Positions 1 to 57,175 of a stretch of DNA of 57,175 nucleotides are shown piece after piece. Each line of letters starts with the position of its first letter. Within the stretch, counting starts at the first letter, position 1. Where the stretch lies: contig JAURXY010000017.1 of assembly GCA_030654225.1 (NCBI GenBank), positions 1 to 57,175 on the forward strand, read 5' to 3'. A program made the translations under genes and the position numbers. The stretch comes from a bacterium (GTDB lineage Bacteria > Patescibacteriota > Minisyncoccia > Moranbacterales > UBA2206). The notes beneath the pieces were generated by a model, which had not been told where the DNA came from, did not search any database, and worked only from the letters and a program-made list of their open reading frames with translations.

Positions 1-97
1 AACATACAAATCTAATGAACATTTTTGGTGCTGCATAGTGATAATGATAATTTTTAATTTTTGTTTTTACCCCCTTGGGTACATTATCTCATTATCA

Positions 98-1681
98 CTA
101 AACAGAATCAAATTTAAGCAAACGCGTAAGTCCTAATTTTATTAAAGTTTCTTTTTCCATCACCTTAGGTTTTTCAATATTCATTATATCCAAAATTGTC
201 GGTGCGATGTTACCCAAGATTCCGCCGTCTTTTAGCTTAGCATTCTTAAATTTATCTGAAACCAAAAGAAATGGCACTGGATTTTTGGTGTGATAGGTGT
301 AGGCTTGATTGGCTTTTTCATCAAACATTTTTTCTGCGTTGCCGTGATCAGCAGTGATAATCAAATTTCCACCTCGCCGTAAAACTTCTTTGGAAAGAAT
401 TTCGATTTGCTGATCCAAAATTTCACAAGCCTTTACTGTCGCGCCAAGATCCCCCGTGTGCCCTACCATATCAGCATTGGCAAAATTAACCGTATAAAAA
501 TCATACTTTTCTTTGCGCATTTTCTCTAAAAGGCATTCAGTAATTTTTGGTGCTGACATTTGTGGCATTTTGGCATAAGAATCAATTTTCGGCGAAGGAA
601 CCATAATTCGATTTTCGTCATCAACTGGATCCGCATAACCGCCGTTGAAAAAATATGTCACATGCGCGAATTTTTCTGTTTCTGCAATATATAATTGTCG
701 CGTATCCTTGAAAGCCATCGGCAAAGTTCCAACTAGCGGTTGATCATCCCAAATAGTATGCACATCGAGATCCGGTCCAAAATTTGTGAGCGCTACAAAA
801 TATAAATTTTTGATATGATCTATAATTGGCATATCATCATTAATGATAGAAGTCTTATTAGAAGCGATAAATAATTTGGAGAACTGTCGAGCTCGGTCTG
901 AGCGTAAATTGAAAAATACAATACTGTCATTTTCTTTTAGTCTTGTGATTGGAACATTATTATCCAAAATTACTGTTGGCAAAATATATTCATCGCTAAG
1001 TCCAGCCATATAAGCTTTTTCAACGGCCTCCTCGGGACTCTCCGCTTTTTCTCCCCGTGAAAAAACAATAGCTTCAAAGGCCTTTGCCAATCGATCCCAA
1101 TTTTTGGCTCGATCCATCGCATAAAATCTGCCTGAAAGCGTGGCAATTTTTCCAATGCCTTCTTCTTTCATTATTTGTTGAAAATTTTCCAGATGCGTGA
1201 GAGCACTTTTCGGATAAGAGTCTCTTCCATCAGAAAAAAGATGGCAATAAACTTCGGCTATTCCATTAGTTTTAGCTAGCTGCAAAATTGCGCGAAAATG
1301 TTCTGGGTCACTATGCGGGCTATCACTATCTCCCATCAGTCCCATTAAATGAAAATTCCCGCCGTTTTCTTTGATATGCCGAACTGAACCCATTAGCGCC
1401 GGGTTCATAAAAAAACTTCCGTCCGCAATACTTTGCGTGATATAAAAATTATCTTGCAGAGCAATTCGACCAGCGCCAATGTTCATATGTCCCGCCTCCG
1501 AGCCACTCATTTTGTGATCTGGAAGTCCCACATCTTGCCCAGTTGCACCAAGCAGAGTATTTGGATAAAGTTCAAACAACCGATCGAGTGTCGGTCGCTT
1601 GGACAAAGTTATAGCATTATATTTGCTCGCTTGAGCAACGCCATAACCATCAAGAATAATAAGTATTGTTGGTTTTTTCAT
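98..1681 (-). CDS. gpmI: 2,3-bisphosphoglycerate-independent phosphoglycerate mutase
   Basis: Full-length ORF; LIILDGYG start, SGSEAGHMNIGAGR and TADHGNAE motifs typical of iPGM. Confidence 0.97.
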   Translation of the reverse strand: MKKPTILIILDGYGVAQASKYNAITLSKRPTLDRLFELYPNTLLGATGQDVGLPDHKMSGSEAGHMNIGAGRIALQDNFYITQSIADGSFFMNPALMGSVRHIKENGGNFHLMGLMGDSDSPHSDPEHFRAILQLAKTNGIAEVYCHLFSDGRDSYPKSALTHLENFQQIMKEEGIGKIATLSGRFYAMDRAKNWDRLAKAFEAIVFSRGEKAESPEEAVEKAYMAGLSDEYILPTVILDNNVPITRLKENDSIVFFNLRSDRARQFSKLFIASNKTSIINDDMPIIDHIKNLYFVALTNFGPDLDVHTIWDDQPLVGTLPMAFKDTRQLYIAETEKFAHVTYFFNGGYADPVDDENRIMVPSPKIDSYAKMPQMSAPKITECLLEKMRKEKYDFYTVNFANADMVGHTGDLGATVKACEILDQQIEILSKEVLRRGGNLIITADHGNAEKMFDEKANQAYTYHTKNPVPFLLVSDKFKNAKLKDGGILGNIAPTILDIMNIEKPKVMEKETLIKLGLTRLLKFDSV

Positions 1682-1686
1682 ATAAA

Positions 1687-2964
1687 TTAAATTTCTTCTT
1701 CGATTCTAAGTAGTCGATTATATTTACAAATTCTTTCTCCGCGAGACAGTGATCCAGATTTCATATATTCCGCACCTGTGCCCACCGCCAAATCAGAAAT
1801 AAAATCATCAGTGGTTTCTCCACTGCGATGAGAAATAACTGTTTTCATCTTATTCTTCTTAGCCAATTTTATGCATTCAATAGTTTCACTAAGTGTTCCA
1901 ATTTGATTGACTTTGATGAGCACGGCGTTACAAGACTTTTCTTCTATAGCTTTTTTGAGACGCGCAACATTTGTCACAAGCAAATCGTCGCCGATAAGCA
2001 TCACCCCTGCCTCACCGGCAGACAAGTTCCCTCCAATTTTTTCATTCATTGTTCGCCAACCTGAAAAATCATTTTCATTGAGTCCATCTTCTACAGAAAT
2101 TACATTGTATTTTTCAATCCATTCATTATAAATATTCACCAGCATTTCGCGCGTGAGCGTGGAATTTTCTGGTTTGAAAATATATTTTTCTTCTTTTTCG
2201 TCATAAAAAGAATTAGCTGCCGCGTCTATTCCGATACTCGCCTGCTTGCCTTCAATGTATCCTGCCTTAGCAATTGCCGTGTTGATAAGTTCCAATGCCT
2301 GGGCATTGCTTTCTAGTTTTGGCGCAAAACCACCCTCATCTCCCACGGCAGTGCTATAACCTTCACTACCTAAAATTTCCATCAGTGCATGAAAAATTTC
2401 ACTCCCGGCGCGCAGTTGTTCTTTGAAAGTTTTTATTCCATTTGGCACTAATTTATATTCCTGAATTGAAAGTCCGCTGTCGCTATGCTTTCCGCCGTTT
2501 ATGATATTAAACATTGGCATTGGCAATTTATATTTTTTTGTGGGAAATTTATATGTCTTAGCAATATACGCATAAAGCGGTAACTTATTTTCCAAAGCCG
2601 ACGCCCGACAAACAGCCAAGGAAACTCCCAAAATTGCATTGGCACCAAGATTAGTCTTGTTTTCCGTCGCGTCCAGTGCCAGCATTTTTTCATCAATTTC
2701 TTTTTGATTTCCTGCTTCCATTCCAATCAGAATTTTGGAAATTTTTTCATTTACATTTTCCACGGCCTTCAATACTCCTTGCCCCCGATATCTTTTTGGA
2801 TCCTTATCGCGAAGCTCCAAGGCTTCGTAAGCTCCAGTGGACGCGCCACTTGGCACCGCCGCACTCGCTTTCACTCCCGATTCCAATTCAACTTCAACTT
2901 CCACTGTTGGATTCCCCCTCGAATCCAAAATCTCCCGCGCAAATATTTTTTTTATTTTACTCAT
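1687..2964 (-). CDS. eno: Enolase
   Basis: AREILDSRGNPTVEVEV, VGDEGGFAP, KVNQIGTLSE, SHRSGETTDD motifs. Confidence 0.98.
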   Translation of the reverse strand: MSKIKKIFAREILDSRGNPTVEVEVELESGVKASAAVPSGASTGAYEALELRDKDPKRYRGQGVLKAVENVNEKISKILIGMEAGNQKEIDEKMLALDATENKTNLGANAILGVSLAVCRASALENKLPLYAYIAKTYKFPTKKYKLPMPMFNIINGGKHSDSGLSIQEYKLVPNGIKTFKEQLRAGSEIFHALMEILGSEGYSTAVGDEGGFAPKLESNAQALELINTAIAKAGYIEGKQASIGIDAAANSFYDEKEEKYIFKPENSTLTREMLVNIYNEWIEKYNVISVEDGLNENDFSGWRTMNEKIGGNLSAGEAGVMLIGDDLLVTNVARLKKAIEEKSCNAVLIKVNQIGTLSETIECIKLAKKNKMKTVISHRSGETTDDFISDLAVGTGAEYMKSGSLSRGERICKYNRLLRIEEEI

Positions 2965-3034
2965 ATTTTTATATATTTATATAATGTTAAAATTTTTATG
3001 ATATTGTATTTTCATTCAGTGTAATCATGTGAGC

Positions 3035-4129
3035 TCACGTGTTAATCAGTGGTTCTGATAGCGCTTCTATCCCCGGCATTTCTCCTCCTCCCAAATAATC
3101 CAGCATGGCTCCGCCACCTGTAGACACAAAATCTATTTTATTCGTAGCATTATTTTTTTCCAAAATTTCCAGTGTTTCTCCGCCACCAACTACGGTGTAC
3201 GCACCTGAGCGCAAAACTGCTTTCAGGATTTCATTGGAACTCACGGCATATTTTTCCTCTTCAAATTTTCCGGTCGGTCCGTTCCAAGCAATTGTCTTGG
3301 CATTGGAAATTATTTCTTTGAATTTTTCCAAAGACTTTGGTCCAATATCAAGTCGGTCATCTACAAAATCAAACGGCAAAATTACTTTTTCACTAAACTG
3401 AGTTTTTTGATCCAAAGCCTCATTGGCAATCTTCCCACCTACCAAAATATTGTCATATTTTTCTTCGAAGAATTTAATCACTGGCAACTTTGTTTCAATT
3501 TTGGCTCCACCAATAATTGCCACCGCCGGACGCGCAAAATCATTTTTTATCTTTTCCATTTCCTCAATTTCTTTTTGTAATAAAATTCCAGCATAGCCAG
3601 GAATAAATTTAGGAATGCCAGAGATTGATGCTTGACTTCTATGTGATTGGCTAAAAGCGTCATTTACAAAAATATCGAAATTTTCTGCTAACTTTTTTGC
3701 AAATTCGGCGTCATATTCTTCACCAGTCTTAACACTTCCCTCACCGGGATAAAATCTAACATTTTCCAGCATGGCCATCTCGCCTTCTTTCAGCTTATCC
3801 ATTGCATTTTTCACTTCTTCGCCAATGCAATCGGAAACAAAAATTATTTTGTATCCCAAAATTTCTTCAATATCGTTTTTTATTTGATATAAAGAAAAAT
3901 TCATATCTTTTTTCCCATCTGGCCGACCAAGATATGTCATAATTGCCACTTTCGCTCCTTTTTCCATTAGATAATCCGCCGCTTTTTTTATTGCTTTAAT
4001 TTTAAACTTTTCTTTCGCATGTCCATTTTCAATCGAAACATCAATACCTACCCGAAATATTACTTTTTTATTTTTAATATCAACTTCTTGTATTTTTCTC
4101 ATAAATTTAGTGAAAATGTTTACCAGCAC
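3035..4129 (-). CDS. pgk: Phosphoglycerate kinase (divergent substrate-site motifs)
   Basis: LGRPDG, LENVRFYPGE, FVNDAFSQSHR, IIGGAKIETK, WNGPTGKFE, GGGETLE; start probably at the internal MRKIQEVD. Confidence 0.93.
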   Translation of the reverse strand: MLVNIFTKFMRKIQEVDIKNKKVIFRVGIDVSIENGHAKEKFKIKAIKKAADYLMEKGAKVAIMTYLGRPDGKKDMNFSLYQIKNDIEEILGYKIIFVSDCIGEEVKNAMDKLKEGEMAMLENVRFYPGEGSVKTGEEYDAEFAKKLAENFDIFVNDAFSQSHRSQASISGIPKFIPGYAGILLQKEIEEMEKIKNDFARPAVAIIGGAKIETKLPVIKFFEEKYDNILVGGKIANEALDQKTQFSEKVILPFDFVDDRLDIGPKSLEKFKEIISNAKTIAWNGPTGKFEEEKYAVSSNEILKAVLRSGAYTVVGGGETLEILEKNNATNKIDFVSTGGGAMLDYLGGGEMPGIEALSEPLINT

Positions 4130-5222
4130 CTAAGATTCCAATTATTATTCCAATCATAGCAGTAATAGCCGTAAATATCCAAGCACGCATTGTCACTTTT
4201 GTTTCCGGCCAACCCAAAGCTTCAAAATGATGGTGAATAGGAGCAGCTAAAAAAACTTTTCTTTTAAAAAACTTTTTACTAGTAAGTTGAATTGCGACTG
4301 ATCCAGATTCAAGAATATAAATAAAAACGATTATAAGTAGCACTAGAGCAGAATTTGTGAGCATTGCCACCACGCCCAGTGTTATCCCAAGAGACATTGC
4401 TCCTGTATCGCCCATAAAAAATCTAGCTGGATAGATGTTAAACCACAAAAAAGCTAGAAGCGCTCCGGAAATTGCAGCGCAAAAAGAAGCCAAATCCATT
4501 TTATTTTGTGAAAAAGAAATCAAAGCGAATGAACCAAATGCCATCAGTAATATTCCTCCGTTTAGTCCATCCAGTCCATCAGTTTCATTAGAAGAAATAG
4601 CAGTAAAAAGAATGATAAAAATAAAAAGTGGGATATACCAAAGACCAATGGAAAAATCGCCCATAGCCGGAACATGAATTTTGTCCCAACCAAGTTTATA
4701 GTAGAACCACCAGGCGCCAAGAATTGAAATAATAATTAACCAACCAAAACGTGCCAAAAATCTCATCCCGCCACCTTTGTTTTTTCCGATTCCTCTAACA
4801 CTCATATAATCATCAAATAGTCCTAGGATTCCCGCGGAAACCAAAGCAAAAAGCGGTAGCCATGTTTGCGCGCGACTCAAAAAATCAAGACGAGCAATGA
4901 AAGTAGTTTGAAAAAACTCCGCTACATAAGAAAAAAGGTAGTGCGAAGCGAACATCAAAATCGCCACCGTAAACCATACTAACACTCCACCCATAATCGG
5001 CGTACCAGCTTTGTGTTTGTGCATCTCACTCACATAAGTGAGTTTTTTTCCATCTACTGAGTTTTCTTTTATTTTTACTCCAATTTTATATTTATACAAA
5101 ATGTGCGTCCAAAGAGGAGTGAGGACAAAAGCTAAAACAAAAGCTAAGAAACCTGTAGCTAAAATCTTTATCACATTCATAACATCAGGAATGTTTTGTA
5201 TTTGAGAAATCATATAATTCAC
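4107..5222 (-). CDS. mraY: Phospho-N-acetylmuramoyl-pentapeptide-transferase
   Basis: Multi-TM; GTPIMGG, NETDGLDGLNGG, FFMGDTGAMSLG, PIHHHFEALGWPE motifs. Confidence 0.96.
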   Translation of the reverse strand: MNYMISQIQNIPDVMNVIKILATGFLAFVLAFVLTPLWTHILYKYKIGVKIKENSVDGKKLTYVSEMHKHKAGTPIMGGVLVWFTVAILMFASHYLFSYVAEFFQTTFIARLDFLSRAQTWLPLFALVSAGILGLFDDYMSVRGIGKNKGGGMRFLARFGWLIIISILGAWWFYYKLGWDKIHVPAMGDFSIGLWYIPLFIFIILFTAISSNETDGLDGLNGGILLMAFGSFALISFSQNKMDLASFCAAISGALLAFLWFNIYPARFFMGDTGAMSLGITLGVVAMLTNSALVLLIIVFIYILESGSVAIQLTSKKFFKRKVFLAAPIHHHFEALGWPETKVTMRAWIFTAITAMIGIIIGILGAGKHFH

Positions 5223-5300
5223 AGAGCTACACAGAACTTTTCAGAACGACACAGAAACTTTTCTGCGTTATTCTGTTATTTTCTGTGTTTTTTCTGTATT

Positions 5301-6344
5301 TTATCTCCATTCATAATTAGCAAAAGTCCAATCAACTAATTTTTTCATATCTTCCCAACGATTTTCATCATTTAGAATTACTGAGATTATTTTATGTTCC
5401 CCAGTCGGATCAGCTGCTACTGTTAAAAGTGATTTTCCCGCCAGTGGAGTGAATCCAGTTTTGCCACCCAAACAATTTGGCATCTCGCGAAGAAGCATAT
5501 CGGTGTTTTTTAGTTGATGCATATATTTTCCGTCAACCGAATAAATCTGTTCCTCCTCCACTCTCATTATATCCCAAATCAGCTTATATTGTAAGGAATG
5601 GGAAGCAATGCGCGCAATATCATAAGCCGAAGAATAACACTCCGATTCCCTCCCATCAATTTCTAATCCTGAAGGCGTGCAAAAATTAGTATCTTTCAAT
5701 CCTAATTCTTTTGTTTTCATATTCATTAGTTTTACAAAATCTTCTGGAGTTTTAGCCACATGAATTGACAAGGCAGTCGCCGCATCGTTGGCACTATTTA
5801 GTAGCATAGCCTTCAAAAGATTTCGCACTGTTATTTTTTCTCCCGCAAACATTTGATTAGCATTGCAAAAAACACTCGTTGGACAACCCACTACTGTGCC
5901 GTCAACGGTCAGGGCAGTTTTTGTAATAGTCGCAACTTCATCTAAATTTTCCACATTTTCCACGACCAAAATTGCCGTCATAATTTTGGTAAGCGAGGCA
6001 ATTTGTGTTTGCTTCCTGCCTTCTGCATAATGCAAAATTGTCCCGCTATCCGCATCAATTGCCACCGATGCTCCCGACCAAATTTTCACATCAGTATAAT
6101 CAATTCTTCTTTTGGGTATGATATTAGACGGAACTTTTTCCTTTAAAGGAAAAAGATCGCGAGAAACAATATTTTGACTTGCATCAACTTGGCAAGAATT
6201 CACTTGCCCTTTTTGACTTTCTTCACCCAAAACTTGGTTTTGCACTGGTATATTTTTCACCTCATTTTTAATTGTCACTAAATCACCATACATAAATATG
6301 GGCACAAAAGGGACTATTAAAATTGCAAAAATAATATTAAGCAT
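5301..6344 (-). CDS. D-alanyl-D-alanine carboxypeptidase (serine-type, PBP5-like)
   Basis: ASLTKIMTA (SxxK), SANDAA (SxN), KTGFTPLAG (KTG) motifs; N-terminal hydrophobic segment. Confidence 0.92.
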   Translation of the reverse strand: MLNIIFAILIVPFVPIFMYGDLVTIKNEVKNIPVQNQVLGEESQKGQVNSCQVDASQNIVSRDLFPLKEKVPSNIIPKRRIDYTDVKIWSGASVAIDADSGTILHYAEGRKQTQIASLTKIMTAILVVENVENLDEVATITKTALTVDGTVVGCPTSVFCNANQMFAGEKITVRNLLKAMLLNSANDAATALSIHVAKTPEDFVKLMNMKTKELGLKDTNFCTPSGLEIDGRESECYSSAYDIARIASHSLQYKLIWDIMRVEEEQIYSVDGKYMHQLKNTDMLLREMPNCLGGKTGFTPLAGKSLLTVAADPTGEHKIISVILNDENRWEDMKKLVDWTFANYEWR

Positions 6345-6358
6345 AAATAAAAAATATT

Positions 6359-6901
6359 CTAACTTTCAACCACATTTTCTATCCGAGGATCTTGCGATAG
6401 CGTTTCAAAATCTGGCAATTTGGAAATACTGTCAATTCCGAGTTTTTTCAAAAAATCAAAAGATATTTTATAGAGATATGACCTATTGTCCGACGGGTTG
6501 TCCACTCTTTCCAGGAGTCCGCGCATCATCATATTTCGTAAGGTGAATGTGCAGTTGACTCCGCGAATTGCTTCGATATTAATGCGAGAGATTGGTCCAC
6601 GATACGCCACAATCGAAAGCACTTCTAGCGCCGCCTTGCTCAGATTTTCTTGAATTTCACTTTTTACTAATTCGGAAATAATTTCAGAATTTTCCGGTGC
6701 CGTCGCCATTTGAATTTGATCTTCTTTTTTAATGATAATTATTCCACGATTGACTGAATATTCACCTTGCAAAACCATGACGGCATTTTCCACTTCTGAA
6801 ATTTCCACGCCAGTAATTTTGGCAATCCGAGAAATTTTCACCGGCTCACCACTGATAAACAACATGCTTTCAATTATTGATTTTATTTTTTCAAGTTCCA
6901 T
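6359..6901 (-). CDS. scpB: Segregation and condensation protein B
   Basis: ESMLFISGEPV, AALEVLSIVAYRGPISRINIEAIRGVN motif; adjacent to scpA. Confidence 0.93.
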   Translation of the reverse strand: MELEKIKSIIESMLFISGEPVKISRIAKITGVEISEVENAVMVLQGEYSVNRGIIIIKKEDQIQMATAPENSEIISELVKSEIQENLSKAALEVLSIVAYRGPISRINIEAIRGVNCTFTLRNMMMRGLLERVDNPSDNRSYLYKISFDFLKKLGIDSISKLPDFETLSQDPRIENVVES

Positions 6902-6910
6902 TTTTATAAA

Positions 6911-7615
6911 TTAATTATTTTTTAGGCTTAATTTTATATCTTCAAATAAATCAGTTTGCTCCACTTCGATTAGCCTTTGCTTTATCATTTCAAGCATTGC
7001 CAGAAATGACACAATTACTTCCACCTTATCTGTGGATTTTTCCACTAAATCAGAAAATGACGACTGAATTTTGCTACGCAAAAAATTTTCCAGTTCATTT
7101 ATTTTTTCTTCCAACGTCACCACTTCATTCACAATCTCCTCGGACAGTTTTTCTATGATCGGAATTTCACTTAAAATTGCCAAAAAATGTTTCTTGAAAT
7201 CATAAATATTGAAATCTTCTGGCGGATAGAAAATCGATTTTACGGCGGAGAAACCTTCCCGAGAATAGCAAATTTTTCTACTCTCTGCAATCTTTCCGAG
7301 CCTTATTGAAATTTCCTTGAATTTTCGATACTCTTCTAATTGTTTTGTGAGGTCTTTGATTTCCGCTTCTTCCTCTTCGCTGAATTTTAGCATTGGCAAA
7401 AGCGCCCGCGATTTAATGAGAATGAGACGCGACGCCACCGACAAAAAATCTGCCAAATGTTCCAGATTGATGCTTTGATTGTCTTTGATATGATCCAAAT
7501 ATTCACTGGCCACCCGAGACAAACTGAGTTCCGTTATTTCCAATTTTTCTTTTTGAATAAGCTCCAAAAGCAAATCCATCGGGCCTTCAAATTTTTCCGT
7601 TTTTACTTGATACAT
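6911..7615 (-). CDS. scpA: Segregation and condensation protein A
   Basis: FEGPMDLLLELIQKEKLEITELSLSRV N-terminus; adjacent scpB. Confidence 0.93.
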   Translation of the reverse strand: MYQVKTEKFEGPMDLLLELIQKEKLEITELSLSRVASEYLDHIKDNQSINLEHLADFLSVASRLILIKSRALLPMLKFSEEEEAEIKDLTKQLEEYRKFKEISIRLGKIAESRKICYSREGFSAVKSIFYPPEDFNIYDFKKHFLAILSEIPIIEKLSEEIVNEVVTLEEKINELENFLRSKIQSSFSDLVEKSTDKVEVIVSFLAMLEMIKQRLIEVEQTDLFEDIKLSLKNN

Positions 7616-7617
7616 TT

Positions 7618-8115
7618 TTATTTCTTCTTACTAAAACTTCCTTTAATTATTGTTTCTTTTTTTATATATTCACTGACATTTATCAAAAATGACTGAGTAT
7701 ATTCTCCTGATCCGACATATATTTTCTTGTTTTTGAGTAGCAAGCTATCCACAAAAATTTCCATTTTGAGAAGCTCTGAAAACGGCGGTGTCGCTCCAAC
7801 TTTTCCCAAGAGATTTTTCTTCATCCAAGCTTCCTTAGCGAAATCAATTTTCTTGGAATTTTTCAAACCCTGCTTTTTTCTTTGGACATTTATGACTTTC
7901 AAAAGCTTTTGCTTGTCGAGATTTTTGTTTCCAGGGATTAGTGCCAAAAGATAGTCCTTGTCCGCTCTCATCACCAAAGCCTTCACTACAGTTTTTGGAT
8001 CAACTTTTTCCGTCTGCGCTGTGTCCCAAGCCGTGAAGGTAGTCTTATGCTCGATAATATTAAATTTATACTTTTTATCCTCCAGATATTTTATAATTTT
8101 CTTTGAAATAGGCAT
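7618..8115 (-). CDS. YbaK/EbsC-family aminoacyl-tRNA deacylase-like protein
   Basis: YbaK-like architecture: KTVVKALVMRADKDYLLALIPGNKNLD, KVGATPPFSE. Confidence 0.8.
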   Translation of the reverse strand: MPISKKIIKYLEDKKYKFNIIEHKTTFTAWDTAQTEKVDPKTVVKALVMRADKDYLLALIPGNKNLDKQKLLKVINVQRKKQGLKNSKKIDFAKEAWMKKNLLGKVGATPPFSELLKMEIFVDSLLLKNKKIYVGSGEYTQSFLINVSEYIKKETIIKGSFSKKK

Positions 8116-8198
8116 AAATTTTGATTATTTCTTTACTTATCCACTATATCACAAAAGAAAAATTCAGGAAAATCCTGAATTTGATATTAACCTCTCGT

Positions 8199-10580
8199 CT
8201 ATTTAGCTATAATCTTCCCTCCTTGCCCGATTTGGTCTAATTTTACTGAGAGAAGTTTTGAAATACCTTCTTCGCCCATTGTGACGCCGTATAGAAGTGA
8301 CGCTTGGCGCATAGTTTCGCGATTATGAGTGATTGTGACGAATTGAGTACTTCCGGAAAGCTCGGTAAGAATGCGACCAAAACGGCGGGAGTTTGCTTCG
8401 TCTAGGGCAGCCTCAACTTCGTCCAAAATAGCAAATGGTGGTGGGTTATGAGAAATTATAGCAAACAAAAGTGCCAAGGATGTGAGTGATCTTTCGCCTC
8501 CGGAAAGCATAGAAAGATTGGCAATTCTTTTGCCTGGGGGACAAGCAGAGATATCAATGCCGACATCATTTCTTTCTTCTTCTTTGTTTTCTTCCTCTAT
8601 TATCTCATCCTTTTCACCTTTATTTTCAGCTTCCCCTTCTGCTAATTCGGCCTCTTCTTTGGCTTTACGTTTCGAACTTTGAATTTTAAACTTAGTTAGA
8701 TGGGCAGTTCCTCCGCCAAAAATTATACGGAAATATTTAGAAAATTCTTTGTTTATTTCCTCAAAAGTAGCAGCAAATTTTCCCTCAATTTTTTGATCCA
8801 TTTCTTTCACTACTTCTCGCAGAGACACAATCGCCTCTTCCAAGTCTCTTGATTCACCATCCAAAAATTCAAATCGTTTTTGGGTTTCGTTATATTCATC
8901 AATCACCATCGGATCAATTCCACCGATTTGCTCCATTTTTATTTTTAGCTTATGTATTTCTTGTTCCAAATTTTCTCGATTTATTTCTCCCTCAATAGGA
9001 GCCAACTCCTCAGCTTCTTTTCTTAGTTCGGTCTTTATCTGATTTTTCAAATCTTCCTCTCGCACTTCCACTCTAGCTAAGACAATCTTAGAATCATTAA
9101 ATTTATCCTTAAGCTTATTTAATTCATCCTGTCTTATTCGAAGCTTGCCTTCAATTTCAAAGAATTTCCTACGCTTTTCGCGATCTAAAAGAATTTCCTG
9201 TTGCATTTCTTGATCAGCCAACAATAATTCTTCCTGCGCTTTTCCAATATCCTCTCTAATTTTAATTATTCTTTCTTGAAGTTCAATGAGAACTTTTGAT
9301 TCAATCTTTTCAACTGCTTTCTTTTCTACTGCAACCGGCTTTGGAGCGACCACTGGCACAATTTCTTTTTTGCCTTTTTCAATTTCAACTTTGAGATCAT
9401 AAAGTTGTTGTCCAACCACTCGGGCAAATTCTTTGATATCTTGCAAATCCTCCATCTTTTCTGCTCTTTCAATTTTTTCAATAAGTTTTTCCTGTTCTTT
9501 TTTGATCTCTTCCAGTTTTTCTTTTATATAAGCTCTGTCAACTAATTGCTCTTTGGGCAAACTAATTTCTGTTTCTCTGATCATCTCAACATTTTTTTGT
9601 TTTTCTTTTTCAATTTCAATCCGACCTTCAGTTATGATAAGCTCTCTTTCTAGCTGGTTCAATTTATTTCTTTGCTCTCTTTGCTTGTTTTCTAACTCAA
9701 GATGTTTAGCTTCATTAGTTTGATTTTTTTCTTCTTTTGACTGATCACCAATTTCATCAGTGAGTTTGTCCACTTCCCGTTGCATATTGATGAGAATCCT
9801 GCCGGATTGTTCTTTTTCTTCGTTTAATCGATTTCTCTCCTGCTGAAAATTATGCCATAGGTGAGAAAAAAGTTTTGTTTGTTTTTCTGCCAGTTCTCTC
9901 ATCACACCTTCACTTTCAGCAGCCTTATCAGCTTGACGCTTTAGCATTCGCAAATGCGGTTTTATCTCCTCTATGAGTTCCTTGGCTCTTTCAAGATTTT
10001 GACGAGTAGAATCAAGTTTTCGCAGAGATCTTTCTTTTTTGATTTGATATTGTTTGACGCCAGCAGCATCTTCAATCACTGATCTTCGTTCAAAGGGCGT
10101 AGCATTGAGTACAGCATCAGCCATACCTTGATTAACCACAGCATAACTTTCTTTGCCTACTCCCGCCTTAGCCAAAATATCCACAATGTCTTGCAGACGA
10201 ACTCGCGAACCATTGATCAAATATTCGCTTTCCCCAGAGCGAAAAATTTTTCTCGTCACTGAGACTTCTTCAAACTCCAGTGGAATTCTTTTGTCGCTAT
10301 TGTCTAAATATAGGGTCACATAAGCGCTCCCAAGTCTAGCTTTTTTTCCTGATCCCGCAAAAATAATATCTTCGGATTTTTTCCCCCGCAAATTTTTCAT
10401 TGACTGTTCCCCCATTACCCAGCGAAGCGCATCCGCAATATTTGATTTACCACTACCATTTGGACCAACAATCGCCGTAATACCTTGATTGGTTCCATTT
10501 TTAGAGTCAATTAAAAAGTCGAGGGTAGTTTTCGACGCAAAAGATTTAAAACCTGAAATTTCGAGTTTTTTTAGATACAC
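8199..10580 (-). CDS. smc: Chromosome segregation protein SMC, short form (793 aa)
   Basis: N-terminal Walker A GPNGSGKSNIADALRWVMGEQS; C-terminal signature LSGGERSLTSLALLFAI and Walker B FAILDEVEAALDEAN; short coiled coil. Confidence 0.93.
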   Translation of the reverse strand: MYLKKLEISGFKSFASKTTLDFLIDSKNGTNQGITAIVGPNGSGKSNIADALRWVMGEQSMKNLRGKKSEDIIFAGSGKKARLGSAYVTLYLDNSDKRIPLEFEEVSVTRKIFRSGESEYLINGSRVRLQDIVDILAKAGVGKESYAVVNQGMADAVLNATPFERRSVIEDAAGVKQYQIKKERSLRKLDSTRQNLERAKELIEEIKPHLRMLKRQADKAAESEGVMRELAEKQTKLFSHLWHNFQQERNRLNEEKEQSGRILINMQREVDKLTDEIGDQSKEEKNQTNEAKHLELENKQREQRNKLNQLERELIITEGRIEIEKEKQKNVEMIRETEISLPKEQLVDRAYIKEKLEEIKKEQEKLIEKIERAEKMEDLQDIKEFARVVGQQLYDLKVEIEKGKKEIVPVVAPKPVAVEKKAVEKIESKVLIELQERIIKIREDIGKAQEELLLADQEMQQEILLDREKRRKFFEIEGKLRIRQDELNKLKDKFNDSKIVLARVEVREEDLKNQIKTELRKEAEELAPIEGEINRENLEQEIHKLKIKMEQIGGIDPMVIDEYNETQKRFEFLDGESRDLEEAIVSLREVVKEMDQKIEGKFAATFEEINKEFSKYFRIIFGGGTAHLTKFKIQSSKRKAKEEAELAEGEAENKGEKDEIIEEENKEEERNDVGIDISACPPGKRIANLSMLSGGERSLTSLALLFAIISHNPPPFAILDEVEAALDEANSRRFGRILTELSGSTQFVTITHNRETMRQASLLYGVTMGEEGISKLLSVKLDQIGQGGKIIAK

Positions 10581-10611
10581 AGTTTTTTTATTTTTATTCT
10601 ATGAAAAATAT

Positions 10612-11301
10612 TTACCAGCCTTTTTCTTCTAAACCTTTTTCGGCGGCATTTCTTTGCGCTTCTTGCTTGGATTGTCCTTCACCTTTGGCAATCAGTTCAT
10701 TCACTAGGTATACCCCAACTATAAATTTTTTGTCATGGTCAGGACCAGATTCAGAAATCACGCGATATGATGGAGTGACGCCTGCCTTATCTTGAGATTC
10801 TTCTTGAAAACGAGATTTCGGATCCATGTATAATTTATTTTCAATGATATTTGGCAATTCACACACCACATTTTTCATGATAAATTCTTGACATTTGGCG
10901 TAACCTTTTTCTTTTTGATCTAAATAAATTGCGCCTGTAATTGCTTCGAAAGCATTAGCCAAGAGATATTGGCGCGCGCGTCCTGTGTCTTTGGTTTCTC
11001 CGCGACTCATCAAAAGATATTCTTCGATGCCTAATCTTTTGGAAATTTTCGCCAGCATTTCACCATTAACCAAGGCTGCTCGCCAGTTAGTGAGCTCACC
11101 TTCTTGATTGGAATAATTTTTATATAAATATTCAGTCACAACAATTTCCAGGACCGCATCTCCCAAAAATTCCAACCGTTCATTATGTTCCAAGTTGTGA
11201 CTTCGATGTTCGTTAAGATAGGAACGATGTGTCATCGCTTGTTTCAAAAGATCAATATTATTAAATTTAACCCCGATTTTTTTAGCTAATTCTTCAATCA
11301 T
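10612..11301 (-). CDS. rnc: Ribonuclease III
   Basis: [13 protein letters not shown] motif and C-terminal dsRBD. Confidence 0.97.
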
Positions 11302-11777
11302 ACTTTTTCTTTATTCTTAGTTGCTTTATCTTTTTTCGAAATATCATCTTTCAAAGGTTCGCCCAATTCGCGGTATATTGTGCCGAGCACGCCATTGACA
11401 AATCGTCCGGAAGATTCTCCGCCGAAAGATTTGGCCAATTCAATCGATTCATTAATCGCTACTTTGGGTGGCACCTCTTCATAACTGCCAAAAAGAAGTT
11501 CATAAATTCCCAAGCGCAAAATATTGCGATCAACTATCGTCACTTGATCCAGTGGCCACTCTGGGGCGCATTTTTCGATCAGCGGATCAATCTTGTCCAC
11601 ATTTTTTATTATATTTTCCACCAAAGAATGCAAAAAATCAGTTTCGTCCATACCAGGTCCGAACTCTTTGATATTTTTTGAAATTATCTCCTCTACTTTG
11701 GAATTGTCTTTTTTGTTGAAATCCCATTCATAGAGACATTGCATCGCAATTGATCTCGAAAGATGACGATTAGCCAT
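11298..11777 (-). CDS. nusB: Transcription antitermination factor NusB
   Basis: [41 protein letters not shown] motifs. Confidence 0.95.
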
Positions 11778-11779
11778 TT

Positions 11780-11980
11780 TTATTTTTTCTTTTTATTAAC
11801 CTTTTTCATTGTATTTATCACTTCCTTGCCTTTGTAATATCCACATTTTGGACAAGCGATATGTCCTTCTATTTTGGCTTTGCAGTTAGGACAAGCAATC
11901 AAATCCTTTGATTTAAGCTTGTAGTGAACTCTAGCTCTGTCTCTTCGGGCTTTTGTGTGTCTTTGTCTTGCTACTGGCAT
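11780..11980 (-). CDS. rpmF: 50S ribosomal protein L32
   Basis: [44 protein letters not shown]. Confidence 0.95.
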
Positions 11981-12136
11981 ATGATTTTATTTAATAAATA
12001 ATTATTATACAAATTAATTCGCATCATTCGCATATAGTTCGCATTGTTCGCATCGCTACTTATATATAACTTATCATTTAATTAGCCGTTTGGCAAGAAA
12101 TATTTTTTTATACTTATTTGTACATTATAATTAAAC

Positions 12137-12172
12137 AAAGCCCGGACTATAATATGTTTAGTCTCGGGCTTT
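12137..12172. terminator. Probable (bidirectional) intrinsic terminator
   Basis: AAAGCCCGGACT...AGTCTCGGGCTTTTTA hairpin with T-tract. Confidence 0.6.
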
Positions 12173-12198
12173 TTATTGCAATTTTTGTAGCTTTTGTT

Positions 12199-12753
12199 CT
12201 ACATAGGTTCTGCAACAGGTTCCATTTTTTTTAAGAGAGCCTTCCATTCATACTTCATTCGTTCACATCGATCGGACAATTCTTTGAGCTGTTCGAAGTT
12301 GTTGACTTCGAAATCAATTGGTGTTTTCAAAGAAAGTACAGCGATTATTTCCTCTATTTTTTCGAATATTGGAGATGATTTTTCGAAATCTGTATTATCA
12401 CAAAAATGCGATAGCGCTTTAGAGAAGATAATCCCCTTTTCAAATAAAACAGCTAGATCATTTTTATATTTGTTAACAAAATGATTATAATCCGCTTTCA
12501 ACCCACAAAATCTAAATGTTTCATGAAGATTATCATGAATATTTTCATAAATATTATTCATAATCACTTGGAAGCAATAATTGAAATCTGCAACTACGTT
12601 ATCGACCATCTCATTTTTAATAGAGAGAACTTCCTGTGATAATTTATCCTTCCTTTTTTTTAGCTTGTAACCAAGAATAAGAATCATCACAAAGAAAACC
12701 GCATTTACCAAAACTGACATAACTAAATAAGACTGCATCTCTTGAATAGTCAT
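12199..12753 (-). CDS. Hypothetical protein with one N-terminal TM helix
   Basis: Isolated ORF, hydrophobic N-terminus VMSVLVNAVFFVMILILGYKL; no recognised family. Confidence 0.6.
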   Translation of the reverse strand: MTIQEMQSYLVMSVLVNAVFFVMILILGYKLKKRKDKLSQEVLSIKNEMVDNVVADFNYCFQVIMNNIYENIHDNLHETFRFCGLKADYNHFVNKYKNDLAVLFEKGIIFSKALSHFCDNTDFEKSSPIFEKIEEIIAVLSLKTPIDFEVNNFEQLKELSDRCERMKYEWKALLKKMEPVAEPM

Positions 12754-12875
12754 ATTCGTTTCTCCATATAAAATTGTTAAAGAAAATTCTCCTTATCGTT
12801 TGATTATTAACATAGTAGTCTTACTATTATTGCTCTGTCAATCACTTTATCACTTTATTGCTTTAGATAAGCCTT

Positions 12876-13733
12876 TTAAAAACTAATTTGGCATAAATTT
12901 TCCATATTTTTGCAAATATATTCGATATCGCCTTTTTCATCTGTTCGCAAAACCTTTATTTTTTTGGCTTTGAGACGCTCTAAGAGTTCTGACGCTGGGT
13001 GGCCATAGGTATTGTTTTTTCCAGAAGATATAATCGCATCAACTGGACCAACTTTGTTCAAAAATTCTGCACTAGTAGCATTTTTTGAACCATGGTGAGA
13101 AATTTTCAGCACTTTTGAGCTTAAATCAAATTTATCACTAAACAAAGCGCTCTCCTTTTCCAATGGGAAATCCCCCGTAAAAAGAAAAGAATTTTGGCCA
13201 TAAGTCAGCTTTGCCACGATGCTGTCAGCGTTGGTATCCTTCGGTTTATTTACTAGAATAGAATTGGGATAAATAATTGCCAAATTAGCATCTTTGATTT
13301 TTATATTCATCCCCTCCTTACCTTTCAATCTTTCAATTTTTTTATTTTCAATTATTTCTAGATAATTTTTATACACTTGTGAATCGTTCTCAGCGCTATT
13401 GTCAATCACTTTACCAATCTTATAATTTTTCATCACATCAATGAGTCCGCCGATATGGTCTTGATCAGGGTGAGTCGCTATAACTATTTCAATTTTTCTG
13501 TCCCAAAATGGAATATATTTTCCCAATTTCTCCATTTCCTTTTGTCCGCTCGGTCCACCATCAATCAAGATTTGATTTTGACCAAGTGAGATCATAATGG
13601 CGTCACCTTGCCCAACATCAAAAAAAATAATCTTTAGTTTTTGATTTTGAGAATGCCAAATAACACCAGCTAAAATAAGGCTGATAAGCAATAAAAATAA
13701 TAAAATATAATAAAAATATTTTTTAGAAAACAT
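12876..13733 (-). CDS. ComEC/Rec2-type metallo-beta-lactamase-fold hydrolase (stand-alone MBL domain)
   Basis: FFDVGQGDAIMI, ATHPDQDHIGG, KISHHGSKNATS motifs. Confidence 0.9.
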   Translation of the reverse strand: MFSKKYFYYILLFLLLISLILAGVIWHSQNQKLKIIFFDVGQGDAIMISLGQNQILIDGGPSGQKEMEKLGKYIPFWDRKIEIVIATHPDQDHIGGLIDVMKNYKIGKVIDNSAENDSQVYKNYLEIIENKKIERLKGKEGMNIKIKDANLAIIYPNSILVNKPKDTNADSIVAKLTYGQNSFLFTGDFPLEKESALFSDKFDLSSKVLKISHHGSKNATSAEFLNKVGPVDAIISSGKNNTYGHPASELLERLKAKKIKVLRTDEKGDIEYICKNMENLCQISF

Positions 13734-13743
13734 ATCAACTTTG

Positions 13744-13829
13744 TCATGCTGAATTTACCGTGCCTCGCCGGCAGGCGGGTTTCAGCATCTATTTTAGAAT
13801 AGAGATCCTGAAACAAGTTCAGGATGACA
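13744..13829. repeat. Intergenic palindromic repeat cluster
   Basis: TGCTGAA...GCCTCGCCGGCAGGC...TTCAGCA followed by ATCCTGAAACAAGTTCAGGAT. Confidence 0.75.
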
Positions 13830-15288
13830 ATTCATTATTCTTTTTTAAAAAATAGATTGTCCCTGTTAAAATTATATACCAAATCACCACTCCCCACCAC
13901 GCAATTTTCATTTCAACTGAAGCATATTTCAAACTAGCCAGATAATTTATGGTGATTGTTTCATATTTTAACGGCAGATAAGTCAACCAAGAAAAAATGA
14001 TTGCGATTGGTTCGAAAACAAAACTAAACATAATTGCCACAAAACCCAAAAGCATTGTGAGTGGGATAATAGGCAAAATTAGGATATTCGCCAAAAGTGA
14101 AATAAGCGACAGCGTTCCAAAATTAAACATAATAATTGGCAAAACAAAAATCTGCGCGGAAAGTGAAAGGAAAAGAATTTCTGCAACTGTAGAGACGAGG
14201 CAGTGCCTCGTCTCTACAAGATGCAAAAAATAATTTTCAAAAAATGGATAGAGATAAACTATGCCGATTGTCGCTAGAAAAGAAAGTTGAAAACCGATGT
14301 CGAAGCGCAAAAGGAGTGGATTAGCAAGAAGCATCACGCAAGCAGAAAACAAAATCGCATTCTGAGCATTTGCCAATCTTCCATTTTTTATCGCCCAAAT
14401 CAAAAGTACGCCCATCAGTCCCGCTCGCACTGCCGAAGCACTGAGCCCTGTGAGAATCACAAAAAGAATAATGCCAGTCACTGCAAACCAAAAAGCTTGC
14501 CGTCGCCACAGTCCTAAAAATATTCCGAGCATCATTAGGTACTCTGCAATGATCGTCACATTATAGCCAGACACTGCTACAATGTGCGTCATCCCCGTGC
14601 GTGAAAAATTATTTTTCACCTCTTTTGACAATTGGTTACTTCCACCCAAAAGAAGACCCGAGAGAAGTCCGGACTCTGGCGCGGGAATCAACTGCTTTAT
14701 ATTTTCATTAAATTTATTTTTGATTTTAATGAGAATCGCCAAAAATCTATTTCCCTTATTTTCATTTAATTTTTCTATTTTTTGATTTTTGCATTCATAA
14801 AAAATTCCATCTTTCGCCAAATACATTTGATAGTCAAAACTGTCATCAAAATTTTTCGGCCTTTCCAGCTGGCAATTTATTTTTAGCCTATCGCCATAAT
14901 TGTATTTTTCATAAATACTAGCATTAAGCAAAAATTTTTCCGTCCTGTTGTCAGCCGGAACAAGAATTAGTTGCTGAATTTTTTCTTTAAGCACCGGCTC
15001 TTTGGAAATCATAACTACGCCCGAAAAATTCTGCTTGTCTGCATTTATATTTTTTATTTTTTCTAATCTCAAGTTTGTGAGCCAAAAACCACAAACAAAA
15101 AATCCCAAAACAAAACCAAAAAGAACGACTTTTTTATTTTCCCAAAATACTGCCACAATAGAAAGCGTGAAAACAAAAGAAAAATAAAATAAACTAGCAC
15201 TTAATATCTGCGGATAATAAAAAGAAGCCGTCATCACGCCTCCGATAAAAGACAAGGAAAGGATAAAAAATATGCGAGATTTTTCCAT
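13819..15288 (-). CDS. comEC: ComEC/Rec2-family competence membrane protein (lacking MBL domain)
   Basis: Multi-TM; GLLLGGSNQLSKEVKNNFSRTGMTHIVAVSGYNVTII motif. Confidence 0.9.
   Translation of the reverse strand: MEKSRIFFILSLSFIGGVMTASFYYPQILSASLFYFSFVFTLSIVAVFWENKKVVLFGFVLGFFVCGFWLTNLRLEKIKNINADKQNFSGVVMISKEPVLKEKIQQLILVPADNRTEKFLLNASIYEKYNYGDRLKINCQLERPKNFDDSFDYQMYLAKDGIFYECKNQKIEKLNENKGNRFLAILIKIKNKFNENIKQLIPAPESGLLSGLLLGGSNQLSKEVKNNFSRTGMTHIVAVSGYNVTIIAEYLMMLGIFLGLWRRQAFWFAVTGIILFVILTGLSASAVRAGLMGVLLIWAIKNGRLANAQNAILFSACVMLLANPLLLRFDIGFQLSFLATIGIVYLYPFFENYFLHLVETRHCLVSTVAEILFLSLSAQIFVLPIIMFNFGTLSLISLLANILILPIIPLTMLLGFVAIMFSFVFEPIAIIFSWLTYLPLKYETITINYLASLKYASVEMKIAWWGVVIWYIILTGTIYFLKKNNELSS
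14188..14218. repeat. 31-bp palindromic element inside comEC
   Basis: TGTAGAGACGAGGCA-G-TGCCTCGTCTCTACA, perfect 15-bp arms. Confidence 0.9.
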
Positions 15289-15291
15289 TTT

Positions 15292-15513
15292 TTATTTCAA
15301 TATTTCCACCAGTTTTTTCCGCGTAGATTTGCCACCAATAATCGACACTAAGCTTTTCGACACATCAAAATGCTTTGCCAAAATTTCAATGAGCATTTTG
15401 TTAGCCTCACCAGAAACCGGTGGCGCGGTAAGTTTCACCCGGTACTCCCCTTCAGAGATTTTAACTATTTCGTTTTTGGAAGAACGAGGAATGACTTTTG
15501 CATAAATTCTCAT
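15292..15513 (-). CDS. DUF167 / YggU-family protein
   Basis: SKNEIVKISEGEYRVKLTAPPVSGEANKMLIEILAKHF. Confidence 0.85.
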   Translation of the reverse strand: MRIYAKVIPRSSKNEIVKISEGEYRVKLTAPPVSGEANKMLIEILAKHFDVSKSLVSIIGGKSTRKKLVEILK

Positions 15514-15599
15514 AAAAGATTAATTTTAATTTTATTACCGTATACTATAATACGGTAGTATTTTATAATTTTCCTAACATTGGATGTTAGGAAGGTATT

Positions 15600-16319
15600 T
15601 CATCTAATGCCGACTTTTCCAAAAAAATTTTCAATTGATTTTTTGATTTTTTCCAAATCAATCGTTTTATTTTTTGTTTTCTTTTTCAAATTTTGATCCA
15701 AAATTTTTGTTTCTTCATATTTTTGGAGCCAATAGACATGAGCTCCTTTGATCCACTTAGCAATTTCCAAAAAATCTTTCGGAGTATGAATCCCCGGAAC
15801 GACCGTAGTTCGAAATTCATAAGCAATCTTACTATTCATTATCAAATCAACACTCAGCTTGATTCTCTCTTCGTCTATTTTAACTCCGGCCGTTTCGCTA
15901 TATCGCTTGATTTGGTTTTTAATATCCATCGCGATATAATCAACTAATTTCAAGTCAATAATTTTCTTGAGCACATCTGGTCGACTACCATTAGTATCGA
16001 GCTTTACCAAAAATCCCAACTTCTTAACCTTTTTTATAAATTCAATAATATCCGCCTGAATGGTTGGTTCGCCTCCTGTGATACAAACGCCCTGCAATTT
16101 ATCTTTCCTTTTTTTCAAAAATTCAAAAAATTCTTTTTCTGAATTATTTTGCGAAGAAGCAAAATTTGTCGTACCTACGACTAATTCTGGATTATGGCAA
16201 AATGGACAACGAAAAGAACAGCCGATAGTAAAAACCGTCACAGCTAATTTGCCAGGATAATCAATAAGTGTCAATTTTTGAAAGCCACCAATAATCATAA
16301 AGCATGAAACATAAAACAT
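15600..16319 (-). CDS. nrdG: Anaerobic ribonucleoside-triphosphate reductase activating protein (radical SAM)
   Basis: FTIGCSFRCPFCHNPELV (CxxxCxxC), GVCITGGEPTIQ; next to nrdD. Start probably at MIIGGFQKL. Confidence 0.88.
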   Translation of the reverse strand: MFYVSCFMIIGGFQKLTLIDYPGKLAVTVFTIGCSFRCPFCHNPELVVGTTNFASSQNNSEKEFFEFLKKRKDKLQGVCITGGEPTIQADIIEFIKKVKKLGFLVKLDTNGSRPDVLKKIIDLKLVDYIAMDIKNQIKRYSETAGVKIDEERIKLSVDLIMNSKIAYEFRTTVVPGIHTPKDFLEIAKWIKGAHVYWLQKYEETKILDQNLKKKTKNKTIDLEKIKKSIENFFGKVGIR

Positions 16320-16351
16320 GAAACATTTTCACGCTGTACGTTATATGAATA

Positions 16352-16387
16352 TTAAGGGCAATACTTCCCCGAAAGAAAATATTGCCC
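16352..16387 (-). terminator. Candidate intrinsic terminator
   Basis: AGGGCAATACTTCC...GAAAATATTGCCCC inverted repeat downstream of the 83-aa ORF. Confidence 0.45.
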
Positions 16388-16410
16388 CACTATCTTTTGC
16401 CTTTATTCTA

Positions 16411-16662
16411 TTAACAATAAACTGCCTTATATTCTTTTCTGTCCTTATATTCCTCAGCTTTACCAGCATTCCACTGTGATACTGGACGGATATAACCTAC
16501 GATACGAGAATAAACCTCTGTTTCTTGAAAATTTCGCAGTACCGAATCAGCCGTATGACATTTTCGGCATTTGAAAAATTCTCCACTGTTTGTTTCATAT
16601 CTCGCCACTTCATCATTGTTTTCCAATTCTTTTTTGCAATCATGACATATTTGTTTTTTCAT
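16411..16662 (-). CDS. Small zinc-ribbon + NrdD-type glycyl-radical-domain protein
   Basis: CHDCKKE...CRKCHT zinc ribbon followed by TEVYSRIVGYIRPVSQWNAGKAEEYKDRKEY, nearly identical to NrdD C-terminus. Confidence 0.85.
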   Translation of the reverse strand: MKKQICHDCKKELENNDEVARYETNSGEFFKCRKCHTADSVLRNFQETEVYSRIVGYIRPVSQWNAGKAEEYKDRKEYKAVYC

Positions 16663-16671
16663 ATATTTTTT

Positions 16672-18930
16672 TTAATTTTTTACTACTACAAACTCCTTGC
16701 GATCTTTATACTCTTCGCTTTTGCCGGCGTTCCATTGCTCCACTGGCCGGATATAGCCCACGATTCGAGAATAAACTTCGCATTTTTGTTCAATCACGCA
16801 TTTTGGACAAGTCTTATGTTCCCCTTCAATGTATCCGTGATGAGGACAAACACTGAAAGTCGGCGAAAGGGTGAAGTATGGCAGGTGATATTTACTAGCT
16901 ATGGTTCTCACCAAATTTTTAGTGGTTTCAATGTCATAAATTCTTTCTCCTAAAAATCCATGAAGCACTGTCCCTCCGGTATATTTAGTTTGCAAACTAT
17001 CTTGCAAATCCAGCGCTTCAAAAATATCATCGGTGTGTCCTACGGGCAATTGTGAAGAATTAGTGTAATATGGCTGGGCTCCTTTTTCTACTGCGCCATT
17101 ATTGGCAAAAATCATTTTTGGAAAACGTTTTTGATCTTTGAGTGCCAAACGATATGACGTACCTTCCGCAGGAGTAGCTTCCAAATTATATAGATTGCCA
17201 GTTTCCTCTTGATATTTGATCATTTTTTCTCGCATATGAATCAAAATTTCTTCGGCAAATTTCAAACCTTTCTTGCTAGATGTTTTTTCTCCCATAAAAT
17301 TTACCAACGATTCATTCATTCCTACAAGACCAATGGTGGAAAAATGATTACCCCAATATGATCCACGTCGCTTGAAAATATTTTCTAAATAAAATTTAGA
17401 ATATGGATAGAGTCCTTTTAAAGTAAAAGCCTCCACTATTTTTCTTTTTGTTTCCAAGCTTTCTTTGGCCGTATCCATAAGTGCATCCAGTCTTTTGAAA
17501 TAATCTTTTTTGTCCTTAGCAAGATACCCTATGCGCGGAAGATTAATCGTCACCACCCCGACTGATCCAGTCAAAGGCGCCGCACCAAAAAGCCCACCCA
17601 TTCTTTTGTGAAGTTCGCGATTGTCTAGTCGCAATCGACAACACATTGAACGAGCATCTTCTGGATTCATATCAGAATTCACAAAATTGGCAAAATATGG
17701 AATGCCGTATTTGGCTGTCATTTCCCAGATTGGATCAAAGCGCTTGTCATTCCAATCGAAATTTTTGTCGATGTTATAAGTTGGAATCGGAAAAGTAAAA
17801 ATTCTTCCACTAGCGTCTCCCTCTGTCATCACTTCTGCAAAAGTACGGTTGATCAAATTCATCTCTTCTTGAAATTCATCATATTTTTCTTTTTGTGGCA
17901 CTCCGCCGATTATCACATTTTGATCTTTGTAGGTTGAATGACAAGTCATATCCATCGTTAGATTGGTGAATGGTGTTTGAAAACCAACGCGAGTCGGCAC
18001 ATTGAGATTAAAAATAAATTCTTGCATTGATTGTTTTACTGCCTCATAGTCCAATTTGTCATAACGAATAAACGGCGCCATTAGTGTGTCAAAATTGGAA
18101 AAAGCTTGCGCGCCAGCAGTTTCACCTTGCGTGGTATAGAAAAAATTCACCATTTGTCCTAGAGCCGCTTTGAAATGTTTCGGCGGTTTGCAAGAAATTT
18201 TTCCAGAAACTCCAGTAAAACCCTTAGTCAAGAGATCTTGTAAATCCCAACCACAACAATAAGCCGCAATTTTGTCTAAATCGTGAATATGAAAATCTCC
18301 TTCTTCATGAGCACGCTTAATTGACTTTGGATAAACTCGATCCATCCAATATTTACTAGAAACGATGGAAGAAACATAATTATTCAGTCCTTGCAAAGAA
18401 TAGGCCATATTAGCATTTTCTTTGACCTGCCAGTCGATTTCTTTGATATAACTTTCAATCAAATCCACCGCTTCAGAAAGAGAACTTTCTGTGTCGCGAA
18501 GTTTGCCTCGCTTGTCACGATAGATGATGTAGGCCTTGGCCGTTTCATCAAAATCCAAAATCATCAAAACTTTTTCCACCAAATCTTGAATTTCTTCAAT
18601 TTGCGGAATGTAGCCTGGTTTGAAATTTTTATTGAGCAGTTGAACTAACTTATCCGAAACTTGCTTAGCTTCTTTTTTGCCAGCTTCTCTAGTTTCGCAA
18701 AAAGCTTTGTAAACAGCTTCGGTTATTTTTTTCTGATTAAACGGCACTACTTCCCCGCTCCTTTTGACAACTTTTCTGATTTTGCTTTTTACCTTAGCTT
18801 TTTTCTCCTTCCCCCTCGCTCCCTTTGCCCCCCCGCCTGCAACGCTATGCCAGTCCGCATCGCTACGCGAAGCGTTGCTGGCGGGCGTAGCATTGCGGGC
18901 AGGTTTTTTGATTTTTGTTTTTACCATCAT
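16672..18930 (-). CDS. nrdD: Anaerobic ribonucleoside-triphosphate reductase
   Basis: ATP-cone (VVKRSGEVVPFNQKKITEAVYKA), catalytic body, C-terminal CPHHG..CPKC and glycyl radical RIVGYIRPVEQWN. Confidence 0.96.
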   Translation of the reverse strand: MMVKTKIKKPARNATPASNASRSDADWHSVAGGGAKGARGKEKKAKVKSKIRKVVKRSGEVVPFNQKKITEAVYKAFCETREAGKKEAKQVSDKLVQLLNKNFKPGYIPQIEEIQDLVEKVLMILDFDETAKAYIIYRDKRGKLRDTESSLSEAVDLIESYIKEIDWQVKENANMAYSLQGLNNYVSSIVSSKYWMDRVYPKSIKRAHEEGDFHIHDLDKIAAYCCGWDLQDLLTKGFTGVSGKISCKPPKHFKAALGQMVNFFYTTQGETAGAQAFSNFDTLMAPFIRYDKLDYEAVKQSMQEFIFNLNVPTRVGFQTPFTNLTMDMTCHSTYKDQNVIIGGVPQKEKYDEFQEEMNLINRTFAEVMTEGDASGRIFTFPIPTYNIDKNFDWNDKRFDPIWEMTAKYGIPYFANFVNSDMNPEDARSMCCRLRLDNRELHKRMGGLFGAAPLTGSVGVVTINLPRIGYLAKDKKDYFKRLDALMDTAKESLETKRKIVEAFTLKGLYPYSKFYLENIFKRRGSYWGNHFSTIGLVGMNESLVNFMGEKTSSKKGLKFAEEILIHMREKMIKYQEETGNLYNLEATPAEGTSYRLALKDQKRFPKMIFANNGAVEKGAQPYYTNSSQLPVGHTDDIFEALDLQDSLQTKYTGGTVLHGFLGERIYDIETTKNLVRTIASKYHLPYFTLSPTFSVCPHHGYIEGEHKTCPKCVIEQKCEVYSRIVGYIRPVEQWNAGKSEEYKDRKEFVVVKN
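18830..18903. repeat. Palindromic GC-rich element within nrdD 5' region
   Basis: CCCGCCTGCAACGCTATGCC...CGCTACGCGAAGCG...GGCGTAGCATTGCGGGCAGG, nested palindromes. Confidence 0.75.
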
Positions 18931-18956
18931 AATGATTAAAGTATTAAAAAAATTAT

Positions 18957-19406
18957 TTATTTATCAAACGAATCTAACTCTTTTTTGAAACTCTCCACAC
19001 TTCCAAATGATTTGTAGACGCTGGCGAATCGGACATAGGCCACTTCATCTAATTCTCGGAGTTTTTTGAGAACTATCTTTCCGATTTCGCGCGTGGTAAT
19101 TTCTGGTTTTTCATTTGATCCAATTTCATATTCAATGTCTCCCAAAAGTTTCGCAACCTTTTCTTCTGACACTGGCCTTTTAGTGAGCGCTCGACGCACG
19201 CCCACTTCAATTTTGTTTTTATCATAATCCACCTTGGAGTTATCTCTTTTTACAACGGCTAGGCGAAGAAGTTCCACTTCCTCATAAGTGCTAAAACGCG
19301 CCAAACATTTCAAACATTCCCTTCTTCTTCGAGTTATTTTCCCATCGTTAGTGTCACGCGAATCTACGACCTTAGTATCATTGTGATTACAGAATGGACA
19401 AATCAT
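18957..19406 (-). CDS. nrdR: Transcriptional repressor NrdR
   Basis: MICPFCNHNDTKVVDSRDTNDGKITRRRRECLKC and ATP-cone. Confidence 0.97.
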   Translation of the reverse strand: MICPFCNHNDTKVVDSRDTNDGKITRRRRECLKCLARFSTYEEVELLRLAVVKRDNSKVDYDKNKIEVGVRRALTKRPVSEEKVAKLLGDIEYEIGSNEKPEITTREIGKIVLKKLRELDEVAYVRFASVYKSFGSVESFKKELDSFDK

Positions 19407-19494
19407 GATTTTTATTGATAAATTTAACTTTTACCCTATATATTGTATATAGTAATATCATTATACCACAAGCGAAAAATCTGCCAAGCACCAA

Positions 19495-19523
19495 AAAACA
19501 GCCTATTTTTGGCTGTTTTTTGT
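19495..19523 (-). terminator. Probable intrinsic terminator
   Basis: AAAAACAGCC TATTTTT GGCTGTTTTTT downstream of the 916-aa ORF. Confidence 0.7.
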
Positions 19524-19545
19524 GGGCTGTGGATAACTTTTAAAA

Positions 19546-22296
19546 TTAAAACCAGTTAGAAGGATTAAGTTTGCTGTCTCTAACATCATCCAATAGCGAA
19601 CCACCTGGTCCTCCAAATAAAATCATTCCTCCTGCTTCTTCATATATAGCCTTTTGATTATCATTAAAAAGATCTTCAATTTTTCCGACAACTCTATTGT
19701 TAAGATCTTCAATTTTTCCAACAAACTCACCTATCTTTTCGCCACGCGATCCAAATAACGCATTATTTGCCATACTTATTGATTCATCTTTATGCTCGGC
19801 TATAAAATCCTTAATATCCTTATTCATCGCCCCAACATTTTGCGCTACTTCACTTACGCTTCCTACAAGCTTACCTGCTTTTGCACCATTTATCAATATG
19901 GTTGCATCTTCAGTAAGCTGAACTACGGATACATTCGCAGACTCACCAACCCAAGCCTTACAAAATGCATTATTTTCTGACTGAGGATAATTGCCAGTCG
20001 AAGCACCACCAATACATGTCCATTGCATTGTCGTTGCTGGTTGATCAGTAGCTATTAATTTAAGAAAAGAAGTGACACCGTTAAGATGCCAGTCCTGACC
20101 AGCTCCATATTTGTACAATTCCGATTCGAATAATTCAACTTTTCCCACCTGACAAAATGGTTGCCTAAATGCGACTGCACTAGAAGAATAAGCTCCCCTA
20201 GCATCTCCACACTTTCCTTCCACATCATCTGCAGGATTATTAGGATTATTAGTGGTGATAACAGTTTCCGTATTAGCAGGACTATTGTTTACCATAGTTG
20301 TTGTATTTCTATGTGCATAGCATCGTTGTGTTTCGGATGTCGTAATATTTTTACAAATCCAAGTTGCATCACCATCCATTTCTGGAAAGGGTGGTTCCAC
20401 TCCTTCGATAGTACTTCCGGTCTGACAAAAATCTCCACGAAAATCTGCAGGATTTACATTTGCATTATAATATGCATCCGTAGCAATTTCATCTTTTGAT
20501 CCAGCTGGTCCGCAAAGATTAGGAGAATCTAATGTAATAGTAGCTTCTTCTTCGGCCGTCATTCGGTTAGCGACACAATTTATTGTTTCACTAGGTTTTT
20601 TTGGATTTATACAATTCCAAGTAGCTTCATTAGGCCTTTCTGGATCAACACCAAATTTAGGTGGTTCTGAAACTCCATGCAATCCATTTACACAAAGACC
20701 ATCCGCGATTGGGACATTAAGCTGAGTTGAAGAATAATCTCTTTTTGAAGCATTTCCACAACTAACACTGCCAACAGAACCAGCTGGTTCAGCGAGAACA
20801 ACCGCATTCGAACAATCCTCTCTATTGTTAGCCATCCAACTAAATATATTTATAAGCCACGAAGTCGATTTGCATTTCCAAGTTGTATTTTGTTCAACAG
20901 TAGAAGTTTGTCCATCAATTTCATAGCCTTGAGAGCAACTTCCGGTAGTTATCCCACAAGATGAATCGATTTTTTTATGTGCTACGCAAGATTTCATTCC
21001 ATTTCCCTGTCCGCAACTCCAGTTAGCATCTTTTACTACTCCTTGTTGATTTGTTACCCACGCAAGCGAAATAGGATTAGAATTTCCTAAAGAACATAGT
21101 GTATCGGTGCCAACTCCTTCTACATTTTTTTCATAAATTTTTCCGTTAGCACTTCCACAATCACTTACTGTATTGTCAACAATACCATGTGAAGCTGTGC
21201 ATATAGGACTTTCCCCGCCATTATATCCTTGGCAAGTCCAACTCACAGCTTTTCCAATCTCGGGAAAATTTATTGTTGAATAATCTGGCATTATCTTTCC
21301 TCTTGCACAAAATTTTTGCACTTCAGAACAAAAAGTTTCAGGAGAACGAAAAGCAATTTCTTCGTTTGCATAACTTCCATTAGCCTCTCCGCAAGCTCCA
21401 TCTATTTTTTCAGTATTTCTTATTCTAGACACTCCACAATACACCTCTTCTATACTTCCGTTTCCACCGCAAGACCATTCCACATCATACGAATCATTCG
21501 GAAAAAATGGAGGTCTTGTGCCACTATTTGCTATATTTTCAACCGTAATTTTTCCTATTTCTCCAGATTTGCAAAAATCTTCTGTTTCAAAATCTTTTCC
21601 AGTTATATCATAATCATATACTTTTCCATTTTCATCTCCACAGATACCCACCATGGAAGCGGTTGGTCTGACTTCTAATGTATCTGAACAAGTAGTGGTT
21701 CCTGCCGAATTTTTTGCATCAAATGTGCAGGTTTCTGTCCCAGCACCAATCCAAGTATTGCTAACGCTTGATCCATCCCCCCAGTTGGAAGTTATGGGAG
21801 AACTTAGGAGAAAATTCTCTCCATATTGCGTCCGACCATTAGGATTAAGTGTACAGACATTATTATTACACACATAGTTAGAGCAAGTGAAAGTCACAGT
21901 TTCTGCTCCCGTAAAATTCCAATGAACAAAAGCGCCACCACCTGAAGGTATACTTGCCGCTCCATATGTGAAACTGCACTTTGGTTTAGCGATAGTGGCT
22001 ATTGAATTGGAAGCAGGCGCTGCTTGCCTAGAGCCGGTACAAGACGCATCATCAGTAGTTATGGAATTATCAGAACCTAAACAATTCCAAGATACTGAAC
22101 CCCCAACAGGTGGAAAAACTCCAGCATCAGACCTTCCCATTTCACACATTCCATTTGTACTTGGCCATGTTGATTGATCATAAGGCATGTTTGTAATGTT
22201 ATTGCCACATTTTCCACTATAAGCAGCTTTTGTTTTGTTTACCAACAAGAAAAATGTAACCAACATAACCAAAGAAACAACAATTTTTTTTCTCAT
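19546..22296 (-). CDS. Large secreted cysteine-rich repeat protein
   Basis: N-terminal signal-like segment; many repeats of the CG-A-G---Y...FC--G...W-C-----C-A type. Confidence 0.85.
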   Translation of the reverse strand: MRKKIVVSLVMLVTFFLLVNKTKAAYSGKCGNNITNMPYDQSTWPSTNGMCEMGRSDAGVFPPVGGSVSWNCLGSDNSITTDDASCTGSRQAAPASNSIATIAKPKCSFTYGAASIPSGGGAFVHWNFTGAETVTFTCSNYVCNNNVCTLNPNGRTQYGENFLLSSPITSNWGDGSSVSNTWIGAGTETCTFDAKNSAGTTTCSDTLEVRPTASMVGICGDENGKVYDYDITGKDFETEDFCKSGEIGKITVENIANSGTRPPFFPNDSYDVEWSCGGNGSIEEVYCGVSRIRNTEKIDGACGEANGSYANEEIAFRSPETFCSEVQKFCARGKIMPDYSTINFPEIGKAVSWTCQGYNGGESPICTASHGIVDNTVSDCGSANGKIYEKNVEGVGTDTLCSLGNSNPISLAWVTNQQGVVKDANWSCGQGNGMKSCVAHKKIDSSCGITTGSCSQGYEIDGQTSTVEQNTTWKCKSTSWLINIFSWMANNREDCSNAVVLAEPAGSVGSVSCGNASKRDYSSTQLNVPIADGLCVNGLHGVSEPPKFGVDPERPNEATWNCINPKKPSETINCVANRMTAEEEATITLDSPNLCGPAGSKDEIATDAYYNANVNPADFRGDFCQTGSTIEGVEPPFPEMDGDATWICKNITTSETQRCYAHRNTTTMVNNSPANTETVITTNNPNNPADDVEGKCGDARGAYSSSAVAFRQPFCQVGKVELFESELYKYGAGQDWHLNGVTSFLKLIATDQPATTMQWTCIGGASTGNYPQSENNAFCKAWVGESANVSVVQLTEDATILINGAKAGKLVGSVSEVAQNVGAMNKDIKDFIAEHKDESISMANNALFGSRGEKIGEFVGKIEDLNNRVVGKIEDLFNDNQKAIYEEAGGMILFGGPGGSLLDDVRDSKLNPSNWF

Positions 22297-22389
22297 AGAT
22301 TTATTTTTTATATTTTTTTATATTAAAAATTTACTACTTTTATTATACTGCATTTTAGTTTTTTTGTATATAACCAAATTATTACAAAA

Positions 22390-22421
22390 AAATAACCCCC
22401 TTGAAATTGGGGGTTATTCTT
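22390..22421 (-). terminator. Probable intrinsic terminator
   Basis: AATAACCCCC TTGAAATT GGGGGTTATT hairpin. Confidence 0.65.
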
Positions 22422-22456
22422 GAAAGTTTTTTGAAATTAGAAGATTATGCTCCTTG

Positions 22457-22834
22457 CTATTTCACCACTATCATCATCAGTTCATTGGTTTCGCTATTAT
22501 ACTGAATGTCTATATCCTGATTTTTAGGAATATCGAACAAGGCAATTCTTTCATTGAGATAGCTTCCGTCTTCCAGTATTTTTTGCTTCACAAAAGAAAC
22601 TCCGCTGGATGGAATAGCCAAAACCAAAGCATCCCCACTCTCAGTAGCTATGCTAACTCTGTTGACATTGATGTCGGTAATTTTTCCAATAATATTTTCA
22701 ACCGGAGGAGCAATGAATTTTTCTGTTGTTGTTGTTTTACCTTTCCTAATGCCAACAACTACTGCTAATACAACAATCAAAACAACCAATGCTATCCCAC
22801 TAATTATTATAATTTTCTTTTTTTGTTCGTCCAT
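22457..22834 (-). CDS. Hypothetical single-TM protein
   Basis: N-terminal TM helix IIIISGIALVVLIVVLAVVVGI; between the two Cys-rich exoprotein genes. Confidence 0.7.
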   Translation of the reverse strand: MDEQKKKIIIISGIALVVLIVVLAVVVGIRKGKTTTTEKFIAPPVENIIGKITDINVNRVSIATESGDALVLAIPSSGVSFVKQKILEDGSYLNERIALFDIPKNQDIDIQYNSETNELMMIVVK

Positions 22835-22859
22835 TTTTTTGTTTTTAAATTTTTAACAA

Positions 22860-25800
22860 TTAATTGCTATAGAGTTGGGTTTGTGGAATTATTTCTTTGC
22901 TTTGCTTAGCATTAGACCACGCTAATTTTGCCACTGCTCCTCCTTTATTCTCATAATATTCCATCTTGATATTATATTTTTGCCCAGCCGTCAAACTTAT
23001 CATTCCGGTGTGTTCTGTGGGTCTTTGTTCAATCCATCCATCCACCACAATCTGATCGTTTACCCAAAGACGAATGCCGTCATCGCCAGTCACATGGAAA
23101 TTCCAACTACCAGTATATCTTGGTTGCACTTTTCCAGTCCAACGAACGCTGAAAGTATCTGACTCTAAAGCACCAACTGGTCTGCCATCTCCCCAATCGA
23201 AATTAATTGTAGGATTTATTTGAGTCACTTTCTTTGCTGTGAAATCAATATTGTCAAAATATTCACCCAATAGTCCGTCACCATTTCCAATGGAAGCTAC
23301 CTCTTCTGTTGGGGTTGGGGTTGGGGTTGGGGTTGGGGTTGTGTCTGTGTCTGGTGTTGAGGATTGAGAACCTTTCGTCGCACTACAAACTACTGGTTTT
23401 TTATTGGTAAAAATAGTACCCAATAAGCTTGGACGACAAACCCAATCCGTCGATCCTCCGACAATTGTTGGAAATATTGGAGTTCCAGAAGAAAGATTAA
23501 GCCCGCTTGCGCAAAAATTAGTTGATCTAAAATTCATAGCTGTTCCAGAATAACTTCCAGATGCATCTCCACAACCGGCAGTAATTTCAGAATTTTTCCT
23601 AGCAGCCGCACAAAAAGCTACTTTTCTCGGAAGAATTGTATCTGTTATCCAATTGCCGGATTCACTACATTTCCATTCTACTATTTTTCCTTCATCAGGA
23701 AATACTGGTTCAAGCGGGCTGGCTATTCCTTTGGCACAAAGAGTGTCCTCCCCAAAATCAACATCCGTTACTTCATAAAACTTTTTATTGGCTGTTCCGC
23801 ATTTAGGGTCGGAATTATTGGTTGTGTTATTATCATCTGCCACGCAAATTTTTCCTTTTTTGCGAAAGCCTGTATTGCAAGTATATTCACATTTTTTAGT
23901 GCCACAGGATTTTCCAGGAACTAGTATTGAATTGTTGGTTGCAGAAGTTAGCCCCGTATCATCACCAGCACAGAGATTGGCATTTTCAGGAACAGCCCCT
24001 CCGCAAGTTAATGCCGTGCTTTCCTCCTCTTCATCAGGTGTCGTATCTATGTTTCCATTGGAATTTCTCCTAGCATAACATTTTTGTGAAGTTGTTTTTG
24101 CTTCATCATAACAAATCCAATTCACTCGTCTTCCCATTTTCAAAACAACATTTATTGGATTAGACTCTCCGTTAACACAAAGTTTTTCAGTAAATTCGGA
24201 CACACTCCAGTCATAAGTCTTAGGCTGTGTTTTATCAAATGATCCAGCTGGACCACAAAGACCAAGATCAACTACATCTGGCGTTGTATCCACATTTTCT
24301 TCTTCATCTAACTCATTGCTATCATCGTTATCATCATTATCATCCGCATCGCTTGAACAAACCACTGTTGGAACTGGATCTTGAGTCTTGGTCCAAAAAT
24401 CATTTTCCCCATTTTCCTTGACTGCATGCATCCAATAATAATAAGTTTTTCCAATTTCTCCCTGCCAAGTATAGCTTGTTGTGGTTTTGCTTATATTATC
24501 TTCCGTAAGAGGATGGAAAGGAGGCGCAGCAGCAGGCTGAGTGTCAGTATCAATTCGCAAAGCATACCTATCTGCTCCAGTTACGCTTGACCAAGTAACT
24601 GTTACTAGACCACTTGAATTGCAAGTAGCACTAAAATTAGTCGGGGCGGATATCGAAGAAAGATCATCTGTAGTTGTGTCCTTTGCTGTCGTTGTGATAT
24701 ATTGACAGCTTTTATTAGGATCGCAACCATTTTCCCAAGCATTTACCCAACTACTACCTGGAATTAATGCCAATTCGTCTTTTGAAGCAGGACATTTTTC
24801 AGTGTTCCATGTTTCAGAGACATATGAACCTAAACATGGAAGCTTTATACCTGCAGGCACAGCTACCTCCTCAGAAACACAAGTTGACCAATTATTCGCA
24901 TTATCCATGACCTTAAACCAAATAGTAGTATTTTCAGAAAAATTCATAGATTGAGGATTTGTAATACCCACAGTGGAGTTAAAACCTTTAGCAATCATAG
25001 TGCCAGCACAACTCAAACCACTAAACCATTTATATTCAACAATACTTCCATCAGTATCAGTTCCTGTTCCAGTAAAATCAGTTTTATCCGTATTGGTCGT
25101 TTGGGTTTTAGTAATGTCAATTTTCGCAGTTGGTGGTATATTGCCAGTTGGAATCTTAGGCTTAATTGTCACTTTCACTGTTGATTCAACTATTGTTCCC
25201 GTACTACTTACACATCTCAACACATATGGTTGCTCTATCTCAATATTTCCTTCATTTTCAACAGAATAACCAAGGTTTTCGGATATTCCAGAAGAAACTA
25301 CCACAGACGCGCCATTAATCCTACAAACAGCAACATCGCCAGTAACAAAATATTTCAGACTAAAATCAGCTCCGCTTTCAACTATAGGAGATGGAGCAAA
25401 AAAGCTTCTAATAACCGGAGCTACTGAAGTTGTTGCTCCATTATCAACTGCTGTTAACACACAAGCACTACTATTCCATCTATAATCATCTGTACATTTA
25501 AAATTACATTCTCCTACTGCCGTACTAAAAGTTTTACTTTTAGTTTCGCTCCAAGTACTACTACTAGCACTCCATGTTTGATTATATGTTCCATTTTGCT
25601 GATCTCCATCATTCCACATTTCACCAGTTTTTAAAGATGCAATTCCACAAGGCATTAGCTTACTATTCACAACACAATTATTCCCTTCTAAATGATGATC
25701 CGTAAGATCACAATTCGTAGTTGAAGCCGAAACTGTCTTCGTCGCTGTGCAAGATACTGGACCCATACCATAGATATTAGCAATTGTATAATTACATATC

Positions 25801-26453
25801 CAATCAGTAGTTGGCTTGTTACTATTTGGAAATTCAGGCGTTACTCCAGATAAAACATAACCATTTTGACAAAATCCATTCCCATCAGAATTTGAAGGCC
25901 AAACAGTTTCAGTAGTAAATGTTCTTCCATCAAAAGAACCACAATATTTTATTGGTGCTGCTGGTATAAAATACTCACATTTTGCATCTGAACAATCTCC
26001 TGTTCTATTAGTCACATCTGTCCAACTGTTGACTGGGCTTGTTATAAAATTCTCATCATCACCCCCATATTGCTCACTACATTTTTTAGCAGTAGGATGT
26101 GCAGATTTAATACTATCAAAACTCGGGCAAACATAATATTTTCTACTCATATTACAAGAAAATAAAGTAGGAGCAGTCCAATTATTTCCAGTGCCATTCT
26201 GTGAACATTGCCATGATGCAGAACCCCCAACAGTTGGAAAATAAAAGCCATAGCCAGAAGAATCATAATGTGTATAGCCGTTTGCGCAAAGAGTATCCCC
26301 ACTAGGAAGAATATCAATATTAGCATCATAGTTTTTTCCAGCTGCCGTACCACATTTCCCAACTTCATTAATTGCCTCCGCGAAATTAACTTTCAATCCT
26401 CCCGCCAGAAGAAATCCAGCGAAAACTAAAAACACAAGTATCTTTTTTTTCAT
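22860..26453 (-). CDS. Large secreted cysteine-rich repeat protein with C-terminal PA14-like domain
   Basis: Signal peptide; same Cys-rich repeats as 19546-22296; TPTPTPTPTPT linker; GLLGEYFDN...YTGSWNFHVTGDDGIRLWVNDQIVVDGW PA14 signature. Confidence 0.87.
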   Translation of the reverse strand: MKKKILVFLVFAGFLLAGGLKVNFAEAINEVGKCGTAAGKNYDANIDILPSGDTLCANGYTHYDSSGYGFYFPTVGGSASWQCSQNGTGNNWTAPTLFSCNMSRKYYVCPSFDSIKSAHPTAKKCSEQYGGDDENFITSPVNSWTDVTNRTGDCSDAKCEYFIPAAPIKYCGSFDGRTFTTETVWPSNSDGNGFCQNGYVLSGVTPEFPNSNKPTTDWICNYTIANIYGMGPVSCTATKTVSASTTNCDLTDHHLEGNNCVVNSKLMPCGIASLKTGEMWNDGDQQNGTYNQTWSASSSTWSETKSKTFSTAVGECNFKCTDDYRWNSSACVLTAVDNGATTSVAPVIRSFFAPSPIVESGADFSLKYFVTGDVAVCRINGASVVVSSGISENLGYSVENEGNIEIEQPYVLRCVSSTGTIVESTVKVTIKPKIPTGNIPPTAKIDITKTQTTNTDKTDFTGTGTDTDGSIVEYKWFSGLSCAGTMIAKGFNSTVGITNPQSMNFSENTTIWFKVMDNANNWSTCVSEEVAVPAGIKLPCLGSYVSETWNTEKCPASKDELALIPGSSWVNAWENGCDPNKSCQYITTTAKDTTTDDLSSISAPTNFSATCNSSGLVTVTWSSVTGADRYALRIDTDTQPAAAPPFHPLTEDNISKTTTSYTWQGEIGKTYYYWMHAVKENGENDFWTKTQDPVPTVVCSSDADDNDDNDDSNELDEEENVDTTPDVVDLGLCGPAGSFDKTQPKTYDWSVSEFTEKLCVNGESNPINVVLKMGRRVNWICYDEAKTTSQKCYARRNSNGNIDTTPDEEEESTALTCGGAVPENANLCAGDDTGLTSATNNSILVPGKSCGTKKCEYTCNTGFRKKGKICVADDNNTTNNSDPKCGTANKKFYEVTDVDFGEDTLCAKGIASPLEPVFPDEGKIVEWKCSESGNWITDTILPRKVAFCAAARKNSEITAGCGDASGSYSGTAMNFRSTNFCASGLNLSSGTPIFPTIVGGSTDWVCRPSLLGTIFTNKKPVVCSATKGSQSSTPDTDTTPTPTPTPTPTEEVASIGNGDGLLGEYFDNIDFTAKKVTQINPTINFDWGDGRPVGALESDTFSVRWTGKVQPRYTGSWNFHVTGDDGIRLWVNDQIVVDGWIEQRPTEHTGMISLTAGQKYNIKMEYYENKGGAVAKLAWSNAKQSKEIIPQTQLYSN

Positions 26454-26605
26454 TTCTTTTTTTATAATTTATTATTTATTTGAAAAAATTAACTAACTAG
26501 AATTATTGCTCTAATTATACCTCATTTATTTTTCTCCAACAAGTTGTTTTTTTAATGGAGCTGTGGATAACTTTACCCTGTTGAATAATTTTGCTTTAGT
26601 AAAAT

Positions 26606-26638
26606 AAAAAATAATCCCGAGCACTCGGGACTATTTTA
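26606..26638 (-). terminator. Candidate ftsZ terminator
   Basis: AAAATAATCCCGAGCACTCGGGACTATTTT hairpin. Confidence 0.6.
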
Positions 26639-26671
26639 TAAAAATTTTATTGAATTTTATGAGGGGGGGGG

Positions 26672-27883
26672 TTATTTCCCCATCTTTCGACGAATGAAAG
26701 CTGGAATTTCCAACTCGTCATCTTCATCTTCCAACTCTTTGTTTTTTTGGGTTTGCAAGATATTTCTTTGTGGCTTTGGTGGAATTTTTTCTTCAATTAT
26801 CATTCTAGATTCAAAATTTTCTGGAAAAGTGATGCGCGGTTTTTCCTCTGTCACTATTTCTTCTTCTTTTCTGACTTTTTCGATAGTAATGCGAGACATC
26901 TTTTCTATCGGAGATTCATTTACCCTATCAGCATCAAAGCCAGTTGCCACCACCGTGATTTGCACTTCGCCTTTTTTCATAGTTTCATCCACTACCGCTC
27001 CAAAGATAACCTTGGCATTTGGATCAATTGATTCAGTGATAATGTTGGCAGCTTCGTTGATTTCCAACATAGTAAGATCAGTTGAACCGCTCACATTAAA
27101 CAAAACTCCCTTGGCACCGTCAATAGAAAGCTCCAAAAGTGGACTGCTAATCGCTGCTTTGGCTGCTTCAGCTGATCGATTTTCTCCTGTGCCGATTCCA
27201 ATACCCATAAGAGCGCTACCGCTATTTGACATAATGGCTTTCACATCAGCAAAGTCAACGTTCACTATCCCAGGTTTAGTGATCAAATCAGAAATTCCTT
27301 GCACGCCTTGTCGGAGCACATCATCAACAATCTTGAAAGAATTGATGAGGGTAGTTTTTTTGTCGATAATTTGCAAAAGTTTGTCGTTAGGAATGGTGAT
27401 GAGTGTGTCCACCCGTTCTCGCAAATTTTCCAAAGCTTCTTCAGCAATAGCTCGTCTTTGTGCGCCTTCAAAACTAAATGGTTTGGTGATAACTGCTACA
27501 GTCAAAATTCCAAGTTCTTTGGCAGTCTCCGCCACAATTGGCGCTGCGCCTGATCCAGTTCCGCCACCCAATCCGCAAGTGACAAAAATCATATCCGCTC
27601 CTTTCAAAACTTCTTGAATTTCATCGCGATTTTCTTCGGCGGCTTGGCGTCCTACATCCGGATTCATTCCTGCGCCCAAACCTTTGGTCAAATTTTTTCC
27701 AATATGAACTTTTTCTGAAGCTTTGTTGTGATGCAAATCTTGGGCATCCGTGTTGATTGCCACAAATTCCACGCCTTTTAGTTTAGCGTCAATCATTCGG
27801 CTGATTGCGTGTCCGCCAGAGCCTCCTACTCCAACTACTTTTATCCTTGCAAAGGTTTCTACAGGCGGTTTTATTTCTGCCAT
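26672..27883 (-). CDS. ftsZ: Cell division protein FtsZ
   Basis: VVGVGGSGGHAISRM, GGGTGSGAAPIVAETAKE, tubulin signature. Confidence 0.98.
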   Translation of the reverse strand: MAEIKPPVETFARIKVVGVGGSGGHAISRMIDAKLKGVEFVAINTDAQDLHHNKASEKVHIGKNLTKGLGAGMNPDVGRQAAEENRDEIQEVLKGADMIFVTCGLGGGTGSGAAPIVAETAKELGILTVAVITKPFSFEGAQRRAIAEEALENLRERVDTLITIPNDKLLQIIDKKTTLINSFKIVDDVLRQGVQGISDLITKPGIVNVDFADVKAIMSNSGSALMGIGIGTGENRSAEAAKAAISSPLLELSIDGAKGVLFNVSGSTDLTMLEINEAANIITESIDPNAKVIFGAVVDETMKKGEVQITVVATGFDADRVNESPIEKMSRITIEKVRKEEEIVTEEKPRITFPENFESRMIIEEKIPPKPQRNILQTQKNKELEDEDDELEIPAFIRRKMGK

Positions 27884-28037
27884 ATGTTTATAAATTTAGT
27901 TATTTTATCAGTAGCTAAATATAGCACATCAAATTAGTGTGTGTCAAATAATCTATTCCCCTTGTATTTTTATTTGTTTTTCGCCTTTTATAAGCTTATC
28001 TGCATTATACCTGTTTCAGAAAAATGCGTCAATATTG

Positions 28038-28730
28038 CTAAAAGGGGTCAAGTACCTTTTTTAGAGGTCTGCCCCTTGGGATTAGCGTGGAAACTAAATT
28101 TAATTTTTTCGCTATTTTTCCAATCCAATCTTCTTTTCCATAAGGGCAACCTCTTTTAATAGCATATCTGATTTTTTGTAGTTTATCTTCCTCATCCTTC
28201 TCTGTCATATTCACCCATTCTAAAAAAGCAATAGGCTTTTCAACCGGCCAATCCGACAATAAACTTTTTTGTTTTTTTGTTCCATTTTCTCTTATCCATA
28301 GACTAGACCATTTCCAATTTTGAGCTTTTTTGACTAATTTTGCTCTTAATGGGTTTCTTTCAATATAACGGCAAACTTGCAAAAAATGATTGTCCTTTTC
28401 TATGGGAAATGATTTATATCTGCCTTGGTAAATATGACCATACCCAATAGATTTATAATGCGAGTGATAACGCTGGGTATGAGTGTGAGTTATCCAACGC
28501 ATAAAATTAGACAGATCTTCTCCTGCTTTCGGGTATAAAACAAAATGCCAGTGATTTGGCATTATACAAAAAGACAAAATCCGCATTGGATATTTTTCCT
28601 TAGCCTCCGTGAGTATTTTCATAAAAGCCTCGTAATCTTTTTCTTTTTTGAATATTTTTTCTCGACCGTTAGCTCTATTGAGAATATGATAAACCACATC
28701 ACCAACGGCATTGCGCGGTATTCTAGCCAT
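28038..28730 (-). mobile_element. REP-associated tyrosine transposase (RAYT, Y1/IS200-like)
   Basis: ARIPRNAVGDVVYHILNRANGR, MPNHWHFVLYP (HUH), GHIYQGRYKSFPIEKDNHFLQVCRYIERNPLRAKLV. Confidence 0.93.
28040..28062. repeat. Inverted repeat, RAYT 3' side
   Basis: AAAAGGGGTCAAGTACCTTTTTT, reverse complement of 28761-28781. Confidence 0.85.
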
Positions 28731-28760
28731 GATTGAAATATAACTTATTTTTTGCTTATT

Positions 28761-28781
28761 AAAAAGGTACTTGACCCCTTT
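28761..28781. repeat. Inverted repeat, RAYT 5' side
   Basis: AAAAAGGTACTTGACCCCTTT. Confidence 0.85.
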
Positions 28782-28793
28782 ATCTTCCTATCT

Positions 28794-29615
28794 TCAGTTT
28801 GTAAGTTTGAATGTACTAACAATTTCTTTCATTTGGCTTTCCATTAGCCCACCTTTATCAGCGACACCTGTTATTTCGTAAGTTTTTCCATTCATTAGAA
28901 TAACAAGAGATGCCATAGCTTTTGGACTTGGTCGCCCACCGCCACCGCCTGGCATAGCAAGTGGCTTTTCGATATAGTAATTATACTGCGCAAATATTTG
29001 ACCATCTATGTTTATTTCTTCAATACTAAGTGCCGTTCCTAATGGAGGCACCCTGAGAATGTCATAGACCTTTCCATCATATATATAAACTACAACGTTA
29101 CATAAGGCACCACTTGCATTTCTTAAATCAAACTCCCCAAGAGAATATTTATTCGTATCTGAATCAGGTTTAACACGATACTGTGAATGATTAAAATTAT
29201 TAGGAAATTTAATTTCAAAACCGAAGTCTGAATCTTTATATGATTGCCAATCTTGAGAAATAGCTAAATTTTTTTCATACGCTTCAGTTTTTGTATTGAT
29301 GATTATTTGCTTATTTAATTCTGGGAAATCCTCGTAATTAAAATTAAATACTTCCTCCCCCTTTAAAGTTAGGTCGCTGTTATCATCATTGATAGAGCAA
29401 GTAATTGCTTTATTCCAATATGAACTCAGTATAAAAAATTCCGAATTACTTTCAATGCATTTATTTTTCCATTCAGCATAACTATTAAATTCTTCCCGAC
29501 TTATTGGTTTATAATTTCGTGTTTTATTACTCGTATGAGAATAAAACATTAGCAAAACAACAAAAAATATAATTGCAAAAAAAATAGCCAAAAGTTTTAT
29601 TTTTTTATTCATCAT
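28794..29615 (-). CDS. Hypothetical single-TM protein
   Basis: Likely start MMNKKIKLLAIFFAIIFFVVLLMFY inside the longer ORF; no recognised family. Confidence 0.6.
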   Translation of the reverse strand: MMNKKIKLLAIFFAIIFFVVLLMFYSHTSNKTRNYKPISREEFNSYAEWKNKCIESNSEFFILSSYWNKAITCSINDDNSDLTLKGEEVFNFNYEDFPELNKQIIINTKTEAYEKNLAISQDWQSYKDSDFGFEIKFPNNFNHSQYRVKPDSDTNKYSLGEFDLRNASGALCNVVVYIYDGKVYDILRVPPLGTALSIEEINIDGQIFAQYNYYIEKPLAMPGGGGGRPSPKAMASLVILMNGKTYEITGVADKGGLMESQMKEIVSTFKLTN

Positions 29616-29616
29616 A

Positions 29617-29640
29617 AAAGGGTCAAGTACTTTTTTTTTA
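29617..29640. repeat. Third copy of the RAYT-flank repeat
   Basis: AAAAGGGTCAAGTACTTTTTTTTAG. Confidence 0.75.
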
Positions 29641-29658
29641 GAAAGTAGATTAACAGCC

Positions 29659-30918
29659 TTACGGTAAAAACTTTTCCACCCATCTTTTGATATCCCCTGC
29701 TTTACCACCAAAACCACTGGTAAGATTGCCCATAAATCGACTGGATGATTTCAGCATACCGCCGGATTCGTTAGCTTCGATTCCCCAAAGGACAAGACCG
29801 ATAACTGTCGCAAAAGATGGATCATCCACCTTATCCACCAGCCCACCTAGCGGAGATGGAAAACCAGTTTGTGCTGGTAGTCCTAAAACTTCTTTGGCCA
29901 GATCCACGGCCCCCGGAAGTTTGGAAGTTCCACCCACCAGCACTGCGCCTGCGGGAAGCAATTTTTCTTTGCCAATTAATTTTAATTCCTTGTTCACTAA
30001 GGTGAAAATTTCTTCTAGTCGCGCTTCAATTATTTCTGCCACATGATGGCGAGAAACTATACCCTCTTCGCTAGAGTCAATTTCAGCTAAATTTATGTCT
30101 TCCTTTTTGCCAATTTCGCGTGGAATAGCACTGCCAAATTCAATTTTTACTCTTTCTGCAACATCAATAGAAGTGCGAAGACCAATAGCGATGTCATTAG
30201 TGATATGATTTCCGCCGACAGGAATGATCACGCTCGCAATCAAATCATCTTCTTCAAAAACAGCCACCGAAGTTGTTCCGCCACCAATGTCAACCAGCAC
30301 TACGCCCAATTCTTTTTGCCTTTTGGTGAGTGTTGCTTTAGCTCCAGCCAAAGGGGCCAACACAAAATTTTCCACTTCTATTTTGGCTTGATCAAAACAT
30401 TTAGAAAGATTTTTGATGTACGGCGTTGCACCTTCAATGATCAGAGTGTCCACTTCCAAACGAACCCCGTTCATTCCCAGTGGATCTTTGATGTTTTTTT
30501 GATCGTCTAATGAATAATTTTTCGGAATAATATGAATTATTTCACGATTTGGCGGAATAGAAATTGCTTGCGCCGCGCCAATTACTCTTTCAATGTCATC
30601 CTGTGTCACTTCTCCATCTGCTCGGCCGACGGCGATCACGCCTTTGGAATATTGCGAAGAAATGTGATTGCCACCGATGCTCACAATCGCTCGATCAATT
30701 GTTATCCCAGCCGTTCTTTCCGCTTTTTCCAAAGATTCATTGACGGCTTGCAAAGTTTCTTCGATGTTGACTATGACACCTTTTCGCACACCCAAAGAAT
30801 CGGCCGTACCCACGCCAATAATTCTGGGTTTTTCTTCCGGAGAAATTATTTGAGTGATGACTGTTCTAATACTAGAAGAGCCGACATCAATTCCACAAAT
30901 TATATTCTTTCTCGACAT
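29659..30918 (-). CDS. ftsA: Cell division protein FtsA
   Basis: CGIDVGSSSIRTVI, VVLVDIGGGTTSVAVFEE, LVGGTSKLPG actin-fold motifs. Confidence 0.96.
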   Translation of the reverse strand: MSRKNIICGIDVGSSSIRTVITQIISPEEKPRIIGVGTADSLGVRKGVIVNIEETLQAVNESLEKAERTAGITIDRAIVSIGGNHISSQYSKGVIAVGRADGEVTQDDIERVIGAAQAISIPPNREIIHIIPKNYSLDDQKNIKDPLGMNGVRLEVDTLIIEGATPYIKNLSKCFDQAKIEVENFVLAPLAGAKATLTKRQKELGVVLVDIGGGTTSVAVFEEDDLIASVIIPVGGNHITNDIAIGLRTSIDVAERVKIEFGSAIPREIGKKEDINLAEIDSSEEGIVSRHHVAEIIEARLEEIFTLVNKELKLIGKEKLLPAGAVLVGGTSKLPGAVDLAKEVLGLPAQTGFPSPLGGLVDKVDDPSFATVIGLVLWGIEANESGGMLKSSSRFMGNLTSGFGGKAGDIKRWVEKFLP

Positions 30919-31002
30919 GATAAAAAGACTAATTGATTATACTTTATTATACAATAAAACAAAACTAACCGCAAAGCTCCCCCGGTTAAATTTATTTTTA
31001 TT

Positions 31003-31359
31003 TTAAAAAATATGCGGAATAAATATCGCTAAACCGATGATGAGAGCCAGGATAGAAGTCAGAAGAACACTGGCCGCCATCAAGTCTTTTATCAATCTTG
31101 CATAGGGATGCACTCCTGGTTTCAAAATATCAATGATTCTTTCTATAATCGTATTTAACATTTCCATAATGAGTACCGCCATAATCATTGTAGTAATCAC
31201 AATCATTTCCAGTCGTGTCACGCGATAATAAAACATAAAACTAACCGCTATAATTGCCACGATCAGTTCGTTTTGAAAATTTTTTTCGTTTTTTATAGCA
31301 TATCTCAAGCCGCGAAAAGCATGACTGAAACTTTTGAAAAATTCTTTTACTCTGGTCAT
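31003..31359 (-). CDS. Diacylglycerol/undecaprenol kinase family protein
   Basis: SFSHAFRGLRYAIKNEKNFQNEL, IMEMLNTIIERIIDIL, KDLMAASVL motifs. Confidence 0.9.
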   Translation of the reverse strand: MTRVKEFFKSFSHAFRGLRYAIKNEKNFQNELIVAIIAVSFMFYYRVTRLEMIVITTMIMAVLIMEMLNTIIERIIDILKPGVHPYARLIKDLMAASVLLTSILALIIGLAIFIPHIF

Positions 31360-31366
31360 AGATTTT

Positions 31367-31822
31367 TTATTTTATGAATTGATTGGCAACCTCTTTTTGA
31401 ATCGCAAACATTTTTTGCGAGTGACGAAGACCCAACAAATGAAGCACGCCGTGAGAAATTATTTCGGCCAATTCTTGCTTGGCATTTTTCTTTTCCTCTT
31501 TGGCATATTTGGCAATATAAGTATAGCACACAATTATCTCTCCGAGATATATATTTTTATCCACAGCCGTTTGCAAATCTTCTTGCTTTTTATATTCACA
31601 AAAAGAAAGCACGTCAGTGGCTGTTTTTTTCTTGCGATAAATCGCGTTCATCTTGGCAATTTCTCCTTCAGGAACTGAAGCAAAACTCAGGGAAATATTT
31701 TTTTTTTCTAAATATTGAAAATTCTCATGCGCTAATGTTTTTTTCGCAACTTGAAACAAGAATGCTTTTTTGATTCCGCTTTTTTCCTGATCGTTAAAAT
31801 CAATTTCAATTTTCATATACAA
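31367..31822 (-). CDS. ybeY: Endoribonuclease YbeY
   Basis: NAIYRKKKTATDVLSF, ISHGVLHLLGLRHS motif. Confidence 0.93.
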   Translation of the reverse strand: MYMKIEIDFNDQEKSGIKKAFLFQVAKKTLAHENFQYLEKKNISLSFASVPEGEIAKMNAIYRKKKTATDVLSFCEYKKQEDLQTAVDKNIYLGEIIVCYTYIAKYAKEEKKNAKQELAEIISHGVLHLLGLRHSQKMFAIQKEVANQFIK

Positions 31823-31826
31823 GAAG

Positions 31827-31853
31827 AAGCGCCCACTCTAGGGGGCGCTTCAA
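31827..31853 (-). terminator. Candidate terminator or attenuator between yqeY-like and ybeY
   Basis: GAAGCGCCC ACTCTA GGGGGCGCTTC hairpin. Confidence 0.5.
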
Positions 31854-31858
31854 AGAAA

Positions 31859-32308
31859 CTATTGCAATTCTTCTTCGACAATTTTTTTGACTAAATTACC
31901 ATCGACTTTTCCCTTAAGAACAGTCATCGCTTTTCCCATCACCTTGCCAATCTCCGATTTGGAAACTGCGCCAACTTCGGCGATTATTTTCAAAACTTCT
32001 ACTCTCGCTTCTTCATCGCTTAGTTGCGCTGGCATATAGACAGAAAGGATTTCTATCTCAGTATTTTCTTTTTGCGCCAAATCTTCTCGACCACCACTGG
32101 CATATTGAGAAGCACTGTCTTTTCTTTGTTTGATCGCTCGTGCTATAACTTCTTGCGTTTCTTCGTCGCTCAAACCTTCCTCTCTTTTCTTTTTTTCAAT
32201 TTCCGAGTTTTTGACCATCGAGTCGAGCATTCGAAGCGTATCGCGCTTGGCGGTGTCCCCCGCCTTCATAGCTAACTTCAAATCTTCTAAAATTTTTTGT
32301 TTCAACAT
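31859..32308 (-). CDS. GatB/YqeY domain protein
   Basis: LKLAMKAGDTAKRDTLRMLDSMVKNSEIEK; YMPAQLSDEEARVEV; VMGKAMTVLKGKVDG. Confidence 0.92.
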   Translation of the reverse strand: MLKQKILEDLKLAMKAGDTAKRDTLRMLDSMVKNSEIEKKKREEGLSDEETQEVIARAIKQRKDSASQYASGGREDLAQKENTEIEILSVYMPAQLSDEEARVEVLKIIAEVGAVSKSEIGKVMGKAMTVLKGKVDGNLVKKIVEEELQ

Positions 32309-32313
32309 AATGA

Positions 32314-32568
32314 CTATTTTATTAGTTTCTTTTTGACGTTTTTGAAAGTTGATTCATCAAACTTTCCCATTTTCTTGAGACGACTGACAACTTTTCTGAC
32401 TTTTTCTTTGTATATCGCGCCAGAAATTTTTTCTCGTTTAGTTTTTTCATCCGCACGAAAACGCGATCTTCTGGCCTTTACCAAAACACCGCTTTGCTGA
32501 ACACGACGGCTAAATCTGCGAATCAGACTTTCTGATGACTCACGGTCTTTCTTTTTTACTTCAATCAT
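32314..32568 (-). CDS. rpsU: 30S ribosomal protein S21
   Basis: IEVKKKDRESSESLIRRFSRRVQQSGVLVKARRSRF. Confidence 0.87.
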   Translation of the reverse strand: MIEVKKKDRESSESLIRRFSRRVQQSGVLVKARRSRFRADEKTKREKISGAIYKEKVRKVVSRLKKMGKFDESTFKNVKKKLIK

Positions 32569-32599
32569 AAATTACCTCCTCTCTAAATTTAAAATTATC

Positions 32600-32947
32600 C
32601 TAAATAATCGGCCGAATATCTTCAGAAAGCTTAGCACCTCCGATAAGATGTAAGTGAATATGTGGCACTTCTTGCCCACCCCACTCTCCGGTTCGAATTA
32701 ATAGTTTATACCCTTTCTCAAAAATGTCAAAACTTTTAGCAATTTCTTTGGCTCGAAATATCATTTTTCCAACCAATTCGATATCTCTTTCTTCTAAATC
32801 ATTAATGCTATCAATATGCTTTTTTGGAATAATTAGGATGTGAATTGGTGCAATTGGATGAATATCTTTGAAAGCTAAAACATCCTTGTCTTCAAAAACA
32901 ATCTCTGCTGGAATTTCCTTGTTGATGATTTTGCAAAAAATACACAT
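32600..32947 (-). CDS. HIT family (HinT-like) protein
   Basis: CIFCKIINKEIPAEIVFED; VPHIHLHLIGG (HxHxH). Confidence 0.93.
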   Translation of the reverse strand: MCIFCKIINKEIPAEIVFEDKDVLAFKDIHPIAPIHILIIPKKHIDSINDLEERDIELVGKMIFRAKEIAKSFDIFEKGYKLLIRTGEWGGQEVPHIHLHLIGGAKLSEDIRPII

Positions 32948-34296
32948 TAGTTATGATACACCACTACATTATCCGCTTTTAATTTTTTCTTGATAAGTTC
33001 CACTAGTTTGTCCATACTCACTGTTTCTTGCGCGCCGGTTGTCATATTTTTCACAATCACCGTGCCATCCAACGATTCCTTTTGACCCAGAATCAAAGTG
33101 AATTCTACGCCTAATTTATTGGCAATTCTAAGTTGTGATTTCAAGCTTCCTCGTCCAAAACTTTCGGCTGTGAGAATACCATTTTTTTCCAATTCAGAAA
33201 ACAATCGCAAACTTTTCTTTTTGGCCAGATTTCCCAGTTGAGCTAAAAATACTTTCGGCTTGGGAAGTTTATATGGCTTAGCTTGCACTCTTTTCATTTC
33301 AGCAATCACTCTTTCTACTCCAAAAGCAAAACCAATGGCTGGGGTGTCTTCTCCGCCCATCATTTTGATCAATTTATCATATCTGCCTCCGCCACCCAAA
33401 GACAATTTCTTACCTTCTTCGGCGCTAGACCAAATTTCAAAAACTGTTTTTGTATAATAGTCCAAACCACGAACTAAATGTGGATTAATAATATATGGCA
33501 AATCCAACTCATCCAAATATTCTAGCAAAGTTTTGAAATGTGTTCGACATTCTTCACAAAGATGATCAACTGATTGCGGGGCTAGTGCTGCCACTTGTGA
33601 ACATTTGTCTTCTTTGCAATCCAAAACTCGCAAAGGGTTAGTGTCCATTCTTCGTTTGCAATCCTGACAAAGTTTTGATTTTTTTGATTCTAAATAGTTG
33701 ACCAAAAGTTCTTTATAGTCTTTGCGACAAACCTGACAACCAATAGAGTTAACTTGCATTTGGACTGATTTTATTCCTAGAGTTTGGATAATGCGATGAG
33801 CGATTTGAATCATTTGTGCATCCAAAATTGGATCTTGTTCGCCATAGGCATCAAAATTAACTTGGAAATGCTCTCGGTATCGTCCTTCTTGTGGTCGGTC
33901 ATAACGATAAACCGGACCAGTTGAAAAAATTTTGACTGGTTTTGAAAAAACATTCATTCCATTTTGAATGAAACTGCGACAATTGCCAGCGGTCAGTTCC
34001 GGACGAAGCGCTACTTTGTCACCTCCACGCGTAACAAAAGAATACATTTCTTTTTCCACAATATCTGTACCTTCGCCAATACTTCGAGTGAACAAATTAG
34101 AAAATTCTAAAATTGGAGTATCCAATCGCAAAAAACCATAGTCCCGTGACAATCTTTCCGAAATGCGCCTCACCTGTTCCCAGTATGGCTGATCGCCAGG
34201 CAAAATATCTTTCATTCCACGCAAAGTATGCAACACAAGTGGTTCTTCTTTGACTTTTTCAGTTTTAACTTTTTTAGTGATTTTTTTTAGAGGCAT
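32947..34296 (-). CDS. hisS: Histidine-tRNA ligase
   Basis: LRGMKDILPGDQPYWEQV; VFRYDRPQEGRYREHFQ; LVRGLDYYTKTVFE; start taken at MPLKKITKK. Confidence 0.95.
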   Translation of the reverse strand: MPLKKITKKVKTEKVKEEPLVLHTLRGMKDILPGDQPYWEQVRRISERLSRDYGFLRLDTPILEFSNLFTRSIGEGTDIVEKEMYSFVTRGGDKVALRPELTAGNCRSFIQNGMNVFSKPVKIFSTGPVYRYDRPQEGRYREHFQVNFDAYGEQDPILDAQMIQIAHRIIQTLGIKSVQMQVNSIGCQVCRKDYKELLVNYLESKKSKLCQDCKRRMDTNPLRVLDCKEDKCSQVAALAPQSVDHLCEECRTHFKTLLEYLDELDLPYIINPHLVRGLDYYTKTVFEIWSSAEEGKKLSLGGGGRYDKLIKMMGGEDTPAIGFAFGVERVIAEMKRVQAKPYKLPKPKVFLAQLGNLAKKKSLRLFSELEKNGILTAESFGRGSLKSQLRIANKLGVEFTLILGQKESLDGTVIVKNMTTGAQETVSMDKLVELIKKKLKADNVVVYHN

Positions 34297-34309
34297 AAAA
34301 GTAAATAAA

Positions 34310-34906
34310 TTAATAAATAGAAATCTTATCGAGTGGCCAAGCACGCACCAGCACTTCGCCGATGATATCATTTTTTGGCACTGGTCCCCAAACCCTAGAA
34401 TCACTACTAAATTGTCGATTGTCGCCCAGAACAAAATATTGATTGTCTTTCAGTGTTATCGCGATGTCTCCTTTTGTTGATGTGCCCAATGGGATATATT
34501 CTTTTTCATCTAAAACAAATCCGTTCGGATTTTCAGAATTAAAAATAGTGATCTCATTATTTTTTATCTGCACTTTTTCTCCCGGTAAGCCAATGACGCG
34601 TTTGATGAAAAATTTCTTTGGATCAAGTGGGTAACGAAAAACTATTGGATGCTGACGGTCAAGCTCTTTGAATGAATTTATATTTACGGCCTTAAGATCA
34701 GTTTCCTTGAAACCAAATTCATTAATGATCAAATATTGCCCGTCTTCAAAATTAGGCTCCATTGAAGCCCCTTGCACAAAAAATGGCTGAAACAAAAAAA
34801 CTCGTATCGGCACAATCACAATAAAAGCCAGCGCCACGATCTTTATTATCTCCAATATGAATTCTCCTACTCCCTGATAGGAATAGTCTGTATTTTTTTC
34901 TTTCAT
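34310..34906 (-). CDS. lepB: Signal peptidase I
   Basis: FVQGASMEPNFEDGQ, KRVIGLPGEKV, VLGDNRQFSSDSR motifs. Confidence 0.95.
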   Translation of the reverse strand: MKEKNTDYSYQGVGEFILEIIKIVALAFIVIVPIRVFLFQPFFVQGASMEPNFEDGQYLIINEFGFKETDLKAVNINSFKELDRQHPIVFRYPLDPKKFFIKRVIGLPGEKVQIKNNEITIFNSENPNGFVLDEKEYIPLGTSTKGDIAITLKDNQYFVLGDNRQFSSDSRVWGPVPKNDIIGEVLVRAWPLDKISIY

Positions 34907-35007
34907 TGCTTTATCTTAACAGATAAAAGCCCTTTTGGCAAGGGCAACTTTAGGCTTAAATTAGCCAAAGATTGACTAATCATCTTTTGCAGTTTATTAT
35001 TAAAATA

Positions 35008-36432
35008 ATGAGAAGAAAAAATATTTTCATAAAACTTATTTTAGGACTAGCAGTCCTCATTATTCTCCTTGGTATTGTACACGGCGCCTTTTTTATTTGG
35101 AAAATAGCTAATACTGAAAATAGGATAAGCATAAAAGATGAAAATAATGCTTCTTTTTTTGGCACATTCAAGGATATTGTGGCTCCTAGCCAAATCAAAC
35201 TCAAGGGAATGAGTGACAACAGAATCAATATTTTGCTTTTGGGCATTGCAGGCAAGGGAAAACCAGGCAACAATCTTACTGACACCATTATGATTGCCAG
35301 TGTCAATACCAAAACTGGCAAAGTCGCCCTGCTTTCTATCCCGCGCGATCTTTATGTGGAAATTCCCGAGATGAACTATCAAAACAAAATAAATTCTGTT
35401 TATGAGCATGGTTTGCAAAATTTTCCCACTGACGCCGAAAATTCCATGGAACCGATGAAAAAAGTAATCAAAAATATCACTTCGCTCGACATTGATTATT
35501 GGGCAGTAATTAATTTTGATGGTTTTCAAAAAGCCGTTGATGCTATCGGTGGGATAAATATAACTAACGAACGAGATATTCTTGATACTCGCTACCCAGG
35601 ACCAAATTATAGTTATGAAACTTTTGAACTTTCCAAGGGTTTTCATCATTTAGACGGCGCCACGGCTTTGAAATATGCCCGAATGCGTCACAATGATCCG
35701 GAAAGTGATTTTGGCCGAGCCAAAAGACAACAGCAAGTTATGCAAGCTGTCAAAAACAAAATTTTTTCTACGGGTACACTGCTCAATGCCATAGCAATCA
35801 ATCAATTTATGAATGCGCTGGGAGAAAATGTCAAAACCAATATCTCCAGTTCGGAGTTTGGAAATTTTCTCACCCTAATCAAAAATTTAGACACCAATAA
35901 TATCAATAATGTCGTGCTCGATGCTTGGAAAAAAGATAGCTTGCTTCGAGGTTCACATATGGCAGGAATTTCTGCCCTTATCCCTCGCGTTGGTAATTGG
36001 AGTGAAATTCAAGACTTAGCACAAAATATTTTTGATACTAATCAAATCACGCGTACACGAGAAGAAATTGCCAAAGAAAATGCCTCGGTGGTTGTGATCA
36101 ATAGAAGTGGCAGTAGTGTCGTTATGAACCAGATTAATAAACTTTTGAAAGACAGTTTTGAATATAAAAATGTTGTCATTCTTTCTGATTCGGGAAAAAA
36201 TGTGAATGGCGAAACTTTGATTTATGATTTGACCGGAAAAAACAAACCCTTCACTCAAAATGAACTCTTGAAAAAATTGCCCGCCAAAAATGGCACAATT
36301 TTGAACGCCAAAGACAAAAATATCATCAGCAATGTGAGCGCTGATCTAGTTTTGATTATCGGTCAAGATCTTGTCCCTAACTTCTCTATGGCGGAAGTGA
36401 GCTTTAAGGATTATAATGAAGATGAAAATTAA
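35008..36432 (+). CDS. LytR-CpsA-Psr (LCP) family protein
   Basis: N-terminal TM; LTDTIMIASVNTKTGKVALLSIPRDLYVEIP; ALKYARMRHNDPESDFGRAKRQQQV; start taken at MRRKNIFIK. Confidence 0.93.
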   Translation: MRRKNIFIKLILGLAVLIILLGIVHGAFFIWKIANTENRISIKDENNASFFGTFKDIVAPSQIKLKGMSDNRINILLLGIAGKGKPGNNLTDTIMIASVNTKTGKVALLSIPRDLYVEIPEMNYQNKINSVYEHGLQNFPTDAENSMEPMKKVIKNITSLDIDYWAVINFDGFQKAVDAIGGINITNERDILDTRYPGPNYSYETFELSKGFHHLDGATALKYARMRHNDPESDFGRAKRQQQVMQAVKNKIFSTGTLLNAIAINQFMNALGENVKTNISSSEFGNFLTLIKNLDTNNINNVVLDAWKKDSLLRGSHMAGISALIPRVGNWSEIQDLAQNIFDTNQITRTREEIAKENASVVVINRSGSSVVMNQINKLLKDSFEYKNVVILSDSGKNVNGETLIYDLTGKNKPFTQNELLKKLPAKNGTILNAKDKNIISNVSADLVLIIGQDLVPNFSMAEVSFKDYNEDEN

Positions 36433-36525
36433 TCACGCAGCATGAAACATGAAACATGCAACAAATTTTTATATTTAGCGCTTTAATTTTTTGTTTATTG
36501 TTTCATGCTTCATGTTATATGTTAT

Positions 36526-37068
36526 ATGAATATAATTATCGGCCTCGGCAATCCAGAAAAAAAATATGAACTCACCCGCCACAACGCTGGGTTTATGTTC
36601 TTGGATAAATTACAAAGCCAATGGGAATTTCCAATTTTCGAATTCAACAAGAAATTCAACACCGAAATTTCCAGAAATAATTTAGAAGAAAAAGAAATCC
36701 TCCTCGCCAAACCCCAAACATATATGAATCTTTCTGGGGTCTCCGTCAAAGCAATTTTGGATTTCTATAAACTTTCTCCTGATGACATCATTATTATTCA
36801 CGATGACATCGACATTCCACTGGGAAAATATAAAATTGCCACCGATTCATCTTCCGCCGGCCACAACGGCGTCCAAAACATAATCGACCAACTCGGCACG
36901 CAAAAATTCCGCCGTGTTAGAATTGGTGTCGGCCAATCAGTCGGAGAAGCTCTAGTCTGTCGTTTAAATGCACATGAATATGTTTTAGAAAAATTCACCC
37001 CCGAAGAACTCGAAACAACAAAAAAAATATCCGAGGATATTTTGGACGAAATCAAAAAGCTTTTATAA
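36526..37068 (+). CDS. pth: Peptidyl-tRNA hydrolase
   Basis: MNIIIGLGNPEKKYELTRHNAGFMFLD; PQTYMNLSG; SAGHNGVQNII. Confidence 0.96.
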   Translation: MNIIIGLGNPEKKYELTRHNAGFMFLDKLQSQWEFPIFEFNKKFNTEISRNNLEEKEILLAKPQTYMNLSGVSVKAILDFYKLSPDDIIIIHDDIDIPLGKYKIATDSSSAGHNGVQNIIDQLGTQKFRRVRIGVGQSVGEALVCRLNAHEYVLEKFTPEELETTKKISEDILDEIKKLL

Positions 37069-37127
37069 AAGCCGAGCTTTAATGAAGAGCCTAAGCAGTT
37101 CAAAAAGCTTGGCTTTAAAATCTTGCA

Positions 37128-37156
37128 AGTTCAGGCGTCTCGCCTGAACTTTTTAT
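37128..37156 (+). terminator. Intrinsic terminator downstream of pth
   Basis: AGTTCAGGCG TCT CGCCTGAACT TTTTAT, perfect 10-bp stem and T-tract. Confidence 0.75.
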
Positions 37157-37193
37157 TTCTGGCAAAACTAATTATCTACCACCAGAAATGTGC

Positions 37194-37216
37194 GGTTCAA
37201 TCGAGACGATTGAACC
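37194..37216. repeat. Palindrome
   Basis: GGTTCAATCG AGA CGATTGAACC, perfect 10-bp arms. Confidence 0.8.
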
Positions 37217-37262
37217 TGCACCAAAGACATTCCCTTGCGAAATGTATATTTTTAGTTTTTAA

Positions 37263-37392
37263 TCCACCCCATAAAATAAAGAATTATAAATTGAGATTTT
37301 AGAGCGTTAAAAATTTACTCATTCTGCGCCTAAGGGGAGTTAGTAAATTTAGCGATAAAATCGAAAATTTATTTCTTTATTTTATTTGGGTG
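37263..37392. repeat. Long imperfect inverted repeat (~60-bp arms)
   Basis: CCACCCCATAAAATAAAGAATTATAAATTGAGATTTTAGAGCG... versus reverse complement of ...CGATAAAATCGAAAATTTATTTCTTTATTTTATTTGGGTGG. Confidence 0.75.
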
Positions 37393-37683
37393 GCCTTTTT
37401 CTTTTTTGCCACTTTTCTTTTGGGAAAAGAAAAATGGCGAAAAGTCTTGCCTTCCACAATTCCACGTACAAGCGTGTATCTTTCTGAAAATTATTCCAAA
37501 AAAATATGTTTTACCTACCGGCAAAAACTAAGGAGGGTGTTTTTGCTTTGGAACTTGCACATGGAATTTTGGAAGCCAAAAGGCTTATTCTCGCCAAAAT
37601 CCCGCTTTTTTATACTTTTTAGGTACGATATACAAGTATAGCAGGTTTTGGGGTTTTTGTCAAGAAAAAAAGCCCATGCAACA

Positions 37684-37712
37684 GTAGGGACGAGGCAGTG
37701 CCTCGTCTCTAC
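37684..37712. repeat. Second copy of the comEC-type palindrome, intergenic
   Basis: GTAGGGACGAGGCAGTGCCTCGTCTCTAC; same core as 14188-14218. Confidence 0.9.
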
Positions 37713-37746
37713 AAAAATTTTATGGGAATAAAAATAAGAAAACGCA

Positions 37747-38985
37747 TTATAAATATTTACGCTCTCTTAATTCGTCGGGTAAGTATTCTTGCGTTGAACT
37801 ATCCTCTTTTGGCGTGTATTTATAATTTTTGGAATAACCTAAGTCTTTCATTAGTTTTGTCGGAGCATTACGAATGTGAAACGGGACAGGAAGATTGCCA
37901 AATTTTTCCACATCACTTTTAGCTTTGGTATAAGCTTCATAGGCTGTGATATCTTTTTTGCTTTTGGATAGATAGATGACGCATTGCGCCAAATGCACAT
38001 TACATTCCGGCGCGCCCAATTTGTGGCAAGCGTCATATACTGCGTTAGCCAAAATCAAAGCAGTATTATTGGCCAGTCCCACATCCTCTGAGGCAAAACG
38101 CACTAAGCGACGGGCGATATAGATTGGGTCTTCCCCGCCTTCAAGCATCCGTGCCATCCAATAAACAGCCGCATTCGCATCCCCTCCTCGCATTGATTTG
38201 TGCAGAGCGGAAATAATATTGTAGTGTTCTTCGCCATTTTTGTCATAGAGTAAATGTGTTTTTTGAAAAACTTCTTTGATTTTTTCTACTGAAATTTCTT
38301 TGTTTTTTTGATTTTGTAATATATCCAAAACATTCAAGGCTGTTCGAGCGTCACCGTTGGCCATCCGCGCCAAAAAAGCAATTGACTCCTTGTTTATTTT
38401 TATTTTTATAATCTTAACCGCCCGAGAAATTATTTTTTCCAAACTTTCCTCAGATAATTTTTCCAAAACAAACACGCGAGTGCGCGAAAGCAAAGCACCG
38501 TTGACCTCAAAGCTAGGATTTTCCGTAGTAGCACCAATGAGCGTTATCACACCTTTCTCCACGCTCGGCAAAAGTGCATCTTGCTGACTTTTGTTCCAGC
38601 GATGAATCTCGTCTATGAACAAAATAGTTTTTTTGTTTTTTCCGCCAAAGGCGCCTGCCTGTCCGGTAGGCAGGGATCCGCCTTTGGCGGAGGCCCTAGA
38701 AATAACTTCCATCAAATCTTTTTTTCCGCTGGAGGTAGCGCTTAGGATTATAAATTCTGAATTAGTATTTTTGGCAATGATATGTGCGAGCGTTGTTTTG
38801 CCCGATCCCGGCGGTCCCCAAAGAATCATTGACGGCACACTATCATTTCCAATTGCCTCTGAAAGAAAAGATTTATCCCCTATCAGTTTTTCCTGCCCAA
38901 AAAAATCCTCCAGATTTTCTGGACGAATTCGATCAGCAAGTGGAATATCACAATCCATATTTTTTTCGATTAGCTTTGTGTTCAT
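37747..38985 (-). CDS. rarA: Replication-associated recombination protein A (RarA/MgsA AAA+ ATPase)
   Basis: PLADRIRPENLEDFFGQEKL, LWGPPGSGKTTLAH, ILFIDEIHRWNKSQQDALLPSVE; MNTKLIEKN start used (ORF extends to 39024). Confidence 0.94.
   Translation of the reverse strand: MNTKLIEKNMDCDIPLADRIRPENLEDFFGQEKLIGDKSFLSEAIGNDSVPSMILWGPPGSGKTTLAHIIAKNTNSEFIILSATSSGKKDLMEVISRASAKGGSLPTGQAGAFGGKNKKTILFIDEIHRWNKSQQDALLPSVEKGVITLIGATTENPSFEVNGALLSRTRVFVLEKLSEESLEKIISRAVKIIKIKINKESIAFLARMANGDARTALNVLDILQNQKNKEISVEKIKEVFQKTHLLYDKNGEEHYNIISALHKSMRGGDANAAVYWMARMLEGGEDPIYIARRLVRFASEDVGLANNTALILANAVYDACHKLGAPECNVHLAQCVIYLSKSKKDITAYEAYTKAKSDVEKFGNLPVPFHIRNAPTKLMKDLGYSKNYKYTPKEDSSTQEYLPDELRERKYL
38641..38691. 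repeat. Palindromic element inserted in rarA coding sequence
   Basis: TCCGCCAAAGGCG CCTGCCTGTCCGGTAGGCAGG GAT CCGCCTTTGGCGGA, nested palindrome; encodes ..GGSLPTGQAGAFGG.. Confidence 0.85.
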
Positions 38986-39964
38986 CGAAAGTTGCAGAAA
39001 AAATAACTTCTTTTTTTTCATCAATAGTGACAGTGAGAAAAAAATTATATTTTGAAGCGGTTGGATAAATAGCTCCGTTTATCGCGCTGAGCCCTGGATT
39101 AGAAATTGGAGTTGGTGGGAGTCCAATATTTCTATACGTGTTATAGGGCGAATCAAGCGTCAAATCTTTTCCACTATGCTGATCGTTGTTGTCTTGCAAA
39201 ATATATGAGAGTGGTGCGTCGCTTTCCAATCTTTGTCCGCTTGCAATTCTTTTCCAAAAAATTCCACTGGCTGTTTTCATATCCTCCGCCGTTTGCACTT
39301 CTTTTTCAATGATACTAGCCATTATCACAATTTCGCCCACGGATTTATTTTGATTCAAAATATCTTTTTTCATTTGATCAGTCAATTTTTGATCAAAAGT
39401 ATCCAGTAGTCTGCCAACAATATCCTTGGCCAAAGTATCTTTTTTGAAAAAATAAGTATCAGGAAAAAGAAAGCCTTCTAGGGTTTTGATTTTTTCCGGC
39501 GTCAAATAGCTATAACGTTTTTTCAATTCTCCGGGATTATTCACAATTGCCAAAAATTCCTGCCCCGGTAGTCCACTAGCTGTTAATTTTTCGGCCATTT
39601 GACGCGCGGTAAAACCTTCCGGAAAAGTAATTTTGATAAATTTTTCTTCGCTGTTGGTGATAGTTTGAACAATTTCCGGGATTGTCATATTACCAGAAAG
39701 TTCATAGGTGTCCGGCATTATTTTGCTCAAAAGTTTTTGTGATTTTATATAATAATAAAAATAGATTTCTCCGGAAATCAAATTCGCTTCTTTCAATTTT
39801 ACGGCCACCTCTTTGTTTCCATCGCCCTTGGCAATTTCCAAAGTTTTTGTTCCGACAAATTTTGCGTGTGAATAATAGACTTGGTATCTAAAATAAAAAA
39901 GCCCTGCCATAAATAGCAGAAGGAATGCGAAAATTATTATAATTATTTTATTTTTTTTATTCAT
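38948..39964 (-). CDS. mltG: Endolytic murein transglycosylase (YceG-like)
   Basis: N-terminal TM; LEGFLFPDTYFF, ASIIEKEVQ, SPYNTYRNIGLPPTPISNPGLSAI. Confidence 0.95.
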   Translation of the reverse strand: MNKKNKIIIIIFAFLLLFMAGLFYFRYQVYYSHAKFVGTKTLEIAKGDGNKEVAVKLKEANLISGEIYFYYYIKSQKLLSKIMPDTYELSGNMTIPEIVQTITNSEEKFIKITFPEGFTARQMAEKLTASGLPGQEFLAIVNNPGELKKRYSYLTPEKIKTLEGFLFPDTYFFKKDTLAKDIVGRLLDTFDQKLTDQMKKDILNQNKSVGEIVIMASIIEKEVQTAEDMKTASGIFWKRIASGQRLESDAPLSYILQDNNDQHSGKDLTLDSPYNTYRNIGLPPTPISNPGLSAINGAIYPTASKYNFFLTVTIDEKKEVIFSATFDEHKANRKKYGL

Positions 39965-39967
39965 GCT

Positions 39968-40591
39968 TTATATTAACGGCACAAAATTATATCCAGGGTA
40001 TTCTTCTTTATAAAAATTATTCTCGTCTCTTTTTTCAAGATAAACCAAACTATTTTTGACAGGGATAACCATTTTTCCTCCAACCTTAAGCTGATTTTTC
40101 AACTCTTCCGGAATGACATTGGCCGAAGCGCTAACTAAAATCCTGTCGTAAGGTGCATTGGCTGAAAATCCTTCTTTTCCATCAACTAAATAAAATTCAG
40201 CGATTCCCTCCTCTCCATCTTTTACATAATTTCTATATTTTTTAACATTATTTTTACCCCATTCCATTAATTCCTCAATTCTTTCTAAGGCTATCACATG
40301 ACCTTTCTTTCCAACAATATAACACAGGAGCGCCGTTGTCCAACCAGAGCCAGAGCCAATATCCAACACATTTTGTCCACGCTGAGAATCTAGCAGCTCA
40401 AGTATGGTGGCTATTGTTTTTGGCTGAGAAATTGTTTGTCCATGTCCAATCGGCAAGGCTACATCCGCCATAAATTCTTGTTCCAAATCTTGAGGTAAAA
40501 ATTCCACGCGACTTATTTCTGAAAAAGCATCAATAATCAAATCGGTTTTGAGATATCCGTTTTTGATTAAATTATTGATTAGATTATCCAT
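39968..40591 (-). CDS. pcm: Protein-L-isoaspartate O-methyltransferase
   Basis: LPIGHGQTISQPKTIATILELL; NVLDIGSGSGWTTALL. Confidence 0.92.
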   Translation of the reverse strand: MDNLINNLIKNGYLKTDLIIDAFSEISRVEFLPQDLEQEFMADVALPIGHGQTISQPKTIATILELLDSQRGQNVLDIGSGSGWTTALLCYIVGKKGHVIALERIEELMEWGKNNVKKYRNYVKDGEEGIAEFYLVDGKEGFSANAPYDRILVSASANVIPEELKNQLKVGGKMVIPVKNSLVYLEKRDENNFYKEEYPGYNFVPLI

Positions 40592-40599
40592 TTGAGTTT

Positions 40600-41040
40600 T
40601 TATAACCCTATAACCTGCACGATATAATCTCTTTTCCTTGAACCATCCATTTCTACAAAAAAAATACTTTGTTTTTGTGAAAGATCCATTTTGCCTTTTT
40701 CAATTGGCACTGTTTGACTAGCGCCCAAAAGAATTGCCTTGCAATGAGAATGTCCGTTGGAACGTCCATCTGAAGATGTGGCACGATTAAGTTCGAAGAG
40801 ATCATGCGAATAGCGATCAGACACTGGCACAATGCGGTATAAGGTTCGCATAAAATCTTGGATGAGCATTGATTCGTTGTGATTGATCACAATACCAGAA
40901 GTAGTATGTTGAGAAAAAATCAGAACCTGTCCTTCTCGAATACCAGATGCCGAAATCACATCTTCGACTTTTTGGGTGATGTCGATAAATTCAATTTGGG
41001 TAGAAGTTTCCAACTCAATTTTTTGTTTGTAAACGCGCAT
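40600..41040 (-). CDS. YjbQ (UPF0047) family protein
   Basis: IFSQHTTSGIVINHNE; NGHSHCKAILLGASQTVPIEKGK. Confidence 0.92.
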   Translation of the reverse strand: MRVYKQKIELETSTQIEFIDITQKVEDVISASGIREGQVLIFSQHTTSGIVINHNESMLIQDFMRTLYRIVPVSDRYSHDLFELNRATSSDGRSNGHSHCKAILLGASQTVPIEKGKMDLSQKQSIFFVEMDGSRKRDYIVQVIGL

Positions 41041-41049
41041 ACGCTTTAT

Positions 41050-41146
41050 CCGATGCGAAACTACGAATTAAATGCGAATCTACGAAAAAATATTCCTATT
41101 TTATACATGTTCGTAGATTCGTTCTTGTTTCGTTGTTTCGTATCGG
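41050..41146. repeat. 97-bp MITE-like repeat, copy 1
   Basis: CCGATGCGAAACTACGAATTAAATGCGAATCTACGAA...TTCGTAGATTCGTTCTTGTTTCGTTGTTTCGTATCGG. Confidence 0.88.
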
Positions 41147-41149
41147 TTA

Positions 41150-42319
41150 TTATTTTTTAAAAACGCTGGCAACTTTTTTAGCGACTTTTTTATCCAACGC
41201 TTCTGGTATTATTTTACCACTAGTTGGTTTTTTTATCAAACTGGCAATTGCATAGGCTACTCTTATTTTATGCTCATCCGTAATCACTTTTATATTATTA
41301 TCCAACGCTCCACGGAAAATACCAGGAAAAACCAAAACATTATTGATTTGATTGGGATAATCTGAGCGCCCCGTCGCCACAACACGCGCTCCACCCGCCT
41401 TGGCTCGTTCTGGCATAATTTCCGGAATCGGATTAGCCATCGCAAAAACAATTGAATTTTTATTCATCTGAGAAATATCTTCTTCTGTGAGAATGTTTGG
41501 CGCTGAAACTCCGATAAAAACATCCGCCTTTGTGAGAGCATCTCGTACATTGCCTTTCAAATTATGAGGATTAGTAATGTACGCGATTTCCATTTTCGAA
41601 CCATTGAGTCCTCCACTTCTTTCTTTGTAGATTATTCCTATGCGATCCAGCATAACAATATGTTTGGCACCGGCCTTGATTAAAAGTTTGGCAATCGCCA
41701 CACCGGCCGCACCTGTGCCAGAAATAGCAATTTTTATTTTTGCTAAATCCTTTTTGACAACCTTGAGTGCATTGATTAGCCCCGCCAAAACCACAATCGC
41801 CGTGCCATGTTGGTCATCGTGAAAAACCGGAATGTCTAATTCTTTTTTCAATCGCTCTTCAATTTCAAAACACCTTGGCGCTGAAATGTCTTCCAAATTT
41901 ATTCCACCAAAAGTTGGAGCTAGATATTTTATGGTCTTGATTAATTCTTGCGTATCCTGCGTCGCCAATACAATCGGGATAGCATCCACTCCGCCCAATT
42001 CTTTGAAAAGTAAAGCCTTACCTTCCATTACGGGAAGTCCCGCTTCCGGTCCAATATTACCCAATCCCAAAACCGCTGATCCATCCGAAATCACCGCTAC
42101 CGTATTTTTCCGCATAGTATAAATCTTGGAAAGTTTTTTGTCCTTGGCAATCGCTTTTGACACTTCCGCCACCCCCGGAGTATACAAAATCGGCAAAGTT
42201 TTTTTTGTGAGTTTTACTTTGCTTCTAATTTCGATTTTCCCGCCTCGACTCGCGACGAAGGTCGCTCCTCGACGCGAGGCGGGTCCACCAAGTTTTTTTG
42301 AGAGTTGGATTGAATTCAT
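41150..42319 (-). CDS. NAD(P)-dependent malic enzyme
   Basis: LPILYTPGVAEVSKAIA; VLGLGNIGPEAGLPVMEGKALLF; FHDDQHGTAIVVLAGL; ISGTGAAGVAIAKLL; start taken at MNSIQLSKK. Confidence 0.94.
   Translation of the reverse strand: MNSIQLSKKLGGPASRRGATFVASRGGKIEIRSKVKLTKKTLPILYTPGVAEVSKAIAKDKKLSKIYTMRKNTVAVISDGSAVLGLGNIGPEAGLPVMEGKALLFKELGGVDAIPIVLATQDTQELIKTIKYLAPTFGGINLEDISAPRCFEIEERLKKELDIPVFHDDQHGTAIVVLAGLINALKVVKKDLAKIKIAISGTGAAGVAIAKLLIKAGAKHIVMLDRIGIIYKERSGGLNGSKMEIAYITNPHNLKGNVRDALTKADVFIGVSAPNILTEEDISQMNKNSIVFAMANPIPEIMPERAKAGGARVVATGRSDYPNQINNVLVFPGIFRGALDNNIKVITDEHKIRVAYAIASLIKKPTSGKIIPEALDKKVAKKVASVFKK
42239..42283. repeat. Palindromic element in malic enzyme 5' coding region
   Basis: CCCGCCTCGACTCGCGACGAAGGTCGCTCCTCGACGCGAGGCGGG; encodes ..GPASRRGATFVASRGG.. 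Confidence 0.8.
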
Positions 42320-42330
42320 AAAAATTTTAA

Positions 42331-44298
42331 CTATGTTTGTTCTGCCACGCAAACTTCTTTGATTTCATTTTTCAGATCTCCCATTTCTTTTTTCAAAAAA
42401 CCATTCCATTCTTCCATTTCCATTATTTCCGGATTGATAATATTTTCCTCTTCCATTTCAACTGCACTTGAAACTTCTGGCCATTTAGTTCTCTCAGGAG
42501 CTTTGCCAAAAGCCATTTCAACCGTTTCGCGTGGACCAAAAAATTCTCGCTTGGCTGATTTGTTTTTTGGAGCGGAAATTTCAAATGAATTAACCACACC
42601 CTCATTTCCATAATCAAGATTTTTGTCCCAGCCATCGCTTTGAAAAAAACCGAATTGATCTTTCAAAATTTGATAGAGATAGGCTCGATCAGTTGCTACT
42701 GTGCTTTCTTTGATGAAATTATTCCAAATATAATAATCCAATTCTTTTTCATAGCCTTCCATTTTCCATTGCGAAATTACATTTTCCAAAGCTCGAATAG
42801 AAAGAACATTTTCTTGGAGAAAATATTTTGTCGAACGACCACCAGCTTCTTTGAAATAATAAGCCCCGTCGATTTCTTTGCCGGCAAAAACATTTTGAAT
42901 TAGCCGAGCTGATTTTGCCAAATTCCAGAGTTTTTGTTCACTGCCCTTGGGAATTTCCATATTCCCATTTTTGTCCATAATATCCGCTAAAATAAGATGA
43001 AATAATTCATTTTCCTTGCCTGCTGAGTCTTCTAAGCTACCCTCCGTTTCTTGTGGCAAATAATCATATTCAATTTTGTGAAGTCGAGAAAGAAAAGCTG
43101 GATCCATATCTTGCCGATCAACATATTTTTCTTGACCTTGATTCAAATTTCCCGTCATCATTATTCCAAAACCTTCCTTGATTTCAATTTCTCTTCCGCT
43201 ATCTTGTTGAATGTTTATCTTATCCCCAACTTTTCTGGTTAGAATATGATTTAAACTGATAAGTACTTCGTGCGGAATCGCATTGACTTCATCGATAATG
43301 ATTATTCTGCCTTCTTCCATCGCTTGATAGATTGGACCCATAAAAAAATCTGACACGGTTGAACCGGTTTTTTCATCTACTGTCAAAACCTGATGTCCAT
43401 AAAATTCCGCCTGCGAAATGTTTTTTGAACCGGAAATAATCAAAGCGCTTCCTTTCAATTCACATAATTTTTGTAATTCTAATTCTTTTACAGCTATTAA
43501 ATTATTCAAAGAACCGTCATCATATTTTTTTTCTTTCTTTTGCTTTATTAAAATGTCTTCTAGCTCTTGTTTTTTTTCTAATATATCCGGATTATTCTCT
43601 GAAATATATTTTTTTGCCGTATGCATAGCGAGTTCCGATTTTCCACTTCCAAGATGACCATAAATCAAAATTGGTTTGTTAGCTTGCAAATGGACTTCAA
43701 TATCTTCCATTTGCTCTTTGACATAATCAGTTTCCACAATTTTTCCATCCTCCAATTCTTTTTTATATTCTTCTAATTGCTTCAAGTGCAATCCGAAATA
43801 ACTTTCCGGGCTAAGTTCCAGTGATTTTTCTCGCAAATTTTGATTTTCACCCAATTCATCACGAACTTCATCCAACGCTTCCAGTTCTTCTCCACTAGGC
43901 GCTCCGTCAAAGCCTTTCAAAATTTCCACTTTTTCCAAAAGCAATCCTTTTCTTTCCATTTGAATAGCTTTTTCATAGCGAAGGGCTTTGATTAAATTTT
44001 CTTTTCGCAGTTCAACCAATTCTCGCTCCGGCGAATTTTCTTCACCCAAAATTTTCTCTGCTTCTGTTTCAAAAACATTTTCTCTTTCCAGCGCTTTTTT
44101 GGCGACTCGCCCTCTTTTGGATTTTTCCAAAATTTCTTCTTCGGATTTTTCTTGCCTTTCTTCTTTGGGAATTTTTGTTTCGCGATACATCATCTGTGAG
44201 GCTTTTTGGGCTTGCCGTTTGTTTTTTTCCGCCTCATTGACATTTTCTTCCACTTTTTTCCATTGTTCAAAATTTTGTGATTCCATATATTTTTTCAA
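42331..44298 (-). CDS. MoxR/dynein-like AAA+ ATPase
   Basis: Walker A LIYGHLGSGKSELAM; Walker B GRIIIIDEVNAIPHEVLISLNHIL; MMTGNLNQGQEKYVDRQDMDPAFLSRL; follows DGR target in operon orientation. Confidence 0.88.
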   Translation of the reverse strand: MKKYMESQNFEQWKKVEENVNEAEKNKRQAQKASQMMYRETKIPKEERQEKSEEEILEKSKRGRVAKKALERENVFETEAEKILGEENSPERELVELRKENLIKALRYEKAIQMERKGLLLEKVEILKGFDGAPSGEELEALDEVRDELGENQNLREKSLELSPESYFGLHLKQLEEYKKELEDGKIVETDYVKEQMEDIEVHLQANKPILIYGHLGSGKSELAMHTAKKYISENNPDILEKKQELEDILIKQKKEKKYDDGSLNNLIAVKELELQKLCELKGSALIISGSKNISQAEFYGHQVLTVDEKTGSTVSDFFMGPIYQAMEEGRIIIIDEVNAIPHEVLISLNHILTRKVGDKINIQQDSGREIEIKEGFGIMMTGNLNQGQEKYVDRQDMDPAFLSRLHKIEYDYLPQETEGSLEDSAGKENELFHLILADIMDKNGNMEIPKGSEQKLWNLAKSARLIQNVFAGKEIDGAYYFKEAGGRSTKYFLQENVLSIRALENVISQWKMEGYEKELDYYIWNNFIKESTVATDRAYLYQILKDQFGFFQSDGWDKNLDYGNEGVVNSFEISAPKNKSAKREFFGPRETVEMAFGKAPERTKWPEVSSAVEMEEENIINPEIMEMEEWNGFLKKEMGDLKNEIKEVCVAEQT

Positions 44299-44346
44299 AA
44301 AAAATTAAAAGATTTAATTCAAAATAAATTCTCAAACTCCCAAAGC

Positions 44347-45306
44347 CTAAGTTAATTCAAAACTACGGGAGAGACGGCACCCAAGGAAGACATCGGAAAG
44401 GCCGAGAGCATGCGCATCCACACAGAGCTGGCGAGCAACCGGATCCCAGTCAGCATCGACGACCCGAGAAGCAGAGCACGATTTTGGTAGCCAAGTCCAG
44501 CTTTTTTCATCTAAATGATTATTAGTTTTCTGAAAATATTGTCGTTGTAAAATTAAATATTCATTTAGAGATAGTCCCTCAGTTTTGATTTGATTTCCGC
44601 TTAACTCGAAATTAATTGGAATAGGCTGATTGTTTTCAACTCTTTCTTGGATTTGTTCTTCGCTTAAGCCAGAAAGTTGCATGATGTTTTTGCCGAGAGT
44701 TTGTTTGAGATATGGATTGGTGTTTTCATCTTTAAGAATATTTTGATCGGAATGTGTGAGAATGATTTTTGTTTTTTTACTTTCAGATGTTTTAGCTCCA
44801 GTAAAACCTCCGCCGTTTTTAAAATTATTTGATTGCCAAGTAGTAACATAGCCATCACCATCAGTCATTTTTTCATTGAGTTCTTCGCTGGTTGGCAGTT
44901 TTTTTGGAATAATGAGAATTTGGTCATAACCATACAGTGCCATTTCTTTTTGAATTTCAAGTTTGTGAAGTCTCAAAATTTGCTTGACTTCTTGTTCGTT
45001 GAATTCTGGAATTTTATGCTCTTTGTAGAATTTTTTTTGCCATTGGATTTCTTTTTCCAAATCAATTTCAATATCCTTGTCTTTGTTAGTTTCATTGGTT
45101 GTTTCGGGATTGATAAACTTTGCAGTGATCTTTTTGGGAGTGATTTTTTCTTTGAGAGCTTGCAATTTTTCTTCAATTTCTTTTCGAAGTTCTTTGGTTT
45201 TTTCGAGATTGCCTGATTTGATGGATTTTTCCAATTCAAATTCAAACTTTTGTTGGAGTTTTTCAAGTTCTTGGTATTCAGTTTTGAGGAGTTGACACTC
45301 AGACAT
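44347..45306 (-). CDS. DGR variable (target) protein 1, C-terminal CLec-like variable region
   Basis: C-terminus SWTWLPKSCSASRVVDADWDPVARQLCVDAHALGLSDVFLGCRLSRSFELT contains VR1; paralogue of 49217-50191. Confidence 0.95.
   Translation of the reverse strand: MSECQLLKTEYQELEKLQQKFEFELEKSIKSGNLEKTKELRKEIEEKLQALKEKITPKKITAKFINPETTNETNKDKDIEIDLEKEIQWQKKFYKEHKIPEFNEQEVKQILRLHKLEIQKEMALYGYDQILIIPKKLPTSEELNEKMTDGDGYVTTWQSNNFKNGGGFTGAKTSESKKTKIILTHSDQNILKDENTNPYLKQTLGKNIMQLSGLSEEQIQERVENNQPIPINFELSGNQIKTEGLSLNEYLILQRQYFQKTNNHLDEKSWTWLPKSCSASRVVDADWDPVARQLCVDAHALGLSDVFLGCRLSRSFELT
44359..44479 (-). repeat. DGR variable repeat VR1 (121 bp)
   Basis: Ungapped 121-bp alignment to TR; 17 substitutions, all at TR coding-strand adenines. 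Confidence 0.98.
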
Positions 45307-45307
45307 A

Positions 45308-47452
45308 TTATAATCTTACACCAGATAAGTATTTTTTCAAAGCTTGGGTTATGGCGGGAATCAAGTTGGCTATTTCCTCACCAATCACTTCTCCCTGTTT
45401 TTCTTTTCGCCCAGCATTCCACACTTCATCAAAAATCTTCTTATCTTCATCGCTAACTGCACCTATCTGAAAGGCTCTCTCTATCACTCCCGACTCAATC
45501 AATTTATCCACTGCCTTTTTTGAAGCCTCAGAATCAGAAGATCCGCCATCAGTTATTTCAAAAACAATTTCCATGGTCTTTTTCTGTGAAATTTTTTGCA
45601 AGTCTTCAGCTGAAAAAGATTTTTGAATTTCTCCCAACGCCTTATCGTCATAAGTATACCCAATAGTATTGTCCAGTTTTTCAAAAAGTTTAATCGTCTC
45701 TATTCGTTCATCACTTATCCTAGATTCTTTTCGCAATTTTTTTATCTTCTGGGCATCATCTCCAAAAATCCATACCTCCGTATCAACTTCCAACTTGGAT
45801 TTTGTTTGTGATCTCGTTCGATTGAGTTGAGTGTTGAATTCACGAAGTGATGACAAAATCAAAACTACACATTGTTGCAAAATATGCCGTTTTTTTTCAT
45901 CCATCGATCCAGACATATCGCCCACCAGTCTGATGTTGATTCTTTCCGGCATTTGCACCAGTTTTTCTTTGGAAACTATTCGTTCCATCACTCGAACATC
46001 TTCAAATTTTTTCTCTTGAATTTTCGGCCACTCCTCAATCACTTTTTGAACATTCATTTCCGTTCCGGTTTTGAAATATCCTTCTTTTTCTCTTTTCATT
46101 TCTCGACTGGAACCAAAAATAATTTTTTGCCAAAGTTTGGAAAGTTGTTGCAAGTATGGCTCGACTTGGGCTTCAATTTTTTTGAAATTTATAAACTTAT
46201 TTTGATCAATGCCATTTTTTTCGCACCAAGATTTGTCTATCTCTGCTTGTGCTTCATCAGCTTTTTCCTGTGGTGTTTTGTTTTCTTGCGCCTGCGCTTT
46301 GGCTTTTCTGGCCTCTGCCTCTTTTTTGTCATCTTCGTTTTTGTCCATCCAATTTTTGATATCCTCCTCGGAAATCTGATCAGGATTATTTTTGTCATAA
46401 TCTTGATACTCCTCATCAAACGGATTACCTGACTCTCCCTCGCCTTCTCCTTTTTGCGGTTGACCCTCTTGTTTCTCCGGTTTTTTCGGCTCCCATTCAT
46501 TCAAATCTTTGGCCAAAAGTTCTGCAAAAATCGGCTCCAATGTTTTTTGCAACACAAAATGTCTTTGACTAGCAAGAGTATCACGATTTTTTTTCGGCTT
46601 GATGAAACTATCCACAATTTCTTTGGGCGAATATTGCCTGCCTTGAAATTCAATTTTTCGCTTCATTATTTCTGCCACTTCTTCATTCAACACAACACTT
46701 TCATCTTTTACCATTTCTTCCCGCAATAATTTATAGACAAACTGAAGATGTCTTGGCAATGCGGAATAATCAGTTTTAGCAAAAAGTTTTTCTTGATATA
46801 GTCTTTTTGTTTCTTGCCCGCCATTGGCTTTTTCTTCAAAGGCGGGAGCTTTTCTGGCAACATTATTATTGTCATTTATATCATCAAAAATATTGTAGAA
46901 AGTATGGTGAATTTTATAAGCCGAGCGTTCCACCGCATTCATTGTTTTGCCATCTGGTTTTTTTGGATTGAGCGGTTTTTGTTTTTTCAAATTTTCCACA
47001 AATTCAGGATCACTTTGTCCATATTTCTCTTCCCATTTCTTCAAAATAATTCCACCAGTTTTTTTAGCTTGACTTCTGATATATTCAAAATTTTTCATTA
47101 CTCCACTCGCGTCTGCATCCAAATCACGAAAATGTTCCAATTCATGCAAACATCCCCATAATATCTGCTCTTTGGAAAAACCTTTTTCCGAAAACCACTT
47201 GCCATCCAAATTCACTTCACCTTTTTCCAAATCAATATAAAATCCATCAGAAATTTTAAAGTTTAGAGAAACATCTTTAGCAAAAGTCGTAAAAAATCTT
47301 CGATGCGAATCGACAAATTCTTGGGCTTCTTGGCGATATCTTTCTGCTTCCTGATTCATTTTCTCTTTTTCTTTTTCCGTTTCACCAAAAGATTCGTCTT
47401 TTTGCGTATCAATTTTTTTTATCGCTGGCAAATTTTCAATAAATTGTTTCAT
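45308..47452 (-). CDS. HExxH metallopeptidase-like + von Willebrand factor A domain protein
   Basis: LHELEHFRDLDAD (HExxH) in N-terminal part; MIDAS RLVGDMSGSMDEKKR in C-terminal part. Confidence 0.87.
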   Translation of the reverse strand: MKQFIENLPAIKKIDTQKDESFGETEKEKEKMNQEAERYRQEAQEFVDSHRRFFTTFAKDVSLNFKISDGFYIDLEKGEVNLDGKWFSEKGFSKEQILWGCLHELEHFRDLDADASGVMKNFEYIRSQAKKTGGIILKKWEEKYGQSDPEFVENLKKQKPLNPKKPDGKTMNAVERSAYKIHHTFYNIFDDINDNNNVARKAPAFEEKANGGQETKRLYQEKLFAKTDYSALPRHLQFVYKLLREEMVKDESVVLNEEVAEIMKRKIEFQGRQYSPKEIVDSFIKPKKNRDTLASQRHFVLQKTLEPIFAELLAKDLNEWEPKKPEKQEGQPQKGEGEGESGNPFDEEYQDYDKNNPDQISEEDIKNWMDKNEDDKKEAEARKAKAQAQENKTPQEKADEAQAEIDKSWCEKNGIDQNKFINFKKIEAQVEPYLQQLSKLWQKIIFGSSREMKREKEGYFKTGTEMNVQKVIEEWPKIQEKKFEDVRVMERIVSKEKLVQMPERINIRLVGDMSGSMDEKKRHILQQCVVLILSSLREFNTQLNRTRSQTKSKLEVDTEVWIFGDDAQKIKKLRKESRISDERIETIKLFEKLDNTIGYTYDDKALGEIQKSFSAEDLQKISQKKTMEIVFEITDGGSSDSEASKKAVDKLIESGVIERAFQIGAVSDEDKKIFDEVWNAGRKEKQGEVIGEEIANLIPAITQALKKYLSGVRL

Positions 47453-48464
47453 ATAAACATTCGCTTATTAGTTTGTTCTTCAAATTATACGAATTGCAAT
47501 GCTTGAGTAATCCGCAATATGAATTGAACACTTTGGAAAAATCTCGACTGGCAATTTCGCCCTTTTCAAATCTCTCCGCTGTATGAAAAATATTTTTCAA
47601 CATTCTTCTTTTTGTTTTCCGGCGAAGCAAAATCGCATCAGACAAAACGATATACCCGCAAAAATCAATCCCCCACTTCAATTTTCGGAAAGTTATTTTT
47701 TCTTTGGGAATTTTCAATAATAGTTTATTCTCCACGAATATTTTTGCTTTTCTGGCAAACTCAACCATCCTCTCTTTATTATAGTCTAAAATAACAAAAT
47801 CGTCATTATATCTCACATAGTGTCTAACTTTCAGCTTTTTTGCGACAAAATGATCCAGTTCATTGAGATAAATGTTAGCAAAAATCTGGCTGGTAATATT
47901 TCCCAGCGGAATGCTTTTGCTTGGCTTGCAATGAAAACTATCGATAATTTCCCAAATAATTTTTCTGATTCTTTCGTCGCAAATATTTTTGCAAATGATA
48001 TCGAAAAGAATGTTATGATCAATATTTTCAAAATATTTTCTCACATCCAGTTTCGCGCCGTAGCATCGACCAAAATTTCTTTTCGCAATATCTTGCGAAA
48101 AAATCTGCAGTTGCTTCACTGCGAGGTGTGATCCTTTCCCAACTCGCGAAGAATAGGAGTATTCTATGAAAATTGGCTCGAATGAGTCTGAAAGATAATC
48201 ATAAATAATTTGATGCACTATCCTATCCCTAATATCCGCTTTGTGAATATCGCGTTTTTTCGGATCTGAAATTCTAAAAAATTCATATGCCAGATGACGA
48301 TAATTTCCAGTACTCAAATCTCTATGCAACAAAAATAGATTGTCTTCAATATTTCTTTCAAAAAAAATCACTTCCTGCTTTTTCTCCTTACCCACCTTGA
48401 AAACCCGCCACGCGCGAAAGATGTTCTCGATATTAATTAATTTATCAAAATCATTATGAACCAT
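47436..48464 (-). CDS. DGR reverse transcriptase
   Basis: LDVRKYFENIDH, IPLGNITSQIFANIYLNELDHFV (LGxxxSQ variant typical of DGR RTs), VRYNDDFVIL (YxDD); start likely MVHNDFDKL (ORF extends to 48479). Confidence 0.97.
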   Translation of the reverse strand: MVHNDFDKLINIENIFRAWRVFKVGKEKKQEVIFFERNIEDNLFLLHRDLSTGNYRHLAYEFFRISDPKKRDIHKADIRDRIVHQIIYDYLSDSFEPIFIEYSYSSRVGKGSHLAVKQLQIFSQDIAKRNFGRCYGAKLDVRKYFENIDHNILFDIICKNICDERIRKIIWEIIDSFHCKPSKSIPLGNITSQIFANIYLNELDHFVAKKLKVRHYVRYNDDFVILDYNKERMVEFARKAKIFVENKLLLKIPKEKITFRKLKWGIDFCGYIVLSDAILLRRKTKRRMLKNIFHTAERFEKGEIASRDFSKVFNSYCGLLKHCNSYNLKNKLISECLYETIY

Positions 48465-48827
48465 AAAAATTATGAGCAAATAGAAATTCCAGTTATCAAA
48501 AAACTCTACGAATTATATAGACTGACACATTCTGTGATAATGAAATTTCCTAAACATGAAAAATACAGCTTGGGAGAAAAATTGGAATGTATTATCTTGG
48601 ATTCGCTGGAACTCATTATTTTTGGAAACTACCAGCCAAAAAATTTCAAAGAAGGATATATTCTCAAGGCTAATGCAAAAATAGAAATTTTGAAAATTCT
48701 ATTTCGCCTTGCTTTTTCAATCAAAGCTCTGGATGATCCGTCCTATCTCAAAACCCAACAAGCCTTGCAAGAAATCGGCAAAATGCTGGGTGGCTGGTTG
48801 AAATATTTGAAATCTGAGCAGAAATGA
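48456..48827 (+). CDS. avd: DGR accessory variability determinant (Avd-like four-helix-bundle protein)
   Basis: 123 aa, all-helical; IPVIKKLYELYRLTHSVIMKFPKHEKYSLGEKLECIILDSLELII...ILFRLAFSIKALDDPSYLKTQQALQEIGKMLGGWLKYL, resembling bAvd/23S-IVP-like family; located between RT and TR. Confidence 0.85.
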   Translation: MNHKNYEQIEIPVIKKLYELYRLTHSVIMKFPKHEKYSLGEKLECIILDSLELIIFGNYQPKNFKEGYILKANAKIEILKILFRLAFSIKALDDPSYLKTQQALQEIGKMLGGWLKYLKSEQK

Positions 48828-48947
48828 AAACTACGGGAGAGACGGCACCCAAGGTTGTCATTGGAATTGTCGAGATCATTCGCATTCACATTGAGCTGGC
48901 GATCATCCGGATTCCAGTTAGCATTGACGACCCGAGAAGCAGAGCAC
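48827..48947 (-). repeat. DGR template repeat TR (121 bp)
   Basis: Non-coding copy next to RT; coding-strand reading CSASRVVNANWNPDDRQLNVNANDLDNSNDNLGCRLSRSF is rich in AAY codons. Confidence 0.98.
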
Positions 48948-49150
48948 CGCCTCTAGAAAAATTTTTCTTTTTCAATTTCGAGCGTAGAAGTTTTTCCAAA
49001 TTTATCAGGACAACACCATTTGTCCGAAAGAAAAATTGTAGTTTTACATTAATGATTTTTCACTCACTCTCACACAATTTTTCGTTGTATGACTCTGGAA
49101 AAATAAAAAATCTGTTTCGGCAAACCACTGCTGAAAACTTTTTTCAACTG

Positions 49151-49156
49151 ATTATA
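49151..49156 (-). promoter_or_regulatory. Possible -10 box for the TR transcript
   Basis: TATAAT on minus strand ~200 nt upstream of TR; no strong -35. Confidence 0.3.
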
Positions 49157-49216
49157 CGAGCCGAGGGATAAAAAAATAAAAATTAATTTAAAAATAAATT
49201 CTCAAGCTCCCAAAGC

Positions 49217-50191
49217 CTAAGTTAATTCAAAACTACGGGAGAGACGGCACCCAAGGTTGCCATCGGAATGGCCGAGACCATACGCAGACACATCGAGCCG
49301 GCGAGCATCCGGATACCAGTGAGCAACGACGACCCGAGAAGCAGAGCACGATTTCGGAAGCCAAGTCCATCCGTTTTCATCTAAATGTTTTTGCTGATTG
49401 TTTTTTTCAAAATATTGCCGTTGGAAAATAAGATATTCATTGAGAGAAAGTCCTTCAGCTTGGATTTTTTTAGTTTGGTTATTGATTCGAGTTTCAAAAT
49501 TAATTGGGATCGGCTGGTTTGTTCGAATTTTTTCTTGGATTTCATCTTCAATTAAGTTGGAAAGTTGCATAATGTTTTTTCCAAGAGTTTGTTTGGCAAA
49601 AAAGTTAGCGTCTGGATTTTCATAAATATTTTGATCGGAATGTGTGAGAATGATTTTGGTTTTTCGGCTTTCGGTTGTGGCTCCGGCGAAACCTCCGCCT
49701 GTTTTGAAATCATTTGATTGATAAGTAGCGGTCGTATTTGGCATTGATTCAATCAGTGTCTGATTGAGGTTTTCCGTTATTGGCAAGTTTTCTGGAATAA
49801 TGAGAATTTGGTCATAACCATACATTGCCATTTCTTTTTGGATTTCAAACTTGTGAAGTCTCAAAATTTGCTTGACTTCTTGTTCGTTGAAACTTAACTT
49901 ATGTTCTTTATAGAAAGCTTTCTGCCATTGGATTTCTTTTTCCAAATCAATTTCAATATCCTTATCTTTGTTTTCAGTTTTGGTTGTTTCGGGATTGCTG
50001 AATTTTGCAATGATCTTTTTGGGAGTGATTTTTTCTTTGAGAGTCTGAAGCTTTTCTTCAATTTCTTGTTTCAATTCTTTGGTTTTTTCGAGATTGCCGG
50101 ATTTGATGGATTTCTCCAATTCCAACTCAAACTCTTGTTGGAGTTTTTCGAGTTCTTTGTATTCAGTTTTGAGGATGAGGCATCCGGACAT
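49217..50191 (-). CDS. DGR variable (target) protein 2, C-terminal CLec-like variable region
   Basis: C-terminus GWTWLPKSCSASRVVVAHWYPDARRLDVSAYGLGHSDGNLGCRLSRSFELT contains VR2; start MSGCLILKTEYKE parallels paralogue. Confidence 0.95.
   Translation of the reverse strand: MSGCLILKTEYKELEKLQQEFELELEKSIKSGNLEKTKELKQEIEEKLQTLKEKITPKKIIAKFSNPETTKTENKDKDIEIDLEKEIQWQKAFYKEHKLSFNEQEVKQILRLHKFEIQKEMAMYGYDQILIIPENLPITENLNQTLIESMPNTTATYQSNDFKTGGGFAGATTESRKTKIILTHSDQNIYENPDANFFAKQTLGKNIMQLSNLIEDEIQEKIRTNQPIPINFETRINNQTKKIQAEGLSLNEYLIFQRQYFEKNNQQKHLDENGWTWLPKSCSASRVVVAHWYPDARRLDVSAYGLGHSDGNLGCRLSRSFELT
49229..49349 (-). repeat. DGR variable repeat VR2 (121 bp)
   Basis: Ungapped 121-bp alignment to TR; 15 substitutions, all at TR coding-strand adenines. 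Confidence 0.98.
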
Positions 50192-50289
50192 AAGATTATT
50201 TCTCCAAACTAAATTCAATCAAGGATTTTTTGATGACTTCGTCATCTACTTCAAATCCTGGCAGATATTCAACTTTTTAGTTATATTTT

Positions 50290-50553
50290 TTAGGCGTATT
50301 TATCAAAATATAATGTGAAGTAATGGCTGGTTCTTTTACTATAATTATGTCTGCCAATTTTCGGCAGTTTGGATTTTTCGCGAAAAATTCGGGCCACTTC
50401 TTTGATGCCCATAATTTTGATGAGGGTTTGCACATCATCCCAATCGCCATAATTCAAAGTCGCCTCCACGATTGATTCTGGCTTGAGACTGTCATAATCC
50501 TTCACCCACCAAATCAAATCTTTTCTTTTTTTGATAAAATCATGAATTGTCAT
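50290..50553 (-). CDS. Small hypothetical protein
   Basis: 87-aa ORF MTIHDFIKKRKDLIWWVKDYDSL...; upstream of VP2 on the same strand. Confidence 0.6.
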   Translation of the reverse strand: MTIHDFIKKRKDLIWWVKDYDSLKPESIVEATLNYGDWDDVQTLIKIMGIKEVARIFREKSKLPKIGRHNYSKRTSHYFTLYFDKYA

Positions 50554-50595
50554 ATGCTTTTATTTTAGCATAAAATAGCCAAAAAATCAACTTTT

Positions 50596-51558
50596 TCACT
50601 GCTTCAACTTCAACATTTTATACGCACTATTAGCAGAAATTGCGCCCTCAGAACTTGCCGTGAGGATTTGGCGAAATTTGCTGGATCCCGTAGTGATATC
50701 TCCCGCAGCAAAAACTCCCGGCACATTGGTGCTCATATCTTCTTTTACTTTTATATAATTTTTTTCATCCGTCATCACGCCAATTTTTTGCGCCAGTTCT
50801 ACTCCTGGCTCAGTGCCCACTTCAATGAACACGCCGTCCACTTCCAAATTATTTTTGTCATTATAGGCTTTATCCAAAACTACTTTCTCTACTTTGTTTT
50901 CACCCTCGGGACGTGAATCCGCAGGATTTTTACGTCCTTTAATCTCAATCACTCCCGTGCCCTTGACCAATTCTATTTTGGAATTTTGCACAATCTTTTC
51001 CAGCCACGCCGGCTCAGCTGACATTTTTTCTTCTTTAGTGATAAGATATACTTTTTTCGCAAAATCAGTAAGCTCCAAAGCCACTACTGCCGCGCTGTTT
51101 CCTCCGCCAATGACACATACGGTTTTTTCACGAAAAAACATCGCGTCACAAGTGGCACAATAGGAAACGCCACGTCCAGTAAATTCTTTTTCTCCGGGAA
51201 TATTCATTTTGCGGTAGTGCGCGCCCATAGCCAGAATGATTGCTCGAGTTTTATAAACATTTTTTGCGCAATTTATCTCAAAAGTTCCGTCCTCTAATTT
51301 GGAAATTCCAGCCACCGATTCTCTGTTTATTTTTGCGCCAAAACCCTCAACATGTTCCACAAATTTAGAAATTAAATCAGCCCCAGAAATTTTTTTCTCT
51401 CCCGGCCAATTCTCCAAATCATAAATTTCATTCATTTGCCCTCCTTGTTCTACGCCAAAAACAAGATGCTCCAGTTTATATCGTGAAGCATAAATTGAAG
51501 CACTGAGGCCGGCTGGGCCGGCGCCAATAATTATAAGATCGTAAATATTATCCATATG
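50596..51558 (-). CDS. trxB: Thioredoxin-disulfide reductase
   Basis: IIGAGPAGLSASIYASR; CATCDAMFF; VIGGGNSAAVVAL; GVFAAGDIT; start taken at MDNIYDL. Confidence 0.95.
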   Translation of the reverse strand, partial: HMDNIYDLIIIGAGPAGLSASIYASRYKLEHLVFGVEQGGQMNEIYDLENWPGEKKISGADLISKFVEHVEGFGAKINRESVAGISKLEDGTFEINCAKNVYKTRAIILAMGAHYRKMNIPGEKEFTGRGVSYCATCDAMFFREKTVCVIGGGNSAAVVALELTDFAKKVYLITKEEKMSAEPAWLEKIVQNSKIELVKGTGVIEIKGRKNPADSRPEGENKVEKVVLDKAYNDKNNLEVDGVFIEVGTEPGVELAQKIGVMTDEKNYIKVKEDMSTNVPGVFAAGDITTGSSKFRQILTASSEGAISANSAYKMLKLKQ

Positions 51559-51636
51559 CCAAAGAACAATGAACAATGAACAGTAAAATAATAAAAAATA
51601 TTATTGATCGTTGTTCCTTGATCATTGATTATTGTT

Positions 51637-51951
51637 TTAAACTTTTTCTAATTCCTCCTTCAAAGCTTCCTTTGATTGCACACCCACTAGTTGTTTGACC
51701 ATTTTGCCACCCTTGAAAATCATAATGGTTGGGATAGACATAATGGAAAATGTTTGCGCCACTTGCGAATTTTCATCCACATTCAATTTTCCAATTTTAG
51801 CTTTGCCCTCCATTTCTTTAGCTAATTCTTCCACGATTGGTCCCATCATTTGACATGGCCCACACCACGGTGCCCAAAAATCAACCAGTGTCGGCATTTC
51901 ACTTTTCAACACTTCTTGATCAAAATTTTGATCGGTAAAGACTATTTCCAT
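51637..51951 (-). CDS. trxA: Thioredoxin
   Basis: LVDFWAPWCGPCQMM active site. Confidence 0.97.
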   Translation of the reverse strand: MEIVFTDQNFDQEVLKSEMPTLVDFWAPWCGPCQMMGPIVEELAKEMEGKAKIGKLNVDENSQVAQTFSIMSIPTIMIFKGGKMVKQLVGVQSKEALKEELEKV

Positions 51952-52008
51952 AGTTTTTATTTATTTTAAAAATTACAAAGATACTACACTAAAGTATAAA
52001 ATAAATTT

Positions 52009-52722
52009 CTATTCCCCAAATCTCCTGCCTCTTTTTGCATATTCTTCCAAAGCTTCTTCAAATTTTTCTTCATTAAAATCAGGAAAATTTTCCGTGGAAA
52101 AATAAAGTTGCGAATCGGCACTATCCCACATCATAAATCCATTGGAATTATGCGGTTCTCCACCCGTTCGAATCATAAAGTCCACCGGCGGAAATTCAGC
52201 TGTCATCAAATTAGCTTTCAAAATTTCTGGGGTAATTTTTGTGCCTTTTTCTGACTTTGCGATAATTTTTTCAATAGCTTGCAACATATCATCCGTGCCA
52301 GAATAAGCCAGCATAAAATTCAACATTCTTTTTTTATAATGTTTGGTTTTTTCAATCACTTCTTTGATTATGCTTTTCAAAGATTCTGGAAATTGTTCTT
52401 CCCATCGTCCGATAAAATTAACTCTGGCTTCATTCTCATAAATTTCTTTGCCCTCCAAGAGTCTTTTAAAATATCTTTTATAAATATCTAAAAGAGCTTT
52501 TTTTTCCGCAATCGGACGCTTCAAAAGATTGTCCATTGAAGAACCCCAAAGAGAAAGACAGCTTATTTCTTTCTTAAGTGCAAATTGCGTCAATTTTTCC
52601 AAATTTATCGCTCCCGCCTCATGTCCCTCCCAAGGCTTGAGACCCTTAGCTCTAGCCCAACGCCGATTGCCATCAGGGATTATAGCCACGTGACGCGGAA
52701 TGAATTTCGAATTGTTTTCCAT
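52009..52722 (-). CDS. uppS: Isoprenyl (undecaprenyl) diphosphate synthase
   Basis: HVAIIPDGNRRWARAKGL; VDFMIRTGGEPHNSNGFMMWDSADSQLYF. Confidence 0.94.
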   Translation of the reverse strand: MENNSKFIPRHVAIIPDGNRRWARAKGLKPWEGHEAGAINLEKLTQFALKKEISCLSLWGSSMDNLLKRPIAEKKALLDIYKRYFKRLLEGKEIYENEARVNFIGRWEEQFPESLKSIIKEVIEKTKHYKKRMLNFMLAYSGTDDMLQAIEKIIAKSEKGTKITPEILKANLMTAEFPPVDFMIRTGGEPHNSNGFMMWDSADSQLYFSTENFPDFNEEKFEEALEEYAKRGRRFGE

Positions 52723-52754
52723 AATTAAAATAATAGCTTAAAAAAATTATAAAA

Positions 52755-53852
52755 TCAAACTTCTCTTTTGATAATATATTCAGCCAATCCTTCCATAAAA
52801 AACTTGGCTTCCTGATTTTTAAATTCAATTTTTTTGAGCGCCTCGAGTGACTGCACCACAAAATTTTGGGCTAAATTTTGACTATATTCCAATGAGCCAG
52901 TTTCTTTGATGATTTGTCTAAATTCTTCCAGTTCATTTTTGGTCAAATCTTTTTTGCCTAAATATTTTTCCAAAATTGTTTTTTGCTTTTCATTTCCTTT
53001 TTCCAAGGCCTTTAGCAAAAGCAATGTTTGTTTTCCTTCAGACACATCTGATCCAACTGGCTTGCCAGTTTTCTTTTCGTCACCAAAAATTCCCAGGATG
53101 TCATCTCTGATTTGAAAAGCTTTTCCCAACGGCAAAGAATAGGCACTGAAGGCATCCAGACTTTTTTCATTTGAATTACCGCTCAAAATACTGCCGAAAT
53201 GAAGAGGTCCTTCAAAAGTATAGCGTGATGTTTTTCCTTCAAACATATGAAGAATTTCTTTTTCATTAGTTCGTCCACGATTTTCCATCACTACATCCAG
53301 CATTTCTCCGGCGCAAGTGATATACACAATGTTTTGCATCTTGTCCAGCGCTTTAATAATTATTTCTGGAGAAAATTTTGAGTTAAAAATTATTTCATTA
53401 GCCATCGCATAAGCAATGTCACCCGTGATAATCGCCATTGAATTTCCAAAATGCGCACTGTCTTCCTTGGACTTGGAAATTATCCTTTGTCCGATTTTTT
53501 TGTATTTTTCGTGTACTGTGGTGATGCCATGTCTTTTTTCATCGCGGTCGATAATGTCATCGTGAATCAAAAGAAAACTGTGAATTATCTCCAAACTCAT
53601 AGAAACTTCCAAAATTCTTTCGTTGTCTTGCCCACCACTAGCCAAATAGCCAAAATAGACCAACGCCGGTCGAATTCTTTTTCCGCCCGCCAGCGTAAAA
53701 TCCGCAATCATCTTGATCGCTTGACTCGCCAAAAAATCAACCTCCTTGGCTTTTTCAATTTTTTGATCAAAATATTTTTCCAAACAGGGATCAAATCGTC
53801 CCTTATACTTTTTCAAAATTTCAATTGCGTCCATAACAATATTTTTATTCAA
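52755..53852 (-). CDS. Polyprenyl (geranylgeranyl-type) diphosphate synthase
   Basis: GGKRIRPALVYFGY; LLIHDDIIDRDEKRHG (DDxxD); FQIRDDILGIFGDEKKTGKPVGSD. Confidence 0.93.
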   Translation of the reverse strand: MNKNIVMDAIEILKKYKGRFDPCLEKYFDQKIEKAKEVDFLASQAIKMIADFTLAGGKRIRPALVYFGYLASGGQDNERILEVSMSLEIIHSFLLIHDDIIDRDEKRHGITTVHEKYKKIGQRIISKSKEDSAHFGNSMAIITGDIAYAMANEIIFNSKFSPEIIIKALDKMQNIVYITCAGEMLDVVMENRGRTNEKEILHMFEGKTSRYTFEGPLHFGSILSGNSNEKSLDAFSAYSLPLGKAFQIRDDILGIFGDEKKTGKPVGSDVSEGKQTLLLLKALEKGNEKQKTILEKYLGKKDLTKNELEEFRQIIKETGSLEYSQNLAQNFVVQSLEALKKIEFKNQEAKFFMEGLAEYIIKREV

Positions 53853-53905
53853 ATAACAACTAAAATAAGCCTATCAAAAAATAGCATCTTTAGCAAGAAA
53901 AAAAA

Positions 53906-53940
53906 TCAGGCGCTTTCATAAAGATAACGCCCGATTTTTA
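53906..53940 (-). terminator. Probable groL terminator
   Basis: minus-strand ATCGGGCG...CGCCTGATTTTTTTT hairpin and T-tract. Confidence 0.65.
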
Positions 53941-53951
53941 TTAAGCTTTTT

Positions 53952-55710
<1,759 letters not shown>

Positions 55711-55720
55711 GATTATTTAA

Positions 55721-56011
55721 TTATTCTAATATCCCCAAAATATCTCCTTCGCTAATCAACAAATATTTTTCTTCATCAATTTTTATCTCATCTGGAGAAT
55801 ATTTTTTGAACATTACTTTGTCGCCAACTTTCACACCCATTGGTTTTAATTGTCCATTATCCATAATTTTCCCCGGACCCACTGCCAACACTTCTCCCTT
55901 TTCCGGTTTTTCCTTATTAGCATTGTCAGGTAAAAAAATTCCTGACGCAGTAGTTTCTTCCGCGCTCATTGGCTTCACGACTACATTGTCATGCAACGGT
56001 TTCAATTTCAT
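55721..56011 (-). CDS. groS: Co-chaperonin GroES
   Basis: LKPLHDNVVVKPMSAEETTASGIFLPDNA. Confidence 0.98.
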   Translation of the reverse strand: MKLKPLHDNVVVKPMSAEETTASGIFLPDNANKEKPEKGEVLAVGPGKIMDNGQLKPMGVKVGDKVMFKKYSPDEIKIDEEKYLLISEGDILGILE

Positions 56012-56033
56012 ATTTTTAAAAAATTAATAATTA

Positions 56034-56060
56034 TTAGCACTCGCATCATTCGACTGCTAA
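56034..56060. promoter_or_regulatory. CIRCE operator (HrcA binding site) upstream of groS
   Basis: TTAGCACTC-N9-GACTGCTAA; one mismatch to TTAGCACTC-N9-GAGTGCTAA. Confidence 0.9.
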
Positions 56061-56105
56061 TTTATATTGTATAGAAAAATTGGAGAGTGTCAAGGCACTT
56101 TAAAT

Positions 56106-56987
56106 TTAATGATTTTTATAATATTTTATATAATTATCTTTAAATGGATAATTATCCCACAAGAAATTAATGTTTTCTTGTAATATATTACCAACTATTT
56201 TTGCATGATTTTTGTCATTAAAGCTAGGTACTCCGACAACATTACCGTCCGGAAGAATTAACACGCATTGCCCTTCGAGAGACCAATCTATTACATTCAT
56301 ACCTAAATTCCACGATTCTCTTTGGGCAATATTAGATATCTTATCAAAACTATTTTTTATATTTATGAATGGTTCGTATTCTTTGTCATATATAGGGTGA
56401 GCTCGTCCTCTGGAAATTAATGAGAAAAAATAAAGTTTTTCAACCTTATGTTTCTCGCATATTTTAGCAATATCAAGCATTGTAGAATAATTTTTAACAA
56501 ATATAGACGCAACTACTGAGACTGGCACGCCTAATTTTGTTGCTATATTAATACTTTCCACTACTCTTTTAAAGCCATCTTTATTTTGAACGATTTCATT
56601 GTGAATGTTTTCCGTCCCATGTAAACTAAATCTTATATTATCAATATATGGTTTTATTTCTATTAATTTTTCCTCATTAAGAATAAATCCATTCGTTGAA
56701 AGAGTGACAAGCATTTTTTTATTATGAGCATACTGCATTATTTCAACAATATCATTCCTGAGCAAAGGCTCCCCTCCCGTAATGCAAATTTTATTTAAAC
56801 CTCCTCCTGATAGTTTATCAATTATTTTTTTTATCACATCCAAAGACAATTCTTGTATTTTTTCAGACTCACAACAGTGCACACAGTGCAAATTGCAATT
56901 GCGAGTGACTCGCAATGCAATGTTTATAAAAGAATTGACTTTTTTTTCAGAAAATTTATAGGAATCTTTTTTAATATTATATTTCAT
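56106..56987 (-). CDS. Radical SAM protein (MoaA/SPASM-like fold)
   Basis: RVTRNCNLHCVHCCESE (CxxxCxxC); KICITGGEPLLRNDIVEIM; start taken at MKYNIKKDS. Confidence 0.85.
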   Translation of the reverse strand: MKYNIKKDSYKFSEKKVNSFINIALRVTRNCNLHCVHCCESEKIQELSLDVIKKIIDKLSGGGLNKICITGGEPLLRNDIVEIMQYAHNKKMLVTLSTNGFILNEEKLIEIKPYIDNIRFSLHGTENIHNEIVQNKDGFKRVVESINIATKLGVPVSVVASIFVKNYSTMLDIAKICEKHKVEKLYFFSLISRGRAHPIYDKEYEPFINIKNSFDKISNIAQRESWNLGMNVIDWSLEGQCVLILPDGNVVGVPSFNDKNHAKIVGNILQENINFLWDNYPFKDNYIKYYKNH

Positions 56988-57175
56988 CTTTTTTCCCTTA
57001 AATAAAGCGTTTTTTAGAGTTATCCACCAGCCCGCAGTATATTCCAATCCTAAGATAAGACTGAACGAGGGTCATTTTCAAAAATGGACTCACTGAGTTA
57101 ATTTGTTAATTTATGACTAATTTTTTTAAATAATTTATCCTTGGCATCCATCATCTTTTTACCAAAACTGTTATC

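Follow-up and report, generated by a model that had tools for sequence, protein, structure and literature searches.

A two-target diversity-generating retroelement in a recurring MoxR ATPase and zincin-like vWA gene neighbourhood of Patescibacteria

The window analyzed here, a stretch of 57,175 nt corresponding to contig C19 of a 1.0-Mb, 34-contig patescibacterial draft genome, carries a diversity-generating retroelement (DGR) in which two paralogous target genes have been rewritten from one template repeat (TR), at sites that correspond to TR adenines. The DGR shares an island (42331 to about 50191) with genes for a MoxR-type AAA+ ATPase and for a protein combining an HExxH (zincin-like) motif with a vWA domain. 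This linkage is a recurring, non-random module, and the recurring combination of DGR, motor and predicted protease suggests a system for recognition inside the cell whose sensor can be changed.

All genes of the island lie on the minus strand except avd, in the order VP2, TR, avd (antisense), RT, zincin-vWA, VP1 and MoxR. The sequence-only reading had proposed this order and a complete DGR with two targets, and all parts were found: an RT, an Avd protein, one 121-nt TR and two 121-nt variable repeats (VRs). The RT gene (47436–48464) starts at ATG 48464; its product shows the motifs LGNITSQ and YNDD, in agreement with the expected LGxxxSQ and YNDD, and was recognized by Pfam (RVT_1, 63 bits), NCBIfam and PHROG (RT, 301 bits) profiles. 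The avd gene (48456–48827, plus strand) lies between TR and RT and overlaps the RT gene head-to-head from its ATG at 48456. The Avd-like character of its product was supported by the bAvd profile (60 bits, cut-off 40), and the NCBIfam model DivGenRetAVD scored 77.9 against a cut-off of 80. TR occupies 48827–48947. VR1 (44359–44479) and VR2 (49229–49349) sit, as had been predicted, at the 3′ ends of two paralogous genes, VP1 (44347–45306, 319 aa) and VP2 (49217–50191, 324 aa), each ending 9 nt ahead of the stop codon. The alignment with VP1 places the start of VP2 most likely at ATG 50191 instead of TTG 50218. RT, zincin-vWA, VP1 and MoxR form one tight gene run with gaps of −17, 1, and about 60 nt.

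Scanning the entire window for TR/VR pairs returned just two, TR/VR1 and TR/VR2. Of the 121 TR positions 25 are adenines; all 17 mismatches of VR1 (hypergeometric P 4.9e-15) and all 15 mismatches of VR2 (P 6.1e-13) fall on them, which rules out chance similarity between the repeats. VR1 and VR2 also differ from each other at 15 sites, every one of them at a TR adenine. Each of the 25 adenines is at codon position 1 or 2, no TR codon is able to mutate to a stop, and the TR can give rise to about 10^14.8 protein variants. A CTCCC/GGGAG stem is present 3′ of both VRs and absent after the TR, although it was weak in the homing-hairpin check (z −0.46 and −1.87). An Rfam scan gave no match of the TR to an RNA family.

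Two lines of sequence comparison provide evidence of past activity of the DGR. Outside the VR, the VP1 and VP2 genes are 81.3% identical over 831 aligned nucleotide sites, while within the VRs all 96 of the 96 non-adenine sites are identical; had the VRs diverged like the gene bodies, such identity would be expected with P 2.5e-9. Thus a copy of the TR has been transferred into both VRs, either since the target gene was duplicated or long afterwards. The second line comes from a relative, G197, whose RT is 60% identical to that of the window. The two TRs share 23 of the 25 adenines; of their 23 differences over 117 sites, 16 fall on codon position 3. As the TR itself is untranslated, this bias would arise only if selection acts on its sequence after it has been passed on to protein. 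A second VR of G197, on another contig, matches the G197 TR with all mismatches (18 of 18) at adenines.

The best PDB match of the RT was 8ub7 (E 3.6e-33), which we take to be the BPP-1 RT, compared with 6e-17 for a group II intron RT. In a 62-RT tree, which was built quickly, has several long branches and lacks the reference clades of Roux et al., the CPR DGR RTs formed one cluster (SH-aLRT 99) that lies apart from group II RTs as well as from the RTs of phage DGRs. The window RT is placed among RTs that likewise adjoin a zincin-vWA gene, and on the whole tree this linkage requires 3 changes compared to 15.3 in shuffles. The RT therefore groups with DGR RTs and not with group II introns, and a group II intron or retron RT is ruled out by the PDB match, the motifs and the tree.

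Like the DGR of the Bordetella phage BPP-1, the window contains an RT, an Avd protein, one TR, and a VR at the 3′ end of the target. It differs in having two targets, in its location on a bacterial chromosome, and in targets lacking sequence relation to Mtd. While avd is on the same strand in BPP-1, it is antisense in the window; this arrangement was shared by all 38 RT-Avd pairs examined, in which overlapping or nearly touching start codons are common; it is the norm in this class and no novelty. An origin from phage was ruled out as well, since no VP relative was found in viral contigs and the chromosomal flanks are housekeeping genes. A uppS-trxA-trxB-malic enzyme-yjbQ-pcm-mltG run is kept across the order without the module; the window has the module between trxB and the malic enzyme gene, where a genome of the same genus without the module has a 224-aa ORF. 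In G197 and a further relative, G127, the module site is between trxA and trxB, with the contig of G197 covering only the trxB side. The source genome contains two further DGRs with TR/VR pairs (contigs C15 and C18) and a truncated RT on C21.

A C-type lectin-like C-terminus had been proposed for the target proteins. Neither a PDB profile search, nor hhalign against Mtd and the Alteromonas target, nor Foldseek with a poor structure model (pLDDT 60) matched the VPs to C-type lectins, leaving the proposal at the level of a resemblance. Hydropathy analysis revealed no transmembrane segments in VP1, VP2, the zincin-vWA protein or MoxR.

The MoxR gene (42331–44286) probably starts at ATG 44286, the ORF reaching up to TTG 44298, and its product contains Walker A (GHLGSGKS) and Walker B (IIIIDE) motifs. 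The 714-aa zincin-vWA protein (45308–47452) was identified by motifs and a structure model: HELEH at residues 103–107, NxxxDxxxN at 187–195, and the MIDAS motif DMSGSM at 512. The HExxH motif, D191 as putative third metal ligand, and the MIDAS were kept in alignments of 12 and 21 members, with the exception of the group L019–L022, in which the first motif is HELMAH (HExxxH) and peptidase activity may consequently be lost. Because Pfam peptidase models gave no match to the protein, its zincin label rests on these motifs, by which it is a predicted metallopeptidase. The structure model (pLDDT 82.7) matched vWA domains of integrins, TRAP, NorD of the NorQD complex, and Rea1/MDN1, and relatives of the protein match VWA_CoxE. 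The seven proteins of the block showed no Pfam match to VMAP or inactive STAND, and known defense-system families gave no match except for generic RTs and a weak mad8 match for MoxR.

To place this neighborhood among related genomes, 384 genomes of the class were searched. DGR RT matches were present in 159, MoxR matches in 18, and zincin-vWA matches in 14, mostly adjoining a DGR RT and MoxR. When GTDB genomes were scanned for a single vWA motif, 21 loci were obtained, nearly all from CPR, the closest named group being Magasanikbacteria. After duplicate removal 29 distinct zincin-vWA loci remained, including the window. Within the stretch examined, a DGR RT is present at 18 of the 29, and another 7 lack an RT but have a DGR-type target; the others are L024/L113 with LRR-like proteins, L106 from Deltaproteobacteria, and the fragments L108 and L119. 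In contrast, none of 32 loci chosen by RT similarity alone, which are top RT matches and no random sample, the vWA-linked loci having been collected earlier, had a vWA or MoxR gene within the stretch. The layout had been called unusual. This does not apply to the antisense avd, nor to targets on both sides of the RT, which recur in L116, L117 and, divided over two contigs, G197; the linkage to vWA and MoxR, however, is rare per DGR, yet recurring.

The order VP-TR-avd-RT-vWA-VP of L116 equals that of the window, although no MoxR was recognized in the stretch examined. G197 has VP-TR-avd-RT-vWA on one contig and VP-MoxR-trxB-malic enzyme on another, and L111 and L122 show VP-MoxR-VP-vWA-VP with TR and RT on the opposite strand. 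In C15 of the source genome, and in G063, G182, L117, L118, and L121, a VR lies at the end of the MoxR gene itself. A profile of the window VPs, starting at position 69 and interrupted at about 204–241, aligned in two pieces with the C-terminal part of the G182 fusion. Considering these fusions and the recurring loci, the island is a split version of a recurring patescibacterial module of DGR, MoxR and zincin-vWA protein. Loci without RT (L016, L024) have paralogs with a common N-terminal part and, judged by eye, VR-like, LRR-like or helical-repeat ends. G127 has kept VP and MoxR while RT, TR and vWA are absent from the locus, and G061, likewise without RT, has kept MoxR and VP with three VRs, for which no TR was found in its genome; the MoxR/VP part can thus outlive the DGR.

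Among known systems, the CPR DGRs of RT clade 2 (PMC10907252; Roux et al. 2021, PMC8144416) are of the same type and from the same bacteria as the one in the window. According to Paul et al. 2017, cited by Dore et al. (PMC10907252), CPR targets most often combine a CLec domain with an AAA ATPase in one protein. The VR-MoxR fusions fit this architecture, whereas in the window the targets are separate from MoxR and a zincin-vWA gene lies alongside. No description of such a partner of CPR DGRs was found in the literature searched, which was largely outside subscription journals. Kaur et al. (2020, PMC7159879) and Dore et al. (2024, PMC10907252) report MoxR-vWA systems with DGR-variable sensors from multicellular bacteria, cyanobacteria among them; there the vWA protein usually carries the variable domain itself, and a partner, VMAP or iSTAND, is present. 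The window resembles these ternary conflict systems in the clustering of MoxR, a MIDAS vWA protein and a DGR-variable sensor; it differs in its CPR host, in that no VMAP or iSTAND protein was found in the block, and in having the predicted metallopeptidase fused N-terminal to the vWA domain and the variable domain on a separate protein or, in relatives, on MoxR. Given the missing partner and the different position of the variable domain, we regard the module as working alike but do not file it among those systems. The NorQ/NorD and RavA/ViaA chaperones also pair MoxR with a vWA protein, and the vWA model matches NorD, but unlike the window they have no variable sensor. We know of no HExxH domain in either chaperone.

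Taken together, we infer with a probability of about 60% that the island encodes a sensor that acts inside the cell, is tuned by the DGR, and is coupled to a metallopeptidase and to a switch formed by the AAA+ and vWA proteins. RT and Avd would reverse-transcribe the TR RNA with errors at adenines, and the mutated copy would home into VR1 and VR2, so that VP1 and VP2 could present as many as about 10^15 different binding faces on a constant N-terminal part. The VPs, soluble and apparently cytoplasmic, might serve as changeable sensors for the MoxR motor and the vWA protein; a bound ligand would alter how these two assemble, and thereby the HExxH metallopeptidase domain may be switched on or directed. 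In relatives the sensor would be fused to MoxR, or another, non-DGR module (LRR-like or helical repeats) would be carried on the common N-terminal part. The most likely purpose would be to recognize, within the cell, a molecule that changes, such as one from an invader or the host cell. We counted for this sensor reading the adenine bias, VR homogenization, TR constraint, the second VR of G197, module recurrence, MoxR-VR fusions, the alignment of the VP profile to the G182 fusion, the modules of G127 and G061 kept without RT, the NorD and Rea1/MDN1 model matches, the conserved HExxH, D191 and MIDAS, and the lack of transmembrane segments; against it stand HELMAH in L019–L022, the poorly modeled VPs without PDB match, L116 without recognized MoxR, and the near-null result for defense families. 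A more specific version, which we put forward only tentatively, is an NLR-like anticipatory intracellular immunity of CPR bacteria. A constant MoxR AAA+/zincin-vWA chassis would use interchangeable sensors (VR, LRR-like, helical repeats) on common N-terminal adaptors, one class being hypermutated by the DGR before a threat.

CPR DGRs are usually proposed to act in host-cell interaction (PMC8867640; PMC10907252), and MoxR-vWA pairs such as NorQ/NorD are known chaperones (PMC9976466), a role to which the NorD fold match also points. The DGR might therefore diversify surface proteins by which an epibiont attaches to its host, with MoxR and vWA folding or placing them. We consider this unlikely, as none of the four proteins has a transmembrane segment and several relatives have fused MoxR to the VR domain, making the variable face part of the motor, not its cargo. 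The VWA_CoxE matches, and the sole non-CPR relative, L106, which has no DGR and whose neighbors are provisionally CoxE-type by eye, would instead suit a machine that matures another complex or controls its quality, in which the VPs are variable substrate adaptors and the DGR adapts substrate choice instead of sensing invaders. However, no cofactor-enzyme genes were seen adjoining the CPR modules, and swappable sensor modules suit recognition better than one fixed client, so that we judge this explanation quite improbable. An ordinary CPR DGR beside an unrelated vWA/MoxR pair would agree with the absence of vWA and MoxR from the 32 RT-chosen loci. Such a chance neighborhood is disfavored by the present data to the point of being barely credible: from roughly one RT per Mb, an RT is expected near a given gene in a few percent of cases by arithmetic, compared to the 18 of 29 vWA loci found; vWA-linked RTs cluster on the tree; and the MoxR-VR gene fusions also stand against it.

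CPR bacteria are rich in DGRs, and targets of the CPR clade usually lack a recognizable domain (PMC8144416). Fusion and conserved neighborhood now tie a subset of CPR DGR targets to a MoxR/zincin-vWA machine. For the sensor reading preferred here, this gives the targets a function that is concrete and can be tested, namely sensing inside the cell coupled to proteolysis, and carries the theme of DGR and MoxR-vWA, known from multicellular bacteria, over to ultra-small ones.

The window's own genome carries a second DGR on another contig (L013, G000:C15:1-16000), comprising a vWA fragment, a target protein gene (VP), a MoxR-VP fusion of 979 aa, the template (TR) and an RT. A third DGR lies at a contig end (L028, G000:C18), and 24 of its 25 mismatches between TR and variable repeat (VR) fall at A. 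A truncated RT is found in the same genome at L027 (G000:C21).

In the related loci L019, L021, and L022 the TR is inverted, with two or three VRs on one strand and TR and RT on the other. Contig G061:C3 (L020/L114) holds three adenine-variable VRs; no TR for them was found across the whole G061 genome, and the contig seems to be a DGR module that has lost its template. The vWA-MoxR loci L024/L113 and L016 are without an RT, and their paralogues have the N-terminus in common and end in LRR-like or helical-repeat C-termini.

Within the window, an ORF of 87 aa (50290-50553) lies between trxB and VP2 and has a weak DUF6922 match; no partner gene was identified for it. The short dispersed repeat CGAATTAAATGCGAATCTACGAA (about 30 genome copies with at most 3 mismatches) occurs in the window at 41064-41086 and 55628-55650, the former within a palindromic element (41047-41149) whose 47-nt arms are 77% complementary.

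Outside CPR, the only relative of the zincin-vWA protein was at L106 (Deltaproteobacteria UBA5758), in whose neighbourhood no RT, TR, or MoxR was found. Since the vWA proteins of L019-L022 carry HELMAH, one residue longer, in place of HExxH, these members may no longer have the predicted peptidase activity.
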